A stretch of DNA of 64,000 nt from Actinoplanes palleronii. GTDB lineage: Bacteria; Actinomycetota; Actinomycetes; Mycobacteriales; Micromonosporaceae. The notes beneath the pieces are model-generated. The model did no database searches and had not been told where the DNA came from. It saw nothing but the letters and a program-made list of their open reading frames with translations. Shown here one piece after another: positions 1 to 64,000 of the stretch. Both the position numbers and the translations under genes were made by a program. Every line of letters starts with the position of its first letter. The stretch's first letter is position 1. The stretch is from NCBI RefSeq assembly GCF_016862315.1, contig NZ_BOMS01000031.1, positions 62,001 to 126,000 on the forward strand, written 5' to 3'.

Positions 1-483
1 CGGCTGGAGAGCGCGGCCTCCCGGTACGCGGTGCAGCGGGCCTTCGACGACCCGCTGGTGCTGGCCGAGTACCGGCTGGCCGGTGCGGCGTTCGCCGGGA
101 CGGTGACCCTCGCGGCGCCGGACCGGATCGACGACAGCGGCAAACGGCCGGTGCTGCGGCCCCGGATCATGGTGCGGACCGCGGAGGTGGTCCGGGTGGA
201 GCCGGGTACGTCGCTGACCTCACCGTCGCGGCCCGGTCAGAAGGCGCGCGTGGTGTCGGTCGCGCCGGCCGGGGTGGCGGGGGAGTCCGACGTGCTGCTG
301 GAGCTGTCCGGAGGGATGGGGCGCAAGCTGGTCGCCGAGCCGGGAAGTGTGCCCGCGGTGGGCGAGCGGCTGATGCTGACCACGCTGAGCGAGGAGTTCC
401 GGCGGAGCGGCGCGCTGCCGGACCCGGCGGAGACGCCGTGGACGCATGGCGGCCCACCGGTGCTCGCCGAGCCACCCCTCTGA
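1..483 (+). CDS. 3' end of an unrecognised protein
   Basis: The reading frame is open from the first base of the window and ends at TGA 481-483, so only the C-terminal 160 residues are present and the true start lies upstream. The first in-frame GTG, at 31, is an internal codon, not a convincing start, because the frame continues upstream as RLESAASRYA. The visible part is soluble and has no signal peptide or membrane segment. It contains a valine/glycine-rich beta stretch (VVSVAPAGVAGESDVLLELS) that could be a small barrel domain, and the tail is proline-rich. Codon use is typical of the neighbourhood. I do not recognise the family and assign no function. Confidence 0.7.
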   Translation, partial: RLESAASRYAVQRAFDDPLVLAEYRLAGAAFAGTVTLAAPDRIDDSGKRPVLRPRIMVRTAEVVRVEPGTSLTSPSRPGQKARVVSVAPAGVAGESDVLLELSGGMGRKLVAEPGSVPAVGERLMLTTLSEEFRRSGALPDPAETPWTHGGPPVLAEPPL

Positions 484-485
484 TC

Positions 486-597
486 GGCCGCTATCTCCCC
501 GGCCGCTATCTCCCCGGCCGCTATCTCCCCGGCCGCTATCTCCCCGGCCGCTATCTCCCCGGCCGCTATCTCCCTGGCCGCTATCTCCCCGGCCGCT
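486..597. repeat. 15-bp tandem repeat, seven copies plus a partial
   Basis: The unit GGCCGCTATCTCCCC is repeated seven times (486-590) with one C-to-T change in the sixth copy, then breaks down at 591-597. It begins three bases after the stop codon of the upstream gene. Degenerate versions of the unit (CGGCTATCTCACC) continue to about 640. The remaining sequence to 718 has no gene that I can support. Confidence 0.9.
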
Positions 598-718
598 GAT
601 GCCTGGCCGCCTTGATCTTGCCGGCGGCTATCTCACCGGCGGATTTGATCTTGTTGGCGGCCTTGACCCACTGCGGTCCTGCCTGTTGCTTTGATCGACT
701 GCGGGCTCGCGCGGCGCC

Positions 719-2545
719 TCAGCCGGGCGCTACCTCGCCGGTCAGCCGGACCAGCAGCAGGGCGATGTCGTCGCTGCGGCGCGGGGCGACCTCCAGCAGC
801 CGGGCGCACAGCTCGTCGCCCGGATAGACCGCGCTGGTCCGGAGCACCTCGGCGAGCCGGGCCACCCCGTCGTCCAGCAGCTGTTCCCGGTCCTCGACCA
901 GGCCGTCGGTGTAGAGCAACAGCGTGGAACCGGGCGGCACATACCGGACCGTGGACGTGCGCGCCTGGTGCGGCGGCAGCCCGAGCAGCGGCTCCGGCGG
1001 GATCCACCAGACCTGCACCCGGCCGTCCGGCAGGAGCAGCAGCGGCGGCGGGTGGCCGGCGTTGGCGAAACTTATCGAATACCCCGACCAGGACTGCCGG
1101 ACCCGGGCCAGCACCGCGGTCGCCGAGGCCGGCACCCGCAGTCCGCACAGCGCCTGGTCCAGCTGGGTGAGCAGGACGCCGGGCTCGTCGTCCCGCCCGT
1201 ACGCGTTCCCCCGCACCAGGTTCCGCAGCTGCCCCATGGTCGCGGCGGCCTCGATGTCGTGCCCGGACACGTCGCCGACCGCGACCATCACGCTGCCGTC
1301 CGGCTGGGCGAACGCGTCGTACCAGTCGCCACCGACCGCGGCACCGTCCTGCGCCGGCAGATAGCGGGCGTGCAGCTCCACCCCGGGCAGCTGCGGCAGC
1401 TCGGTGAGCAGGCTGCGCTGCAGCACCTCGGCGACGTGCCGCTGCTCCCGATAGAGCCGGCTGTTCTCCACCGCCAGCCCGGCCCGGCGGCCGATCTCCG
1501 CGGCGATGCGTTCGTCGGCGGCGCTGAACGGCGCCCGGTCCGGCCCGTTGACCAGCAGCACCGCGCCCAGCACCAGCCGATGCACCGGCGAGATGATCGG
1601 CGCGACCATCGACGAGCCGAGCCCAGCCGCCATCGCGAGCTCCGCGATCTCGGCGTCGGTGAGCTGGTCGCGCAGCTTCGCCGAGCCGTCGAGCCGGCGC
1701 ACCGGATAACCGCCGTCCCGCCGGGTCGCCCGCATGATCGCCTCAAGGTCGGTACGTGAGCGAGCCGCCAGAGTCGCCAGCCGGGCCATGTCGGCCGCCC
1801 GCCCGGGATCCCGGTGCGCCGCGCTGACCTGCGGCGCGCCCTTCGGCTCGTCGGCGTACGTCACCACGCACCAGTCGGCCAGCTGCGCCGTGACGATCCG
1901 CCCGAGCCGGCGCATCGCCTCGTCCAGGTCCATCGTCGCGGCCAGCGACTCGGTCAGGTCGGTGAGCAGCGCCAGCTGGTGGTGGGCGGACTCGGCGGCC
2001 CGGCGGCTCTCCTCGGCCGTGGCCCGGGCGATCCGCAGGCACACCTCCGACGAGCAGACCTCGGCCAGCTCGGTGAGCAGCGTGATCTCGCTCGGTGTCC
2101 ACTCCCGGGGCTCGTGGTCCACGGCGCCCAGCGCGCCCACCACGAGCCCGTCCGGGTCGGTGATCGGCACTCCGGCGTACGAGATCGCGCTGAGCTGCTC
2201 GATCGACGGGTTGCCGCGGGTCCGCGGGTCCACCCGGACATCCGGAATGATCAGCATTTCGCCGGCCACCACCACGTGCCGGCTGAACGAGTGGGTCAGC
2301 GGCATGGTGCGCTCGCTGGCGATCGGCTCGGGCATGCCGACCTGGCCGGCCAGGTACTGATTCTCGGCGTCCACCAGGCAAACCACCCCGAGCGGGGCGT
2401 CCACCAGCATGCGGACCAGCATCGCCACCCGGTCGAACGCCTCGTCAGGCCCGGCGCCGCCCAGCCGCCGCACCGAACGCAGGCGCACCGGATCAGCGAG
2501 CACACTCTGCTCGGCGTCGCCGATGACGTCCCACTGCAGCACCAT
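719..2545 (-). CDS. GAF-GAF-SpoIIE family PP2C protein phosphatase
   Basis: This is a 608-residue RsbU/SpoIIE-type serine/threonine phosphatase, expected to dephosphorylate anti-sigma-factor antagonists (STAS proteins) in a partner-switching stress pathway in the cytoplasm. Two GAF sensor domains come first (about 35-170 and 195-370, the first with SFSRHVV and GALGAVDHEPREWT), followed by a linker helix (VENSRLYREQRHVAEVLQRSLL) and the catalytic domain from about 395 to the end. Metal-binding signatures are visible: GGDWYDAF, AVGDVSGHD, FANAGHPPPLL, LLLYTDGLVE and RRSDDIALLLV. The ATG at 2545 is used. No kinase or STAS gene lies beside it, so its targets are elsewhere. No transmembrane segment is seen. 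Confidence 0.93.
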   Translation of the reverse strand: MVLQWDVIGDAEQSVLADPVRLRSVRRLGGAGPDEAFDRVAMLVRMLVDAPLGVVCLVDAENQYLAGQVGMPEPIASERTMPLTHSFSRHVVVAGEMLIIPDVRVDPRTRGNPSIEQLSAISYAGVPITDPDGLVVGALGAVDHEPREWTPSEITLLTELAEVCSSEVCLRIARATAEESRRAAESAHHQLALLTDLTESLAATMDLDEAMRRLGRIVTAQLADWCVVTYADEPKGAPQVSAAHRDPGRAADMARLATLAARSRTDLEAIMRATRRDGGYPVRRLDGSAKLRDQLTDAEIAELAMAAGLGSSMVAPIISPVHRLVLGAVLLVNGPDRAPFSAADERIAAEIGRRAGLAVENSRLYREQRHVAEVLQRSLLTELPQLPGVELHARYLPAQDGAAVGGDWYDAFAQPDGSVMVAVGDVSGHDIEAAATMGQLRNLVRGNAYGRDDEPGVLLTQLDQALCGLRVPASATAVLARVRQSWSGYSISFANAGHPPPLLLLPDGRVQVWWIPPEPLLGLPPHQARTSTVRYVPPGSTLLLYTDGLVEDREQLLDDGVARLAEVLRTSAVYPGDELCARLLEVAPRRSDDIALLLVRLTGEVAPG

Positions 2546-2836
2546 CGCCCCCCGGCCGGTCGCCTGTCAGGCTACCGGCGCGCGGCCCATCAGAACCCGC
2601 ACGTCAGCGACCCGATCATCCGTTTCCGCTAGCCCGATCGGTCACCCTTTCCCCCTCATCCGGGCCATCCCCGCAGCTCAGCCCCCTCCCACACCACCAC
2701 CCCCACAGTGACCCTCCCCACAACCACCACCCACCCCACCTGTGTCCCCCGCCCCGCCCGCCCGTCAGGAGGCCGGCTGGCTTCCAGGGGTGTCTCGACA
2801 CCCCGGACACACCCCTCACACCCAGCCCGCCCCCGC
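2546..2836. other. Intergenic, pyrimidine-rich, with one palindrome
   Basis: No gene is supported here. The stretch 2640-2760 is a C/T/A-rich low-complexity tract. A perfect palindrome GGGGTGTCTCGACACCCC lies at 2787-2804, just downstream of the leftward primase-like gene. It has no T-run, so it could be a weak terminator or a binding site. Confidence 0.4.
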
Positions 2837-3676
2837 TCACGCCGCCCGCCCAGGATTCTCGAAACGATGCCGAACCCCTGCCCGCAGCCCCGACCGGATC
2901 GTCCCCTCGATCTCCCCCGGCCCCAGCCCCGCACGCCGCGCCGCGGCCGCCAACTCCCGATGCACCTCCCCGGCGTCGAGCAGCCCCGCCCCCACGAACC
3001 GGCCCAGCGCGAACGCCGCCCGGTTCAACGTGTCGTTCCGGCAGCCCACCGCGGCTCGGGCGACCCGATCGGACTCCGCCTCCAGCACAACCTCCGCGTA
3101 CCGATCGGGGTGGGCGATCGGCTGCGGCGGCGCCGGCGGCGGCCCGGCGATCAGGTCCCGCAGCGGCGCCGGGATGACCGGCAGCGCCGAGCCCGGCCGC
3201 CGGATCCAGGTGTACCCGGTCCCGGCCACGTGCCGGGACGGCGGCGCCAGCACATACCCACCGGCGCCGCGCCAGTCCAGTCCGGGCACGAGATGCACCC
3301 GGTTGCCGTGACCGGTCGGTTGGAACCACAGGTGGCGGCCGCCCCCGCCGGTCCGCACCTGCGGGCCGGGCGGCATCTCGTCACCGAGCAGGTGGCGCAG
3401 CCCGTGCCAGCCCTGCGCCGAGTCGACGTCGGCGACGTCCATGACCACGCCGGTGCGCAGCCCCACGTTGGCCTGCGGCCAGTGCGTCCACCAGAGGGTG
3501 ATCACATGCGGGTCGGTGCTCGCCTCGGTCAGTCCGTGCCGCAGCCGGGGATGCTTGCCGGGACTGTCGCATCGGGCTCCTCTCGCGCAGGAACAGACAC
3601 CACCCTGGGCAGGCGTGTGCACCGGCAGCACCGGGATGCCGTGCCGGGCGTACGCGAGGGCAGCCATGAGCGACAT
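2837..3676 (-). CDS. Bifunctional DNA primase/polymerase (Prim-Pol) domain protein
   Basis: This 279-residue protein resembles the N-terminal Prim-Pol (AEP superfamily) domain found in plasmid and phage replication proteins. N-terminal landmarks are ALAYARHGIPVLPVH, a Cys-rich loop (GVCSCARGARCDSPGKHPR), WWTHWPQANVGLRTG, the acidic motif VVMDVADVDS and GGGGRHLWF. It ends after a short helical region (residues 205-279) with no helicase domain, so it is a stand-alone Prim-Pol rather than a full primase-helicase. Similar stand-alone copies are common in actinomycete chromosomes, often as integrated-element remnants. It lies 21 bp downstream of a beta-family gene on the same strand. Its role in replication or repair cannot be told from the sequence. 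Confidence 0.8.
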   Translation of the reverse strand: MSLMAALAYARHGIPVLPVHTPAQGGVCSCARGARCDSPGKHPRLRHGLTEASTDPHVITLWWTHWPQANVGLRTGVVMDVADVDSAQGWHGLRHLLGDEMPPGPQVRTGGGGRHLWFQPTGHGNRVHLVPGLDWRGAGGYVLAPPSRHVAGTGYTWIRRPGSALPVIPAPLRDLIAGPPPAPPQPIAHPDRYAEVVLEAESDRVARAAVGCRNDTLNRAAFALGRFVGAGLLDAGEVHRELAAAARRAGLGPGEIEGTIRSGLRAGVRHRFENPGRAA

Positions 3677-3697
3677 TAGAACAAGCGTACGACAAAA

Positions 3698-4708
3698 TCA
3701 GGCCTCCGGCAGCGCCCGCAGCACATGGGAGATGTGGTGCGATGTGCTCCATGCGATCCAGCTCGCCGAGCTGCCCGCGCCCCGGGCGGTGCGCGCCCGC
3801 CGGGCGATCTCGGCGTCGCCCCAGGAGAACCGGGCGCCCGCGGCCGGCCACTGCGGCGAGGTGACGAGGGCCCGGCACAGGTCGTGACAGCGATCGTCGC
3901 TACGGCCGCCGCGCCGCGCCCAGCGATAGATCCACCAGTCCCGGTCGGTGGTGTAGCGCAGCGTCGGCAGCTGCCGGTGGTGCTGCACGCCGAGCCGCCG
4001 CACCGGGGACGTCACGCCGTAGTCCGCGTACCCGATCCCGGACTCGTCGAGCCGCGCCCACACCCGCGCGTCCAGCCGGCCCACCGCGACCGGCCGGTCG
4101 GTGGGCAGTTCGTCCAGGTTGGGCGGCATCGCGCCGGACGCCACGCTCACCGATCGCCACGGCAGGGTCCGGGCCCAGCGCAGCACCCGGCGGGCCCGCT
4201 CCTCGACCTCGTCGGCATGCGACCGGCAGGCGGTCTCGGCCAGATCGATGATCAGGTCGACGTCGCCGTGCTCGAGCGCCGTGGCGGCCAGGATGTGGTC
4301 GGTGACGGCGTCGGCCCGCGCCGGATTCCCGGCGTCGACGTGCGGCTGCAGCCGCAGCATCGCCCGTCGCTGATTCATCCGCGCGGCCAGACCGTGGGCC
4401 ACCAGGCGGCGATTGCTTTCGTACGGCCTCAGCACCGGCATCGTCGCCACTCCCAGCCGGGCCAGCCGTTCCGCCAGGGCCAGGGGCTGCTCCGCCGGGT
4501 GGGGTGGCTCCGGCACGTTGCCGAAGTCCAGCGCCAGCACCCCGGTACGTGGTCGCAGCTCCCGGACCAGCGGAACGATGTCGATCGCCGGATCGAGCTC
4601 GACGACCGGCGTGACCCGGCCGGCCTCGTCGGGGGAGAGGTGCGCCAGGGCTGCGAACTCGCCTCGACGTGGCCGGAGAATCGGCTGATAAGCCCCTTTG
4701 GGCGTCAT
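3698..4708 (-). CDS. Beta-family protein (T4 beta-protein-like)
   Basis: This 336-residue protein matches the pattern I associate with the beta protein family (Pfam 'Beta protein'). It starts with YQPILRPRRGEFAALAHL, continues with TPVVELDP and VLALDFGN, has a central SVSVASGAMPPNL, and ends with a region rich in aromatic residues (RYTTDRDWWIYRW). This family is usually found near mobile or phage-related genes and has no settled biochemical role. The fold is probably a TIM-barrel-like alpha/beta protein. No signal peptide or membrane segment is seen. It is transcribed with the downstream Prim-Pol gene and follows the AAA ATPase gene after a 36-bp gap, so the three may form one leftward unit. 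Confidence 0.6.
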   Translation of the reverse strand: MTPKGAYQPILRPRRGEFAALAHLSPDEAGRVTPVVELDPAIDIVPLVRELRPRTGVLALDFGNVPEPPHPAEQPLALAERLARLGVATMPVLRPYESNRRLVAHGLAARMNQRRAMLRLQPHVDAGNPARADAVTDHILAATALEHGDVDLIIDLAETACRSHADEVEERARRVLRWARTLPWRSVSVASGAMPPNLDELPTDRPVAVGRLDARVWARLDESGIGYADYGVTSPVRRLGVQHHRQLPTLRYTTDRDWWIYRWARRGGRSDDRCHDLCRALVTSPQWPAAGARFSWGDAEIARRARTARGAGSSASWIAWSTSHHISHVLRALPEA

Positions 4709-4744
4709 CGTCCCACGGTAGCCGGATCGACGGTTACCTGTGGG

Positions 4745-6040
4745 TTACGACCTGTATAAATGCGCGAGCATCGATTGGTTCGCCTCCCATCCGTCCGGGA
4801 ACTTGACCGGCACGTTGAGGTGCACCGGCTCGGTCGAGGGGTGCGCGTCGAGCAGCTCGGGGATGCCCGAGCGGGCCACCACCACGCAGGCGTGCCGGTG
4901 CCGCGAGGTGAGCACGCAGAGCCGGCCGGACTCCAGGTGGAAGGCGGTGGCGTCGCGCCGGCCGGAGAGCGGGTGCAGGACGACGGTCAGGTCGTACTCC
5001 CGGCCCTGCAGCCGGTTGGCGGTGTCGACGGTGATGCCGGCCGCCTCCGGGGGCAGCAGCGCACGGATCGCCGCGGCCTGGTCGCGGTGCGCGGCGCCGA
5101 TCGCGATCCGGTTCGGCGTGAGTGCGCCGGTGCCCGCCTCGGAGCCGGCCATCCCGCCCCGGGCCAGGGCGCGGGCGGCGAGCCGGGCACAGGCCGCGGC
5201 GGCCTCCGCGTCGGTACGCACGGTGAACCGGGCCGGCAGCTCGTGCAGCCCCCAGCCGGTTGCCGCGGCGGTGTCCAGCACCTGGTCGAGCGGGTTCTCG
5301 GCGGGTCGCTCGAAGTGCAGCGTGCGCTCACCCGGGCCGGTGCCGGAGCGGAAGCCGGTGAACGGATAGAAAGCCTCGGCCACCACCGGCGCGGCGGACG
5401 CCGGCAACCGCCAGGACACCGGCAGCCGATGCACCGGCAGCTCCGGGTTGTGCCGCAGCAGCACGGCGACCGCGCTCTGCATCGGATCCCAGGACAGGCC
5501 GGTCCAGCGCTCCACCTCGACGGTGGAGAACGGGTCGAGCTGACCGGGATCCCCCACGAACAGCGCCCGCTCGAACCGCGGCGCGACGCGTAACAGCGCG
5601 TCCGACCGCATCTGATAGGCCTCGTCGACGATCGCCCAGGGCCAGCTGCCCTCGGTGATGGTGGCCCACTTGGCGGCCGTCCCGATGGTGATCGCCGGCG
5701 AGGCGAGATCGGCCACCTTGGCGGCGACCCGGCAACTCGGATGGTCCTTGACCCGGTCGGTGCGCACGTAGTCGACCGCGGACAACCGGCCGACGGTGAC
5801 CTCGGGGGAGCGCGTGCCGAGCCGCTCGATCAGGTCGTCGACCTGCTCGTTGGTCTGCGCCACGATCATCAGCGGCGCGCCGGTCGCGGCCAGCTCTCCG
5901 GCCGCCCTGACCACGAGCGTCGACTTGCCCGCGCCGGGCGGCGAGTCGACGACCACGCCCCGGTGCCGGCCGGAGTGAAGGTCACCGAGCACCGCGGCGA
6001 TCACGGCGGCGGCCTCCTCGGCCGGGCTGACTGAACTCAC
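4745..6040 (-). CDS. AAA/SF1-type ATPase, DEAD-like helicase fragment family
   Basis: A 431-residue P-loop NTPase. I prefer the GTG start at 6040 (VSSVSPAEEA); the longer frame to 6136 overlaps the divergent gene and adds only a basic, unstructured stretch. Walker A is SPPGAGKS (about 33-40), Walker B is AIVDEAYQM (about 135), motif III is FVGDPGQLDPF and a later SF1 motif is TVDTANRLQGREYDLTVV. This order is that of superfamily 1 helicases (DNA2/Upf1-like), but the protein is short and lacks accessory domains. C-terminal LTSRHRHACVVVARS is motif VI-like. It is the first gene of the leftward group with the beta-family and Prim-Pol proteins, suggesting nucleic-acid work, possibly element maintenance or defence; this is inference. 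Confidence 0.75.
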   Translation of the reverse strand: MSSVSPAEEAAAVIAAVLGDLHSGRHRGVVVDSPPGAGKSTLVVRAAGELAATGAPLMIVAQTNEQVDDLIERLGTRSPEVTVGRLSAVDYVRTDRVKDHPSCRVAAKVADLASPAITIGTAAKWATITEGSWPWAIVDEAYQMRSDALLRVAPRFERALFVGDPGQLDPFSTVEVERWTGLSWDPMQSAVAVLLRHNPELPVHRLPVSWRLPASAAPVVAEAFYPFTGFRSGTGPGERTLHFERPAENPLDQVLDTAAATGWGLHELPARFTVRTDAEAAAACARLAARALARGGMAGSEAGTGALTPNRIAIGAAHRDQAAAIRALLPPEAAGITVDTANRLQGREYDLTVVLHPLSGRRDATAFHLESGRLCVLTSRHRHACVVVARSGIPELLDAHPSTEPVHLNVPVKFPDGWEANQSMLAHLYRS

Positions 6041-6134
6041 CCGGGCACGGTAGCGCGGCCCACCGACAAAACCCCTCCGACGTACGGGGTGCGCCCGCGC
6101 CCGGCGCCTTCCACTGGGTACGCTGCGCCCTGTC

Positions 6135-6506
6135 ATGGATCATGGTGAATGGGAGTGGCCGCCCGCCAAACTGGCGGCGCTGCGACTCGGCCGACGGCTG
6201 GCCGTACTGGTCCCGGCCTCGCTGCCGCACCGCTGGTCCTTCGTGCACATCGTGCCCAGCGGCGCCCCCGCCGACACCGCGGCGCTCCAGGCCGGCGCGG
6301 CCCGCAGCGACCCCACCCGCAGCTTCCTGATCACCCAGTGGGAGTACGAGGCCGACCACCTGGAGGGTTACGACCAGGCCCTGCACCCGGTCCGGATCCG
6401 CCACGCCGAGGCAGCCGGCGAGACCGAACTCCTCGCCGTCCTCCGCGACTGGCAACTCCCCCCAGAAGCCTTCAACCACTCCTGGGACACCGTCACCCCC
6501 CACTAG
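6135..6506 (+). CDS. Hypothetical protein, 123 residues
   Basis: A small soluble protein with strong G/C bias at third codon positions, starting ATG at 6135 (MDHGEWEWPP). It has an even alternation of helix and strand (RLAVLVPASLPHRWSFVHIV, RSFLITQWEYEADH), no signal peptide and no cysteine cluster. Acidic and aromatic residues dominate (W, H, E). It is divergent from the ATPase gene starting at 6040, so the 94 bp between them should hold both promoters. I do not recognise a family and give no function. Confidence 0.65.
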   Translation: MDHGEWEWPPAKLAALRLGRRLAVLVPASLPHRWSFVHIVPSGAPADTAALQAGAARSDPTRSFLITQWEYEADHLEGYDQALHPVRIRHAEAAGETELLAVLRDWQLPPEAFNHSWDTVTPH

Positions 6507-6517
6507 CCCAGTTGTAG

Positions 6518-6700
6518 GTGCGCTCCGCACCGAAAGTCCCCACGCAGCCTGTGTCCGGTCCTTGCGTGGGGAGTTGTGGTGCGCTCCGCACCGAAAGTCC
6601 CCACGCTGCGTGTGTCCGGTGCTTGCGTGGGGAGTTGTGGTGCGTTGCGCGCCGAAAGTCCCCACGCAGCCTGCGCTTCGTGCCTGCGCGGGGAGCTTTC
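6518..6700. repeat. 61-bp tandem repeat, three copies, hairpin-forming
   Basis: Units begin at 6518, 6579 and 6640, exactly 61 bp apart; the third copy is the most diverged. Each unit has a short palindrome GTGCGCTCCGCAC and a larger stem CCCCACGCA with TGCGTGGGG separated by about 20 bases. It begins 11 bases after a gene stop. Open frames read through it are compositional and look non-coding. Confidence 0.9.
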
Positions 6701-7790
6701 TCGGCGGGAGATCTGTGGAGAACGCGCCAGCCAGCGATAACGCGTCGCAAACGGCGCACCGGGAGTCGCCCGGCGCCCCCGCAGTCGGTGACGGCCTGGG
6801 CCTGACCGGCAGCTCGATGGTCACTCGCTGTGCTGGCGTTTCGCTTTCTGTACCGCTTCCATTTCCGCTGGCGCGCGTTTCCCGATTCCCGATCGGCATC
6901 TCCGGCTCGCCGATCGAAAACGGAACATAATTGCCCGCATCGGTTCGGCGGTGGCACTGAAATGTGCGGAACTGGGAGTTCGCCGGAGAGTGTCCGGCAA
7001 TTTCTGGCCGACGCGGGGCGCGCGGGATTCTTCGGCGTCGTCCGGCTGGCACTTGACAGGGTGCCTCGAGGAGTCGGACCGGGGGCTCGCCGGGCCTGCC
7101 GGGGCGGTTCTTCCGGCACCGGTTCCGCGTCCCCCGGCGGGCGTCGGCGAAGGTCCATTGTGTACCGGAGCAGCGGCTCACGCCGCGCCGTGCGACTCTG
7201 CAAGATCGAGATGGGGCCGACGGGGCGAGTGGTTGTTCTGAGAGCGTTTGCAGCGAGTATTTGATCAGAGAACAGATGTTCTGACGGGAATCTGACACTC
7301 GGCTGTCTCGAGTTGCGCAGAGGTCAGGGGTTTGCCCGGTTGTCGCGTCCCGGTTCCGGGTGTGTGGATCTCGATGAAAGCGGGATACAGCACTTGGAAC
7401 GTTTTTCCATCCGCCGCCTCCACTTCGGAGCGGTCCGGCAAGATGATCATTCGGTTCACCGTCGTGCAGGTGGCGGACTGTTTGATCATGGAGGGTGAAA
7501 GGATGTTTGCTTCTTCGTCACCGGTCGGAAATAAGTCGGGTGTTGAATATCGGGTGCGGAGGAATAGCGAAGCCGGCCTGCAACTTGCGTGTGCGGTTCG
7601 CCGCGCAAGTTGCAGGTTTCGCCTCCTCTCGGCTCGATGCCCCGGCGTGGTGGCTAACCTTTGATCGACATGCGAGATTTCATTCATGCTTGTTTTTATG
7701 ATCTCGTTGCGGCCCCTTCCAGTCGATCATCGGAAGTGCAACTCTTCTAGCCAGCAGTGACGTCGACATCACGGACGGTGGTGGTGGGGA
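6701..7790. other. 1.1-kb non-coding interval
   Basis: No convincing gene. Open frames on both strands here lack the G/C third-position pattern of their neighbours and resemble no family I know. G/C content falls and A/T-rich stretches appear between 7370 and 7700, as expected of a regulatory or decayed region. The single notable structure is the hairpin at 7577-7616. Confidence 0.5.
7577..7616. terminator. Strong inverted repeat, possible terminator or attenuator
   Basis: Arms CCTGCAACTTGCG (7577-7589) and CGCAAGTTGCAGG (7604-7616) are perfect complements with a 14-base loop. The sequence TTTCGCCTCC follows, a poor T-run. It lies about 175 bp before the start of the next gene. Its function could be termination, attenuation or a protein-binding palindrome. 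Confidence 0.4.
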
Positions 7791-8459
7791 ATGCGTCCAG
7801 ACGTACTCGTCGGTCCGAGTGATTGGCTGGTCGAACAGTTCGGCGACAAGGTCGCCGACGAGCTGTGGACCCGGGTCCCGGAGGCCCTGAGCACGGCAAT
7901 CGACCGTGAGGTGCACGCACGCCCGGCCATGACGCAGACCGTGGAGCGCGTGCTGGGCAATCCGCGGTGGCCGTTGCCCTATGAGGAGTTGGTTCTCTTC
8001 CTGGGCACGTTGCCGGGTGCCGAGATCATCAGCGTCCCCCGGTCGGTCTATCAGCTGGTCCTGATCAACGGCCATATCGTGGTGCCGTGGTGTTACGGCC
8101 AGTCGGCCCGCCTCTCGATGGCGGATGCCGAGGTCGGCCGCTCGTTCGGCCGGCTCGCCCGCGAGTTGCTCGGCCGGTTCGGCCCGCCGTGGCGCCGCTC
8201 CCCGGTGGAGTCGCCACTGCCGCTCGACGCGGTCGACGAACGCGAGGTCGCCAAGATCTGCGCGGCCATCGCCCAGATCGACCCCAAGCCCGAGGTGGTC
8301 ATCGCCGGTTTCGCCGGTGCGCCCAATCTGGGACTGCTCCGCGCCTGCCTCGGCGAGGTCAAGTCCACCGACAACGGCACTCTCTACTGGAGCCACCTCG
8401 ACGACCTGCCGCTCCCGCCGCCGGTCATCCCGCGCCCCCGGCGCATGCAGTTTCCCTGA
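7791..8459 (+). CDS. Hypothetical protein, 222 residues
   Basis: A soluble alpha/beta protein starting at ATG 7791 after a GGTGGGG purine stretch. It has no signal peptide, no membrane segment and no motif that I can tie to a family. Noticeable pieces are PSDWLVEQFGDKVADELW near the start, a hydrophobic core around VYQLVLINGHIVVPW, and a C-terminal half with EVVIAGFAGAPNLGLL and STDNGTLYWSHLDDL. Codon use is typical of the host. It is monocistronic, with two tandem hairpins downstream and a structured non-coding region upstream. Function unknown. Confidence 0.75.
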   Translation: MRPDVLVGPSDWLVEQFGDKVADELWTRVPEALSTAIDREVHARPAMTQTVERVLGNPRWPLPYEELVLFLGTLPGAEIISVPRSVYQLVLINGHIVVPWCYGQSARLSMADAEVGRSFGRLARELLGRFGPPWRRSPVESPLPLDAVDEREVAKICAAIAQIDPKPEVVIAGFAGAPNLGLLRACLGEVKSTDNGTLYWSHLDDLPLPPPVIPRPRRMQFP

Positions 8460-8489
8460 TCCTCCGCCCGTGGCGGGCCGGAGCCGCCA

Positions 8490-8601
8490 GGTGGATGCCG
8501 CCCGCCGCCCTGGGCGGCGTCCACCGGCTCCACCTCCGGGCCGGTAGCCCCAACCCCGATCGAAAACGGTCAGCCTGCCAAGCACCGCAGGCTGACCGTT
8601 T
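8490..8601 (+). terminator. Two tandem hairpins after the 7791 gene
   Basis: The first stem pairs GGTGGATGCCGCC (8490-8502) with GGCGGCGTCCACC (8513-8525), with one G-T wobble. The second is a perfect 15-bp stem, AAACGGTCAGCCTGC (8564-8578) with GCAGGCTGACCGTTT (8587-8601) and an 8-base loop. The second is the more likely intrinsic terminator, in the common actinomycete form without a long U tract. Confidence 0.7.
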
Positions 8602-8772
8602 GACGTCCGGGACGGCGGAACGGGCCCGCGTTGCCGTTGGCGTCGATCCGACCGCGGCCCGGAGGCGGGGCGGGGCCGCGGCCCGCGGGATCCGGAAACC
8701 CCGCAAGGCCAGGCGGAATCCACCCCCCAACCGCACTCACCGATTGCCGCGACCGCCTCTAGACTTCACCGG

Positions 8773-11700
8773 ATGGAGTCGCCCACGACGATCCGGGACC
8801 GGGCTGTCGCGGTCGCCGACTACCTGCTTGCGGTGCGCGCCCAGATGGACCGCCCGGCCCGCACCCTGCCCTCCGACGCCCACTGGCTCGACGAGCTGCC
8901 GGCGCATCCGGACTGCCTGACCGGCCCGGGCGCGGACGGCGCCGCCTGGCTGCGGGTCGGCCGCCCTGAGCTGCCTCCCCCGGTGACGGTCCCGGCCGCC
9001 CTCCGCCGCCGGCTCCGCGGCGACATCACCGCCACCACCGAACCCACCGCACCACCGGCCGAAAAGAACGAGCCGGCGTCCGTAAAAATGGAGACCGAGG
9101 ACGACTTCGACACCTGGCGCGACCACACCTGGCGCCCCTGGTCCCTCCGCACCGCCGCCGCCGAGCAGACCCGTGACCTGCACCGCCGTCTCTTCGACCG
9201 GATGCATCAGCTGGACATGGCCGCCACCACCACCGAGCTGGTCTGGGGCCACGGCATCCTGGAGACCACGATCGACGGCGCCCGGGTCCGCTACCCCTTG
9301 GTCGCCACCCCGGTACTGATCGAATACGACCCGGACCGCGCCCTGATCAGCGTCGCTCCGGCCGGACCGTCCCGGCTGCAGACCGACGCCCTGCACGGTC
9401 TCGACGAGCGTCATCTCAGCCAGCTGCAGGGCTTGGCCGGCCCCGGCGGCGTGGTCGAGGTCGATCTCTGGAACGAGCTGGAGCGCCGCGAGTTCTTCGA
9501 GCGCGCGCTGACCCGTCTCGGTCACGACCGCTTGGTGGTCACGACCGCTGAGGACAAACCCAAGACCACTTTTGTACGAGATTCTGCCGTTCTCTTCGCC
9601 CGTCCCCGCCAGCGTCAGCTCCGCGGTTTCCTGGAGAATCTCCGCAACCGGCTGACCGAGAACCGCGGTACCGAGGGGGTCGGCGCCCTCGCCGCGATCC
9701 TGGCGCACGAGCCGAGCCGCCTGGCCATGCCCGACGATCATCCAGAGACCTGGGACCGGGTCGGCGAGCGCCTGCTCATGCCGCTCCCGACGAACGAGGC
9801 GCAGGAGTCGATCGCCCGCCGGCTGGCCCAGCACCGGAACGTGGCGGTGCAGGGCCCGCCCGGCACCGGCAAGACGCACACCATCCGCAACCTGATCTGC
9901 CATCTGATGGCGAACGGCAAGCGGGTGCTGGTGGTCGCGCAGAAGGAGGAGCCGCTCCGGGTGCTCCGCGACGGCTTGCCGCCCGAGGTGCAGGCGCTCT
10001 GCCTCGCGGTTCTCGGCCGCACCACCGACCAGCTCGTGCAGTTGCAGCTGGCCGCGCGGGAGCTCTCCGACCGGGCGGCGACGCTGGACAAACAGGCCGA
10101 GGCGCGCCGGGTGGAGCGGCTCACCGCGAGCCTGGAGGAGGCCGAGCACGAGCTGACCCACGCGACGGCGGGCCTGCGGCTGATCGCCGAGAGCGAGGCG
10201 ACGACGTACCAGATCGGTGGGGTGAGCCTGCTGCCGGCGGAGGTCGGCGCGTGGCTGCGGGAGCGTGCCGCGGCGCACGGCGGCATCCCGGATCCGGTTT
10301 CCGGTCCGCCGCCGCTGACCATCGAGGACTTCGCCACGCTGCTCAAACTGTCCGCCCGGCTGACGCCGGAGGATCGTGCGGCGTCGATGCGGCCGCTGCC
10401 GGAGATCATGGATTTGCCGCATGCCGCCACGACGGCGGCCCGGCGGGCCGAGATCAGCGCGGCGGAGGAGCGCCTGTCCCGGTTGGCGGACCAGGGCGTT
10501 GATTTTGCTTCGGTACGACGTGAGCAGCGCGCCGCGCACCTCGAGCTGGTCAGTGATCTCCAGGAGGCTCATGCCTGGTTGCGCCGCCGCGAGGGCACCT
10601 GGACCGACCGCCTGGGCCGGCTGATGGACGACCAGCACTGGCGCGCCATGTGGGCCGATCACGTGTCCACCGTCGCCGGGCTGCTCGACGAGCTGGCGGC
10701 CAGCGCCAAGGAGCAGGCCGGGCACCGGGTGGTGATCGGTGACGAGCTGCTCGCCGAGCCGCGCCTGCTGCTCACCCGGCTGGCCGAGATCCGGCAGCGG
10801 TTCGCCGCGGGCAAGGGGCTGAACCGGCTGCTGCAGGCCGGGTTGTTCCGGGTCGCCGAACAGATCCGGGTGGACGGCGAGTCGATGCGTACGGCCGAGG
10901 ACGTCGATCTGGTCGTGGCCCGGGTCCGTCGCGCGCAGGCGCACCGCCGGCTCGGTGACGTGTGGGCGGACTGGGTGGACCGGCTGCGGATCGACGAGCC
11001 GACCGGCGGCTGGACCGATCCGGAGGTGTGGGCCGGCGCGCTGCTCGCCGAGGGGGCCCGGTCCCTGGAGTTCGATCTGCGGCGCTGGCCTCCGCTGGTG
11101 GAGCGGGTGGCTGCTCGCGTACCCCAGATCGACCTGGAGTCGGACGGCGCGCGACTCGCGGCGGTGGCCGAGATGATGGACGGCGCCGGCGAGGTCTTCG
11201 CTCTCGACCAGGCGCACATCGCGGAGCGGACCGTGGCCGAGCGGCTGGCGCCGTGGCCGGAGCTGGCCGAGGCGTGGCAGAGCCTGGACGGGTGGGACGA
11301 GGCGGTCGGCGAGGTCCGCCGGGTGGCCCTGCTGCAGCCGGACGTGCTGCGGTTCCACGCCATGTACGACCGGCTGACCGGTGCCGCGCCGGAGTGGGCC
11401 GCCCAGATCGCCACCGGGGAGCACCCGGTGGTCTCCGGCCAGGCCTGCCTGGAGGCCTGGGAGTGGCGGCGGGCGCAGACCTGGTTCGACACCGTGATCG
11501 GCGACGTCGACCCGGCGGTGCTGGCCCGCCGGGTGGAGCGGGCCCGGGCGAAGATCCGTCGGCTGACCGGTGACCTGGTGGTCGCGTCGGCCTGGCTCGA
11601 GGTGGCCCGCGCCCTTGACGACCGGCGGCGCGCCGCGCTGGCCGACTGGACCACCGCCCTCCGCAAGATCGGTAAGGGCACCGGCCGCAGCGCCGCGCTG

Positions 11701-12996
11701 TGGCAGGCGCACGCGCAGCGGGCGATGGAGTCCGCGGTGAGCGCCGTGCCGGTCTGGGTGATGTCGGTGGACCGGGCGATCGAGCAGTTCGCCGGTGGCG
11801 CGAAGTTCGACGTGGTGATCGTCGATGAGGCGTCCCAGGCGGACCTGTTCGCGCTGCCGGTGCTGTCGCTGGCCGAGCGGGCCGTGGTGGTCGGTGACGA
11901 CCAGCAGATCGGCCCGCAGCTGAGCTTCGTCGGTCCGGTGCAGGGGCTGATCCAGCGGCATCTGTCCGACGTGCCGTCGGCCGAGCACTTCGATCCGGAG
12001 TCGTCGCTCTACGACCACGCGGTGCGGCGGTCGCCGGAGCGGATCCTGCTGACCGAGCACTTCCGCAGCGTGCCGCAGATCATCGAGTTCTCCTCGCGGC
12101 ACTACTACGACAACAAGATCATGCCGCTGCGGGCCGACCGGTCGTCGCTGGTGCCGATCCGGAACGTGCACTGCGCCGACGGGGCCCGGCAGAACCTGCC
12201 CGGGTACGGCGACGTCAACCTCGCCGAGGCGGACGCGCTCGTCGACCGGGTCACCAAGATCGTGGCGGATCCGCGGTACGACGGCCGGACGCTCGGCGTG
12301 ATCAGTCTGCTGAGCCGCAGCGGGCAGGCGAACTACCTGCTCACCCAGATCCGGGAGGCGATCGGGGAGGACGAGATCCAGGCGCGGCGGCTGCGGGTGG
12401 GCGACGCGTACACGTTCCAGGGCGACGAGCGGGACGTGGTGCTGGTGTCCATGGTGGTGTCCGACAACGATCAGCGGGTGGCGGCGTTCACCAAGCGCGA
12501 CTACCACCGGCGGATCAACGTGGCGGCGTCCCGGGCGCGCGATCAGCTGTGGATCTTCCACTCGGTGCGGCCGGCGTCGCTGCTCGCGGATGACGCGCGG
12601 GGGCTGCTCCTGTCGTACGCGATGGATGTGCCCGCCGAGAACGCCGGGACCGATCCGGCGGCCCGGTGTGAAAGCGATTTTGAACGGGATGTCCTGCGCC
12701 TGCTCGCGGTCCGGGGTCATCGGCCGATCCCGCAGTTCCGGATCGGCGGGTACCGGATCGACTTCGTGCTGAACGCGCCGGACGGCCGGCGGCTGGCGAT
12801 CGAGTGTGACGGCGACGTTTACCAGGGGCCGGAGCAGTGGCAGAGTGACATGAGCCGGCAGTCGGTCCTGGAACGGGTCGGCAACTGCGTGTTCGTGCGG
12901 ATCCGGGGCAGCGTCTTCGCCCGGGAGCCGGAGGCGGCGATGCGGCCGGTCTGGCAGCGGATCGCCGAGCTGGAGATCGCACCGGTCGGCGATTGA
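8773..12996 (+). CDS. SF1 helicase with C-terminal Vsr/PD-(D/E)XK-like nuclease (defence candidate)
   Basis: A 1407-residue protein. The first 350 residues are unassigned, including a beta-rich part (ARVRYPLVATPVLIEYDP) seen in DUF4011-type helicases. The SF1 core has Walker A GPPGTGKT near residue 360, a long helical insertion (about 440-950), Walker B IVDEASQ near 1015, VVVGDDQQIGPQ, LTEHFRSVPQI, YTFQGDERDVVLVS and VAASRARDQLW. From about 1298 to the end is a nuclease-like domain with ESDFERDVLRLL, YRIDFVLN and AIECDGD, the acidic E-D-(E)xC pattern of Vsr/MTES_1575-type endonucleases. Single proteins of this layout are reported as antiphage candidates in defence surveys (my recollection of the Hhe type). 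It stands alone, with host-like codon use and no methylase beside it. Confidence 0.85.
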   Translation: MESPTTIRDRAVAVADYLLAVRAQMDRPARTLPSDAHWLDELPAHPDCLTGPGADGAAWLRVGRPELPPPVTVPAALRRRLRGDITATTEPTAPPAEKNEPASVKMETEDDFDTWRDHTWRPWSLRTAAAEQTRDLHRRLFDRMHQLDMAATTTELVWGHGILETTIDGARVRYPLVATPVLIEYDPDRALISVAPAGPSRLQTDALHGLDERHLSQLQGLAGPGGVVEVDLWNELERREFFERALTRLGHDRLVVTTAEDKPKTTFVRDSAVLFARPRQRQLRGFLENLRNRLTENRGTEGVGALAAILAHEPSRLAMPDDHPETWDRVGERLLMPLPTNEAQESIARRLAQHRNVAVQGPPGTGKTHTIRNLICHLMANGKRVLVVAQKEEPLRVLRDGLPPEVQALCLAVLGRTTDQLVQLQLAARELSDRAATLDKQAEARRVERLTASLEEAEHELTHATAGLRLIAESEATTYQIGGVSLLPAEVGAWLRERAAAHGGIPDPVSGPPPLTIEDFATLLKLSARLTPEDRAASMRPLPEIMDLPHAATTAARRAEISAAEERLSRLADQGVDFASVRREQRAAHLELVSDLQEAHAWLRRREGTWTDRLGRLMDDQHWRAMWADHVSTVAGLLDELAASAKEQAGHRVVIGDELLAEPRLLLTRLAEIRQRFAAGKGLNRLLQAGLFRVAEQIRVDGESMRTAEDVDLVVARVRRAQAHRRLGDVWADWVDRLRIDEPTGGWTDPEVWAGALLAEGARSLEFDLRRWPPLVERVAARVPQIDLESDGARLAAVAEMMDGAGEVFALDQAHIAERTVAERLAPWPELAEAWQSLDGWDEAVGEVRRVALLQPDVLRFHAMYDRLTGAAPEWAAQIATGEHPVVSGQACLEAWEWRRAQTWFDTVIGDVDPAVLARRVERARAKIRRLTGDLVVASAWLEVARALDDRRRAALADWTTALRKIGKGTGRSAALWQAHAQRAMESAVSAVPVWVMSVDRAIEQFAGGAKFDVVIVDEASQADLFALPVLSLAERAVVVGDDQQIGPQLSFVGPVQGLIQRHLSDVPSAEHFDPESSLYDHAVRRSPERILLTEHFRSVPQIIEFSSRHYYDNKIMPLRADRSSLVPIRNVHCADGARQNLPGYGDVNLAEADALVDRVTKIVADPRYDGRTLGVISLLSRSGQANYLLTQIREAIGEDEIQARRLRVGDAYTFQGDERDVVLVSMVVSDNDQRVAAFTKRDYHRRINVAASRARDQLWIFHSVRPASLLADDARGLLLSYAMDVPAENAGTDPAARCESDFERDVLRLLAVRGHRPIPQFRIGGYRIDFVLNAPDGRRLAIECDGDVYQGPEQWQSDMSRQSVLERVGNCVFVRIRGSVFAREPEAAMRPVWQRIAELEIAPVGD

Positions 12997-13335
12997 CGCT
13001 CACGCATCGCAAGCTTGTCGGAACGTGGTGTGCATGTGGACGGTGCCTTGCGGGTAGGACATCGCACAAGGTTCTCCAGCGAATACTTACAGTGACTGTC
13101 CGTCATGGAGTGAGCGACGCTATTTCGGTGGAATTGGGTAGCAAAGCGGTCCGCCGTTCGGTTGTTTCGGTACTCTGGATGGGCGATAATTCCCTGCTCC
13201 TGGCCTTGCCCACGGAAACGTCAAAACATTGACTCTGGCGTCCACTGTTACTACGGCCCGGTGACGGGTCGTAATAGGTAAGGGGTCTTTGGTGGCAGCG
13301 GGAGCAGCCGTGCGCGAGGGGGGAGGTGTCGGCGG
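12997..13335. other. Intergenic, probable promoter region of the EAL gene
   Basis: No gene is supported in these 339 bp; composition is less GC-rich than the genes. A TTGACT box lies near 13230. An imperfect hairpin (ACGGCCCG with CGGGTCGT) follows near 13255-13275. The purine-rich GGGGGGAGG just upstream of 13336 is a good ribosome-binding site for the next gene. Confidence 0.4.
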
Positions 13336-15021
13336 ATGACCGTGCCCGAAGAACGGGAACGCTGGGCTGTCCCGTCGACGCCGTTGCCCGAGCAGCGCAC
13401 GCCGGCCGAGGACCGTGCCGCCTGGTTCTCCTACACCACCGCGAACGATCAGATCGTCTGGTCCGCGGCCCTCTCCGCGTTGCTCGGCCGGGAACCCGCC
13501 GAGAAGGAGATGACCCGCCAGGTCCTCGCTCGGTACGTGCACCGCGACGACCAGGCCGTCGCGCTGGGCGCCATCACCGAGGCCTGGACCACCCGGGTCA
13601 CCGTGCGGGCCACGCTGCGGCTGATGCGCAACGACGGCGGCTGGTTCGACGTGGACTGCCGGCTGGAGCCGATGATGAGCCCGGACGGCACGGTCCGCGG
13701 CATCCGTGGCACGGTCCGGGACGTCACCAGCCGGGAGCGCGCCCGCCGCGAGGACGCCCGGCTCACCCGCCGCGGCGAGACCGTCCAGTCCTCCCTGGTC
13801 GAGCCGGACCCGGCCACCGGGCTGCTGACCCGGGCCCGGTTCGCCGACGAGATCGACCGCGCCCTGCGCCGCGCCGCCGGTGCGCTGCTGGTGCTGCGGG
13901 TGCAGGCCGAGGAGGCCGGCGACGGCGGCGAGGGTGTGCGCCCGGAACGCAACGCCGAGCTGCTGCACCAGGCCGCCCGGCTGCTGGAGGACCGGATCGG
14001 CCCCGATCAGCTGCTCGGCCGGGTCGGGCCGAACGAGATCGCCGTGCTGCTCGCCGCGGCCGGCTGGTCGTCGGCCCGCAAGCAGGCGGCCACGCTCGTC
14101 GAGGCGCTGCGCGCGGAGACCGGGGCGCGGGCCTGGGGCGGCCTGGTCCGGTTCCGCACCGACGCCGAGGCGGGCAGCCATGACCTGCTGATCGACGCCG
14201 AGCAGGCCTGGCGGCAGTCCCGGGAGACCGACCAGCAGATCACCCTGGTCGCGCACCCGGTGCCGGCCCGGGACCGGCAGGGGTCGTACCGGAACCGGGT
14301 CGCCGACGCGCTCGGCACCGACCGGTTCACGCTCTACTCCCAGCCGATCCTGGAGCTGCAGACCAACCGGGTGACCCGGCACGAGCTGCTGCTGCGGGTG
14401 CTGGACGAGGCGGACGGCCCGCAGTCGCCGATCCAGGTGCTGGACACCGCGGAACGGCTGGACGCGGTCTTCGACATCGACCTGTGGGTGGTGGAGCGGG
14501 CCATGCGGCTCGCCGCCGAACAGCCCGAGATGGGCCTGCAGATCAACCTGTCCGGCCGCTCGGTCGGCGACCCCCGGCTCACCGCCGAGGTGGAGCGCCT
14601 GCTGACCCAATACCAGGTGAACCCGGAGCAGCTGACCTTCGAGATCACCGAGACCGCGCTGATCGGCAACCTGAGCGAGGCCCGCCGGTTCGCCGACCGG
14701 ATCCGCGACCTGGGCTGCTCGCTGGCCCTCGACGACTTCGGCTCCGGGTACGCGTCCTTCCGCTACCTGCGGCTCTTCCCGATCGACCTCGTCAAGATCG
14801 ACGGAGAATACGTCGTCGACCTGGTCGACAACCCGCAGGACCAGGTGCTGGTGCGGGCGCTGGTGCAGGTCTGCCAGGCGTACGGGATCCACACCGTCGC
14901 CGAGTTCGTGCAGGACGAGGCGACGCTGCGGATGCTCCGGGAGCTGGGTGTGGACTACGTCCAGGGATACCTCATCGGCCGTCCGTCACCCGTCGTTCCG
15001 GGCCGTCTGCCGAGCGCCTGA
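13336..15021 (+). CDS. PAS - degenerate GGDEF - EAL cyclic-di-GMP protein
   Basis: A 561-residue cytoplasmic signalling protein. A PAS/PAC sensor spans about 27-135 (GIRGTVRDVTSRERAR). A GGDEF-like domain follows (about 153-305), but the signature is degraded to RVGPNE near 229-234, so cyclase activity is unlikely. The EAL domain (about 312-555) keeps the metal and catalytic residues I can check: E350 in HELLLR, N in INLS (about 403), E436 in EITET, D466-D467 in DDFGSG, K487 in KIDG and a final QGYLIGRP. It is therefore expected to hydrolyse cyclic-di-GMP, with the dead GGDEF possibly sensing GTP. The ATG at 13336 has a strong GGGGGAGG upstream. Monocistronic with its own terminator. Confidence 0.92.
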   Translation: MTVPEERERWAVPSTPLPEQRTPAEDRAAWFSYTTANDQIVWSAALSALLGREPAEKEMTRQVLARYVHRDDQAVALGAITEAWTTRVTVRATLRLMRNDGGWFDVDCRLEPMMSPDGTVRGIRGTVRDVTSRERARREDARLTRRGETVQSSLVEPDPATGLLTRARFADEIDRALRRAAGALLVLRVQAEEAGDGGEGVRPERNAELLHQAARLLEDRIGPDQLLGRVGPNEIAVLLAAAGWSSARKQAATLVEALRAETGARAWGGLVRFRTDAEAGSHDLLIDAEQAWRQSRETDQQITLVAHPVPARDRQGSYRNRVADALGTDRFTLYSQPILELQTNRVTRHELLLRVLDEADGPQSPIQVLDTAERLDAVFDIDLWVVERAMRLAAEQPEMGLQINLSGRSVGDPRLTAEVERLLTQYQVNPEQLTFEITETALIGNLSEARRFADRIRDLGCSLALDDFGSGYASFRYLRLFPIDLVKIDGEYVVDLVDNPQDQVLVRALVQVCQAYGIHTVAEFVQDEATLRMLRELGVDYVQGYLIGRPSPVVPGRLPSA

Positions 15022-15047
15022 AAGGTGATGTTCTAAGACCCAGAGGT

Positions 15048-15101
15048 ACACGACGCCGGAACCGGCCGAGGCCCCCCAGCCAGCCGGTTCCGGCGTCGTG
15101 T
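15048..15101 (+). terminator. Strong hairpin terminator after the EAL gene
   Basis: A perfect 18-bp stem pairs ACACGACGCCGGAACCGG (15048-15065) with CCGGTTCCGGCGTCGTGT (15084-15101) around an 18-base loop, 27 bp after the stop codon. There is no U tract, as is usual in high-GC actinomycetes. Confidence 0.8.
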
Positions 15102-15228
15102 CGGGGTAGAAAGTCCTCGGACAGCGTACTCGCTGAAGTTCACGTAAGTCGATCGATTCGATGACCCACCGTGGAATGCTGTCCGCCCGGCCCATCCCGG
15201 ACTGTCCGAACGCTACTAACCTTCCAGC

Positions 15229-15687
15229 ATGAGTGAGCCCCGCTGGTTGACCCAGGAGCAGCAGGGAGCTTGGCGGCAGCTGGTTGAAGTGCTGGTCAAG
15301 GTGCCGGCGGCACTGGAGACACAACTGCAGCGGGACGCCGGGCTGACCCACGTGGGTTACCTGGTGATGATGACCCTGTCCGAGCACCCCGAGCGCCGCC
15401 TGCCGATGAGCCACCTGGCGAAGCGGGCCTGCGCCTCGCTCTCCCGGCTCTCGCACGTGGTGGCGCGGCTGGAGGAGAAGGGCTGGGTCCGGCGCGAGCG
15501 CGACCAGGTCGACGGCCGGGTGCAGATCGCGGTGCTCACCGACGAGGGGTATACGAAGGTGGTGGCGACCGCGCCGGGGCACGTCGAGACGGTCCAGCAG
15601 CTGATCTTCGACCGGCTGTCCCCGGCGCAGGTGTGCCAGCTCACCGAGGTGGCCGAAGCGCTGCTGCGGATTCCGCCCGCTCCATAG
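15229..15687 (+). CDS. MarR-family transcriptional regulator
   Basis: A 152-residue winged-helix regulator. The MarR core is clear: LPMSHLAKRACASLSRLSHVVARLEEKGWVRRE (recognition helix and wing) followed by DGRVQIAVLTDEGY. The N-terminal and C-terminal helices (residues 10-50 and 110-150) should form the dimer interface. The ATG at 15229 follows a weak purine stretch. It sits 42 bp upstream of the mycothiol-dependent formaldehyde dehydrogenase on the same strand, so it may control that gene, for example in response to an electrophile; this is inference from position. There is no cysteine sensor cluster. Confidence 0.9.
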   Translation: MSEPRWLTQEQQGAWRQLVEVLVKVPAALETQLQRDAGLTHVGYLVMMTLSEHPERRLPMSHLAKRACASLSRLSHVVARLEEKGWVRRERDQVDGRVQIAVLTDEGYTKVVATAPGHVETVQQLIFDRLSPAQVCQLTEVAEALLRIPPAP

Positions 15688-15729
15688 TCTTGATCTGACC
15701 GTTCGATGGTGAAAGGTGCGTGCGGGAAC

Positions 15730-16815
15730 ATGAGTCAGCGGGTTCAGGGCGTGATCGCCCGGGAGAAGGGCAAGCCGGTCGAGGTGACCACGATCGTGGT
15801 GCCGGACCCCGGGCCGGGCGAGGCCGTGGTGCAGGTGAAGACGTGCGGGGTGTGCCACACCGACCTGCACTACCGCGAGGGTGGGATCAACGACGACTTC
15901 CCGTTCCTGCTCGGCCACGAGGCGGCCGGCGTGGTCGAGTCGGTCGGCGCCGGGGTGACCGACGTGGCGCCCGGCGACTTCGTGGTGCTGAACTGGCGCG
16001 CGGTCTGCGGCAACTGCCGGGCCTGCAACAAGGGCAAGCCGCAGTACTGCTTCAACACCCACAACGCCACCCAGAAGATGACCCTGGAGGACGGCACCGA
16101 GCTGTCCCCCGCGCTGGGCATCGGCGCGTTCGCCGAGAAGACGCTGGTGCACGCCGGCCAGTGCACGAAGGTGGACCCGGAGGCCCGGGCGGCCGCGGTC
16201 GGCCTGCTCGGCTGCGGCGTGATGGCCGGCCTGGGCGCGGCGATCAACACCGGCGGGGTGACCCGTGGCGACTCGGTCGCGGTGATCGGCTGCGGCGGGG
16301 TGGGCGACGGCGCGGTGGCCGGTGCGGCGCTGGCCGGAGCCACCACGATCATCGCGATCGACACCGACGACCGGAAGCTCGAGTGGGCCAAGGGCTTCGG
16401 CGCCACCCACACGATCAACGCGCGTGAGCACGACGTGGTGGAGCGGGTCCGCGAGCTGACCGGTGGGTTCGGCGCCGACGTGGTGGTCGAGGCGGTGGGC
16501 CGGCCGGAGACGTACAAGCAGGCCTTCTACGCCCGCGACCTGGCCGGCACCGTGGTGCTGGTGGGCGTGCCCACCCCGGACATGACCGTCGAGCTGCCGC
16601 TGCTCGACATCTTCGGCCGGGGCGGCGCCCTGAAGTCCAGCTGGTACGGCGACTGCCTGCCCAGCCGGGACTTCCCGATGCTGACCGAGCTCTACCGGCA
16701 GGGCCGGCTCGACCTGGACGCGTTCGTCACCGAGGAGATCCCGCTGGACGGGGTGGAGCAGTCCTTCGCCAAGATGCACACCGGTGAGGTGCTGCGGTCG
16801 GTCGTCGTCTTCTAG
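15730..16815 (+). CDS. mscR: S-(hydroxymethyl)mycothiol dehydrogenase
   Basis: A 361-residue zinc-dependent, NAD-linked class III alcohol dehydrogenase of the MscR type. It oxidises the S-hydroxymethyl adduct of mycothiol formed from formaldehyde and also acts as S-nitrosomycothiol reductase in characterised relatives. Catalytic zinc ligands are in CGVCHTDLH and GHEAAG, the structural zinc set is [15 protein letters not shown], and the NAD fold is [14 protein letters not shown]. The highly specific [18 protein letters not shown] tail supports MscR. I use ATG 15730 (MSQRVQGV); the earlier GTG/ATG at 15706 adds eight non-conserved residues. The usual adjacent metallo-hydrolase partner is absent here. 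Confidence 0.93.
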
Positions 16816-16854
16816 TTCTTCTCCGCTTTTACGCGGTTTGGAGTGAGCGGGCTT

Positions 16855-18231
16855 TTAGGCGGCTTTGGAATAGGCGGGCGCCGACCTGTCGGCCAGGAGA
16901 TCGAGGCACAACGCCGCGGTCCAGCTGAAGGTCGGCGCTCCCAGGCCCTCCCCGGTCTCCGGGTGGAAGTACTCGTAGTGCCCGTGCTCGTGCACCAGGC
17001 GCAACATGGCCCGGCGCAGCTCCTCCGCCTCACCGCGCAGCCCGTGCACCAGCATCCCGCGGCGCAGCAGCCAGTTCACGTTGATCCAGACCGGGCCGCG
17101 CCAGTAGCGACGGGTGTCGAAGGTGGCCGCGGTCCGGTCCGCGCTCGGCGCCGGCAGGCCGAACCGCTCCGACCGGGCCTCCTCCATGATCGCGGTGACC
17201 CGGTCGGCGGGCAGGTCCGGCAGCATCAGCGGCAGCAGACCGCTCACGCAGCGCGCCGGGCTGAGCCGGCCGGTGCGGGCGTCCCGGGCCCGGAACGTAC
17301 GGGTGACCGGGTCCCACAACCGCCGCGCGATGGCCGCGGTGATGTCCCGCGCCCGGTCCCGGTGCCGCCGCGCGTCGCCGGTCAGCCCGAGCACCCCGGC
17401 GATCTGCGCGAGGGCCAGCTCGGCGGTGCCCAGGATGCTGTTGAACGCCGGGCACTCCACCGCGAACGGGTGCCGCTGGGTCAGGTCGGTGTCGGAGTAC
17501 CCGCCGTCCCGGTAGTTGCGGACCAGGCCGATGTACCGGGCGTAGTCCAGGTCGGTGGGCCGGTGCGCGGCGTGCGCGACGGCCAGGTCCCGGCGCGGGA
17601 ACCGCTCCAGCAGGGCGAGGTCGGCCGGCACGTTGCCCAGCGCCTCGTCCCAGGCCGGGCTGTTGTCCAGCCCGGACTCCCACGGGTGCACGATCGAGGC
17701 CAGCCCGCTGCCACCGGCGTCACGCCGGTCGGTCAGGTACTCCTGCTGCGCCACCAGCCGCGGGTACAGCCAGGCCAACGCGGTACGGGCCTCGCTCACC
17801 CCGCCCGCGCCGTGTGCCGCCGCGTGCCGGTAGACCTCCCAGGCGGCCAGGGCGTGCAGCGGCGGCTGGACGATGCCGGTGCTGCCGCGGGCCCGGCGAC
17901 CGGCGTACGCGGGCACGTTCCAGAACCCGGGCCCGGGGAAGTAGTCGTCCTCGGCGGTGGCCGGGTCGAAGACGATGTGCGGCACCCGGCCGTCCGGCCA
18001 CTGCGCCTCGAACAGGCTGCGCAGGTCACGCCAGGCCCGGGCCGGGTTCACGAAGGCCAGGCCGACCGCGATGAACGCGGTGTCCCAGCTCCACTGATGC
18101 GGGTACAGGCGCCGGGACGGCACCATGTGGTCACCGGACCAGTTGGTGTCCAGCACCCGCGCGGCGGACTGCCACAACTCGGCGGAGGGATCGGAGACGG
18201 CGACGGGGGGCGACGGCGGATAAGGGTGCAT
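16855..18231 (-). CDS. GH63-like glycosidase (mannosyl/glucosylglycerate hydrolase-like)
   Basis: A 458-residue (alpha/alpha)6-barrel protein of the MGH1-like GH63 group; relatives hydrolyse glucosyl- or mannosylglycerate, compatible solutes. Landmarks in order are NWSGDHMVPS, LYPHQWSWDTAFIAVGL, GIVQPPLHALAAWEV, IVHPWESGLDNSPAWD, ALGNVPADLALLER, the central AFNSILGTAELAL, and RRYWRGPVWINVNWLL near the end with FSWTAALCLDLL. Cytoplasmic: no signal peptide. Two starts are possible; I choose ATG 18231 (MHPYPPSPP), since the extra 16 residues from 18279 look unstructured. It is convergent with mscR and appears monocistronic. The exact substrate is not decided by sequence. Confidence 0.82.
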   Translation of the reverse strand: MHPYPPSPPVAVSDPSAELWQSAARVLDTNWSGDHMVPSRRLYPHQWSWDTAFIAVGLAFVNPARAWRDLRSLFEAQWPDGRVPHIVFDPATAEDDYFPGPGFWNVPAYAGRRARGSTGIVQPPLHALAAWEVYRHAAAHGAGGVSEARTALAWLYPRLVAQQEYLTDRRDAGGSGLASIVHPWESGLDNSPAWDEALGNVPADLALLERFPRRDLAVAHAAHRPTDLDYARYIGLVRNYRDGGYSDTDLTQRHPFAVECPAFNSILGTAELALAQIAGVLGLTGDARRHRDRARDITAAIARRLWDPVTRTFRARDARTGRLSPARCVSGLLPLMLPDLPADRVTAIMEEARSERFGLPAPSADRTAATFDTRRYWRGPVWINVNWLLRRGMLVHGLRGEAEELRRAMLRLVHEHGHYEYFHPETGEGLGAPTFSWTAALCLDLLADRSAPAYSKAA

Positions 18232-18431
18232 CTGGTCTCGGGGCCCTTTCCACTGCGGTCGCCGGTAGACCCCCGCCATCGGGCGCGCCGCGGTGCTTCT
18301 GAACGAACTGCCGGTTGCATCTTCGGTACCGCGGTTGCGACGGATGTCACCGGGGTGCCTCAGATCACGTCCGGGCCATCCTCGATTCTGCCCGGCCCGG
18401 GAATGTCGTACCCCGGTGGTTGGCTGTCGGC

Positions 18432-18716
18432 ATGCCGTCGCTGGTGTTCCTTGCGCAATTCCCGGGTCTGCCCGTCGCCGTTCCGGCGGCCGGGGTCCGC
18501 CGTGTCATCCGCGCGCGCCGCGCCGTCGCGCTGGCCCGGGCGGGCCGCGCGTTCGCCACTGTGGAGGTGCCCGGCAGCGTGACGCCAAACCGGTCGACAG
18601 CATCGAGCTCCCCGCAAATCGGATTCGATGTTGATCGTGGGTTTCCTGTGACGGTGGCGCGCGGTAATGTTCTGGCTCCGACGCGTATCCATCGACAGGA
18701 AGGCGTTGGCCGATGA
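18432..18716 (+). CDS. Possible small ORF coupled to the FAD monooxygenase
   Basis: A 94-codon frame starting ATG 18432 (MPSLVFLAQFPGLPVAVPAA). Its first 50 codons carry the strong G/C third-position bias of real genes; the rest does not. Its stop TGA overlaps the ATG of the next gene (ATGA at 18713-18716), the usual sign of translational coupling. There is no family match I know, and the ribosome-binding site is weak. It may be a small real gene or a decayed remnant. The rest of 18232-18431 is the promoter region of the leftward glycosidase. Confidence 0.35.
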   Translation: MPSLVFLAQFPGLPVAVPAAGVRRVIRARRAVALARAGRAFATVEVPGSVTPNRSTASSSPQIGFDVDRGFPVTVARGNVLAPTRIHRQEGVGR

Positions 18717-19819
18717 CGCTGCGCATCCTCGTGGTCGGCGCCGGCATTGCCGGCTTGTCCGCGGCCCGGGGTCTGCGAGTCGCGGGCTTCCGACCGGATG
18801 TGGTGGAGGCGCTGCCCGCCACCATGAGCCCCAGTGCCGGGATCTATCTGCCCGGCAACGCCTCCCGCGCCCTGCGCCTGCTCGGCCTCGACGTGCCGTT
18901 GCGCCCGCTGGGTGACCTGATCTTCCGGCATGTCTTCCTGGACGCCCGCGGCCGCGAGCTGTTCGAGATGGACGTCGCCGCGCTCTGGGCGGGTGTCGGC
19001 GAGTCCCGCGCGCTGTCCCGATCGGACCTGCAGCAGGTGCTGCTCACCGGGGTCGGCGGCGAGGTGCGCTACGACACCGAGGTGCGCGACCTGCAGATCG
19101 TCGAGGGCGCCGCCAAGATCGAGTTCGCCACCGGCGCCATCGCGGAATATGACCTGGTCGTCGGCGCTGACGGCCGGCGCTCGATGGTCCGTGACCGGAT
19201 CGGTCTCGGCGGACCGGCCACCCCGACCGGGCAGATCGTCTATCGCGCGGTCGTCTCCGGCGGCCCGCCGCTCACCGACTGGACGGCGGTGCTCGGCCGG
19301 CGATCGCAGTTCGTCGCCATGCCGATGGGCGGCCGCAAGATCTACGTCTACGCCGACGAGACCGCACCGGACTCTCCCGACCCGGCCGACCCGCGCGAGC
19401 GGCTGCGCGAGGTGTTCGGGTCGTTCGGCGGCCCGGTCCCGGCCATCCTCGACCGGATCGAGAAGGTGTCCGTCGCCCGGACCGACGAGGTGGTCCTGCC
19501 GGCCTGGTCGCAGGGCCCGGTGGTGCTGGTCGGTGACGCCGCGCACGCCACCGCGCCGACCCTGGCACAGGGTGCCGCGATGTCCTTCGAGGACGGCTAC
19601 GTGCTCGGGCAGGAGCTCCGTCAGGCAGATGGGGACATTCCGGGCGCGCTGCGAGCCTATGAGGATCGCCGCCGGCCGCGCTGCGTCGACGTCCGGGATC
19701 GCACCCGGGAACGGGACCGCGCCAGGGACGTGCCACCGTCCCTGCGGGACCCGATGCTGCGCCGCCGTGGTCTCCGGATCTTCACCGACCACTACAAGGG
19801 CCTCGTCGCTTCGGTGTGA
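18713..19819 (+). CDS. FAD-dependent monooxygenase (aromatic hydroxylase family)
   Basis: A 368-residue class A flavoprotein monooxygenase of the FAD_binding_3 type, the family of p-hydroxybenzoate hydroxylase and TetX. The N-terminal dinucleotide motif is VVGAGIAGLSAARGL (6-20), the central DG motif is GADGRRSMVRDRI, and the FAD ribityl motif is LVGDAAHATAPTLAQGAAM. The C-terminus is basic (DRTRERDRARD) with no thioredoxin-like domain, so it is the short form. AGGAAGG precedes the ATG at 18713. Substrate unknown; small-molecule or antibiotic hydroxylation is possible. Neighbours are unrelated, apart from the possible short frame overlapping its start. Confidence 0.88.
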   Translation: MTLRILVVGAGIAGLSAARGLRVAGFRPDVVEALPATMSPSAGIYLPGNASRALRLLGLDVPLRPLGDLIFRHVFLDARGRELFEMDVAALWAGVGESRALSRSDLQQVLLTGVGGEVRYDTEVRDLQIVEGAAKIEFATGAIAEYDLVVGADGRRSMVRDRIGLGGPATPTGQIVYRAVVSGGPPLTDWTAVLGRRSQFVAMPMGGRKIYVYADETAPDSPDPADPRERLREVFGSFGGPVPAILDRIEKVSVARTDEVVLPAWSQGPVVLVGDAAHATAPTLAQGAAMSFEDGYVLGQELRQADGDIPGALRAYEDRRRPRCVDVRDRTRERDRARDVPPSLRDPMLRRRGLRIFTDHYKGLVASV

Positions 19820-19952
19820 CGCTGCTGTTCGTCCTAGGTGGCCCTTTGGTCACCCCGCGAAGGTCGAAGGTCGGCGGGGGACTATTCTGCCAGCGAGGTA
19901 CGCCTGATCATTGGTGTGCCGAGTGGGACGAACGAGACAACGGAGGCAATTC

Positions 19953-21713
19953 GTGACGACCGTTGCGCCGTCGCCGATCGCGACCCGTCCATATCCGGTC
20001 AGGCGGCAGGTAAAGGGTTCGGCGTTCGCCCGAATCCTGCGCACGACGGACGCGAAGCAGATCGGGATCATGTACATGATCACCGCCTTCGTGTTCTTCC
20101 TACTGGGCGGCCTGATGGCGCTGCTCATGCGCGCCGAGCTGGCCCGGCCGGGTATGCAGTACCTGTCGCCGGAACAGTTCAATCAGCTCTTCACCATGCA
20201 CGGCACGATCATGTTGCTGTTCTTCGCGACACCGATCGTGTTCGCGTTCGGCAACTACATCGTGCCGATCCAGATCGGCGCGCCGGACGTGTCGTTCCCG
20301 CGGCTGAACGCGTTCGCCTACTGGCTCTACGTGTTCGGCGGCCTGATCACCATCGGCGGGTTCCTCACCCCGGGTGGCGCGGCCGACTTCGGCTGGTTCG
20401 CGTACACGCCGCTGAGTGACTCGCTGCACTCGCCGGGCGTCGGCGGGAACATGTGGGTGGTCGGCCTGGCGATCTCGGGTCTGGGCACGATCCTCGGCTC
20501 GGTGAACCTGATCACCACGATCCTGACCCTGCGCGCACCGGGCATGACCATGTTCCGGATGCCGGTCATGGTCTGGAACATGCTGGTCACGGCGCTGCTG
20601 GCGGTGATGGTCTTCCCGTTCCTGGCGGCCGCGCTGTTCGCACTCGCCGCCGACCGCGTCCTCGGTGCGCACGTCTTCGACGTGGCGACCGGCGGGCCGA
20701 TGCTGTGGCAGCACCTCTTCTGGTTCTTCGGGCACCCCGAGGTGTACATCATCGCCCTGCCGTTCTTCGGCATCATCACCGAAGTCATCCCGGTCTTCAG
20801 CCGCAAGCCGCTCTTCGGCTACAAGGGCCTGGTCGCCGCGACGCTGCTGATCGGCGCGCTGTCGATGTCGGTGTGGGCGCACCACATGTTCGTCACCGGT
20901 CAGGTGCTGCTGCCGTTCTTCAGCTTCCTGAGCTTCCTGATCGCGGTGCCGACCGGCATGAAGTTCTTCGTCTGGATCGGAACGATGTGGCGCGGCCAGA
21001 TCAGTTTCGAGCCACCGATGCTCTTCGCGATCGGCTTCATGGTGACGTTCCTCTTCGGTGGTCTGTCCGGCGTGCTGCTGGCCTCACCGCCGATCGACTT
21101 CCACGTCTCCGACTCGTACTTCGTGATCGCGCACTTCCACTACGTGCTCTTCGGCACGATCGTGTTCGCGGTGTTCTCCGGCATCTACTTCTGGTTCCCC
21201 AAGATGTTCGGCCGGTTCCTCGACGAGCGCCTCGCGAAGGTGCACTTCTGGCTGACCTTCGTCGGCTTCCACACCACGTTCCTGGTGCAGCACTGGCTCG
21301 GCACCAAGGGCATGCCCCGCCGGTACGCGGACTACCTGCCGACCGACGGCTTCACCACGCTGAACACGGTCTCCACGATCGGCTCGTTCATCCTGGGCCT
21401 GGCCACGCTGCCGTTCCTCTACAACGTGTGGAAGTCCTACCGGGTCGGCCGGGTCGCTCTCGCCGACGACCCGTGGGGCCACGGCAACTCGCTCGAGTGG
21501 GCGACCAGCAGCCCGCCGCCGCTGCGCAACTTCGACAGGATGCCGCGGATCCGCTCCGAGCGTCCGGCCTTCGACGTGAAGTTCCCGGAGCTCGCCGCCG
21601 GTGACAACCGCGGGCTCGCCGGTCCGCCGGAGGGTGGTGCCCGCCCGCTGACCTCGGAGTCGGACGGCGGCGCTTCCTACCAGGAAGACACCGCGAGCAA
21701 CAAGGATCACTAG
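19953..21713 (+). CDS. ctaD: Cytochrome c oxidase subunit I (aa3 type)
   Basis: The 586-residue catalytic subunit of the haem-copper terminal oxidase in the plasma membrane. It reduces O2 to water with electrons from the bc1-cc supercomplex and pumps protons. About 12 transmembrane helices are evident. Key landmarks are [13 protein letters not shown] (haem a ligand), [15 protein letters not shown] (CuB His and Tyr cross-link), HHMF, and [12 protein letters not shown] near the end (haem ligands). The GTG at 19953 is chosen because ACGGAGG sits at the right distance; the longer frame to 19911 lacks this. The C-terminal tail after residue 510 is a soluble, acidic extension usual in actinobacteria. 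Monocistronic, with a terminator right after. Confidence 0.95.
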
Positions 21714-21725
21714 GTTCTCCCGACA

Positions 21726-21765
21726 CGGCCCGCACTCCACTCGGAGTGCGGGCCGCTTCGTTTTC
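21726..21765 (+). terminator. Intrinsic terminator after ctaD
   Basis: Perfect 13-bp stem CGGCCCGCACTCC (21726-21738) with GGAGTGCGGGCCG (21743-21755), a four-base loop, then CTTCGTTTT. This is the clearest Rho-independent terminator in the window. Confidence 0.9.
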
Positions 21766-21880
21766 CGGACTGTTACCGGCGTTTTACGGACAACGTCGGG
21801 TTATGGACGTGAGCTGCCTTAAAGCCGGTGGTTTCTGTCGTACCCCTGGGGCAGGATCGGCGGCGGAGGTCAGGATCGTC

Positions 21881-23269
21881 ATGTTGCTCAAGCCTTACCG
21901 GGAAACGCTCGCACTGCCCAAGATCCCGTCGCTGCTCGTGGTCGCGACGCTGGCGCGGATCCCCATCGCGGCCGCCGCGGTGGTGCTGACGCTGCACGTC
22001 GTCACCGATCTCGGCCGCGGTTATGGCGCGGCCGGCCTGGTCGGCGCGGCGGCGACGGTCGGCGGCTCGCTCGGCGCCCCGGTGATGGGCCGGCTGATCG
22101 ACCGGCGAGGGCTCCGCCCGGTGCTGGTGCTGACCACCGTCGCCGAGGTGATCTATTGGCTGGTGGCGCAGGCGTTGCCGTATTGGGCACTGCTGCCGGT
22201 CGCCGTGGTCGGTGGCTTCCTGGCCCTGCCGGCCTTCTCGGTGGCCCGGCAGTCGATCGCCGCGCTCACTCCCGAGTCGCATCGGCTGCCCGCGTTCGCC
22301 CTCGACTCGATGACCACCGAGCTGTCGTTCATGGCCGGCCCGGCCCTCGGCGTGCTGATCGCGACGAGCGTCGCCGGCCCGCGCGCCGCCATGCTGACCC
22401 TTGCCGTCGGCATCCTGCTGGGCGGCATCGGCCTGTGGCTGCTCAACCCGCCGATGCGGGCCCCGCACGAGGCGCCCGTCTCGGCCGGTGAGCGGGTTGC
22501 CCGGCGGGATTGGCTCAAGCCCCGGTTCGTCGCCATCCTGGCTGTCACGATGGCCGCCACCCTGGTGCTGGCCGGCACCGACGTGTCCGTGGTCGCCGTG
22601 CTCCGGGAGTCCGGCGAGCTGGGCTGGAGCGGCCTGGTGATGTCGCTGTGGGCACTGTTCTCCCTGATCGGCGGCTTCGCCTACGGCACGGTCCGGCGCG
22701 GCGTGCCGCCTCTCGTGCTGTTCGCCCCGATGGCGTTGCTGACCATCCCGGTCGGCATGGGCGGCTCGCAGTGGTGGCTGCTGGCGCTGCTGCTGATCCC
22801 GGCCGGCGCGCTCTGCGCCCCGACCATCACGGCCAGTTCCGCCGCGATCAGCAACATGATCCCGGCTGCGGCCCGCGGCGAGGCGATGGGCCTGCACAAC
22901 TCAGCGCTGACCGTCGGCGTCGCCCTGGGCGGCCCGCTGGCCGGCCTGGCCATCGACTCGTTCGGCCCGAAGTGGGGCTTCGCCGCCGTCGGCATCGTCG
23001 GCGCCTTGGTGGCCCTGGCCGTCCTCCCCGCCGAACTCCGCCGCCGCCGCGCCGACCCCACCACCTCTCCCACCCCAGCGGCACCCCGACCCGCCTCGCC
23101 CAGCCAGGCAGCGTCTCCAACCACCCCACCCGCCCCGGCTGCAGTCATATCCGCCCCTCCCAGCCCAGCGGCACCCCCAGCCACCCCGCCCGGCCCCGCA
23201 GCGCCCTTGACCACCTCACCCGCCCCGGCGGTCGCCGCATCCGCCGCACCGGGCCCAGCGCGCCCCTAG
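21881..23269 (+). CDS. MFS transporter with repeat-derived Pro/Ala tail
   Basis: A 462-residue major facilitator superfamily permease, probably a drug or metabolite exporter in the plasma membrane. About 12 hydrophobic segments are visible (for example VVATLARIPIAAAAVVLTL and LLPVAVVGGFLALPAFSV), and the loop GRLIDRRGLRPVLV after helix 2 is the usual MFS signature. I choose ATG 21881 (MLLKPYRETLALP), preceded by CGGAGGTCAGG; the longer frame to 21746 lacks a signal. From about residue 390 the protein becomes a low-complexity tail of P, A, S and T residues, encoded by GC-rich repeats that continue beyond the stop codon. Substrate unknown. Confidence 0.85.
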   Translation: MLLKPYRETLALPKIPSLLVVATLARIPIAAAAVVLTLHVVTDLGRGYGAAGLVGAAATVGGSLGAPVMGRLIDRRGLRPVLVLTTVAEVIYWLVAQALPYWALLPVAVVGGFLALPAFSVARQSIAALTPESHRLPAFALDSMTTELSFMAGPALGVLIATSVAGPRAAMLTLAVGILLGGIGLWLLNPPMRAPHEAPVSAGERVARRDWLKPRFVAILAVTMAATLVLAGTDVSVVAVLRESGELGWSGLVMSLWALFSLIGGFAYGTVRRGVPPLVLFAPMALLTIPVGMGGSQWWLLALLLIPAGALCAPTITASSAAISNMIPAAARGEAMGLHNSALTVGVALGGPLAGLAIDSFGPKWGFAAVGIVGALVALAVLPAELRRRRADPTTSPTPAAPRPASPSQAASPTTPPAPAAVISAPPSPAAPPATPPGPAAPLTTSPAPAVAASAAPGPARP

Positions 23270-23375
23270 CCCCCTCGCCTGTCCTGGCGGCGCCCTTGAC
23301 CACCTCACCCGACCCGGTGGTCGGCCGCATCCGTCGTGCCGGGCCCAGCGCGCCCGTAGCCGTGTCGCCTGGCTG
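23198..23375. repeat. 89-bp tandem duplication across the MFS gene stop codon
   Basis: Copy 1 (about 23198-23286) contains the end and TAG stop of the MFS gene. Copy 2 (about 23287-23375) repeats it with scattered changes; both carry GCGCCCTTGACCACCTCACC. Since 89 is not a multiple of three, the second copy is out of frame. Related GC-rich motifs lie on either side. Confidence 0.75.
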
Positions 23376-23882
23376 GGCAGGGCCCTCAGCCGCCTTGCCG
23401 TGCCTGGCTGCGGGCCTGTGACTGTCCGGCGCTGCCTCTGTTGCTGTCGAGGCTGCCTCGGCGGACCCGTCCCGGCCGTTCCCGCGAAGTGGTTGCGGCC
23501 GAGCGGTGCCGGGGTGACCTGTTCGGCCTGACCGGATTTGTGTAAGGCGGCCTCGGACCATCCGGCCCGCGGCTGTCTTGCTTGCTGCTCTGCCGGGTGC
23601 CCGTTCCCGCGTGATTGTTCTGGCTGCTGAAGCTGTCCGACCCCGCGATCTGGCCCCGTTCCGTTGAATGACGGCGGGTAAAAGGCGAGGAATTCTTCAT
23701 GTATGAGAAAACCTCTTGGTAAATGCGGCTTTTATTAGCATCTAGCAACCTCTGGAAACCAGCCCAATGGGTGATCGATGAAGTGCATCTCTGCTTGACC
23801 GGGCAGGACCCCGCGCCTGCTCGCCCTGTTTGCGCGGCGCGCGCCGCTCATCGCCCTATCCGCCCTATCAGTGCGGCTAGTT

Positions 23883-24020
23883 CCGCTCACCTCGCTGGTC
23901 TTGCTCGGCCCGCTCGGCTTGGTGGTTCCTCTGGCTCCGCTCACCTCGCTGGTCTTGCTCTGCCCGCTCGGCTTGGTGGTTCCTCTGGCTCCGCTCGCCT
24001 CGCTGGTCTTGCTCCCTTCT
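23883..24020. repeat. 54-bp tandem repeat, about 2.5 copies
   Basis: Units start at 23883, 23937 and 23991, exactly 54 bp apart, and begin CCGCTCACCTCGCTGGTCTT or a close variant. Because 54 is a multiple of three, reading through them gives an apparent repeated hydrophobic peptide, but there is no start, stop context or neighbouring coding bias to support translation. Confidence 0.85.
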
Positions 24021-24140
24021 CTCGATTTTGGTGACCTCCGAAGGGCGGTATGTGCTCGCGATCCCTGATCGCGTGCCTCCACCGCCCCCGGGTGGGCGGT
24101 GGACGTCCGCATTCAGGGATTGCGTGCTCCTGCCGCCCCT

Positions 24141-24326
24141 CTCAGCGTTGATCGCGTGTTCCTGCCGTCCCATCGGTGCTGGTCGCGTCCTTTCGCCGCC
24201 CGCTCAGCGTTGGTCGCGTGTTCCTGCCGTCCCATCGGTGCTGGTCGCGTGCCCTTGCCGCCTTCCCAGCGCTGGTCGCGTGCTGCTGCCGTCCCATCGG
24301 TGCTGATCTCGTGCTGCTGCCGCTCT
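24141..24326. repeat. 62-bp tandem repeat, three copies
   Basis: Units start at 24141, 24203 and 24265, exactly 62 bp apart. The shared core is CTGCCGTCCCATCGGTGCTG. The unit length is not a multiple of three, which argues against a coding origin. Confidence 0.85.
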
Positions 24327-24593
24327 GGGCCGGGTTGGACGCGTGTCGCTGCTGTGGTTGCTCTTTGCTTGATGCGACCCCCGGCACCAGCCGAGCCGGC
24401 ATGGCCGTGGGCAGTGGTGGACCGGGCAGGGAAATCGGTTGGGGGGAGGGGCTCGGGCTGGGTAGGTTCAGTGCGGAACTCCGAATCTTCGGGCCCTGGG
24501 AACGTGTCGCAGATGGGTCCGAGACCTCGCCGATGAGCGGGGAGGAGGTGGCGACGTCAGTTCTCGCTGCCTGCTGTTCGAGGAGAAAGTTCC

Positions 24594-25430
24594 ATGGAAA
24601 TCGGTATCGGCCTGCCCATCAGTGACCCTGCCCGCCTGCTGGAATGGGGCCGCCTCGCGGAGGAGCACCGGTTCGCCACCGTGGCCCTGCTGGATCGCCT
24701 GGCCTACGACAATCCGGAGCCGCTGACCGCGCTCGCCGTGCTGGCCGGTGCCACCACCCGGATCCGGCTGCAGACCGAAGTGCTGCTCGGACCGCTGCGT
24801 TCGACGCCACTGCTGGCCAAGCAGGTCGCCACCCTGGACCGGATGTCGGCGGGACGGTTCGTGCTCGGCATCGGGGTCGGTGGCCGGGCGGACGATCACG
24901 AGATGGCCGGGGTGCCGATCACGCGCCGCGGCCGGATCCTCGACGCTCAGCTGGGGGAGTTGCGGAGCATCTGGCGTGGTGAGGAGTACCGGGGCGCCCG
25001 GGTCGGGCCGCTGCCGGTCACGCCGGGTGGGCCGCCGATCCTGATCGGCGGGTTCGCGCCGGAGGCGTTGCGGCGGGTCGCCCGGTTCGCCGACGGGTTC
25101 ATCTGTGCGGCGCCGTTGAGCTGGGCGGCGGGCTTGGTTCGTACCGTGCGGGAGCAGTGGGCGGAAGCGGACCGGGACGGCCGCCCGCGCCTGGTGTGCC
25201 AGATCAACGTCGCGGTCGGTGACGCCGGGACGGTCGAGCGGGGACGCCGCGCGGTGGCCGATTATTACGCCTTCACCGGGCGGCCCGGCTGGGGTGAGCC
25301 GCTCAGCGATCCGGCGCTGATCGCCGAGACGGTGGCCGCTTATCGCGAGTTCGGCGCCGACGAACTGGTCCTGTACTGCTACGGCGACAACCCAGCCCAG
25401 ATCGAGACCCTGGCCGAAATCGCCCACTGA
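24594..25430 (+). CDS. LLM-class flavin-dependent oxidoreductase
   Basis: A 278-residue luciferase-like monooxygenase (TIM barrel), binding F420 or FMN. It begins MEIGIGLPISDPARLLEWGRL after a good GAGGAGAAAG site. Family landmarks are RIRLQTEVLLGPLRSTPLLAKQ, the cofactor-facing GRFVLGIGVGGRADD, ITRRGRILDAQL and PPILIGGFAPEALRRVARFADG. Actinomycete members often use coenzyme F420, but cofactor choice and substrate cannot be read with certainty. It ends about 150 bp before the convergent acetyltransferase gene and is probably monocistronic. Confidence 0.9.
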   Translation: MEIGIGLPISDPARLLEWGRLAEEHRFATVALLDRLAYDNPEPLTALAVLAGATTRIRLQTEVLLGPLRSTPLLAKQVATLDRMSAGRFVLGIGVGGRADDHEMAGVPITRRGRILDAQLGELRSIWRGEEYRGARVGPLPVTPGGPPILIGGFAPEALRRVARFADGFICAAPLSWAAGLVRTVREQWAEADRDGRPRLVCQINVAVGDAGTVERGRRAVADYYAFTGRPGWGEPLSDPALIAETVAAYREFGADELVLYCYGDNPAQIETLAEIAH

Positions 25431-25579
25431 CCGCCGCCGAGACGGTCCCGGCGGCCCACGTGGCCTGCCGGGCCCGCCTCCGCGGTCCGGAGATCAGGTG
25501 GTCCGGAGGTCAGCAAGCAGCGGGCGACGCTGCCTGATGCGGGGCCGCCGTTCGATTCTGATCGGCCGAATCCGACAGG

Positions 25580-26125
25580 TCAGAACTCCAGGTACATCAC
25601 GTGCAGGCCGACTCGGCCGAGCGTCGGGTGCTCGAAGGCGCGCGGCACCGTGCCGATCACTGAGAAGCCCAGGCGGCGGTAGACCTGCACGGCGCCGGCG
25701 TTCGACTCGGCGACCGCGTTGAACTGGATGCCGGCGTAGCCCTGCTCCCGTGCCCAGTCGATCGCGAAACGGCACAGCGCGGTGCCGACACCCTGGCCGC
25801 GATGACCGGCCGCGACCATGAAGCTCGCAGTGGCGACGTGTGCGCCGGGCCCGGCCTTGTTCGGGCCCATCTTCGCGGTGCCGGCGATGCGTCCGGCTTG
25901 TGGATTTTCCGGTACGGCAGCAGCCCCCTCAGCCACCACCGTCAGCCCCGGCGGCCGCTCCAGCCACGTCCCGCGCGCCTCCGACTCGGTCATCGCCGGG
26001 TCGTACGTGAACGTGTCCCCGTCCCGCACCACCTGCCGCACGATCGGCCACACCTGCGCCCAGTCGGCCTCCACCACCGGCCGGATCACCGACTCCGCCC
26101 GGCTGGACAGCTCAGATCGCGTCAC
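25580..26125 (-). CDS. GNAT-family N-acetyltransferase
   Basis: A 181-residue acetyl-CoA-dependent acyltransferase. I choose the GTG at 26125 (VTRSELSS), four bases after the pncA stop codon; the longer frame to 26200 runs into pncA. The acetyl-CoA pyrophosphate loop is VAAGHRGQGVGTALC, followed by FAIDWAREQGYAGIQFNAV and the terminal VYRRLGFSVIGTVP. DGDTFTYDP near the start resembles the phosphinothricin/L-amino-acid acetyltransferase subgroup. The three leftward genes pncB, pncA and this one are tightly packed (9 bp and 4 bp apart) and probably form one operon. Its substrate and any link with NAD salvage are unknown. Confidence 0.87.
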   Translation of the reverse strand: MTRSELSSRAESVIRPVVEADWAQVWPIVRQVVRDGDTFTYDPAMTESEARGTWLERPPGLTVVAEGAAAVPENPQAGRIAGTAKMGPNKAGPGAHVATASFMVAAGHRGQGVGTALCRFAIDWAREQGYAGIQFNAVAESNAGAVQVYRRLGFSVIGTVPRAFEHPTLGRVGLHVMYLEF

Positions 26126-26129
26126 CGGA

Positions 26130-26711
26130 TCACGCCGGGTCGACGATCGGCGCGCCGGTGACACCGACCGACGCGGCCCGGAACTGCTCCAGGGCGGCAT
26201 CGGTGGTCGCCCTGGCCACCCCGGCGGTCAGCTCGAGCACCACGGTCGTCGCGAAGCCCTCGGCGGCCGCATCCAGCGCGGTCGCGCGTACGCAATGGTC
26301 TGTCGCGATGCCGACCACCTCGACCTCGGTGACGGCCCGGTCCCGCAGCCATCCGGCGAGGGTCTCCCCGGCCTCGGTGTGACCCTCGAACCCGGAATAC
26401 GCCGCCTTGTGCTCGCCCTTGTGGAAGACCGCCTCGATCCGGTCGGTGACCAGCTCGGGGTGGAAGTCGGCGCCGGACGAACCGACCACGCAGTGCTCCG
26501 GCCAGGTGTCGACGTAGTCGGGGTGCGTGCTGAAGTGCGCGCCCGGATCCACGTGGTAGTCCTTGGTGGCGACCACGTGGTCCCACCGCTGGCCGGCCCG
26601 GTCGAGCACCAGCGAGATGCCCTTGGCGACCGCGGCGCCGCCGCCGACCGCCAACGAACCACCCTCGCAGAAGTCGTTCTGCACATCCACGATGATCAGC
26701 GCGCGTGACAT
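26130..26711 (-). CDS. pncA: Nicotinamidase
   Basis: A 193-residue isochorismatase-fold amidase that converts nicotinamide to nicotinate and ammonia in NAD salvage; relatives also activate pyrazinamide. The catalytic triad is D9 (IIVDVQNDF), K98 (FHKGEH) and C140 (ATDHCVRAT). The metal ligands D51, H53, H59 and H73 all appear, each two positions after those of the mycobacterial enzyme (D49, H51, H57, H71). The length is usual for the family. The start at 26711 is nine bases from the pncB stop, so nicotinamide deamidation and nicotinate phosphoribosylation are encoded together. Confidence 0.95.
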   Translation of the reverse strand: MSRALIIVDVQNDFCEGGSLAVGGGAAVAKGISLVLDRAGQRWDHVVATKDYHVDPGAHFSTHPDYVDTWPEHCVVGSSGADFHPELVTDRIEAVFHKGEHKAAYSGFEGHTEAGETLAGWLRDRAVTEVEVVGIATDHCVRATALDAAAEGFATTVVLELTAGVARATTDAALEQFRAASVGVTGAPIVDPA

Positions 26712-26720
26712 CGAGAGCCC

Positions 26721-28007
26721 CTAAGCCGTGGGAATGATGATGACCGGAAGAGCCGGGTCGCCCGCGGAGAGCTTGAGGCCCTCCCACGGGATGGAGATCA
26801 GGCACTGCCGGAGGTGTTCGCGGGACTCCTGCAGGCTGGGGCGGTGCTGCGGCTCGCCGGAGGCGATGTACGTCCGCTGCAGCAGCCGGTCGTTGGCTTT
26901 GTGGTCGGGCACACCCTGGGAGACGATGATCTCCTCGATGGCGGTGCCGGTGGGTTTGTGCCGGCGCACCGCGGTCTTGCGGCCGCCGACCGTCGCCTTG
27001 TTCTCCGAGCGCTTGACGACCGGGCGGCCGGCCACCTCGACCAGCTTGTAGACCAGGCCGGCGGTGGGCGCTCCGGAGCCGGTGACCACCGCGGTGCCGG
27101 CGCCGTACATGTCGACCGGCTCGGCGGCGAGCGTGGCGATCGAGTACTCGTCCATGTCGCCGGAGACGATGATCTTGGTTTCGGTCGCGCCGAGCGAGTC
27201 GAGCAGCTCGCGGGAGTGCTGGGCCAGCACCGACAGGTCACCCGAGTCGATCCGGACGGCCCGCAGGTCGGGCCCGGCGACCGCGATCGCGTTCCGGATG
27301 CCCTGGGTGATGTCGTACGTGTCGACGAGCAGCGTGGTGTTCTTGCCGAGCGCCGCCACCTGCGAGGCGAACGCGGTCGGCTCGTCGTCGTGCAGCAGCG
27401 TGAACGCGTGCGCCGAGGTGCCGGTGGTCGGGATGCCGTAGGCCCGCCCGGCCGCGAGGTTGGAGGTGGACGCGAAACCGGCCAGGTACGACGCCCGGGC
27501 GGCGGCGACCGCGGCCTGCTCGTGGGTGCGCCGGGAGCCCATCTCGATGATCGGGCGGCCACGGGCGGCGGTGACCATCCGCGCGGCGGCGGCCGCGATC
27601 GCACAGTCGTGGTTGAGCACCGAGAGGATCAGCGTCTCCAGCACCACGCACTCGGCGAACTTGCCGGAGACGGTGAGGATCGGCGAGCCGGGGAAGAACA
27701 GCTCGCCCTCGGCATACCCCTCGACCTCGCCGGTGAAGTGGTAATCCGTCAGCCAGGCGGCGGTCGACTCGTCGACCACGCCGGACGAGCGCAGGTAGTC
27801 GATCTCGCCCGCGTCGAAGCGGAACTCGGCGATCATGTCGATCAGGCGGTCGGTGCCCGCGACCACGCCGTACCGCCGGCCGGTGGGCAGGCGGCGGGCG
27901 AAGACCTCGAAGACGCATTGCCGATCCGCGGTGCCGTCCTTCAAGGCGGCACTGATCATGGTCAGCTCGTAGTGGTCGGTCAGCAGGGCCGGCGCGATGG
28001 TCTCCAC
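26721..28007 (-). CDS. pncB: Nicotinate phosphoribosyltransferase
   Basis: A 428-residue enzyme that joins nicotinate and PRPP to form nicotinate mononucleotide, the committed step of the Preiss-Handler salvage route. Landmarks are LLTDHYELTMISAAL at the N-terminus, FFPGSPILTVSGKFAEC, the active-site segment EMGSRRTHEQAAVAAARA, LLVDTYDITQGIRNAI, RIDSGDLSVLAQ and the phosphate-binding region IIVSGDMDEY. It is the first gene of the leftward pncB-pncA-acetyltransferase group and divergent from clpS, the same arrangement as pncB1 beside clpS in mycobacteria. Confidence 0.95.
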   Translation of the reverse strand: METIAPALLTDHYELTMISAALKDGTADRQCVFEVFARRLPTGRRYGVVAGTDRLIDMIAEFRFDAGEIDYLRSSGVVDESTAAWLTDYHFTGEVEGYAEGELFFPGSPILTVSGKFAECVVLETLILSVLNHDCAIAAAAARMVTAARGRPIIEMGSRRTHEQAAVAAARASYLAGFASTSNLAAGRAYGIPTTGTSAHAFTLLHDDEPTAFASQVAALGKNTTLLVDTYDITQGIRNAIAVAGPDLRAVRIDSGDLSVLAQHSRELLDSLGATETKIIVSGDMDEYSIATLAAEPVDMYGAGTAVVTGSGAPTAGLVYKLVEVAGRPVVKRSENKATVGGRKTAVRRHKPTGTAIEEIIVSQGVPDHKANDRLLQRTYIASGEPQHRPSLQESREHLRQCLISIPWEGLKLSAGDPALPVIIIPTA

Positions 28008-28125
28008 GGCCCCACCCTATTGCGCCGAAGGTGACAGTGCGGTGACAGCCCCGGGAAGGGACCTTCGACCTGCGGTTCGGCGCTCCGATTCACGGGTACG
28101 GCCGAACCGGTGGCACCATGGGTGC
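28008..28125. promoter_or_regulatory. Divergent pncB/clpS promoter region
   Basis: The 118 bp between the divergent starts carry a direct repeat GGTGACAG...GGTGACAG (about 28031-28047) and a spaced inverted repeat CGAAGGT (28026-28032) with ACCTTCG (28061-28067). These are candidate regulator sites; no known consensus is matched. Confidence 0.35.
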
Positions 28126-28416
28126 ATGGCGTCTCCTCAGGTTGCTCCCGTCGAAACGCCGGAGATCGAGGAAGTCCCGGCGGAGGACCGACCTTGGGTG
28201 ACCATCGTCTGGGACGATCCGGTCAACCTCATGTCGTACGTGACCTGGGTCTTCCAGAAGCTCTTCGGGTACAACAAGGAAAAGGCCGAGAGGCTGATGA
28301 TGGACGTGCACACCAAGGGCAAGGCGGTGGTTTCCACCGGCGCCCGGGAGCGCATGGAGATGGACGCCAACCAACTGCACGGATACGGTCTTTGGGCAAC
28401 TGTGGACCGAGCCTGA
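28126..28416 (+). CDS. clpS: ATP-dependent Clp protease adaptor ClpS
   Basis: A 96-residue adaptor that delivers N-degron substrates to the ClpC/ClpA-ClpP protease. The ClpS core is complete: WVTIVWDDPVNLMSYVTWVF, then FGYNKEKAERLMMDVHTKGK and the C-terminal ARERMEMDANQLHGYGLWAT. The disordered acidic N-terminal tail (residues 1-24) is usual. I use ATG 28126; the longer frame to 27997 overlaps the pncB promoter and has no family residues. It begins a rightward conserved run (clpS, DUF2017, mec, cysO, cysM). Confidence 0.95.
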   Translation: MASPQVAPVETPEIEEVPAEDRPWVTIVWDDPVNLMSYVTWVFQKLFGYNKEKAERLMMDVHTKGKAVVSTGARERMEMDANQLHGYGLWATVDRA

Positions 28417-28436
28417 CAAAGCGGGTGGGGAAGAGC

Positions 28437-28937
28437 ATGTTCCGACGCAGCGGCGGTCAGTGTGTGGCCACGTTCGCGCACGATGAAGTGCGTGTCTTGC
28501 GGAAAGTGGCCGCCGAGGTGGTGGGTCTGCTGACCGACGGGATGGATCACACCGATCCGGTGGTCTCCCGATTGTTTCCGGACATCTATCCGGACAAGCC
28601 GGAGGACTCGAGTGAGTTCCGGCTGTACACCGAGGGCGATCTGATGACCGCCAAGATCGACCAGGCCGGCGCCATCCTGGCCGCGCTCCCGGACGAGGGC
28701 GAGGGCGAGGTGCGCCTGGACGGCGAGGCCGCCGAGGCCTGGCTGCGGGCGATCAACGACGCCCGGCTGGCGATGGGCACCCGCCTCGACATCCAGGCCG
28801 ACACCGATCTGGCCGAGGAGCTCGACGACGCGGTGCTGGAGGATCCCGGTTCCAGCCGGGTGTTCCAGCTGTCCGTTTATGCCTACCTGGGATACCTCCA
28901 GGAGTCCCTGCTCAACGCGCTCCCGGAGATCAAGTAA
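28437..28937 (+). CDS. DUF2017 domain protein
   Basis: A 166-residue all-helical protein of the actinobacterial DUF2017 family, always found next to clpS. It begins MFRRSGGQCVATFAHDEVRVL and shows the family hydrophobic/acidic pattern (LLTDGMDH, DPVVSRLFPDIYPD, DAEAWLRAINDARLAMGTRLDI-like helix, VFQLSVYAYLGYLQE). The ATG at 28437 lies 20 bp after clpS. Molecular function is unknown; constant pairing with ClpS suggests a role in Clp-dependent proteolysis or its control, which is inference. Confidence 0.9.
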   Translation: MFRRSGGQCVATFAHDEVRVLRKVAAEVVGLLTDGMDHTDPVVSRLFPDIYPDKPEDSSEFRLYTEGDLMTAKIDQAGAILAALPDEGEGEVRLDGEAAEAWLRAINDARLAMGTRLDIQADTDLAEELDDAVLEDPGSSRVFQLSVYAYLGYLQESLLNALPEIK

Positions 28938-28948
28938 CCGCAAGGAGT

Positions 28949-29422
28949 GTGTGCCTCGCCACGCTCGGAGCGACGAAATACTTCGGTAATGTGAACGGTG
29001 TGCTGACCATCGACAGTTCGATCGTGCGTGCGATCGTCGCCCACGCCCGCCGGGACCACCCCGACGAGGCCTGCGGCGTGGTCGCCGGCCCGCTCGGCAC
29101 GGACGTGCCGGCCCGGCACATCCCGATGGACAACGCGGCGCGGTCGATGACGTTCTACGAGTTCGATTCGATGGAGCACCTGCGGGTGTGGCGCGAGATG
29201 GATGACAACGACGAGGAGCCGGTGGTCATCTACCACTCGCACACCGCGACCGAGGCGTACCCGTCCCGGACCGATGTCTCCTTCGCCGGCGAGCCGAACG
29301 CGCACTATCTGCTCGTCTCGACCCGTGAGCCGGATTCCGACGAGATCCGTTCGTTCCGTATCGTGGACGGTGTGGTGACCGAAGAAGAGGTCAACATCGT
29401 GGATGCAACGGTGAAGTCGTGA
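28949..29422 (+). CDS. mec: M67/JAMM metallopeptidase, CysO-cysteine peptidase
   Basis: A 157-residue zinc isopeptidase of the MPN+/JAMM family. In mycobacteria the orthologue Mec hydrolyses the CysO-cysteine adduct to release cysteine. The JAMM residues are visible: E in HPDEACGVVAG, HSH in VVIYHSHTATEAYPSRTD, followed by S and D. The catalytic domain begins at about VLTIDSSIVRAIVAHAR, so a GTG near 28991 or 29000 may be the real start rather than the GTG at 28949, whose first 15 residues are not conserved in the family. It belongs to the same run as clpS and cysO-cysM. Confidence 0.9.
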   Translation: MCLATLGATKYFGNVNGVLTIDSSIVRAIVAHARRDHPDEACGVVAGPLGTDVPARHIPMDNAARSMTFYEFDSMEHLRVWREMDDNDEEPVVIYHSHTATEAYPSRTDVSFAGEPNAHYLLVSTREPDSDEIRSFRIVDGVVTEEEVNIVDATVKS

Positions 29423-29499
29423 AGGTGAGTGTCGTGCAGTCGTACATGTTCGGGCAGAGCCCGGCGTCGGTGTTCTACGAGTGTTGCCGGGTCCGCTAG
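29419..29499 (+). CDS. 26-codon Cys-Cys reading frame, possible leader peptide
   Basis: A short frame whose GTG overlaps the mec stop codon (GTGA, 29419-29422) and which ends TAG at 29497-29499, 57 bp before cysO. It ends with FYECCRVR, placing two consecutive Cys codons (TGT TGC) near the end. Such positioning is what a cysteine-sensing attenuation peptide needs, and poly-Cys upstream ORFs are known before cysteine genes in mycobacteria. Shorter starts exist at GTG 29425 and 29434 or ATG 29446. Translation is not proven; it may be chance. Confidence 0.4.
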   Translation: MKVSVVQSYMFGQSPASVFYECCRVR

Positions 29500-29542
29500 A
29501 CCCCGACCTCAGCACCCGCCTGCCCACATCTCGACTCTCTAG

Positions 29543-30841
<1,299 letters not shown>

Positions 30842-30856
30842 TCCGCCTCGGCCGGG

Positions 30857-31243
30857 TCAGTAACGGACGGCCAGCAGCAGGGCGCCGAACATCGGCGGCG
30901 CCGCGCTGAGCAGCATGATCCACGGCAGGGTGCGCTGGTGGACGGCGAGGAACGCGCCGGAAGCCAGCCCCACGCTGAACATGGTCAGCATCGCGAGCGC
31001 CGGCAGGTACCAGCCCGGCGCTCCGTTGAAGACCGCCACCAATGCGTACAGGCCGACACCGACTCCGGTGAGACCGAGCATTGCGCAGTACCCCGCCATC
31101 GCGAGCACTCGTGTCGAATCGGGTGCCGGATCGTCTTCCGCCGGGAACCGGAACACCGCGGGCTCCAGCTCCCACGACGGTTCGAAGGGCATGATTTCGG
31201 GTAACGCACGCCGGGAGATACTGGCGGGCTCGACCACGGTCAC
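30857..31243 (-). CDS. Small membrane protein, hypothetical
   Basis: A 128-residue protein with an acidic, proline-containing N-terminal 45 residues and three hydrophobic segments: VLAMAGYCAMLGLTGVGVGLYALVAVF, YLPALAMLTMFSVGLASGAFLAV and PWIMLLSAAPPMFGALLLAV. It is predicted to sit in the plasma membrane with the N-terminus in the cytoplasm. It starts at ATG 31243, and its upstream region holds the palindromes listed between 31332 and 31376. A small membrane protein of this kind also sits near cysM in related genomes, but I know no function. Confidence 0.75.
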   Translation of the reverse strand: MTVVEPASISRRALPEIMPFEPSWELEPAVFRFPAEDDPAPDSTRVLAMAGYCAMLGLTGVGVGLYALVAVFNGAPGWYLPALAMLTMFSVGLASGAFLAVHQRTLPWIMLLSAAPPMFGALLLAVRY

Positions 31244-31331
31244 GTCGCCTCCATCGGATCGCTTTCAGGTACTCACTCAGAGCAACGCGGAGGGCTTACC
31301 GGACGTGACGGTGGAAATGGTGACGACCGAG

Positions 31332-31376
31332 GTCACAGCGGCTGTGACGTGCGTTGTCGATTTAGCGACAAATCGA
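31332..31376. promoter_or_regulatory. Two perfect palindromes between divergent genes
   Basis: GTCACAGCGGCTGTGAC (31332-31348) is a perfect palindrome with 8-bp arms around a central G. TCGATTT (31357-31363) and AAATCGA (31370-31376) form a second one with a six-base spacer. Additional GTGAC/GTCAC half-sites lie just upstream. They sit between the leftward membrane-protein gene and the rightward metallohydrolase gene and look like operator sites. Confidence 0.5.
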
Positions 31377-31516
31377 TCAGTTGTTAACGTCAGGCAGTGG
31401 TCAGCGCGTACGCTTCGCACCGTGATTGACTGGTCTGACAAGTCCAGCGCAGACCGGTCGGGCGGGGCGTGGACGACCCAATCGTGGCCGACCCAGTGTG
31501 AGTCAGAGGGACCCGC

Positions 31517-32263
31517 ATGCGACTAACCGTTCTCGGTTGTGCCGGGAGTTTCCCCGGCCCCGAGTCGGCTTGTTCGGCCTATCTCGTGGAAGCCGAAGGA
31601 TTCCGGCTGCTGATCGACTTCGGGTCGGGAGCGCTCTCCGCCATGCAGCGGTATTCCGACATGCGCGCCGTCGATGCGATCCTGCTCACCCACCTGCACT
31701 GCGACCACATGCTGGACGCGTGCACCTACGTCGTGGTCCGGCGCTACGACCCGGCCGGCCCGCTGCCGCCGCTGCCGATGTACGCGCCGATGGGCGCCGC
31801 CGAGCGGATCGCCGCCGCGTACAGCGCCGAGGGTGAGCCGGTCGACGACGTCTACACGTTCTACGGCCTGCAGCCGGGCACGTTCCCGATCGGGCCGTTC
31901 CAGGTCACCGTCGACCGGGTGAACCATCCGGTGGAGACGTACGGCGTCCGCATCGAGCACGGCGGTCACGTGCTGGCCTACTCCGCGGACACCGCGCCCT
32001 GTGAGGCGCTGCTGCGTCTGGCGGCCGGCGCCGACCTGTTCCTCTGTGAAGCCAGTTACATGGACGGCGTGGTCAATCCGCCCGATCTGCACCTGACCGG
32101 CGGCGAAGCGGGCGAGGCCGCCACCAAGGCTGACGTGGCGAAGTTGCTATTGACCCACCTTGTCCCGGCCTGGGCCAGTGAGGCCTCTATTGTGGAAGCG
32201 GCCGGGGCCGCGTACGCGGGACCGGTCGAAGTCGTCCGCCCGGGTGCCAGATACGATCTCTGA
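31517..32263 (+). CDS. MBL-fold metallohydrolase, Rv1339-like (possible cAMP phosphodiesterase)
   Basis: A 248-residue metallo-beta-lactamase-fold protein. The metal motif is LLTHLHCDHM (HxHxDH), with the fold landmarks MRLTVLGCAGSFPGP, YLVEAEGFRLLIDFGSG, HPVETYGVRIEHG, LAYSADTAPCEAL and LTHLVPAW. Its position in the conserved run before rph and rdgB corresponds to mycobacterial Rv1339, reported to be an atypical cAMP phosphodiesterase; that makes cyclic-nucleotide hydrolysis the leading proposal, not a certainty. The ATG at 31517 follows AGAGGGA. It lies 64 bp before the GT4 gene. Confidence 0.88.
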   Translation: MRLTVLGCAGSFPGPESACSAYLVEAEGFRLLIDFGSGALSAMQRYSDMRAVDAILLTHLHCDHMLDACTYVVVRRYDPAGPLPPLPMYAPMGAAERIAAAYSAEGEPVDDVYTFYGLQPGTFPIGPFQVTVDRVNHPVETYGVRIEHGGHVLAYSADTAPCEALLRLAAGADLFLCEASYMDGVVNPPDLHLTGGEAGEAATKADVAKLLLTHLVPAWASEASIVEAAGAAYAGPVEVVRPGARYDL

Positions 32264-32327
32264 GCCGGTACGGGGGCGAGATCGGCTTGCACCGCTGCAC
32301 CTCGTGTCGTGACTTTGGAGTTGTTGC

Positions 32328-33542
32328 ATGCGCATCGTTCGCCTGGCCAACTTCGTCACGGTCCATACCGGCGGGCTGCGGACCACCCTGCGCGAGCTCG
32401 GCAAGGGCTACAAGAAGGCGGGCCACGAGCCCGTCCTGATCATTCCCGGCCGTACGTTCAAGGACCAGCAGGTCCGCCAGGGCCGGGTGATCACGCTGCC
32501 CAGCGCGCAGATCCCACGGACCGGCGGCTATCGCGTGATGGCCGGGCGACGTGACCTGATCAAGCTGCTGGACAGCCTGAAGCCGGACCGGATCGAAGTC
32601 TCCGACCGCACCACGCTGCGCTGGACCGGCACCTGGGCCCGGCAGCGCGGGGTCCGGTCGATGATGGTCTCCCACGAGAGCCTGGCCGGCCTGCTCGGCG
32701 TCTGGGGCATGCCGAAACGCGACGCCCTTGCCGACCGGTTCAACCGCCGGACCGCGGAGGCCTTCGACACGATCGTCTGCACCACCGCGTACGCCGCGGC
32801 CGAGTTCCGCCGCCTGGGCGTGCCGAACCTGGTCGAGGTGCCCCTCGGCGTCGACCTGAACACGTTCCACCCCAGCCGGCAGGACCCCGCGGTGCGCGCC
32901 CGTTACGCCCGCCCCGAGGAACTGCTCATCGTCTACGCCAGCCGGCTCTCCGCGGCGAAGCGTCCCGAGCTGGCGGTGGACACGGTAGCGGCACTGCGCA
33001 ACGGCAAGTCGCCGGCGGTTCTGGTGGTGGCCGGTGAGGGCCGGCGACGAGCTGCGCTGGCGTACCGGGCGGCGCGGCTACCCGTACGATTCGCTGGTCA
33101 CATCGCCGACCGCAAAGCTGTCGCCGCGCTGCTCGCCTCGGCCGACGTCGTCCTCGCGCCCGGTCCGGTGGAGACCTTCGGTCTCTCCGCGCTGGAGGCG
33201 CTGGCCTGCGGCACCCCCGTGGTGGTCGACCAGCAGAGCGCGCTGCCCGAGGTGATCGGCGACGCCGGGATAGCGGTGCCGGGCAACCCCGACGCGTTCG
33301 CCGACGCGGTCTCCCGGCTGATGGACCGGCCCGCGGACGAGCGACGGGCCGCCGCCCGCGCCCGCGCCGAGCAGTTCAGCTGGTCGCGCTCGGTCGAGGG
33401 CTTCCTGGACGCGCACGACCTGCATCCGGCCGTGGCGCCCGCACCGGCTCCGGCGCCCACACTGATCCGCCCGGCGGTCCCGCGGCCGCGTCTGGTGCGC
33501 GATGCTGGGGCGGACGAAGCGGGCACGCCCCGTTACGCATAG
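32328..33542 (+). CDS. GT4-family glycosyltransferase
   Basis: A 404-residue retaining GT-B glycosyltransferase. N-terminal acceptor domain: [21 protein letters not shown] and [28 protein letters not shown] with [14 protein letters not shown]. Donor domain: [67 protein letters not shown], the E-x7-E motif of the family. The last 40 residues are a proline/alanine-rich tail. It lies inside a set of genes (Rv1339-like, rph, rdgB) that are adjacent in mycobacteria, so it is an insertion in this lineage. The likely role is glycolipid or cell-envelope glycan synthesis; donor and acceptor are unknown. Confidence 0.87.
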
Positions 33543-33552
33543 GGTTGGGGAC

Positions 33553-34281
33553 ATGGCGCGACCCGACGGCCGAGCGGCCGACCAGCTGCGACCGGTGACC
33601 CTGACCCGGCATTGGAGCATCCACCCCGAAGGTTCGGTGCTGGTGGAGTTCGGCAACACCCGTGTGCTGTGCACCGCCAGCGTCACCGAGGGGGTGCCCC
33701 GCTGGCGCAAAGGCTCCGGCCTGGGCTGGCTCACCGCGGAGTACGCGATGCTGCCGCGCGCCACGAACACCCGTGGTGACCGGGAGAGCGTCAAGGGCAA
33801 GGTCGGCGGACGTACCCAGGAGATCTCCCGCCTGATCGGCCGCAGCCTGCGGGCCTGCATCGACCTCAAGGCGCTCGGCGAGAACTCGATCGTCCTGGAC
33901 TGCGACGTGCTGCAGGCCGACGGCGGCACCCGGACCGCCGCGATCACCGGGGCCTACGTCGCCCTGCACGACGCGGTGACCTGGCTGGCCGGGCGCAAGG
34001 CGCTGGCCGGCAAGATCGACAAGGTGTTGCACACCTCCATCCAGGCGATCAGCGTCGGGATCATCGACGGCGAGGCCCGATTGGATCTTCCGTACGAGGA
34101 GGACGTCGCGGCCGAGGTCGACATGAACGTGGTGTGCACCGGAGCCGGAGACTTCGTCGAGGTCCAGGGCACCGGTGAGAACGGCGTGTTCCGCCGCGCC
34201 CAGCTGGACGAGATGCTCGACCTGGGCGTCCGCGGCTGTGCCGAGCTGGCTGTCGCGCAGCAGAAGGCGCTAGCGGCATGA
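33553..34281 (+). CDS. rph: Ribonuclease PH
   Basis: A 242-residue phosphorolytic 3'-exoribonuclease that trims tRNA 3' ends. Landmarks are [15 protein letters not shown], the N-terminal [55 protein letters not shown], the phosphate-binding segment, [22 protein letters not shown] and [18 protein letters not shown]. The length is normal. The ATG at 33553 lies ten bases after the GT4 stop. Conserved neighbour of rdgB. Confidence 0.96.
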
Positions 34282-34363
34282 TCGACTGCACCGAGCGGCA
34301 CCACGCCGCACCGGCCCACGGCCTCGCAGGCGAGGGCCAGGAGAGCATGCCCGGGTGTACAGC

Positions 34364-34978
34364 GTGAGCGCCCGGCTCCTCCTTGCCACCGGTAACAAGA
34401 AGAAGCTCGTCGAGCTGCAGCGCATCCTCGACAACGCGCTCGGCCTGAGCCAGATCGAGCTGATCGGCCTGGGTGACTTCCCGGACTACCCGGACGTGCC
34501 GGAGACCGGCCTCACCTTCGGCGAGAACGCGCTGATCAAGGCCAGGGAAGGCGCCAAGCGGACCGGTCTGCCGACCGTCGCCGACGACTCCGGCCTGGCG
34601 GTGAACGCGCTCAACGGCATGCCCGGCGTGTTCAGCGCCCGCTGGTCCGGCGGCCACGGCGACGACGCGGCCAACCTGGACCTGGTGCTGGCCCAGATCG
34701 GCGACGTCGGCGACGAGCACCGCGGCGGAGCGTTCGTCTGCGCGGCCGCGCTGGTGCTGCCGAACGGCCGGGAACACCTGGTCGAGGGCCGCCAGACCGG
34801 CCGGCTGCTGCGTGCCCGGCGCGGCGAAGGCGGCTTCGGCTACGACCCGATTTTCATCGGCGACGGCCAGGACCGCACCAACGCGGAGCTGAGCCCGGCC
34901 GAGAAGGACGCGATCAGCCACCGCGGCAAGGCATTCCGCGAGCTGGCCAAGGTCATCTCCAAGGAACTGCCCCGCTAG
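34364..34978 (+). CDS. rdgB: dITP/XTP pyrophosphatase (HAM1 family)
   Basis: A house-cleaning nucleotide pyrophosphatase that removes dITP, ITP and XTP. It begins ARLLLATGNKKKLVELQRIL and has the family motifs FGENALIKAREGAKRTGLPTVADDSGLAVNAL, GMPGVFSARWSG, RRGEGGFGYDPIFI and LSPAEKDAISHRGKAF. Two starts are possible: GTG 34355 (adding MYS) or GTG 34364 (VSARLLLATG); I favour the second since family proteins begin close to the ATGN motif. It follows rph by about 80 bp and precedes a strong terminator. Confidence 0.95.
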   Translation: MSARLLLATGNKKKLVELQRILDNALGLSQIELIGLGDFPDYPDVPETGLTFGENALIKAREGAKRTGLPTVADDSGLAVNALNGMPGVFSARWSGGHGDDAANLDLVLAQIGDVGDEHRGGAFVCAAALVLPNGREHLVEGRQTGRLLRARRGEGGFGYDPIFIGDGQDRTNAELSPAEKDAISHRGKAFRELAKVISKELPR

Positions 34979-34990
34979 ATCTTTTCCTGA

Positions 34991-35030
34991 CCCGCCCACG
35001 AGCCGTTCCGCAAGGCTCGTGGGCGGGTTT
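34991..35030 (+). terminator. Intrinsic terminator after rdgB
   Basis: Perfect 14-bp stem CCCGCCCACGAGCC (34991-35004) with GGCTCGTGGGCGGG (35014-35027), nine-base loop, then TTTGACTTT. It closes the clpS-to-rdgB region. Confidence 0.88.
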
Positions 35031-35065
35031 GACTTTGCCCCGGTCCTGACGTCGCAGCGGGGCTG

Positions 35066-35704
35066 TCAATCGGAGGGTGTGGTCAGGGAGGCGGTGACGG
35101 TGGTGACGAACCACTGTTCGAACTGGGGGGCTGACCAGCCTCGCTGGGTGATGAGCCAGTCGTAGTTGCGGATGTCCTGTGCCAGCCACAGCACGTCGGC
35201 GGCCTGATCCTGGCTGATGCGGATCTCGCCGGTCTCGGTCAGGTCCGCGGCGAACATCAGCATGCCCTGGCGGCGTTCCTCGAGATTCTTGCGCCAGATC
35301 GCCGCGGCGTCGGCGTCGGCGGTGGCGGCGCCGGCCAGCGCCACCATCACGCGAGCCTGCCGGGCGTGCACCTCGGCGAGGTGCCGGGCGTAGCGGGCGA
35401 GCTTCGGGCGCAGGCCGGTCAGCGCGCGAATGTCGCCGACGAACGACCGGTCCGGCATCGCCACCTGCTCGTCGTCGCCGACCAGGGTGACGTCGACCAG
35501 GTCGGAGAGCAGCTGGCGTTTGCTGCCGAAGACCGCGTACACCGTCTGGACCGCGACGTCGGCCTCGGCGGCGACGGCGGTGAGCGGGGTCGCGGCATAA
35601 CCGGGGTCGACGAACAGCTTGGCAGCGGCGTCGAGGATCGCTCGCCGGGTCTGCCGCGCCTGTTCCTGACGCCTCGGCGACACATATCGGCGGTTGACAG
35701 CCAC
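35066..35704 (-). CDS. TetR-family transcriptional regulator
   Basis: A 212-residue repressor-type protein. The HTH is residues about 10-60: ARQTRRAILDAAAKLFVDPGYAATPLTAVAAEADVAVQTVYAVFGSKRQLLSDLVD. The rest is the ligand-binding and dimer domain with a WLAQDIRNYDWLITQRGW-type aromatic region. I prefer GTG 35704 (VAVNRRYV) over the ATG at 35758, because the longer form would place the palindrome at 35729-35745 inside the coding sequence and adds an unusual N-terminus. Divergent from the monooxygenase-fold gene at 35761, which it probably controls. Confidence 0.88.
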   Translation of the reverse strand: MAVNRRYVSPRRQEQARQTRRAILDAAAKLFVDPGYAATPLTAVAAEADVAVQTVYAVFGSKRQLLSDLVDVTLVGDDEQVAMPDRSFVGDIRALTGLRPKLARYARHLAEVHARQARVMVALAGAATADADAAAIWRKNLEERRQGMLMFAADLTETGEIRISQDQAADVLWLAQDIRNYDWLITQRGWSAPQFEQWFVTTVTASLTTPSD

Positions 35705-35728
35705 CGGTGCAGCGTAGTGCAATATTGG

Positions 35729-35745
35729 ATAGAGCTTCACTCTAT
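35729..35745. promoter_or_regulatory. Candidate TetR operator
   Basis: ATAGAGCTTCACTCTAT is a perfect palindrome with 6-bp arms and a five-base centre, lying between the divergent TetR gene and the gene at 35761. Position and symmetry fit an autoregulatory operator. A TTGACA box lies upstream near 35694. Confidence 0.55.
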
Positions 35746-35760
35746 TCACTAAAGCCATAG

Positions 35761-36063
35761 GTGGTCGATATGCCGTTCGGCGTCGTTCAGGACATGCCCG
35801 GAGTCACCGAGCAGGAGTATCGGCAGGTCGAGAAGCACCTCGGCCCGGACCGTCCGCCGGGCCTGCTGGCCCACGTCGCCGGTCCCTCGGAGCAGGGCTG
35901 GCGGATCATCAACGTCTGGGCGGACGAGGCGGCGTTCCGGCGGTTCCAGTCGGAGCGTCTGGTCCGTGCCGCGGGCCTTGCCGCTCAGGAGGGTGGCTTC
36001 GACCCGACCAAGGCCGCCACGTTCCGGTCGGCCAGCGTCGACGGTGCCGAAATGCCGTTCTGA
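35761..36063 (+). CDS. Small dimeric alpha/beta-barrel (ABM/EthD-like) protein
   Basis: A 100-residue protein (GTG 35761, or 97 residues from ATG 35770, MPFGVVQDMPGV) with the pattern of ferredoxin-like monooxygenase-fold proteins: GVVQDMPGVTEQEYRQVEKHLG, then a histidine-bearing strand LLAHVAGP and WRIINVWADEAAFRRFQSERL. Members act on aromatic or quinone substrates or as ligand binders. No metal or cofactor motif is certain. Its stop overlaps the start of the following methyltransferase (TGATG), and it is divergent from TetR, so the two genes form a small regulated unit. Confidence 0.7.
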   Translation: MVDMPFGVVQDMPGVTEQEYRQVEKHLGPDRPPGLLAHVAGPSEQGWRIINVWADEAAFRRFQSERLVRAAGLAAQEGGFDPTKAATFRSASVDGAEMPF

Positions 36064-36926
36064 TGGTGGACGCGTCCGCGCTGCGTGCCCGCAACGCGGT
36101 CTTCTGGGAGCAGGCGGCGCCCGGCTGGATCACCCATGCCGACTGGCAGGACGAGATCGGCCGGCCGCTGGGTGCCGCGGCACTGGACTGGCTGCGGGTG
36201 CGGCCCGGGGAACGGGTGCTGGACGTCGGCTGTGGGTGTGGCGGCACCACCGCCGAGCTCGCCGGGGCGGTCGCGCCGTCGGGCAGCGCGGTGGGCCTCG
36301 ACATCGCCGCGGCGATGGTGGCGGCGGCGCGGGCCCGGTTCACCGGGCCGGGCCTGCGGTTCCTGGCCGGCGACGTGGAGACCCTGGATCGAGTGCCCGG
36401 TGCGCCGTTCGACGCCGTGCACTCCCGGATGGCGTTGATGCTCTTCGCGGATCCGGTTGCCGGGCTGGCCACGATCCGGCGGTCGTTGCGCGCGGGCGGA
36501 CGGCTGGCCGCGACGGTGTTCCGCGACGGCGGGGTGAATCCGTGGCTGCCGGCGGCCATGCTCGGCGCGGCGCCGTCGCTGGGCGCGATGCCACCGTTGC
36601 CGATCGGGGACGAGCCGGGGCCGTTCGCCTTCGCCGACCCGGCAAAGGTGACCGGCTTGCTCACCGCAGCGGGCTTCACCGACGTCGCGGTCGTCGCGCA
36701 GGACGTCACGCTCGAGGCGCCGGACGATCCCGCAGCGGTCGCCGCCTGGCTGATCGAGATCGGTCCCGCAGGTGCGGCCTACCGGGCTGCAGATCCGCCG
36801 GCCCAGGCAGCTGCCCGGGCCGGCACGGCACGGCTGCTCGAACGGTTCCGCACGGCCGGTGCCGGCTACCGACTACCGGCCGGCTGCTGGCTGATCACGG
36901 CGACGAGCCCCGGTCCCGCCGGGTAG
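36063..36926 (+). CDS. Class I SAM-dependent methyltransferase
   Basis: A 287-residue Rossmann-fold methyltransferase. SAM motif I is VLDVGCGCGGTTAELAG (about 55-71), motif II is GLDIAAAMVAAARAR, and the acidic post-motif is FLAGDVETLD. The C-terminal half (LAATVFRDGGVNPW and the VTGLLTAAGFTDVAVV stretch) is like the ubiquinone/UbiE-type and antibiotic methyltransferases. The ATG overlaps the stop of the previous gene, so translation is coupled. Substrate unknown. Confidence 0.88.
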   Translation: MVDASALRARNAVFWEQAAPGWITHADWQDEIGRPLGAAALDWLRVRPGERVLDVGCGCGGTTAELAGAVAPSGSAVGLDIAAAMVAAARARFTGPGLRFLAGDVETLDRVPGAPFDAVHSRMALMLFADPVAGLATIRRSLRAGGRLAATVFRDGGVNPWLPAAMLGAAPSLGAMPPLPIGDEPGPFAFADPAKVTGLLTAAGFTDVAVVAQDVTLEAPDDPAAVAAWLIEIGPAGAAYRAADPPAQAAARAGTARLLERFRTAGAGYRLPAGCWLITATSPGPAG

Positions 36927-36949
36927 GGCGGGGAGCAAGCTGCCTACCC
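36921..36949 (+). terminator. Weak hairpin at the methyltransferase end
   Basis: GGGTAGG (36921-36927, containing the TAG stop) pairs with CCTACCC (36943-36949). It has no T-run. The remaining 36950-37030 is GC-rich with a repeated GGCCCGAGGCC. Confidence 0.3.
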
Positions 36950-37030
36950 TGACCGGCCCGAGGCCCCGGCCCGAGGCCCGGACCTAAGGCTGGGCGCCGG
37001 GCCCGGAAAAAGGGAGAGAGGGAAAGCGGA

Positions 37031-38566
37031 TCAGAGCGGCGCGCCGATGGCTGCCTCGATGGTGGCGCGGAGCGCCGGACCGGCCAGGACCGTGCGGGTC
37101 TGCTCCAGGACCGGGGCCAGGAAGATGTCCGGCCCGGGCTTGCCCGCGAACGGCTCCACCGCCTCCACCGCGGCCCGCCCGGCCGGTGACGGAGTGATCG
37201 GCGCGCGCAGCTGGAGGCCCCGGACCGCGGAGAGCAACTCCACGGCCAGCAGGCTCGTCAGGTTGTCCAGGACAGTGCGGAGCTTCTTGGTGGCCGCCCA
37301 GCCCATCGAGACGTGGTCCTCCTGCATGCCGCTGGTCGGCAGCGAGTCGACCGACGCGGGGGACGCCAAGCGGCGGTTCTCGGCGACGATCCCGGCCGCG
37401 GTGTACTGGGCGATCATCAGGCCCGAGTTCACGCCGGCGTCCGGGGAGAGGAACGGGGGCAGGTCACGGCTGCGGGTCACGTCCAGCAGCCGGTCCACCC
37501 GGCGTTCGGAGATCGCGCCGACCTCGGCGGCCGCGATGGCCAGGAAGTCGGCGGCGAAACCAAGGGGCGCGCCGTGGAAGTTGCCGGTCGACTCGACGCG
37601 GCCGTCCGGCAGCACCACCGGGTTGTCGACGACGGAGATCAGCTCGCGGCCGGCTGTCACCCGTACAAAATCGAGGGTGTCCCGTGCCGCACCGGCGACC
37701 TGGGGCGCGCAGCGGATCGAATAGGCATCCTGCACCGCGTGTGCCAGGTCATCCCGGTGCGAATCCATGATCGCGGAGCCCTGCAGCAGCCGGTGGATGT
37801 TGGCGGCCGAGGCGGCCTGCCCCGGGTGCGGCCGGATCGCGTGCAGTTCGGGCAGGAACGGCCGTTCCGAGCCGAGCATCGCCTCGGTGGCCAGCGCCGC
37901 GGTCACGTCCGCCATGGCGAACAGGTGCGCCGCGTCAGCGATCGACAGCAGCAGCATCCCGAGCATGCCGTCGGTGCCGTTGATCAGCGCGAGGCCCTCC
38001 TTGGCGGCCAGCTCCAGCGGGCGCAGCCCGGCGGTGTGCAGCGCCTCGGCGGCGGAGGCCCGGCCGCCGTCCTTGCCGACCACCCAGCCCTCGCCGAGCA
38101 GCACGATCGCGCAGTGCGCGAGCGGGGCCAGGTCACCGGAGGCGCCCAGCGAGCCGTGCTCCGGCACCCACGGGGTGATGCCGTGGTTGAGCAGGTCGAC
38201 CAGGCCCTGTGCGAGCACCGGCCGGACACCGGAGCGGCCCATCGCCAGCGACCGCACCCGCAGCAGCATCATCGCCCGGACCACCTCGCGGGGCATCGGC
38301 GCCCCGATCCCGGCGGCGTGCGAGCGGATCAGCGCGTGCTGCAGCTCGGCGCGGCGTTCCGGAGCGATCGAGGTGTTGGCGAGCGCGCCGAAGCCGGTGG
38401 ACACGCCGTAGACCGGGCGGCCGGAGGCCTCGATGCCGTCCACGATGGCGCGGCTGGTCGCCATCGCCTCGATGGCGGCGGGGGAGAGTTCGACCTTGGC
38501 GTCGTGGCGTGCCACGGCGAGCACGTCGGCGGGTTCGATCCCAGTGGGCTGAACGATAACGGTCAT
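37031..38566 (-). CDS. hutH: Histidine ammonia-lyase
   Basis: A 511-residue lyase that deaminates L-histidine to urocanate, the first step of histidine catabolism. The MIO prosthetic group forms from A142-S143-G144 in [14 protein letters not shown], and the catalytic Tyr is Y53 in [13 protein letters not shown]. Other family segments are QNAYTIRCA-like [21 protein letters not shown] and [13 protein letters not shown]. It is the last gene of the leftward hut operon; its start overlaps the stop of hutI by four bases (38563-38566). Confidence 0.96.
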
Positions 38567-39783
38567 AAGGGCACTCCGTCGTGCATGCGGTTGATAGCGG
38601 TGGGGAAAGCGACCCGGCCGCCGCTGATCACGGTGCGGATCAGCGGCACGCCCGGCCGGTAGGCCAGGTGCAGGTGTGACGGCGCGTCCAGGATCAACAG
38701 ATCCGCCCGGGCGCCGACCTGGATCACGCCGATGTCGTCGCGGCGCAGCGACTGGGCCCCGCCCGCGGTCGCGGCCCGGACCGCCTCGGCCGGCGTCATC
38801 CGCATCTCCCGGACGGCCAGCGCGATGCAGAACGCCATCGACGAGGTGTATGACGATCCGGGGTTGCAGTCGGTGGCGAGCGCGAGCGACACCCCGGCGT
38901 CGAGCAGCCGCCGGGCGTCCGGATAGGGCGACCGGGTGGAGAATTCCGCGCCGGGCAGCAGCGTGGCCACGGTCCGGCTCCAGCCTTCATGGCACATGCA
39001 GGCGACGGTCACCGAGGCCAGCGCGTCGACGTCCGCGTCGCTGAGGTGCGTGCAGTGGTCCACGCTTGCCGCGTCCATCTCGACGGCCAGCTGGACGCCC
39101 GGGCCCGGCCCGAGCTGGTTGCCGTGCAGCCGCAGGCCTAGGCCCATCGCCTTGCCGCACTCCAGGATGTTCCGCGCCTGATCTTCGTCGAAGGCGCCGC
39201 GCTCGACGAAGACATCAACCCATTTTGCGTACGGGGCGGCAGCCGCCAGCATCGGCCCGCAGATCAGCCCGACGTACTCGTCCGCGCGGCCCTGGTACTC
39301 GGCCGGCACGACGTGTGCACCGAGGAACGTGGTCTCGCTGGTGAACTCCGACGCGATCCGCAGTGAGCGGGCCTCGTCCGTGACGTTCAGGCCGTACCCG
39401 GATTTGATCTCGATGGTGGTGGTGCCCTGCCGTAGCGCCTCGCGCACCAGGCGACCCGCATTGTCGCGGAGTTCCTGGTCGCTCGCGGAGCGAGTGGCGC
39501 CGACCGTGGTCCGGATCCCGCCCCCGGTGTACGGCTCGCCGGCCATCCGCGCGGCGAACTCCGGCGCGCGGTCCCCGGCGAACATCAGGTGCGCGTGGCT
39601 GTCCACGAAGCCGGGCAGCACCGCGGCGCCGCCCGCGTCGATCCGCTCGTCGGCGTCCGGCGCCTCGGTGGCCGCGCCGACCCAGGCGATCCGTTCGCCG
39701 TCCAGCACCACCGCGGCGTCGCGGGTCAGGTGACGGGTGCCGTTGGTGAACAGCTCGCCGATGTTGGTGATCAACAAGCTCAT
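38563..39783 (-). CDS. hutI: Imidazolonepropionase
   Basis: A 406-residue amidohydrolase-fold zinc/iron enzyme that opens 4-imidazolone-5-propanoate to N-formimino-L-glutamate. Metal ligands are in [48 protein letters not shown] and [13 protein letters not shown]. The usual length and all blocks are present. Gene overlaps of 4 bp on both sides link it with hutF and hutH. Confidence 0.95.
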
Positions 39784-41072
39784 GCCAGCACCGCCGCGAT
39801 CGTCGAGGTCAGATCCCGGGGTACGTCCATGGTCAGGTGCCGCCCCCCGGCCACGATCACCCGGCCGTCCACGATCACGTCGGTCACGTCGGCCGCCGTC
39901 GCCGCGAAGATCATCCCGGCCGGGTCGACCCCGGCCGTCCGCGCGCTGGACAGTGACACCGCGACCAGGTCGGCGCGCTGCCCCACCGCGATCTCCCCAG
40001 CGTCGGCCCAGCCCAGCGACGCGTGCCCGGTACGGGTGGCCGCGGCCAGCAGCTCACCCGCGCCGAAGTGCCCGCGCTGCCGGGTGGACAGCCGCTCGTC
40101 CAGCTCCACGGCGCGGGCCTCCTCGAACAGGTCGATCACCGCGTGGCTGTCGCTGCCCAGGGTGAGGAACGCGCCCGCGTCGGCCAGCGCCCGGGCCGGC
40201 CCGATCCCGTCGGCCAGGTCCCGCTCGGTGGTCGGGCAGAGGCAGACGTACCGCCCCGCCAGCAGGGCGCGATCGTTGTCGGACAGGTGGGTGGCGTGCA
40301 CCGCGGTGGTCATCGGCTGCCAGACGCCCATCCGGTCGAGCAGCTCGGTGGGGGAGCAGCCGTGCACGGCCTGGCACTGCTCGTTCTCGGCCGGCTGCTC
40401 GGAGAGGTGCACGTGCACCGGCAGCCCGTCGGTGCGCTGCGCGAACGTCGCCATCCCGTCCACTGGCACCGCGCGTACCGAGTGCAGCGCCGCCCCGATC
40501 CGCGTTCCGGCGCCGCCGCGCAGGGCGCTGAACCGCTCGTACCAGCCGTCGTAGTCACCGTCGCCGAACCGGCGCTGCACACCCTCCAGGGGCTTCCCGT
40601 CGACGCTCGAGGTCAGGTAGACCGTGTCGAGCAGGGTGATCCGGATGCCGGCCTCGGCGGCCGCCGCGGTCAGGGCGTGACCCATCGCGTTCGGGTCGGC
40701 GTACGGGGTGCCGTCCGGTCCGTGGTGCAGGTAGTGGAACTCGCCGACGCAGGTGATCCCGGCCAGGGCCATCTCGCCGTAGACCGCCTTGGCCAGGGTG
40801 AAGTAGCTGTCCGGGTCGAGCCGGCCGGCGACCTGGTACATCAGCTCACGCCAGGTCCAGAAGCTGCCACGGTCGCCGTGGGTGCGGCCGCGCAGGGCCC
40901 GGTGGAAGGCGTGCGAGTGCGCGTTGGCGAGCCCGGGCAGAACGAGGCCGGGGAGTCTGATGCCCGTAGTACCCGGTTTTACCGCGGAAAATCGGCCATC
41001 AGTGACTTCTATCTGGACATCTTGCGCAACGGTCCCGCCGACCCAAGCGTATTCGGCCAGGTAGGTGGTCAC
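39780..41072 (-). CDS. hutF: Formimidoylglutamate deiminase
   Basis: A 430-residue amidohydrolase that deaminates N-formimino-L-glutamate to N-formyl-L-glutamate and ammonia, the entry to the two-step route to glutamate. Metal-binding landmarks are [62 protein letters not shown] and [18 protein letters not shown]. Its overlap with hutI and with the upstream M20 gene (4 bp each) supports a single mRNA. No N-formylglutamate deformylase of the classical HutG type is seen in the operon. Confidence 0.95.
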
Positions 41073-42215
41073 GTCAACGACTCCAGCACTTGCGCCAACG
41101 CCTCGACCCCGGCCGCACAGTCCTCGTCCGAGGCGCTCTCGGCCGGCGCGTGCGACACCCCGGTCGGGTTGCGGACGAAGAGCATCGCGGTCGGCAGGTG
41201 CGCGGAGAGCACCCCGGCGTCGTGCCCGGCACCGGTCGGCAGGATCGGCGCGTCACCGAGCAGCACGGACAGCCGCCGGGCCAGCTCGGTGTCGAAGGCC
41301 ACCTCGGCGGTGACCGACTCGGCGACGACCGAGAGCTCGGTGCCGTCCACGCCGGCCCGCTCGTTGGCCCGCTTGAGCACCGATTCGAGCAGCCGGTCGA
41401 GCGTCGCGGTGTCCGCGGCCCGGGCGTCCAGCCAGCCGCGGACCAGCGACGGGATCGCGTTCGTGGCGTTCGGTTCGGCCTCGACCCGGCCCATGGTGGC
41501 GTGCGCCCCGGTCAGCCGGGCCTCCTGGTTCGCGGAGAGCACGGTGTGCGCGAAGGTCAGCATCGGGTCGTGCCGGTCGGTCATCCGGGTGGTGCCGGCG
41601 TGGTCGCCGGTGCCGGTGAACTCCATCCGCCACCGGCCGTGCGGCCAGATCGCGCTACCGACCCCGACCGGGACCTCGAGCGCGCGGCCCTGCTCGATGT
41701 GCAGCTCCACAAACGCAGCGAGGTTCTCGATCGGCGCTGACTTGCCGGTCGGCAGGGACCCGAGCGCCTCGCCGAACGTGACCCCGTCCCGGTCGGTCAG
41801 CGCGGCCGCCTTCTCCGGCGTGATCATGCCGGTGAGCAGGCGAGAACCCAGGCAGGGTACGCCGAACCGGCCGCCCTCCTCCTCCACGAACGCCCCGATG
41901 GCGATCTTGGCGCCCTTTTTCACTTGGTCGACCGCCAGAAAAGCGCTGACGATGCCCAGCGGCCCGTCGTAACCCCCGCCGTGCGGGACCGAGTCGAAGT
42001 GCGAGCCGGTCAGCACCGTCCCCGGCGCCCACGGCTCGTCGCACCAGGCGAACAGGTTCCCGTTGCCGTCCTCGGTCACGGTCATCCCGCGCCGCTGCGC
42101 CTGGCCGCGGAACCAGTCGCGCAGGGTCAGCTCGGGCGGCGTCAGGGCGTACCGCAGGTAGCCGCCGCTCGACGCCCGGCCGATCTCGGCGATCTCGGCC
42201 CAGAGGGCGGCGAAG

Positions 42216-42223
<8 letters not shown>
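41069..42223 (-). CDS. M20-family allantoate/N-carbamoyl amidohydrolase in the hut operon
   Basis: A 384-residue zinc amidohydrolase of the allantoate amidohydrolase / N-carbamoyl-L-amino-acid hydrolase group. Metal ligands are in [32 protein letters not shown] and [24 protein letters not shown] and [13 protein letters not shown] are also typical. I use ATG 42223 (MSDFAALW), because the longer frame to 42292 overlaps hutU. Placed between hutU and hutF, it is the likely N-formylglutamate deformylase of this pathway, finishing histidine conversion to glutamate; this is inferred from context and from similar actinomycete hut clusters. Confidence 0.88.
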
Positions 42224-43856
<1,633 letters not shown>

Positions 43857-43871
43857 CTCCCTCTGCAGGTC

Positions 43872-44717
43872 CTAAACCACGAAGACGTTCCGGCGGGTGG
43901 CGGACGCCTCGAACTCCTCGAGACGGCTCTGCACCGCCTCGGGTGCGGCGTCGCACATCGCCTCGAGCAGCACCATGGCCATCGCCATCGGCCCGGTGTG
44001 CAGGTCGAACACGAGCTGGGTGCCGACCGCGGCGGGCAGCACCACGTCGGCCGTGTCGGCGATCGGGCTGACCGCCGAGTCGGTGATCGCGACCACGGCG
44101 AAGCCGGCGGCCTTGGCCTCGCGGACCGCCTCGACCGACTCGCGGGGGTAACGCGGCAGCACGATCGCCAGCATCGCACCGGCGCCCGCGGCGCGGGCCT
44201 GATCCAGCCGGTCCTGTAGCCCGGTACCGCCGGTGTCCAGCACCCGCACGTCCGGGAAGACCTTGCTGGCGAAGTACCCGAAGTACCCGGCGAGCGGCGC
44301 GGCGGCCCGCAGGCCCAGCACCGGCAGCGGCCGGCTGGCGGCGAGCAGCGCCGCGGCGGCACGGACGTCGTCGAGCCGGTGCAGGTCGTCGGCGAGCCGC
44401 CGCAGGTGCTCGGTCTCGGCCAGCACCGCACGCTGGATCGTGTTCTGCCCGGCCGGCTCGCTCGGCGCGTCCGAGGAGAGCGCGCGCAGCTCGCGGCGCA
44501 GCGCCGGATAACCGGAGTAGCCCAGAGCCATGGCGAACCGGGTCACCGACGGCTGGCTCACCCCGGCCAGCTCGGCCACCTCGGCCGCGGACAGGTAGGC
44601 CGCCTTCGCGGCGTGCTCGACCAGGCAGTGCGCGATCCGCCGCTGAGTCGGAGTGAGGCGTGCCCCCTGAAACAGGTCGAGCACCCGTTCCGCCGTCCTG
44701 ACCACTCCGTCATTCAC
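43872..44717 (-). CDS. MurR/RpiR-family regulator with SIS domain, hut operon control
   Basis: A 281-residue regulator. An N-terminal HTH_6 domain (about 1-80: TPTQRRIAHCLVEH, AEVAELAGVSQPSVTRFAMALGY) is followed by a SIS domain (about 110-255: VLGLRAAAPLAGYFGY, LAIVLPRYPRESVEAVREAKAAGFAVVAITDS). SIS domains bind phospho-sugars or other small effectors. GTG at 44717 is the start. It is the first gene of the leftward hut operon, 15 bp from hutU, and is the probable histidine-utilisation regulator; the ligand could be urocanate or a related metabolite, by analogy with other hut regulators. Confidence 0.9.
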   Translation of the reverse strand: MNDGVVRTAERVLDLFQGARLTPTQRRIAHCLVEHAAKAAYLSAAEVAELAGVSQPSVTRFAMALGYSGYPALRRELRALSSDAPSEPAGQNTIQRAVLAETEHLRRLADDLHRLDDVRAAAALLAASRPLPVLGLRAAAPLAGYFGYFASKVFPDVRVLDTGGTGLQDRLDQARAAGAGAMLAIVLPRYPRESVEAVREAKAAGFAVVAITDSAVSPIADTADVVLPAAVGTQLVFDLHTGPMAMAMVLLEAMCDAAPEAVQSRLEEFEASATRRNVFVV

Positions 44718-44729
44718 GCCGCCAGCCTA

Positions 44730-44820
44730 TGCATAAAAACTTTCAGGCACCAGGCCCTGGCTGGTTCCTGGGGTGCAACTTTTCGTTCTAGTTGGCCGAT
44801 TTTAAGGATAGTTGGCCGAT
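44730..44820. promoter_or_regulatory. Upstream region of the hut operon with spaced direct repeats
   Basis: An A/T-rich TGCATAAAAACTTTCA (44730-44745) is followed by the 12-bp direct repeat TAGTTGGCCGAT at 44789-44800 and 44809-44820, 20 bp centre to centre, close to two helical turns. These are candidate regulator sites for the leftward operon. Beyond them, 44821-45256 has no gene that I can support; small frames there look chance-built, and base composition changes to the lower-GC accessory type. Confidence 0.4.
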
Positions 44821-45256
44821 GGCGCGCTGAGTTACATCGAAGGTGTTCGCTGGAGTTCGTTTTGGTGGCCTCTGGGTGCAAGGATGTGGCAGCGGCTCCA
44901 GGCTGAAGTAGCTTTACGTGAGCGCCAGATTGAGTCGCTCAAGTAGAGTTGAAGCTTCCAACGACCCTGTGGGCTGTGCTCTCCCACTCATTGAGGTCTT
45001 CTCAGCACGGGCTGCAGGGCGTTTGCGTTCTCGCGGAGGGACGCCTGAAGGGGTCCATGCAGTGAGTGGCATCTGTAGAAGCGATCGGAGCGGGTTGAAG
45101 CTCTCAAGATGACATGGAGTTTTCTGGGACTGCACAACACCGAGGACCCCACCCGCCGATGGCGTCATCTCTGATCTCTGCACTGACCGTGACAAACGCC
45201 GGCACCGACACGGCGCATCCGTCGGTGACCGCGGCGGGCACCTGGCCGCCGTGAAC

Positions 45257-48200
45257 TCAGCAGGCGGCTGCGAGCTCCGTGTCTGGGAGATACCGGCTCC
45301 TGTCGTCGTTCGACAGTTTCGGCCCGGCCAGCAGACAGGCATGACCTACTGGGTCGGCGTGAATGGCAGCCAGGCGGGAGATGTCCCACACGTCCGCTGG
45401 CCCGTCCAGGCCACTCAGCAGCAGACTCCCGTCGTCAGCAGCTAACTCGACACCGTTGACCGGGCTTCCGTGGTCGATCCGTGCCAGAACCGCCGGCCGG
45501 TCAGGATCGGTGACGTCCCAGATGATCGCGGTCCGGTCGTTGCCGCCGGTGACGAGTATCGTTCCCGTGTCATTGAACGCTAAGTCCCGGACCACGCTGG
45601 TGTGCTCCTTCAGTCGGGTGATCAGTTCGATCCGGTCGTCATCTCCGATGCGCCAGAGACGGACGAAGGGATTTTCGCCGACGGTCGCGAAGACTCCGCC
45701 GGCAGGATGCAATGCGGCAGTATTGGCGCCTCCTCCGACTTCCTTCCTCTCGTGGAGCAGGCGGGGACGTATCGGGTCGGAGAGGTCGTAGGCAACTACA
45801 CGGGAAGCATCCTTGAAGACTCCGCGGTGGCCGTCCCGGGTGACCGCTGTGACGTCCACGATGTTGTCTGTCTTGTCCAGCAGCATCGGCTGCTCACCGA
45901 CGCTGTACAGCAGGGTCGTGCTGTCGTTGTCGGAATCGTGGCCTCGGTAGACCACGATCTTCTTGCCATTGGCGACGAACCGGGTTTTCCAGCCGGTCGT
46001 TCCCGGTATGGCTGCGATGAATCGGGGGCTGGTGGGCTGACCGAAGTCCCACAATGTCACCGGCCCCCCTGCCGGACCGCTGACGTCGCAGTCGATCATC
46101 GCAACGATCCGCTGGTCGTGGACGGCTGAAACGCAGCCGCGTAACTGTTTGCCGAGCGCAGGGTTCAGCCTGATGTCGGTTCCGTCCGGGCGAAGGACGT
46201 GGACGCTGGCGTGGGGTCCGGAGAGCAGAACCATCGGGGTTTTTGTGCCGACAAAGGCGGGCGGGCTCAAACCGATCTTCTGCCTGAGCACTCCGATCTG
46301 GGTTGGTGCCGCCGTGCTGACACGCCACAGTCGTACGGTGACGTCGTTGCCCCCGCTGGCAAGTGAGGTGCCGTCCGGGGAGAAGGCGAGCGCACCGACG
46401 CCCTGCTGGTGACCGCGCAGGTCCAGTTGGTAAACGGCCCGGCCGGACCGTTCGATGTTCCACAGTTTGACGATGCCGTCGGAGGCCGAGGTGGCCAGGC
46501 GGGTGCCGTCGGCGTTGCATACCAGGTCGAACACGGTGTCGGTGTGCCCGATCAGATCCGTAGAGCGCCCGGGATGCCGGGGGTCGGTGATGTCTCGCAC
46601 GTGAGCTTTCCCGCCCCCGCCGGCGTAAGCGAGCAAGGTCCGGCCGTGGTTGTGGCAGATCGCCGCGTCGCTCTGACCGCCCGCGGAGTTCGCGAAGGTA
46701 CTGATGGTTTTGCCGCCGCTGACCTGTCGGAGCTCAACCGAATCCTCGGACCCTGCCGGGCTGTCGTAGGGGTCGCCGTAGGCGATCACGGCGGTCTTCC
46801 CGTCCGGGGTCAGCGCCAGCGTCTGTGGCTCGCCGTCGCCTGTGAAGTAGGGCGACGGCTGGGTAGAGGGGGCGAACGGAGGCTCCCATCCAGGGATGCG
46901 GCGCGGATGGTGCAGATCGGTGATGTTCCAGGCGCTGATGGAGGCCGGGTCGCTTTCTGCGACCAGCAGTGTCGTGCCGTCGGAACTCAGGGCCATCCGA
47001 GACAGAAAGCCGTCGAGCGGCAGGGTGCCGGTCCAGGACGGGTGGGTGGGGTCGTCGATGTTCCAGAAGGTGAGCCCGGCTCCTCGGCCCGGTACTGCCC
47101 GGTGCCCCCGGTCGTTGCTGATCACCACGAGGGTATGCGCGTCCCGGAACGCCACCCGAGCGCGGATTTTGGACTCGTGGACCGGTGCGCCGATCACGGC
47201 GACCCTGGTGCGGGTGACCGGGTTCCAGAGCATGACGGCACCGTCTCTGGCTCCGCTGGCGAGCAGCTGACCGGAGGGTGCGTATGCGACGGAGGTCACT
47301 GGGTTCAGGTGCCCGGTGAGCACACCGTCGTGTCGGGTTTGGATCATCGTGTCGATCAGGCCAGTGCGTGCGGTGTTGTTCGCCGGGTCACGCGCTATCG
47401 CCTCCAGGCTCAGCCGGATTGAGACGTCGGGGCGGGTGTCACGTAGTAGTTCGGCCTCGGCGATCAAGCCGCGGCTGTCGGACGCGGCGGTGATCTGTCT
47501 CTGGGCGAGGTTTGCCCGCTGCAACTTGACGCCGAGGCCGCCAGCGGCAACCAGCAGCACCGCAAGGATTCCGGACAGGACCCGGAACCGCCGGGAGGTG
47601 CGTTGCACCGCTGCTTCGGCGGCCCGTCGCTCCTCCTCGCTGGCGGCGATGAAGTCTTTTTCGGTGGGCGTTAGCCGGCGGGCAGGGCGCTGCAACACGG
47701 CGCGGGCGTCGGCGAGCACGGCGCCACGGATCAGCGCGTCCGGGTTGCGGTTCTTGTTCTGCCACAGGTCGGCTGCCTCGGTGAGGCGCTGATGAGCGAG
47801 CAGCCCGGTGCGGTTACTGTGGAGCCACTCTTGCAGCCGGGGCCAGGCACGAACGAGAGCCTCGTGAGCGACCTCCGTGTGGTGGCCGTCGATGGTGATG
47901 AGCCGGGCGTTGTCGAAGGCGTCGAGAGCCGCTTTCAAGTGCGAAGACTGCGCGGTGTCACCGTCGGCGAACAGGTCGGTCAGCCGCACCCGTCGCCGAG
48001 TGTCGGCCCTGCCGTCGCCGGCATGAACCAGGCTGAGCATCAGTTCCCGAGCCGCGTCCTGCCCCTGCTGCCCGAAGCGGTCGCTGAGGTTCTTGTATGT
48101 ATCTTCGGCGCTGTTAGCCACAGCTTCCAAAATCCCGCCGGTGGCCTGGTAGCCGGCCAGGGTTAGTTTCGCGCGTCCGCTGCGTAGCCACGTCTGTCGC

Positions 48201-49795
48201 AGGGCGTAGGAGAGCAGTGGCAGGCTCGGAGCCTGAGCGGCCTCACCATCCGTGTCGGGGTCCCGAGCGTTGAGGTCTCTGAGTAGCAGTTCGGGCAGAC
48301 CTGGCTCGACGGCCAGACCGGCCAGCTTGGCGGGTTTGTCGATCGCCTGCCGCAGTGACGCGACGTCCATCGGCCCGACTAGGATCTGGCTTCCCAGCGA
48401 GGGCGCGAGAAGAGGGAGCGCCGCACAGTGTGCGTAGAAGTCGGCCCGAACACCGACGACAAGGATCATCGGCTTGCCTAGGCCGCAGAGCCGGCCGAGT
48501 ACCTCCAGGAAACGCTTCTTGACCGCGCCGTTCGGCGTGACGGTGAACAACTCCTCGAACTGGTCCACGACGAGGATGAGCCGGTCGTCTTCGCCGAGCG
48601 CCGACTCGACCAAGTCGCTGAATGCCGCGGTGTCCTTGCAGGCTACCGCGACCAGCTCGCCGGCGGCTCTGCCGGTGAGGCCCTGCAACTGGTAGGCGAG
48701 CGATGCGAGCGGATCCTCTTTGGGGGTCATCACCTCGACAGGCCAGCGATGCGCGCCGGAGATGCGTAGCGCGCCGTTGCGTATTGCGGGAACCATGCCG
48801 GCACAGAGCAACGACGATTTACCGGCGCCGGAGGCGCCGATCACGACAAGGGGAGCGTTGTTGAAGAACCGTTCGGCCACCGCCTGGATCAGCCGGTCCA
48901 CGAGTTGCTCGCGGCCGAAAAAGTAGTCCGCACGAGCGTCGCTGAAGGGTTGGAGGCCCGGGTACGGGCATTCCGCGTCGGCGGTGGTGGGTTCGTCGAC
49001 TGGGAATATCGGGACCCTGTATGCAGGGTTGGGCGCGAGGATCAGCCGGCCGGCTCTTCCGCTCTGCTGCAGGTGCGGGCGCGGCACGCCCGGTGGAAGC
49101 TCCCTGACCAGGTGCTCGTAGGCGGAGGCAACGGTGAGCCGGGCCGGTCCGAGAGGGTCTCCGGTGTTGAGCATGTTGATGAAGGCGCCACTGAACGCTG
49201 GGTATGGCTCGTCGGGTAAGATCAGCGCGGCCTCCTCTCCCGCTGCGGAGGCGAGCAGACAACCGCCGCGTATGTAGGTCATCCCGAATGCGGCTACGGC
49301 TGCGGCGCCAGGCGGGTTGTTAGCTCGGCCCGAGAAGCAGCAGTCCAAGACCACGACGATGGACTTGGCTCCGCACGCGCGTAGAAGCGTGCGCACCTGC
49401 GCGTACGCGAGGCCGGTGTATCCGACGCTGTCACCGCCGTCGGTGGTGTCCGAGGTGGCCAGATACAGTTCCTCGCCGCTGATAAGCCCGTGCCCGACGT
49501 AGTAGAGCAGGAAAACCTCGGTAGCGGCTCTTGCGGCGGCTCTGATGCCGTCACCCAGCTCGCGCGGGTCCGCCGGGTCCAGTAACGGGATGATCTGCTC
49601 GCCGTTGACGCCGCACCGCTCGATGAAGGCCTGGCGTAGCGCTACGAGGGTGTCCTTCACTTGGGGTACGTCGACGATGGGGGTTACGTCGCTCTCAGAA
49701 GCGGTGGATGTGGGGTAGACGCCGCGGCGATGGGTGCCGGTGCCGGCAAGGACGATCCGCGTGCCGGGGCTGCTGAGGTCGGGAAGTCCGATCAC
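45257..49795 (-). CDS. Caspase-like protease - nSTAND1 ATPase - TM - WD40 protein
   Basis: A 1512-residue conflict-system protein. A caspase-like domain (about 15-255) keeps the His-Cys dyad: H102 in YYVGHGL and C153 in VLDCCFSG. An nSTAND1 ATPase follows (about 276-720): CPYPGLQPF entry motif, Walker A GASGAGKSS (320-328), Walker B LILVVDQFEELF (about 406-417). A transmembrane helix lies at about 739-757 (VLSGILAVLLVAAGGLGV), then at least ten WD40 blades (VTSVAYAPSGQLLASGARDG type). It is expected to oligomerise on sensing a cue through the propeller and then activate proteolysis. GTG 49795 overlaps the EACC1 stop (GTGA), so the long N-terminal frame to 50161 is discarded. Confidence 0.9.
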   Translation of the reverse strand: MIGLPDLSSPGTRIVLAGTGTHRRGVYPTSTASESDVTPIVDVPQVKDTLVALRQAFIERCGVNGEQIIPLLDPADPRELGDGIRAAARAATEVFLLYYVGHGLISGEELYLATSDTTDGGDSVGYTGLAYAQVRTLLRACGAKSIVVVLDCCFSGRANNPPGAAAVAAFGMTYIRGGCLLASAAGEEAALILPDEPYPAFSGAFINMLNTGDPLGPARLTVASAYEHLVRELPPGVPRPHLQQSGRAGRLILAPNPAYRVPIFPVDEPTTADAECPYPGLQPFSDARADYFFGREQLVDRLIQAVAERFFNNAPLVVIGASGAGKSSLLCAGMVPAIRNGALRISGAHRWPVEVMTPKEDPLASLAYQLQGLTGRAAGELVAVACKDTAAFSDLVESALGEDDRLILVVDQFEELFTVTPNGAVKKRFLEVLGRLCGLGKPMILVVGVRADFYAHCAALPLLAPSLGSQILVGPMDVASLRQAIDKPAKLAGLAVEPGLPELLLRDLNARDPDTDGEAAQAPSLPLLSYALRQTWLRSGRAKLTLAGYQATGGILEAVANSAEDTYKNLSDRFGQQGQDAARELMLSLVHAGDGRADTRRRVRLTDLFADGDTAQSSHLKAALDAFDNARLITIDGHHTEVAHEALVRAWPRLQEWLHSNRTGLLAHQRLTEAADLWQNKNRNPDALIRGAVLADARAVLQRPARRLTPTEKDFIAASEEERRAAEAAVQRTSRRFRVLSGILAVLLVAAGGLGVKLQRANLAQRQITAASDSRGLIAEAELLRDTRPDVSIRLSLEAIARDPANNTARTGLIDTMIQTRHDGVLTGHLNPVTSVAYAPSGQLLASGARDGAVMLWNPVTRTRVAVIGAPVHESKIRARVAFRDAHTLVVISNDRGHRAVPGRGAGLTFWNIDDPTHPSWTGTLPLDGFLSRMALSSDGTTLLVAESDPASISAWNITDLHHPRRIPGWEPPFAPSTQPSPYFTGDGEPQTLALTPDGKTAVIAYGDPYDSPAGSEDSVELRQVSGGKTISTFANSAGGQSDAAICHNHGRTLLAYAGGGGKAHVRDITDPRHPGRSTDLIGHTDTVFDLVCNADGTRLATSASDGIVKLWNIERSGRAVYQLDLRGHQQGVGALAFSPDGTSLASGGNDVTVRLWRVSTAAPTQIGVLRQKIGLSPPAFVGTKTPMVLLSGPHASVHVLRPDGTDIRLNPALGKQLRGCVSAVHDQRIVAMIDCDVSGPAGGPVTLWDFGQPTSPRFIAAIPGTTGWKTRFVANGKKIVVYRGHDSDNDSTTLLYSVGEQPMLLDKTDNIVDVTAVTRDGHRGVFKDASRVVAYDLSDPIRPRLLHERKEVGGGANTAALHPAGGVFATVGENPFVRLWRIGDDDRIELITRLKEHTSVVRDLAFNDTGTILVTGGNDRTAIIWDVTDPDRPAVLARIDHGSPVNGVELAADDGSLLLSGLDGPADVWDISRLAAIHADPVGHACLLAGPKLSNDDRSRYLPDTELAAAC

Positions 49796-50205
49796 CGTTG
49801 GGTGCCGTCGGCCGGCGGCGTTGTGGGGAGGGCTTCGGTGGGTGTGTCGCCGTTGATGAAGCGGGCGGTGTCGGCGACGAGTGCGCGGATCTCGTCGGCG
49901 TTGCGCAACCGGATGTTGGTGGCAGTGATCTCGTAACTGGATCCGTCTGCTCGGGTGATTTTGACCGTGCAGTTCCCGGTCCGCCGTCGGATCCACGAGA
50001 TTAGGGCCGAGGCTGTCGCCGAGACTGTTGCCGTGACCGCGCCTTCTGGGCCGATCACGACGGTGAGTATCTCTGTCAGAAGGCCGAGTTCTCCTGTCTT
50101 GGGCTCGCCGGGCTTCGGCGTGGCCCGCCCTGCGCCCTCGTCGTTGTTGAGCCAGGAGCACAGCGAGTCGGCGCCTTCATTGATCTCGAAAGTTATCCTG
50201 ATCAC
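49792..50205 (-). CDS. Effector-associated constant component EACC1
   Basis: A 137-residue protein matching the EACC1 component that accompanies caspase and other effectors in actinobacterial STAND-type conflict systems. The visible pattern is VIRITFEINEGADSLCSWLNN (N-terminal strand-helix), a Pro/Gly linker, ELGLLTEILTVVIGPEGAVTATVSATASALISWIRR (amphipathic/hydrophobic helix) and a C-terminal strand pair CTVKITRADGSSYEITATNI. I choose GTG 50205; an earlier GTG at 50220 is possible. The stop overlaps the caspase start by four bases, so both are co-translated. It probably acts as an adaptor between trigger and effector; its mechanism is not settled. Confidence 0.78.
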   Translation of the reverse strand: MIRITFEINEGADSLCSWLNNDEGAGRATPKPGEPKTGELGLLTEILTVVIGPEGAVTATVSATASALISWIRRRTGNCTVKITRADGSSYEITATNIRLRNADEIRALVADTARFINGDTPTEALPTTPPADGTQR

Positions 50206-50698
50206 AGGACATTGATACACCCGCTGGTTCTTTCGCGTTCAGTCCGGTCGTCGGATAGCGACTTCGGATTCACCCGGCCGTGTCAGGCGATGCGTCCCGC
50301 TGGGGGCGGCCGAAAGCGCCATCGCACACCTCAAATCGTGGAAAGTCCTCAAGACGGGCTTCCGGTGGTTCCTCGAGAAGTTCCCTGCCGAGTTACGGAA
50401 GGTAGCGAGACTGGAGGTTTCCAAGTGCATGGTCCGCCGGTCTCATCCTTAATGCTTTCGGGAAGTCCTCGTGGGACTGGCCCCGTAGCAGTAACGCGGT
50501 GGATTGCCAGGGAGGTCCTGTCGATGGCCAGCGAGGATAAGCCGGAGCGAGTGAGGATCATTACCGCGCAAGCTTGGAGAGTACCGGCAGCCGAACGACG
50601 GGGAACTTCCCACGGCCCCGGGCACGGTGGCGGCCGCCCAGCCCGGCCAGGCCCCGGTGAGGGACGGCGCCGGACGGCCGCAGCGGGCAGGGCCCGGG
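50206..50698. other. Intergenic region upstream of the EACC1 operon
   Basis: No gene is supported. The sequence has lower, irregular G/C content and holds the promoter of the leftward EACC1-caspase operon. From about 50620 it is GC-rich and joins the decayed RCC1-repeat gene. Confidence 0.45.
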
Positions 50699-51474
50699 TC
50701 AGGAAGCCACGATCGACGTGGTGCCGTTACCGGCGTCCAGCACCGACACCGTGCGCCGGTACAGGATCCCGGTCATCTGGATCGGGTTCGGGCTGGTCCG
50801 GCCGGTCACGTCACCGGTCGCGGCGACCAGCTGCCGGCGCTGTTGTTGCCCCAGCAGAACCCGGCGTTGTCGGTGGTCAGCGCGCATGAGTAATACATGC
50901 GCCGCGGTCAGCGTCGCGACGGTCTTCGCGCCCAGCAGCGTCGCCGCGGTGGACACGTCAGCCGGGGTGTTACGCCCGGCCGTGGTCCCGTCACCGAGCT
51001 GGCCGTACTGGTTGCTGCCCCAGCAGAACATCCGCTGGGACTCCAGCGCGCACGCATACGCGCTGCCGGCGGTGACCGTCGTGGTCGTCTTACCGGCCAG
51101 GCCGGTGGTCGTGACGACCGCGGCCGGGGTCATGACCCGGGCGATGCTGGCGCCGTTTGCCGACCTGTCCGGAAGCGCCCAGGCCCCGGCAGTACGCGGC
51201 ACTCGACGACGCGGCGAAAGTGAAAAGCTCCTCGGCGGTGATCGACGTGGCGGTGCGGGGCAGGCCGGTGACCGTGAACGGGACCGACGCGGTCAGCGAG
51301 CTGTTGCCGAGTTGGCCCTGGCCCGTCGAACCCCAGGCGTACGCGGCACCGGAAGCGATAGCGCATGTATGCGAGGTGCCGATGGCGAGCGCGGTGACGG
51401 TCTTGCCGATCAGGACACCGCTGGCGTACACCTGTGCGGGAAGTGGGCAGTGTTGAACCGAACCCATCATCGTG
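50699..51474 (-). pseudogene. Broken RCC1-repeat (beta-propeller) gene
   Basis: RCC1 repeat signatures lie in succession on the minus strand but in different frames: AIGTSHTCAIASGAAYAWGS and GQGQLGNSS (from 51470), then VTAGSAYACALESQRMFCWG and NQYGQLGDGTT (from 51202), then, one frame over near 50825-50890, SCALTTDNAGFCWGNNSAGQL. At least two frameshifts separate them, so no intact protein can be made. The N-terminal part and any signal peptide are missing. Intact relatives are secreted or cytoplasmic seven-bladed propellers of unknown role in actinomycetes. The right end coincides with one copy of the 40-bp repeat listed below. Confidence 0.8.
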
Positions 51475-51782
51475 GGTCGTGAGTCGACAGTGCCGCACCA
51501 GGACGTTCGTTGCCGATGTCGTGGCAGTTCTGTCGCTGGACGCCCTCGGTTCAGTCGGCACCGGACCGTTACGGTTTGTGTAACCGTCTCTGACGGTGTT
51601 GGCTACCGTTGTCTATGTGAGAGCGCATGGGGCAGCGGGTGTCCAGTGCAGTGACGGCCTGACGGTTTGTCCCACGGGCCGCAGACCGCCACGTGAGGGT
51701 CGTGGACTCGGTGCGGTGTCGCCACTGGTGAACGGTAGTGATTGCGGAGAGTGGGCAGTCTCGAACCGAACACATCATCGTG
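51435..51782. repeat. Imperfect 40-bp direct repeat, 308 bp apart
   Basis: Copies at 51435-51474 and 51743-51782 match at about 35 of 40 bases, sharing GTGGGCAGT and GAACCGAAC with CATCATCGTG. They bracket a 270-bp stretch with no gene. This may be the footprint of a duplicated segment or an excised element. Confidence 0.65.
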
Positions 51783-51943
51783 TCATCACGTCGTCTGTGA
51801 CCAGCCGATACGTCGCTGTTGCAAATCGGAACACCGGGCAACGTATGACGGATGGGGTGACGTCCTCCCCGGGTTGGTTGCCCGACCGGTTCGGTGAACC
51901 CGGGGTGGTGTCCCTCGTGACGGTTGGAAGCTAACGTGATGAC
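51475..51943. other. Non-coding interval, 470 bp
   Basis: I see no coding sequence. The interval contains the second copy of the 40-bp repeat and an extended GC-poor stretch before the coiled-coil gene, and probably the promoter of that gene. Confidence 0.45.
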
Positions 51944-52570
51944 ATGCCGGACGCTTTGACCCGCAGGCCTCTTCCCGACTTTCTCCAGACCGAGCTGGAT
52001 CAGTTGACTGCTGAGCTGGAACGGCTGGGCGAGGAGAAGGTGACGCTGGAGGAGCGAATCGGCTCGCTTCGCGACAAGGTGATGTTCGTTCAACAACTGC
52101 GTGAGAGGTACCTCGCTGAGCGGTCGACTGCCGACGTCGATGTGCCGGTCACCGCTGAGTGCGTGAGCATTGATGCCAAAACGGCTGCGGAGTCGAATAG
52201 CGACCTTCTCGGTTCGAGGAGCGTAGGAGTGCAGCCGTCGGCGAAGCGTACGGTTCGGCTGCCGAGTACTCGACCCCCATACGAAGATCGTGTCGGCAAA
52301 AGCGGCGCTCGTGATATTTCCAGTCCTGACAGCGATCGCCCGTGGGCTGATCGTGTGGCTGCCCTCATGATCAACAGTGGCGATCGTGTATGGTCGATCG
52401 AGCAGTTGAACATCAAGTTGATCGATGTGCGTTGGAGCGCAGAGGTGCAACGTAGAGCCAAGACGGCGCTGCGCAAGGCTGTGGAGCGGATGCTGAGTCG
52501 GGGGCAAGTAGTGCGTACCGGAACCGCTGAATACCGGCCAACGGCCCTGATCGCCAATGCGAGCCGATGA
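51944..52570 (+). CDS. Coiled-coil plus wHTH-like protein, unknown function
   Basis: A 208-residue protein. Residues about 8-60 form a clear coiled coil (LQTELDQLTAELERLGEEKVTLEERIGSLRDKVMFVQQLRERY). The middle is a low-complexity linker, and the C-terminal 80 residues (WADRVAALMINSGDRVWSIEQLNIKLIDVRWSAEVQRRAKTALRKAVERMLSRGQVVRTG) have the spacing of a winged-helix domain with a final beta wing. Codon use is of the accessory type (A/T-ending codons). I do not recognise a family. In actinomycetes small coiled-coil/HTH proteins often adjoin conflict or transposon-derived genes; a regulatory role is inference. Confidence 0.65.
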   Translation: MPDALTRRPLPDFLQTELDQLTAELERLGEEKVTLEERIGSLRDKVMFVQQLRERYLAERSTADVDVPVTAECVSIDAKTAAESNSDLLGSRSVGVQPSAKRTVRLPSTRPPYEDRVGKSGARDISSPDSDRPWADRVAALMINSGDRVWSIEQLNIKLIDVRWSAEVQRRAKTALRKAVERMLSRGQVVRTGTAEYRPTALIANASR

Positions 52571-52788
52571 TCTGATTTAGACAGGCTTCCGGTCCGCAAG
52601 AGCTATCCTTTCGTCCGTTACCGCTGCCTGTGCGGCCACGAGACACTCTCTTGGACTGGCTTTCTACATGGCACACCGTTTATGACGGTCATGCGGAACG
52701 ACCGAGTCGTTCGGAAATGAACGACCATGACGGTATTCACAGGGTCTCGGGTAGGGCTCCCAGGCAACTTTTCTGCTGGTTGCGCACC
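52571..52788. other. Intergenic with mutually exclusive stems
   Basis: No gene is supported. GAACGAC occurs at 52696-52702 and 52719-52725 around GTCGTTC at 52706-52712, so the middle arm can pair with either side. The rest has irregular composition. Confidence 0.45.
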
Positions 52789-53163
52789 TTATTCAGGAAC
52801 ATCTTCGGCGGGAATATATCCTGCCCAAAAGGGCAGGCCAGCCGCTGCTATCCGGTCGCGAACTAAAGCTTGTTCTTGATGTCGGTTTGCTTTGGCCTCA
52901 GCGATTATCCGAGCGTGTTGTGCGCGGAGCTCCGCTCGCCGCGTCACTGCTTCCGGAGCGTCACCGCTGATCTCGGCCAGCAGTTGACGAGTCCGTTCGG
53001 CGCTCGCGAGCAGCTGCGGGGACGGAACCGCGCGCCAAGAACGTCGCCCATGGCGCGGCGATAGCTGCGGCATAGCGGCTATGCCGGCAGGTGGGTGGTG
53101 ACCTGTACGACCGTGTTCGCACAGGTCAAGATGTCTGTTCACCGGCCCGGCGACGATAATCAT
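52789..53163 (-). CDS. Hypothetical helical protein
   Basis: A possible 124-residue protein from ATG 53163 (MIIVAGPVNRHLDL), or 94 residues from ATG 53073 (MPQLSPRHGRR). The C-terminal 80 residues look like a genuine charged amphipathic helix protein: SPQLLASAERTRQLLAEISG, EAVTRRAELRAQHARIIAEAKANRHQEQALVRDRIAAAGLPFWAGYIPAED. Third-position bias there supports coding, while the N-terminal part is less certain. No family is recognised. It could also be the end of a larger decayed gene, as its neighbours to the right are. Confidence 0.4.
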   Translation of the reverse strand: MIIVAGPVNRHLDLCEHGRTGHHPPAGIAAMPQLSPRHGRRSWRAVPSPQLLASAERTRQLLAEISGDAPEAVTRRAELRAQHARIIAEAKANRHQEQALVRDRIAAAGLPFWAGYIPAEDVPE

Positions 53164-53268
53164 CGATGTTGCTCCAAGAGTGCCGCAAGATTTATTTGGC
53201 GACGTCGGGGTTGCGTGGGTCGGTGAAGAACAGACATTCATGTTCCTTCATGAAACGGGGTGACTGCG

Positions 53269-53361
53269 ATGCGGGAGATCGCGAGCACCCTGCGCAGCGC
53301 TGCCGACACCTACGAAGCCGAAGACCGGGCCGGCGCCCACCGGATCAAGAACATCTACTGA
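53269..53361 (+). pseudogene. C-terminal remnant of an ESX secretion-associated (DUF2580-like) protein
   Basis: A 30-codon frame, MREIASTLRSAADTYEAEDR and AGAHRIKNIY, that matches the end of small ESX/type VII secretion target proteins (Sxx-S-A-D-xY-xxxD pattern). The N-terminal two thirds that such proteins need is absent upstream, where a different frame runs, so this is a truncated remnant. It ends ten bases before the WXG-type gene, the gene order usual for T7SS substrate pairs. Confidence 0.6.
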
Positions 53362-53373
53362 CGGGGGAACGTG

Positions 53374-54167
53374 ATGTTCAGCGTCGCGCAGCACGAAGCG
53401 GTGATCGCGGAGATCAACGAGGGAATGAACACGCTCAACGCAAAGCTGGATCAAGCCATCCCCGCCGCCGACCGTGTGGCCAGCCAGTGGTGGGTGGCCG
53501 ACGTGATCGGCGAAGCGCTTATGTACATAGCCCGCGAGACCGTGGAACTTGGCAAGGAGATCGTCGCTTTTATCGCCGACCTGCTCAAAGGGGCCGTCGC
53601 GCCGATCATCATGTTCCAGGATTCCTGGAAGTGGGCCGACATCAAAAGCGGGTTCAGCGGCGTCGCGACCGAACTCAGCGACACCAACCTGATCATCGAC
53701 GACTCAAAATAGTCCGGCGACGCCAAGAGCGCCTACGTCACCGTGGCGGCGGCGCAGTCCGCTGCCGCCAGCCGGTCAGCTCGATCGCCGGAACCACCAT
53801 GGGCAACCTGATCCAATGCGCACTTGCCGGCTCGGTCTTCTACCTCGCGGTCGCCACGATCGCCGCCAAACTGATCGTCGCCGCCTCGGCCGCAGTCGCG
53901 GCGATCAGTAGCGCAGTCTTTTCCGAGATTGGCGGCGTGATCTTCGTGGAGGAAGGCACGGTGAACATCACGGCACTGTCCGTGGCCGCCGGTGTCCTCG
54001 CGACGTTCCTGTCCTCGCAGGCCGTCGCCATGGTCATGATGCACAGCGACGCTACCGATCCGACCAGCTTCCCGGGCGGCGGCCATTGGCCAGCAGCTAA
54101 CACCGCCCGCTACAACGACGCGACTATCAACGACACCGACGCGGACTGGAACCTCAAGGGCGAATAG
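53374..54167 (+). pseudogene. WXG100-superfamily secretion substrate, broken by amber and frameshift
   Basis: Reading from ATG 53374 gives MFSVAQHEAVIAEINEGMNT, a helical domain, then DDSK followed by TAG (53710-53712) and, in frame, SGDAKSAYVTV. The ancestral sequence was clearly W-SGDAKSAY, the Trp of the W-x-G motif (TGG) having become an amber codon. About 63 bases later a one-base loss near 53775 shifts the frame; the shifted frame restores SSIAGTTMGNLIQ, two hydrophobic segments (FYLAVATIAAKLIVAASAAV and LSVAAGVLATFLSSQAVAM) and a C-terminus ending WNLKGE at 54167. The repaired protein would be about 264 residues. Type VII-exported proteins and toxins have such an organisation. Confidence 0.75.
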
Positions 54168-54622
54168 TCGACGTCGTAACGCCGGCATGGAAAATCCCAG
54201 GCGGGAGGCCTTACGTTCGGACGTGTGTTCAAAGTCTTGACGACGTGGATTACGGGCAGGCTTATGGAACCGTGCTCAGGCGCTATGTGATCCAGGCGCG
54301 TTCTTGACACGGCAATCACGAGCAGGCAAAACGGTTAAATCAAACAGTCAGGCAGGAGCGTATCCCTTTGGCGGATTGAGATTAGAAGTGCGGCGGGTAG
54401 GCAAGGGTGTCTAACAGCATCCGAGCCCTCGGGGCTGTTCCGAGGCGCTCCGTCGAAACGGGGAACTCAGGTCCTGCGGCGAGCGGTGTGCCTGCGACTA
54501 GAGCTAAGACGATGGGTCTTGTGCTTGGCGGATAACCTGACTCGCAGTCGCTAAGATTCGCGGGCTGCAAACGGATCATACTGTTACCGCTGTGATCATG
54601 GGCATCTATTGACTACTCTAAG
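54168..54622. other. Intergenic 455 bp, promoter of the NB-ARC gene
   Basis: No gene is supported; G/C content is low and irregular. The last bases before the NB-ARC start (TACTCTAAG then ATGATG) lack a ribosome-binding site, so a leaderless transcript is possible. Confidence 0.4.
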
Positions 54623-56887
54623 ATGATGGACGCTGGAGCACTGTGGACGATTGTCGGCTCTGTGGCCGGCGTCGGAGCCCTGATCATCGGGTCCGCTCAG
54701 CTACAGCAGGGCAAGAAGAGTCTGCAGCGAAAGGCCAGCACGGCGGATGCGGCGCCTCACGAGGGCGGTTCCGGTTATGTTCTCGGTGACACTGTAGCGG
54801 TCCCGCTCGGTCGGTTGCCCCGCGAGGTTGTCGGACGTGAGACGACTCTGCGACTCCTTGCCCGTGCATTCAGGCAGGGGGATCGAGTCATCGTTCTCGC
54901 TGGCGTTGGAGGCATAGGCAAATCGACCGTCGCAGCGGAGTTTTGCCGGACCATGACAGGCCGTAGCTGGCCGCGGCGACCCAGTCCCTCAGTGTGGTGG
55001 ATCGACGGATCGGACCGGGCGCGGCTCGTCGGCGGTCTGGTATCGGTGATTCGAGCGGTCGGTGGTACCGAAGCCGACTGTGTCGCAGTGCGTGACGGAT
55101 ATCCCGATGCGCCCGACCGATTATGGCGCCTCCTGCGCCGCTCGTCGCAGCGCTGGGTGATTACGATCGATAATGTCGACGACCCGTCCGTGCTCAACTG
55201 GGTCGCCGCCGATGCACCGGGACAATCCGCCAACGTCTCGACCGGGACAGGGTGGGTGCGATCGAGCCCACGCGGTTTGCTCATCATCACGTCGCGGAAT
55301 GCAGACGCTACCTCGTGGAGCAGTAAGTCAGACATTGTCAACGTTGACACGCTGAGCCGTTCGGACTCTGCTAGCATCCTGCTCCGCCTGGCGCCGCAGG
55401 CTGGCGTACGAGAGGACGCCGAAGTTCTGGCCGACACCTTGGGAGGACTTCCGCTCGTTCTGCGCGTCGCAGGCGCCTATTTGGCATATCCCTTGGCTCG
55501 GTGGGCGACGTTCGACGAATACCGGTTGGCTTACCGGCATCAAACCGTAGAGGTGTTGGCCGCCACCAACACAACTTCGATCGGTGAACGGGATGATCTC
55601 ATGACGACTTGGGAGCTGTCACTCGACGATCTGTCCAAACGCGGTGTTCCGGAGGCCAGAGCACTTCTACGCCTCATATCGTGCTACGCGGCGAACGCGA
55701 CCATTCCACTCGACCTTCTCGATTCTGAGGCGCTACATCCGCTGCTAGGTGCCGCAGCTGGCACTGACGTGCGGCTCAGAGTAGAGCAGGCACTTCGTGG
55801 GTTACTCCGCTACGGTTTAATCAGCAGCGGACCGACGCCACCCCCAAGCATCGTCGGGCATCCAGCGATTACCGACAGCAATCGAAGCCATCTCCGTCGC
55901 GGCTCCGAGCCTAGCCCCCACCTGGTGTGCGCGGTGGCGTCGTCGCTCGTCGTCGAGAGAATCCGCGCGCTGTCCTTCAGCGCCCCCCGAGACTGGCCCG
56001 CGTTCGCCATGCTCGTGCCTCACTTGCAGGCCCTACTTAAGGTAACGCCAGAGTTCCTAGGCGAGGACGACCTCGGCGCTCTTTGCGACATGGCGAGCAA
56101 AGCCGTACTCGCCTACGACTGGAGCGGCGGTCTGGCGGCCGCCGAACAACTCACCCGAATGGCCCTCCACGCTGGCCGATCGCTGCCAGCCACATCGCCG
56201 CCCAAGCTTCGCCTGCTTCAGCAGGAAGCGCTGCAGAGGGGAAGGCGAGGCCATTGGGGCGAGGCGCTACCGGTTTTCAAGCAACTGGCCGGAGTCAGCG
56301 CCCGGGCGAACGGGGACGATCACCCGGTGACGCTGGCCATCCGTCACGACCTAGCGCGTGCCTACGCTCACGAAGGCCAGTGGACGGCGGCGGAGAACCA
56401 GGCGCGAGAGGTGTTCGAAGCCCGGGCGAGGTCTCTTGGCGGCGTCCACGTCGAGACGTTGGCAAGCGAGCACCACCTCGCGCGCGCGCTGTCCGCGCAG
56501 CACAAATGGGACGCCTGCAATCCGCTGTTTGAGGAGATCATCCGCAAGGAGCGCAGCCTCGTCGGTGATCGCGACATTCTGACCCTGGCAACCCGGGACG
56601 CTCAGGCGCGGAGTTTCGCCGAACAGGGTCGGTGGTTCGAGGCCAGTCAGGCTTACCAGGCGATTCTCGACATCCGTAGCGGTTTTATGGGCCGAGAGCA
56701 CCCGACGACGCTTGCAAATCACCACAGCCTTGGTGTCGCGCTGGCCCATCAAGGCCGAATGAATGAGGCACGCGAGGCTCTCGAGCGCGTGTACGAGGCG
56801 CGCCTGCGTGTGTTGGGGCGCGATCATCCGGAGACCCACCAGACAGCCGATGCCCTCCGCGAGATCGACCGCGCGCGAGGCGAATGA
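54623..56887 (+). CDS. NB-ARC ATPase with C-terminal TPR repeats (STAND regulator)
   Basis: A 754-residue STAND-class ATPase. A single membrane helix lies at about 8-26 (WTIVGSVAGVGALIIGSAQL). The NB-ARC region includes Walker A VLAGVGGIGKST (91-102), Walker B RWVITIDNVDD (about 177-187), the GLPL-like motif DTLGGLPLVLRVAGAYLAY and a winged-helix segment. Residues about 520-750 are tetratricopeptide repeats (ALPVFKQLAGVSARANGDDHPVTLAIRHDLARAY and four more). Such proteins act as signal-dependent switches controlling transcription or effectors. It has three TTA Leu codons (167, 394, 399). It begins the rightward run and ends 30 bp before the methyltransferase gene. Confidence 0.9.
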   Translation: MMDAGALWTIVGSVAGVGALIIGSAQLQQGKKSLQRKASTADAAPHEGGSGYVLGDTVAVPLGRLPREVVGRETTLRLLARAFRQGDRVIVLAGVGGIGKSTVAAEFCRTMTGRSWPRRPSPSVWWIDGSDRARLVGGLVSVIRAVGGTEADCVAVRDGYPDAPDRLWRLLRRSSQRWVITIDNVDDPSVLNWVAADAPGQSANVSTGTGWVRSSPRGLLIITSRNADATSWSSKSDIVNVDTLSRSDSASILLRLAPQAGVREDAEVLADTLGGLPLVLRVAGAYLAYPLARWATFDEYRLAYRHQTVEVLAATNTTSIGERDDLMTTWELSLDDLSKRGVPEARALLRLISCYAANATIPLDLLDSEALHPLLGAAAGTDVRLRVEQALRGLLRYGLISSGPTPPPSIVGHPAITDSNRSHLRRGSEPSPHLVCAVASSLVVERIRALSFSAPRDWPAFAMLVPHLQALLKVTPEFLGEDDLGALCDMASKAVLAYDWSGGLAAAEQLTRMALHAGRSLPATSPPKLRLLQQEALQRGRRGHWGEALPVFKQLAGVSARANGDDHPVTLAIRHDLARAYAHEGQWTAAENQAREVFEARARSLGGVHVETLASEHHLARALSAQHKWDACNPLFEEIIRKERSLVGDRDILTLATRDAQARSFAEQGRWFEASQAYQAILDIRSGFMGREHPTTLANHHSLGVALAHQGRMNEAREALERVYEARLRVLGRDHPETHQTADALREIDRARGE

Positions 56888-56917
56888 CAATGCCGCCCGT
56901 CCGGAAGAGGTGGACCC

Positions 56918-58210
56918 TTGCCGACAGTCGAACTGCATGGAATCTCGCGGAGCGCACATCCAGAAGTCGTACGGAGCATCGACGAGAGACTACGCACCTG
57001 CGCTTTCGTGGCGGACATCGTGGTCGTCGAGGCGCACACTAAGGTGCTCGATCTTGACGGGCGGCCGCGGCCGTTCGTGCGGGTGCTGACCCGAAGCGAC
57101 GAAAAAGCCTCCGTTTTGGCCGACAAGCTCGCTGATCTTGCGGATGTGGAGACGGTGCTCATCGGCTTCCATCCGATCCGGCAAGCGACCATGGAAGGGC
57201 AGCTCGCCGAGGCGCTACAACCAGTCGCGCAGGCGTTCACCGCCTTCGCGTTGCATGCTTTTCTGGATACTGGTCTGGCGCGCAGCATTGAGTCAGGGAT
57301 GGCTGACCTGGCCGCTCTGGCCGATCGGCATGCGATGGATCCGGACCGGCTATCCGCGCTGCTCGGTTACCTGGTCAATGAGCGCTATCTCACCCGGGTG
57401 GCCGACCGGTGGGAGCTGACTGGCAAGATGCGGGCAGTCGCCCGCATCGAGCCGTGGTACACCCTGCTGATCGGCGGTTACGGGCAGCTTCTGCCGACCA
57501 TCCGGGAGTTGCTTCCCGCTGGCGCCCCGTTCGGAAGCCGGGACGCCGTCGCTGTCGGTCGCGGCAGTTGCGGCATCAGTCAATACGACGCGATCCCGAT
57601 GATCGTGTCGCTTTTGAGCGGTGAAAACGCCCTACTCGGACGGATCATCGACATCGGATGCGGCGACGGCTCGTTCCTGGCATCCCTGATCAAGCAGAAC
57701 CAAGCCGAGGCCGGGATCGGACTCGACAGCGATCCCGGTAGCATCCGAGCCGCCAATGAGTCCATCGATTCGTGGGGCCTGGCGTCGAGACTGTCGTTCC
57801 AAACCACGACTGTGCAGGACTTCATCGCCGCTCAATCCGGTGACGGTCGCCGCGACTGCTTCCTGGCCTCGTTCGTGCTCCAGGAAATCCTGGAGCAGCA
57901 GGGCGAGGAGAGCTTACGGTCGGTGTTGCGGGCGATCAGTCGACGAGGTTCACGCCTTCTCGTCGTCGAGGTTGAGCCCGGCCGGGACGGTCTGGACATG
58001 ACCACCGGCCTGGCCAACCGGTATTACAACGCATATTTCCTGCTGCATGCGCTGACTGAGCAGCGGCTGGCTAGCCGCGATTACTGGGAGGCGATTTTCG
58101 CGGACTGCGGGTTTTCCGTCGCCCGATCGGCCACGGTGAACCCAGAGGTCGATTCGACTGGGCTGGAGTTCGGGCTACTGCTGTCGCCGCGGAGCGGGTG
58201 GGTGGCTTGA
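56918..58210 (+). CDS. Tautomerase-like N-domain fused to a 2-keto-acid (2-ketoarginine-type) C-methyltransferase
   Basis: A 430-residue protein. TTG at 56918 is well placed after GGAAGAGG and gives MPTVELHGISRSAHPEVV, with proline at position 2; residues 1-90 have the size and beta-alpha-beta pattern of a 4-OT/MIF-like tautomerase domain, in which Pro-1 is the catalytic base. Next is a helical dimerisation/HTH region (about 95-165) and a Rossmann methyltransferase domain with SAM motif IIDIGCGDGSFLASL (about 243-257) and GLDSDPGSIRAANES. GRGSCGISQYDAIPM and RYYNAYFLLHALTEQ resemble the 2-ketoarginine C3-methyltransferases of the MrsA type. One TTA codon (333). TTGA overlaps the next start. 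Confidence 0.7.
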   Translation: MPTVELHGISRSAHPEVVRSIDERLRTCAFVADIVVVEAHTKVLDLDGRPRPFVRVLTRSDEKASVLADKLADLADVETVLIGFHPIRQATMEGQLAEALQPVAQAFTAFALHAFLDTGLARSIESGMADLAALADRHAMDPDRLSALLGYLVNERYLTRVADRWELTGKMRAVARIEPWYTLLIGGYGQLLPTIRELLPAGAPFGSRDAVAVGRGSCGISQYDAIPMIVSLLSGENALLGRIIDIGCGDGSFLASLIKQNQAEAGIGLDSDPGSIRAANESIDSWGLASRLSFQTTTVQDFIAAQSGDGRRDCFLASFVLQEILEQQGEESLRSVLRAISRRGSRLLVVEVEPGRDGLDMTTGLANRYYNAYFLLHALTEQRLASRDYWEAIFADCGFSVARSATVNPEVDSTGLEFGLLLSPRSGWVA

Positions 58211-59331
58211 CGCTGAGTGCTTTGCAGAGGCAGCTCGCCCATGTGCGGGCACACCCGGAGATCCGCTGGATTGACGGCATCGAGAACGTGCCTGTGTGGC
58301 CCGGTCGCCACCCGCTGACCGGAAGGCTTAGTGCTGCTCGCTACGCGGCCAGGTACGAGGATCCGCGCGGCGAACCACTCCTGATCGATGCGGTGCTTCA
58401 GCGGGAACGCGATCGCGGCAAATCGGTCGAGGGGTCGGGTGTGTGCATAACGCACGGTGGCCTCGCTGGACTCGGCCTGGTCTTCCGGCATCTCCGCTCG
58501 TCCGGGCTGCGGACACTGATCTGCCAAATGCCGATGCTGTCTAGCATCCATCTTCTTGCCGTTTCCGCCGGCCTCTCGGTCCGCGGCGTGGGCTCGGACG
58601 AGTTCCTTGACTACATGGCAAATGATGCTTCCCGCGATGCAGCGCTGTATCTCTGCTCGCCACACAACCCGACCGGCGCTGTATGGGACGAGGCAGAGAT
58701 CAAGACCCTTATGAGCGGGCGCGCCGACAACTTCCGCCTAGTCGTAGACGGCGTCTACGATTCGTTCGTTTTCGGCGAGCGGCCTTGTTTCGGTTACCTC
58801 GAAGACCCGCGCATCTTCTACATCGACTCGATGTCGAAGAGCTACGGTTCGCCGGGCCTGCGTGTCGGCTGGGTCGTCGGAGCCCCCGATGAGGTGGACC
58901 GGCTGGTGGTCCGGAACGAGTTCGAGAACATCGCCGTGGGCGGGCTCAACCAGGAGCTCGCACGTCGCCTCTTGGAGCATGGCAATGTCGCCCTGATTGA
59001 CCGGGTGGTTGACGGACGCCGGCAGGTGATCCGGTGGTGGTCCCGACTGAACGCCGCTGGGGCAGCTGAGGGTCAGCTATCCGTCGACGGTGGCACCCAG
59101 GCGTGCGTTCCGCTGCCGGTGGGCCTCGATGTCGAGCTCCTCTCCCACCGGCTCCTCACCGATTTCCACCTGGTGCTCGTTAGCTCTGCCAACTACCACA
59201 ACGTCCCCGGCGCAGCTCCATTCCTGCGGGTGCCGTTGGGGTGTGACCCCCAGCGGCTCTGTCAGATTCTTGAGGCGCTGGAGCCCGCTATCGTCTCCCA
59301 GTACGGAGACAGCAGATTGACCCTGATGTAG
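58198..59331 (+). CDS. PLP-dependent class I/II aminotransferase
   Basis: A 377-residue fold-type-I PLP enzyme (GTG 58198, or TTG 58207 overlapping the methyltransferase stop). Landmarks: GVCITHGGLAGLGLVFRHL (PLP phosphate loop), YLCSPHNPTGAVWDEAEI (the NPTG motif), LVVDGVYDSF (Asp), and the Schiff-base lysine K214 in IDSMSKSYGSPGLRVGW. The C-terminal half has VPLGCD with the usual Arg. It is a likely transaminase for arginine/2-ketoarginine or the methylated product. It is co-translated with the methyltransferase and converges, with a 70-bp overlap, on the opposite-strand aminotransferase-like gene. Confidence 0.85.
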   Translation: MGGLTLSALQRQLAHVRAHPEIRWIDGIENVPVWPGRHPLTGRLSAARYAARYEDPRGEPLLIDAVLQRERDRGKSVEGSGVCITHGGLAGLGLVFRHLRSSGLRTLICQMPMLSSIHLLAVSAGLSVRGVGSDEFLDYMANDASRDAALYLCSPHNPTGAVWDEAEIKTLMSGRADNFRLVVDGVYDSFVFGERPCFGYLEDPRIFYIDSMSKSYGSPGLRVGWVVGAPDEVDRLVVRNEFENIAVGGLNQELARRLLEHGNVALIDRVVDGRRQVIRWWSRLNAAGAAEGQLSVDGGTQACVPLPVGLDVELLSHRLLTDFHLVLVSSANYHNVPGAAPFLRVPLGCDPQRLCQILEALEPAIVSQYGDSRLTLM

Positions 59332-60335
59332 CCGGGCCAGCCGTGCAGTCCGAAGTGTCGCTCGTCCATCGTCAAGCACTCGCGGCGAATGTTATCGCCT
59401 ACCACGGCGAACGTGAAATAGCTTGCGTTCGGTGTGGCCATCTCCGGGCCAATCAGGCCGTCGGACAGCAGTCGGCGATGCTGCCTGGCGATGTGGCCGG
59501 TTAGGAGCGCATTGCCTTCCGCGCTGTTCAACGCCTTCATTATGGCCACCGCCTGCAGATAGCCGATGGTGCTCGTGGAACCGGTAATGTTGGAGCAGGG
59601 ATAGCGGATGTCCTCTTTGAAGCGCTCCGGATAGATCAGGTAAGCGAAGCGGACTCCGTGGACGGCCAAGCTTTTGGTTGGGCAGACCAGTCTGACCGTC
59701 AAGTCCGGCAGAAGGCGCGATGTCTGTTCGGGCGCCCGAGGCTGATCCCACTGGGTGTATTGGAAGGTGCCGTCGACGAAGACTAGTGATCCAGTGTCCG
59801 CCTGCCAATCCCGAATGCGGTCAAAATGCTTCTCGTGCACTTTCGTGCCGGCCATCCAGATGGGATCGCAGAAGAGCAGAGTGGACCGTTCGGTGGGCAG
59901 TCTTAGGTCCGCGTCGCCGTGCAGAGGCATGGTTGAGATCGGGGTAAGTCTGATGCCGAGCCGTTGCGCGAAGTAGTAACACGAGTAGTAAATCGGTGGA
60001 ACGTAGAAGATCTCGGTGATGCCCTGTGCTTGCGCGAACAGGAAGATGGTTAACAGTAGAGGGCTGGAGCCATTGGTCATGTAGATCGAGTTGGGGGCGA
60101 TCTCGATGCCGTCGGCGTTCGCGTGGAAGTCCTGGATCAGGGTCGCCAAGTCGGCGGCCTCGCTGAGGATGTCGTAGCACTCCATCTGGTCGGCGGAGTA
60201 GGTGTGCGGCACATATTCGAAGGGATTGACTGTCTCCCAACCGGAGAGGAACTTTCCCTCGCCGATCCGGCGCCACTGCATGTCGATGTCCTGGTGCAGC
60301 CGAAGGATCTCTTGACCGTCGATTTCCATTGCCAC
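59262..60335 (-). CDS. PLP aminotransferase-fold protein, atypical
   Basis: A 357-residue protein with a fold-type-I pattern: PNSIYMTNGSSPLLLTIFLF, the putative Schiff-base lysine K221 in RLVCPTKSLAVHGVRFAYL, and VFVDGTFQYTQWD for the PLP-pyridine Asp region. The usual NPTG loop is replaced by CDPIWMAGTKVHEKHF. NPFEYVPHTYSADQ near the N-terminus and FVVGDN-like FTFAVVGDN near the end are unusual. It may be an aminotransferase with a shifted specificity or another PLP enzyme. One TTA codon (95). Its start is four bases after the dehydrogenase stop, so the two are co-transcribed leftward. Confidence 0.75.
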   Translation of the reverse strand: MAMEIDGQEILRLHQDIDMQWRRIGEGKFLSGWETVNPFEYVPHTYSADQMECYDILSEAADLATLIQDFHANADGIEIAPNSIYMTNGSSPLLLTIFLFAQAQGITEIFYVPPIYYSCYYFAQRLGIRLTPISTMPLHGDADLRLPTERSTLLFCDPIWMAGTKVHEKHFDRIRDWQADTGSLVFVDGTFQYTQWDQPRAPEQTSRLLPDLTVRLVCPTKSLAVHGVRFAYLIYPERFKEDIRYPCSNITGSTSTIGYLQAVAIMKALNSAEGNALLTGHIARQHRRLLSDGLIGPEMATPNASYFTFAVVGDNIRRECLTMDERHFGLHGWPGYIRVNLLSPYWETIAGSSASRI

Positions 60336-60339
60336 CCTC

Positions 60340-61269
60340 TCACAAGACGGGGTTCACCCGTTCGCCGGCAATCCAGCCGCTTAACGCAGCCGCCCAGGTG
60401 TCCGCCCACCTCAGCTGACATTCGTACGTCCACCAGCCGTTTAAGTGGGTCGTGACGAGGTTCGGCACACCGGCGTAGCGAGTCGGGTCGCCGATGACAT
60501 CGATGCCCGCGCCGGCCAGATGACCGTCGACCAGCGCCTGGTGGAGCGCCGGGAAATCCACGAGTTCGTCGGCGGAGACGTTGATCAGCACTGCCCCGTT
60601 CTTCATCCGGGCGATCGCCTCGGCATTGATCACCTTTTCGGTATCCGCGTCGAGCGGCGCTGTGAGAAAGAGGACATCGGCGACGGCGAACAGCTCCGCT
60701 CGCTCCATCCACTGCCCGATGCCACCTCGGCGCCCCGATCGATTGGTGTATGCCACCTGCATGCCGAGTGCATCGCAGGCTCGGGCCACTCGTTTCCCGA
60801 TGTCACCGAGCCCGAAGATCCCGGCAGTGCGACCGTTGACGTCGTGGGCAATGAAGGCGGTGGTCTGAGTCGCGCCCTGCTGGATGGCCTGGTCAATCTC
60901 ACTAATGCGCCGGCCAACTGAGAGCATCAGCCCGATCGCGAGCTCCGCCACCGAAGGCCCGGCATAGCCCGCCGTATTGCTGACGCCGATGCCGCGCTTA
61001 CGACAGTAGTCGAGATCAACGTTGTCGTAGGCGGTGCCCATACAGATCACCAGTCGGAGGCCTGGAAAGCGCCGCAAAGTTTCCCCACCGAGTTCGCCGT
61101 TGGGGCCGATCAAGACCTCGATAGTGGTGGGGTCCCTCCGGTCCGGGTCGTCATCGTCCGTCCACGTGCATTGAGCGATCTTCTCCAGATTCGCGACGAT
61201 CGGCTGTGGCACACCACTCCGGTTCGCTAGAACAAGAACTTGGGGTCGCGAGGTCAACGTGGTCTCCAA
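60340..61269 (-). CDS. D-2-hydroxyacid-dehydrogenase-like protein lacking the catalytic Arg
   Basis: A 309-residue member of the D-isomer-specific 2-hydroxyacid dehydrogenase superfamily. The NAD fold GIFGLGDIGKRVARACDALGM (about 150-170) and the catalytic His motif LVTTHLNGWW (H275) are present. The canonical arginine block (NTARG-like) is replaced by INVSADELVD (230-238), so the substrate carboxylate-binding Arg is gone, and the EP glutamate motif is DVIGDPT. It may reduce a non-canonical substrate or have become a structural partner. It is divergent from the SDR and co-transcribed with the aminotransferase-like gene. Confidence 0.85.
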   Translation of the reverse strand: METTLTSRPQVLVLANRSGVPQPIVANLEKIAQCTWTDDDDPDRRDPTTIEVLIGPNGELGGETLRRFPGLRLVICMGTAYDNVDLDYCRKRGIGVSNTAGYAGPSVAELAIGLMLSVGRRISEIDQAIQQGATQTTAFIAHDVNGRTAGIFGLGDIGKRVARACDALGMQVAYTNRSGRRGGIGQWMERAELFAVADVLFLTAPLDADTEKVINAEAIARMKNGAVLINVSADELVDFPALHQALVDGHLAGAGIDVIGDPTRYAGVPNLVTTHLNGWWTYECQLRWADTWAAALSGWIAGERVNPVL

Positions 61270-61352
61270 GGCGCAGCGATACGGTAGTGGTCATCATGTC
61301 CAACGAAGAGAAGCTGGATCGCCGTGTGGGGTGACAGATTGTCGACAGGGCG

Positions 61353-62096
61353 GTGCCCATGACCGTTGCGATCGTCACCGGCGCGTCGACCGGTATCGGA
61401 CGTTCGGTTGCCGTCGCTCTGGGGCGCCGAAAGTGTCACGTAGTTGTGGTGTCTCGGTCGGACGATGACGGCAACCGGGAGACCTTGGCAGAGGTCGAGG
61501 CAGCGGGTGGAAGCGGCGTTCAAATCACGGCGGACGTAGGTACCTCGTCCGGGGTAGCAAGGGTCTTTGCCGCGGCCGATGGCGAACCGCGGTTCCTGAT
61601 CAACAACGCCGGCCGCAACGTGGCAACACCTTTTCGGCACTGGGCGGAGGGCGACTGGGACGAGATGTATCGAACCAACCTCCGGTCGGTGGCCCTGATG
61701 AGCCAACGCTTCGTGACCCGGCTTGAGTCCAGTGGCGGGACAGCGACCGGTGCTATCGTCAATGTCTCCTCGATCCGCGGGCTCGACGGCGCCTCGACCG
61801 GCGACACGGCGGCATACTCGGCCGCTAAGGCAGGGGTGATTAGCCTGACCGGTGCCCTCGCCAAAGAACTCGCGCCTTCGGTCACGGTCAACTGCGTGAC
61901 TCCGGGGTACGTGCGCACCGCGTATCTCGCGCAGACGTCCAGGGAGCAGCGACGCGCTTGGCTCGGCAGCGTGCCGATCGCTCGTTTCATTGAACCGCAC
62001 GAAGTGGCCGACGCGATTCTTTTCTTGCTCGACCATCGTGCGTTGACCGGCGCCAATCTCGTGATTGACGGTGGTTGGCGGATGGCTGCTGCCTAG
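61353..62096 (+). CDS. Short-chain dehydrogenase/reductase
   Basis: A 247-residue classical SDR. The NAD(P) motif TGASTGIGRSVA is at about 9-20, followed by NNAGRNV, the catalytic Ser in NVSSIRG, the Tyr-Lys in AAYSAAKAGVISLTGALAKEL and the C-terminal CVTPGYVRT ... LTGANLVIDGG. Length and motifs are complete, so it should be an active oxidoreductase, either NADH- or NADPH-dependent. It converges with the ureohydrolase, the two stop codons overlapping by four bases. It may act on the keto or hydroxy group of the cluster product. Confidence 0.92.
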   Translation: MPMTVAIVTGASTGIGRSVAVALGRRKCHVVVVSRSDDDGNRETLAEVEAAGGSGVQITADVGTSSGVARVFAAADGEPRFLINNAGRNVATPFRHWAEGDWDEMYRTNLRSVALMSQRFVTRLESSGGTATGAIVNVSSIRGLDGASTGDTAAYSAAKAGVISLTGALAKELAPSVTVNCVTPGYVRTAYLAQTSREQRRAWLGSVPIARFIEPHEVADAILFLLDHRALTGANLVIDGGWRMAAA

Positions 62097-63118
62097 CCTT
62101 CGTCCACATGTCGATCGAGCAACGGTCGGGTTGGATCCCACTGTTGCGCATCTCCACCCTCCTCCCCGCTTCGTGCGATGCTGCTCAAAGCCTCAAGGAC
62201 AACGCGATTGGCAAGCAGCGCAGTGATGTCGGCATGGTCGTAGGGTGGAGAGACCTCGACAACGTCAACACCCGCCAGAGGAACTCGCGAGCAGATCCTC
62301 CGCACGGCGTCCAGCAGCGCTCGCGCGCTCAAGCCGCCGGGCTCCGGCGTGCCAGTGCCAGGGGCGGCAGCAGGATCGCATACATCAATATCGACCGAGA
62401 GGAAGACCGCTTCTGAGCACTGAAGCGCGGTCTCGATCGCTTCGTCAATACAGACCATCAGCCCTCTATGCTCTATCTCGGCCATCTCGTAGGACCGCAT
62501 GCGATGCTGGGCCATCCACCGGAGCACCTCCGGTGGTGGCCAGTAGCCACGCAATCCGAGCTGAAGAAACTGATCGCCACGAATCGCGCCCGATTCGATC
62601 AAGCGCCGCATCGGCGCTCCGTGCCCCCAGAGCGAGCCGAACTCGATATGGCCGGTATCGGCATGTGCGTCGAAGTGAATCAAGCTGACGCTGCCATGAC
62701 CCCTCACGTTGGCCACGCCCCTCACGTCGGCATAGGTGATTGAATGATCGCCACCTAGGATGATTGGGAGGGCGCCATTAGATGCGACGCTCTCTACCGC
62801 CATCTCAAGCTGACCGAGCGCTCTTCGCGCATCGCCGGAGAACATTTCAACGTCTCCGGCGTCGCGGATGATCAAGTCACAGAAAGCGTCCCTGCCCATC
62901 GCCAGAGAGGGGCGAGACGCATTATGGGGTAGGTAGTCGCATGTTCTAATAGCTTGGGGCCCGAAGCGCGTGCCTGGCCGGTGAGACGTCCCGCCGTCGA
63001 AGGGCGCACCAAGGATCACGACGTCGCAGGCTCGGAGCGAATCCGGATCCTGCAGGCTGCAACGTTCGGCACCCAGGAAAGTAACATCAGGACCGTACTG
63101 AGATCCGTATCGATCCAA
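62093..63118 (-). CDS. Ureohydrolase (agmatinase/guanidinobutyrase family)
   Basis: A 341-residue manganese ureohydrolase that removes urea from a guanidino compound. All metal-binding motifs are present: ILGGDHSITYADV, LIHFDAHADTG and SVDIDVCDPAAAPGTGTPEPGG; the substrate-region pieces HGAPMRRLI and RPGTRFGPQAIR fit the SpeB (agmatinase/guanidinobutyrase) group more than arginase. The C-terminal 40 residues (ALSSIARSGEEGGDA and onward) are an extra tail. In the cluster it could hydrolyse a methylated 2-ketoarginine, arginine or agmatine derivative to an amine; substrate is inferred only from context. Start ATG 63118. Confidence 0.9.
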   Translation of the reverse strand: MDRYGSQYGPDVTFLGAERCSLQDPDSLRACDVVILGAPFDGGTSHRPGTRFGPQAIRTCDYLPHNASRPSLAMGRDAFCDLIIRDAGDVEMFSGDARRALGQLEMAVESVASNGALPIILGGDHSITYADVRGVANVRGHGSVSLIHFDAHADTGHIEFGSLWGHGAPMRRLIESGAIRGDQFLQLGLRGYWPPPEVLRWMAQHRMRSYEMAEIEHRGLMVCIDEAIETALQCSEAVFLSVDIDVCDPAAAPGTGTPEPGGLSARALLDAVRRICSRVPLAGVDVVEVSPPYDHADITALLANRVVLEALSSIARSGEEGGDAQQWDPTRPLLDRHVDEG

Positions 63119-63329
63119 CGCGTCTGCCCCCCAGTGAGGAATCGCATGGAGATCTGGTCAGAGCGTTGCAGACATTGACGAAGAGCGCCAGTGTTACTTA
63201 CTCCGGGGAGGTCGGTCGCGGCCTGTTCGGGTTGATCTAGCGTTGGGTCCGTTTGGAGATTGTTCTGCGGGTTCCGGTAGATAGTGATCACTCGATGGCA
63301 TGAAAATGAACATCGGTCGCGCCGCGCCG
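63119..63329. other. Intergenic between ureohydrolase and IS debris
   Basis: No gene is supported. It contains an A/T-rich stretch and presumably the ureohydrolase promoter. Confidence 0.4.
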
Positions 63330-63700
63330 GTCGGCTGCACGGTTGGGCTGGTCATGAGCGCGCGTAGCGGTACCCCAGCGACGAGCAGTGGGCCTTGCTC
63401 GGCCCGTTCCTGGACGCCTGGGGAGCCACACGGAGCTCGGTAGCTGGCCGCCAAGGCGAACAGGATCTTCGGGAGATTATCAACGCGATCCTGTATGCCA
63501 CAGAAACCGGTTACTTATGACTATTTCGTCCTGTGGCGCAATGACGGCACTGATCCGGCGATCCACGATCTGCTGCACGGCCAGGCCCGCGAGAGCCGGC
63601 CGGACCGAGGACCCCGTCCGCGGTCGCCCTGGATACCAGTCGATCCGGGCGGCGAACCACGTTCCGGCCGCCACGACGGGCAAAGACGCGGGTAGGGCCT
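63330..63700 (+). pseudogene. IS5-family (IS112-like) transposase remnant
   Basis: Pieces of an IS5-type transposase occur in several frames. RYPSDEQWALLGPFLDAWG and REIINAILYATETGY come first, then, after an internal deletion, YDYFVLWRNDGTDPAIHDLL in another frame, then TEDPVRGRPGYQSIRAANHV and PAATTGKDAGR in a third. The usual W-R-x-L-P-H stretch between the first two is missing. The rest of the gene stops at about 63695, where the second element begins. No functional protein. Confidence 0.75.
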
Positions 63701-64000
63701 GTATCGAAGTCGCTTACAGCCATTCGTTGATCGCGGCGATGGTCACGGTGGCTTCGTAGCGGACGGCCAGCTTGTCGTATCGAGTGGCGACTCCACGGTT
63801 GCGCTTGAGCCGGTTGATCCCGCACTCGACAGCATGCCGCTGCTTGTACAGCTCGGGGTCGAAGGCCGGCGGCCGGCCGCCCTTCCAGCCGAGCTTGCGC
63901 CGGTTGGCGTCCTGGTCAACCCTTGGACGGGATGGTCGCCTTGATGCCACGCCGACGCAGGTAGCGGCGGGTTTTTCGGCTGGTGTAGGCCTTGTCGGCC
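63701..64000 (-). mobile_element. Second IS5/IS4-family element, 3' part, extends past the window
   Basis: On the minus strand the transposase C-terminus reads [21 protein letters not shown] from the window edge, then, after a one-base frameshift near 63920, [20 protein letters not shown] and [32 protein letters not shown], ending TAA at 63714-63716. The DDE-family Glu context is [10 protein letters not shown]. The element end (inverted repeat expected around 63693-63712, AGGGCCTGTATCGAAGTCGC) lies within the first remnant. The rest of the element is outside the window. Confidence 0.75.

Follow-up and report, generated by a model that had tools for sequence, protein, structure and literature searches.

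The window analysed here is a stretch of 64,000 nucleotides from Actinoplanes palleronii. At positions 56918-58210 of its forward strand, the ORF list and its translation give a gene for a protein of 430 aa that opens TTG-CCG (Met-Pro) and joins two parts. Residues 1-91 (56918..57190, forward strand) form a Met-Pro domain, delimited by a tblastn homologue, a six-member alignment and the predicted fold of one homologue, L066, whereas residues 92-430 (57191..58210, forward strand) resemble 2-ketoarginine C3-methyltransferases. Directly downstream lies a gene for an MrsB-like beta-methylarginine aminotransferase (58198..59331, forward strand; TIGR04544, 287.6 bits, E 1.4e-85, under the curated cut-off of 350), whose first possible start falls inside the end of the fusion gene, giving a 13-base overlap. 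A second aminotransferase class I/II-fold protein is encoded on the opposite strand (59262..60335, reverse; PF00155, E 9.7e-10). These two distinct aminotransferase-fold genes are arranged tail to tail next to the fusion gene, and the MrsB model is matched by the first only. They are followed by genes for a D-2-hydroxyacid dehydrogenase (60340..61269, reverse; PF02826, E 1.3e-39), a short-chain dehydrogenase (61353..62096, forward; PF13561, E 2.4e-41) and an arginase-family ureohydrolase (62093..63118, reverse; PF00491, E 1.6e-81). Upstream, a gene for an NB-ARC/TPR protein, a possible regulator (54623..56887, forward; Pfam NB-ARC and TPR_12, with NF040586 FxSxx_TPR under its cut-off), ends 30 bases ahead of the TTG; it may share a transcript with the fusion gene.

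An in-frame stop at 56885-56887 leaves TTG 56918 as the earliest possible start of the frame. An earlier note on this DNA had chosen this codon for having the best ribosome-binding site, and the choice holds. For each in-frame ATG, GTG or TTG up to residue 92, start strength was scored by how well bases -20 to -4 pair with the anti-Shine-Dalgarno sequence. The Shine-Dalgarno-like stretch agaggtgg (56906..56913, forward strand) gives TTG 56918 a pairing energy of -8.4 kcal/mol, the strongest of the ten candidates, against +0.7 to -5.9 kcal/mol for the nine later ones; pairing of this quality occurs at 4 of 182 sampled positions within the ORF (2.2%). The codon-position GC of 56918-57190 (0.71/0.42/0.73) is coding-like and near that of the methyltransferase part (0.67/0.48/0.77).

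The second part of the protein is readily placed. Residues 93-423 match positions 2-335 of the 336 positions of TIGR04543 (329.3 bits, E 2.4e-98), under the curated cut-off of 425 bits, a score not reached by any match in searches of 300 and 343 genomes. The 2-ketoarginine methyltransferase of PDB entry 8r4z matches from residue 92 on (E 1e-52), and the glycine-rich SAM motif IIDIGCGDGSFL is present. Full-length homology to TIGR04543, the SAM motif and an MrsB-like neighbour are thus found together, as expected of MrsA (TIGR04543; 8r4z), from which the window protein differs by falling under the 425-bit equivalog cut-off and by its extra N-terminal domain. Residues ~93-423 are therefore 2-ketoarginine-methyltransferase-like by homology, and methylation of keto-arginine is their likely activity. 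The SgvM/MppJ keto-acid C-methyltransferases are also related in sequence (MppJ, E 3e-4; 8ftv/8ftr, E 2e-6, which we take for SgvM as their His residues fall on 244 and 296).

The Met-Pro domain has few relatives. Its sole tblastn match among 72,556 plasmid records is a 100-aa gene of Streptomyces sp. NBC_00467 annotated as ‘hypothetical protein’ (39.8% identity, E 9e-9), which overlaps by 8 bases the start of an annotated 2-ketoarginine methyltransferase gene, itself followed by a beta-methylarginine aminotransferase gene. The presence of blsE and blsF in the same cluster indicates a blasticidin-type cluster, by inference an arginomycin-like one; the arginomycin cluster has reportedly been published. 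Profile searches of 394 genomes of the class added one further locus of this kind, in a genome taken for Streptomyces (G1326, genus g50; locus L065), where the small gene again overlaps the start of the methyltransferase gene. The DNA of this locus is 87% identical to that of NBC_00467 across 2.4 kb and 82% identical across further stretches, so that it does not count as an independent case. A third match in these genomes (G1193) was weak and partial. Since the homologue is a separate gene overlapping the methyltransferase gene start in both NBC_00467 and G1326, the window gene is a real fusion of the two partners. The joining of domain and methyltransferase proposed in the earlier note is thereby borne out, as a fusion in the window and as adjacent, overlapping genes in the two Streptomyces-type loci. 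No title or abstract found in searches of the open-access literature describes such a fusion.

Three other homologues occur in other settings. One stand-alone gene was found among 392 genomes of genus g50 (G1026), and a scan of genome contigs yielded 166 pattern matches, two of which were confirmed, in Micromonospora sp. HNM0581 and Blastococcus sp. TF02A-35. In both Blastococcus and G1026, a carbamoyltransferase gene (Carbam_trans_N/C) comes immediately after the small Met-Pro gene, with an APH-family phosphotransferase gene nearby and a pyruvate-kinase-family gene following (by Pfam in G1026, by eye in Blastococcus). This conserved group of four, small Met-Pro protein, carbamoyltransferase, phosphotransferase and pyruvate-kinase-family protein, spans 5121-12385 of L062 in G1026 and 5660-11060 of L067 in Blastococcus, and the former additionally includes an aspartate/ornithine carbamoyltransferase-family gene. 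The small gene of Micromonospora (L066) is situated ~4 kb from a contig end with neither a methyltransferase nor a carbamoyltransferase partner in view, and the best match to the 2-ketoarginine methyltransferase in that genome scores 29 bits, which is not a close relative. It is preceded (L066 936-4269) by an MFS-like ORF (by eye), a FemAB/GNAT-like gene (Pfam) and an oxygenase-like ORF (by eye, with no Pfam match).

All six aligned members start with Met-Pro as read. In L060, L061 and L066 the frame has no start ahead of the Met-Pro ATG. L063 could start earlier, at an ATG 15 bases or a TTG 105 bases ahead, but its AGGAGG-like stretch lies between the two ATGs; L067 has a possible earlier TTG (12 bases). 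The five stand-alone homologues can all begin with Met-Pro at the same place as the window protein, in agreement with the Met-Pro start of the earlier note, and the start question is thus settled as far as sequence allows. That note had regarded a downstream start in related proteins as evidence against its reading. Such starts do occur in the domainless relatives, which start close to the position equivalent to residue 92, whereas the domain-bearing ones begin at the same Met-Pro. Proline at residue 2 is not rare by itself (4 of 58 annotated genes on one Streptomyces plasmid, not counting the small gene and two cut ones), so that its weight rests on its conservation down to ~30% identity. The invariant positions of the six members are M1, P2, E5, G8, D33, V43, P52, R55, V56, R59, D76, E78, I82 and F84.

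Residues 1-91 could in principle be an artefact, either because the real start is ATG 57191 (residue 92) and they are not made, or because an assembly indel joined two genes. The open frames of the domainless methyltransferases, ~340-400 codons and too short to hold the domain, would fit such a view. However, the pairing before ATG 57191 is weak (-1.7 kcal/mol), and the alignment with the stand-alone homologues keeps to a single frame up to about residue 88 and continues in that frame into the methyltransferase. The ATGGATGA overlap present in Streptomyces has left no trace in the window, which also argues against a spurious junction of two genes. We consider an artefact very improbable. As judged from these alignments, residues 1-91 are a genuine separate domain that belongs to a small family as yet without a name.

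The whole 430-aa protein, used as query for related loci, gave 31 pattern matches, none of them confirmed. The 94-aa domain query found only itself in its own genome (next best E 0.59), and among 396 genomes of the phylum it gave weak matches in 24 others (best E 5.3e-4). Rescoring of 29 loci (the 24 weak ones, G1193 and four own-genome matches) with the six-row profile produced nothing convincing: the best, L064, scored 17.7 bits over positions 25-81 within a longer frame, and the remainder under 10 bits. No relatives of the domain were detected in phages, in viral contigs or in plasmids other than that of NBC_00467. In the whole genomes of four organisms that carry the methyltransferase without an adjacent domain (G044, G024, G102 and G090), the same profile found nothing better than E 0.23.

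Sequence models in Pfam and the PDB do not recognise the domain. For the six members, Pfam hmmscan reported no family at E <= 10, NCBIfam a single row, a chance match to a DNA ligase, and the PDB sequence search chance-level rows only. An AlphaFold2 model of the Micromonospora homologue L066, built from a three-row alignment (homologue, window and Blastococcus; pLDDT 77.4, pTM 0.64), has the order beta-alpha-beta-beta-alpha-beta. Foldseek compared with the PDB gave 860 matches at E <= 10, four of them at E <= 0.001 (best E 4.3e-4, probability 1.00). Among the best 50 of these 860, 42 are titled MIF, 4-OT, CHMI or MSAD, and one is 1gif (glycosylation-inhibiting factor), which we take to be MIF; the other seven are the DUF1904-type entries 4m1a and 1u9d, four designed-cage chains and 3c6v. 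The VIA comparison of the same model peaks at Z 7.6 (1u9d, 88 residues, 3.7 A) and still reaches Z 5.8 at rank 50. Judged by title or by the nature of the entry, its best 50 rows are all members of the tautomerase superfamily or cages constructed from such members. In 25 of these 50 the alignment opens with residue 2 of the model on residue 1 of the chain. As Z values under 8 could alone reflect a common arrangement of elements, what persuades is how uniform the list is, together with the register of the proline.

The model of the window's own domain does not agree. A single-sequence AlphaFold2 prediction of residues 1-94 (pLDDT 62.8) resembles generic mixed folds: its best VIA row has Z 7.0, with tautomerase titles in none of the 50 rows listed, and in Foldseek (best E 0.048) other folds lead, the first MIF entry, 9b0m, ranking 17th (E 0.21) and 1u9d 20th (E ~0.2). 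This model suggests a ferredoxin-like, KH-like or cation-transporter C-terminal-domain fold, which we rank second since it comes from the lower-confidence model.

The profile comparison with DUF1904 offers a further, weaker line of evidence. A DUF1904 profile built from seven actual sequences, two of them PDB rows and the rest five of the six plasmid hits, aligned by hhalign with the domain profile over 87 columns end to end, with a score of 22.2 and a probability of 12.8%. When the Met-Pro columns were kept and the others shuffled, none of 100 shuffles reached this score (11.6 +/- 2.1, maximum 19.8), and shuffling in blocks of eight gave a mean of 13.8 and a maximum of 19.1. A four-row subset (window, L060, L063 and L066) scored 25.5, again unmatched by 100 shuffles in each scheme (maxima 20.5 and 22.1). 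The score drops to 11.7 upon removal of Met-Pro from both profiles, and the two-row carbamoyltransferase-linked subset (L061 and L067) reached 15.6 over 16 columns. Circular profile shifts (null mean 18.3, maximum 21.9) were discarded as an unfair control, because they leave the true alignment largely intact. DUF1904 against 4-OT, the positive control, scored 27.2 (0 of 60 shuffles). 4-OT itself does not stand out against the domain, with shuffles that kept Met-Pro scoring as well in 2 of 100 cases for six rows and in 6 of 100 for four. The relation to DUF1904 is accordingly suggestive at the level of profiles. None of the six members matches 4-OT (PF01361) in hmmscan, and the hhalign probability with 4-OT is 2.5% (96.5% for a control of two 4-OT sets); and none matches DUF1904 (PF08921, cut-off 24.1 bits) at E <= 10, so that the domain is filed under neither. 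A genome search with DUF1904 was also empty, though it adds little with only 0-2 candidates scored per genome, and the silence of a DUF1904 search of 119 genomes of the phylum, where the controls were silent too, says nothing about absence.

On balance, the domain probably has the tautomerase-superfamily fold. The claim of a tautomerase domain in the earlier note thus survives in part: the structural check that it proposed leads mainly to the tautomerase superfamily for homologue L066, and the weaker DUF1904 comparison points the same way, but the model of window residues 1-94 disagrees and there is no match to 4-OT or any Pfam tautomerase. With the superfamily (4-OT, MIF, CHMI, cis-CaaD and MSAD) the domain shares the encoded Met-Pro, the double beta-alpha-beta predicted for the homologue, and a Pro2 in register with Pro1. 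It differs by lacking detectable similarity to the 4-OT profile, by its length of ~90 residues, shorter than most of the matched MIF-type chains, and by its N-terminal fusion to a methyltransferase. With DUF1904 (PF08921; 4m1a and 1u9d) it shares Met-Pro, a central PFVxV-like strand, an Arg ahead of the second helix and the full-length profile alignment, 1u9d being the best VIA row and 4m1a ranking fourth, but the Y-Y-x-x-G-x-H-like tail of most DUF1904 rows is missing.

The placement of the conserved residues may be informative. MSAD is reported to require its Pro-1 (PMC10606566), and Asp-37 and the pair Arg-73/Arg-75 are thought to hold the substrate. In the L066 model, D33 stands just ahead of the second strand, as does the Asp of MSAD, while R55 and R59, in the second half like the arginines of MSAD, lie within and at the end of the strand preceding the second helix. 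The layout of P2, D33 and R55/R59 would therefore resemble the MSAD set. This bears on the possibility that the domain is a non-catalytic assembly or docking module, a tautomerase-like trimer or a ferredoxin-like dimer serving to arrange the methyltransferase and the proteins around it. Such a role would suit the generic alpha/beta folds of the window model and its matches, as well as a tiny family tied to particular gene neighbourhoods, and a tautomerase-fold protein with neither an N-terminal proline nor a known function is on record (PMC9813972). Nevertheless, retention of the proline at residue 2 and of two arginines in all six members would be odd for docking, and the same family is also present in carbamoyltransferase clusters. 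We find a docking module rather unlikely.

It is tempting to suggest, as the earlier note did, that the domain supplies the enol to the methyltransferase. In the scheme that we infer, which extends to Met removal, oligomer, catalysis, substrate and role, the domain would act as partner of the 2-ketoarginine methyltransferase to which it is fused in the window. Removal of Met would free the N-terminal proline, which would serve as base and acid on the C3-H of the 2-oxo acid while the conserved arginines R55 and R59 hold its carboxylate. 2-Ketoarginine would be shifted between keto and enol form beside the methyltransferase, the latter would then methylate C3, and MrsB would aminate the product to beta-methylarginine. 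Enol supply appears to be the likeliest single role of the domain, although the tautomerase fold and this role, taken jointly, stand at somewhat less than an even chance.

Comparison among methyltransferases tempers the idea. In SgvM, zinc is bound by H244 and H296 and is presumed by the authors to trigger enolisation of the keto acid (PMC10502145); a separate tautomerase is thus not obviously needed. The window protein differs from SgvM, as described there, in having Q and N at these places. We compared 13 methyltransferase loci, namely the window, four from each of two genome searches, G1326 and three of eight plasmid records (H12-H16 were dropped as being like H11 in identity and coverage). 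On the METHYLTRANSFERASE side, at the H244 place, nine of the 13 (window included) have Gln and four have His, as does 8r4z, while all 13 have Asn at the H296 place. The domain is found at three of these 13 loci, which is not a frequency, as L065 (G1326) and NBC_00467 were reached first through the domain. All three have Gln, but so do six enzymes without the domain; the His-to-Gln change does not therefore require it, which makes it less likely that the domain stands in for a metal site that was lost. The absence of the domain from ten of the 13 loci also speaks against enol supply, as does the fact that two homologues adjoin a carbamoyltransferase and one adjoins neither partner. In the methyltransferase tree the window sits on a long branch, and the fused and adjacent forms meet at an open fork.

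The neighbouring genes provide another clue. A gene similar to the MrsB-like gene of the window (phmmer E <= 1e-8) is present at all three loci with the domain and at none of the ten without it, although two of the three are near-copies, leaving two independent cases; other aminotransferase genes do occur at domainless loci. This ties the domain to a module of methyltransferase and MrsB and keeps alive the main catalytic rival of enol supply, C3-epimerisation together with the neighbouring aminotransferase. A domain of the same fold would abstract and return the C3 proton of 3-methyl-2-ketoarginine, either free or as a PLP adduct on MrsB, and so set the C3 configuration of beta-methylarginine. 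Proton transfer at C3, beside a keto group, would suit the chemistry of Pro1. There is also a precedent in L-allo-isoleucine formation in the desotamide and marfomycin pathways, where an aminotransferase works with an isomerase at the beta-carbon of a 3-methyl-2-oxo acid (PMC7459860). The analogy is imperfect, as the partner here is fused to the methyltransferase and not to the aminotransferase, and we hold epimerisation to be unlikely. The presence of two aminotransferase-fold enzymes beside the window gene could alternatively call for a RidA-like helper, which would hydrolyse or tautomerise a reactive enamine or imine set free by the cluster's PLP enzymes to give clean 2-ketoarginine. An Alisedimentitalea plasmid cluster with a related methyltransferase does contain a RidA-family gene and a gene for an FAD oxidoreductase, but the domain has no match to any Pfam family, RidA included, and such a role seems improbable.

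A broader reading is that the window protein is a bifunctional enzyme that joins a keto-acid C-methyltransferase to a member of a new tautomerase family, one with a free N-terminal proline and with stand-alone relatives. In the making of beta-methylarginine the domain would either hand over 2-ketoarginine as its enol or determine the configuration at C3, and this family would serve a second pathway with carbamoyltransferase and pyruvate-kinase-like enzymes. We put this forward as a tentative proposal, doubtful in its full extent. Should it be true, the tautomerase superfamily would gain a family whose substrate can be guessed from gene neighbours, and nature would offer one pair both as a fusion and as two genes for direct comparison. 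Whether enol formation limits keto-acid C-methyltransferases would become testable, and the domain might serve as a part for making beta-branched amino acids. A ‘hypothetical protein’ of a blasticidin-type, by inference arginomycin-like, antibiotic cluster would also gain an anchor.

Two features of the surroundings deserve mention. An arginase-family ureohydrolase gene lies near six of the 13 2-ketoarginine methyltransferases (62093-63118 in the window; also at L116, L112, L118, L114 and L113), which hints that beta-methylarginine may be turned into beta-methylornithine or a related acid. The arginine gene island (window 50000-64000) has a third-position GC of ~0.76-0.78 in its larger ORFs, as against ~0.85-0.97 in most other ORFs of the window, and a transposase-like ORF (by eye; L072 416-715) lies beyond its right edge. 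Both observations suggest that the island was possibly acquired horizontally.
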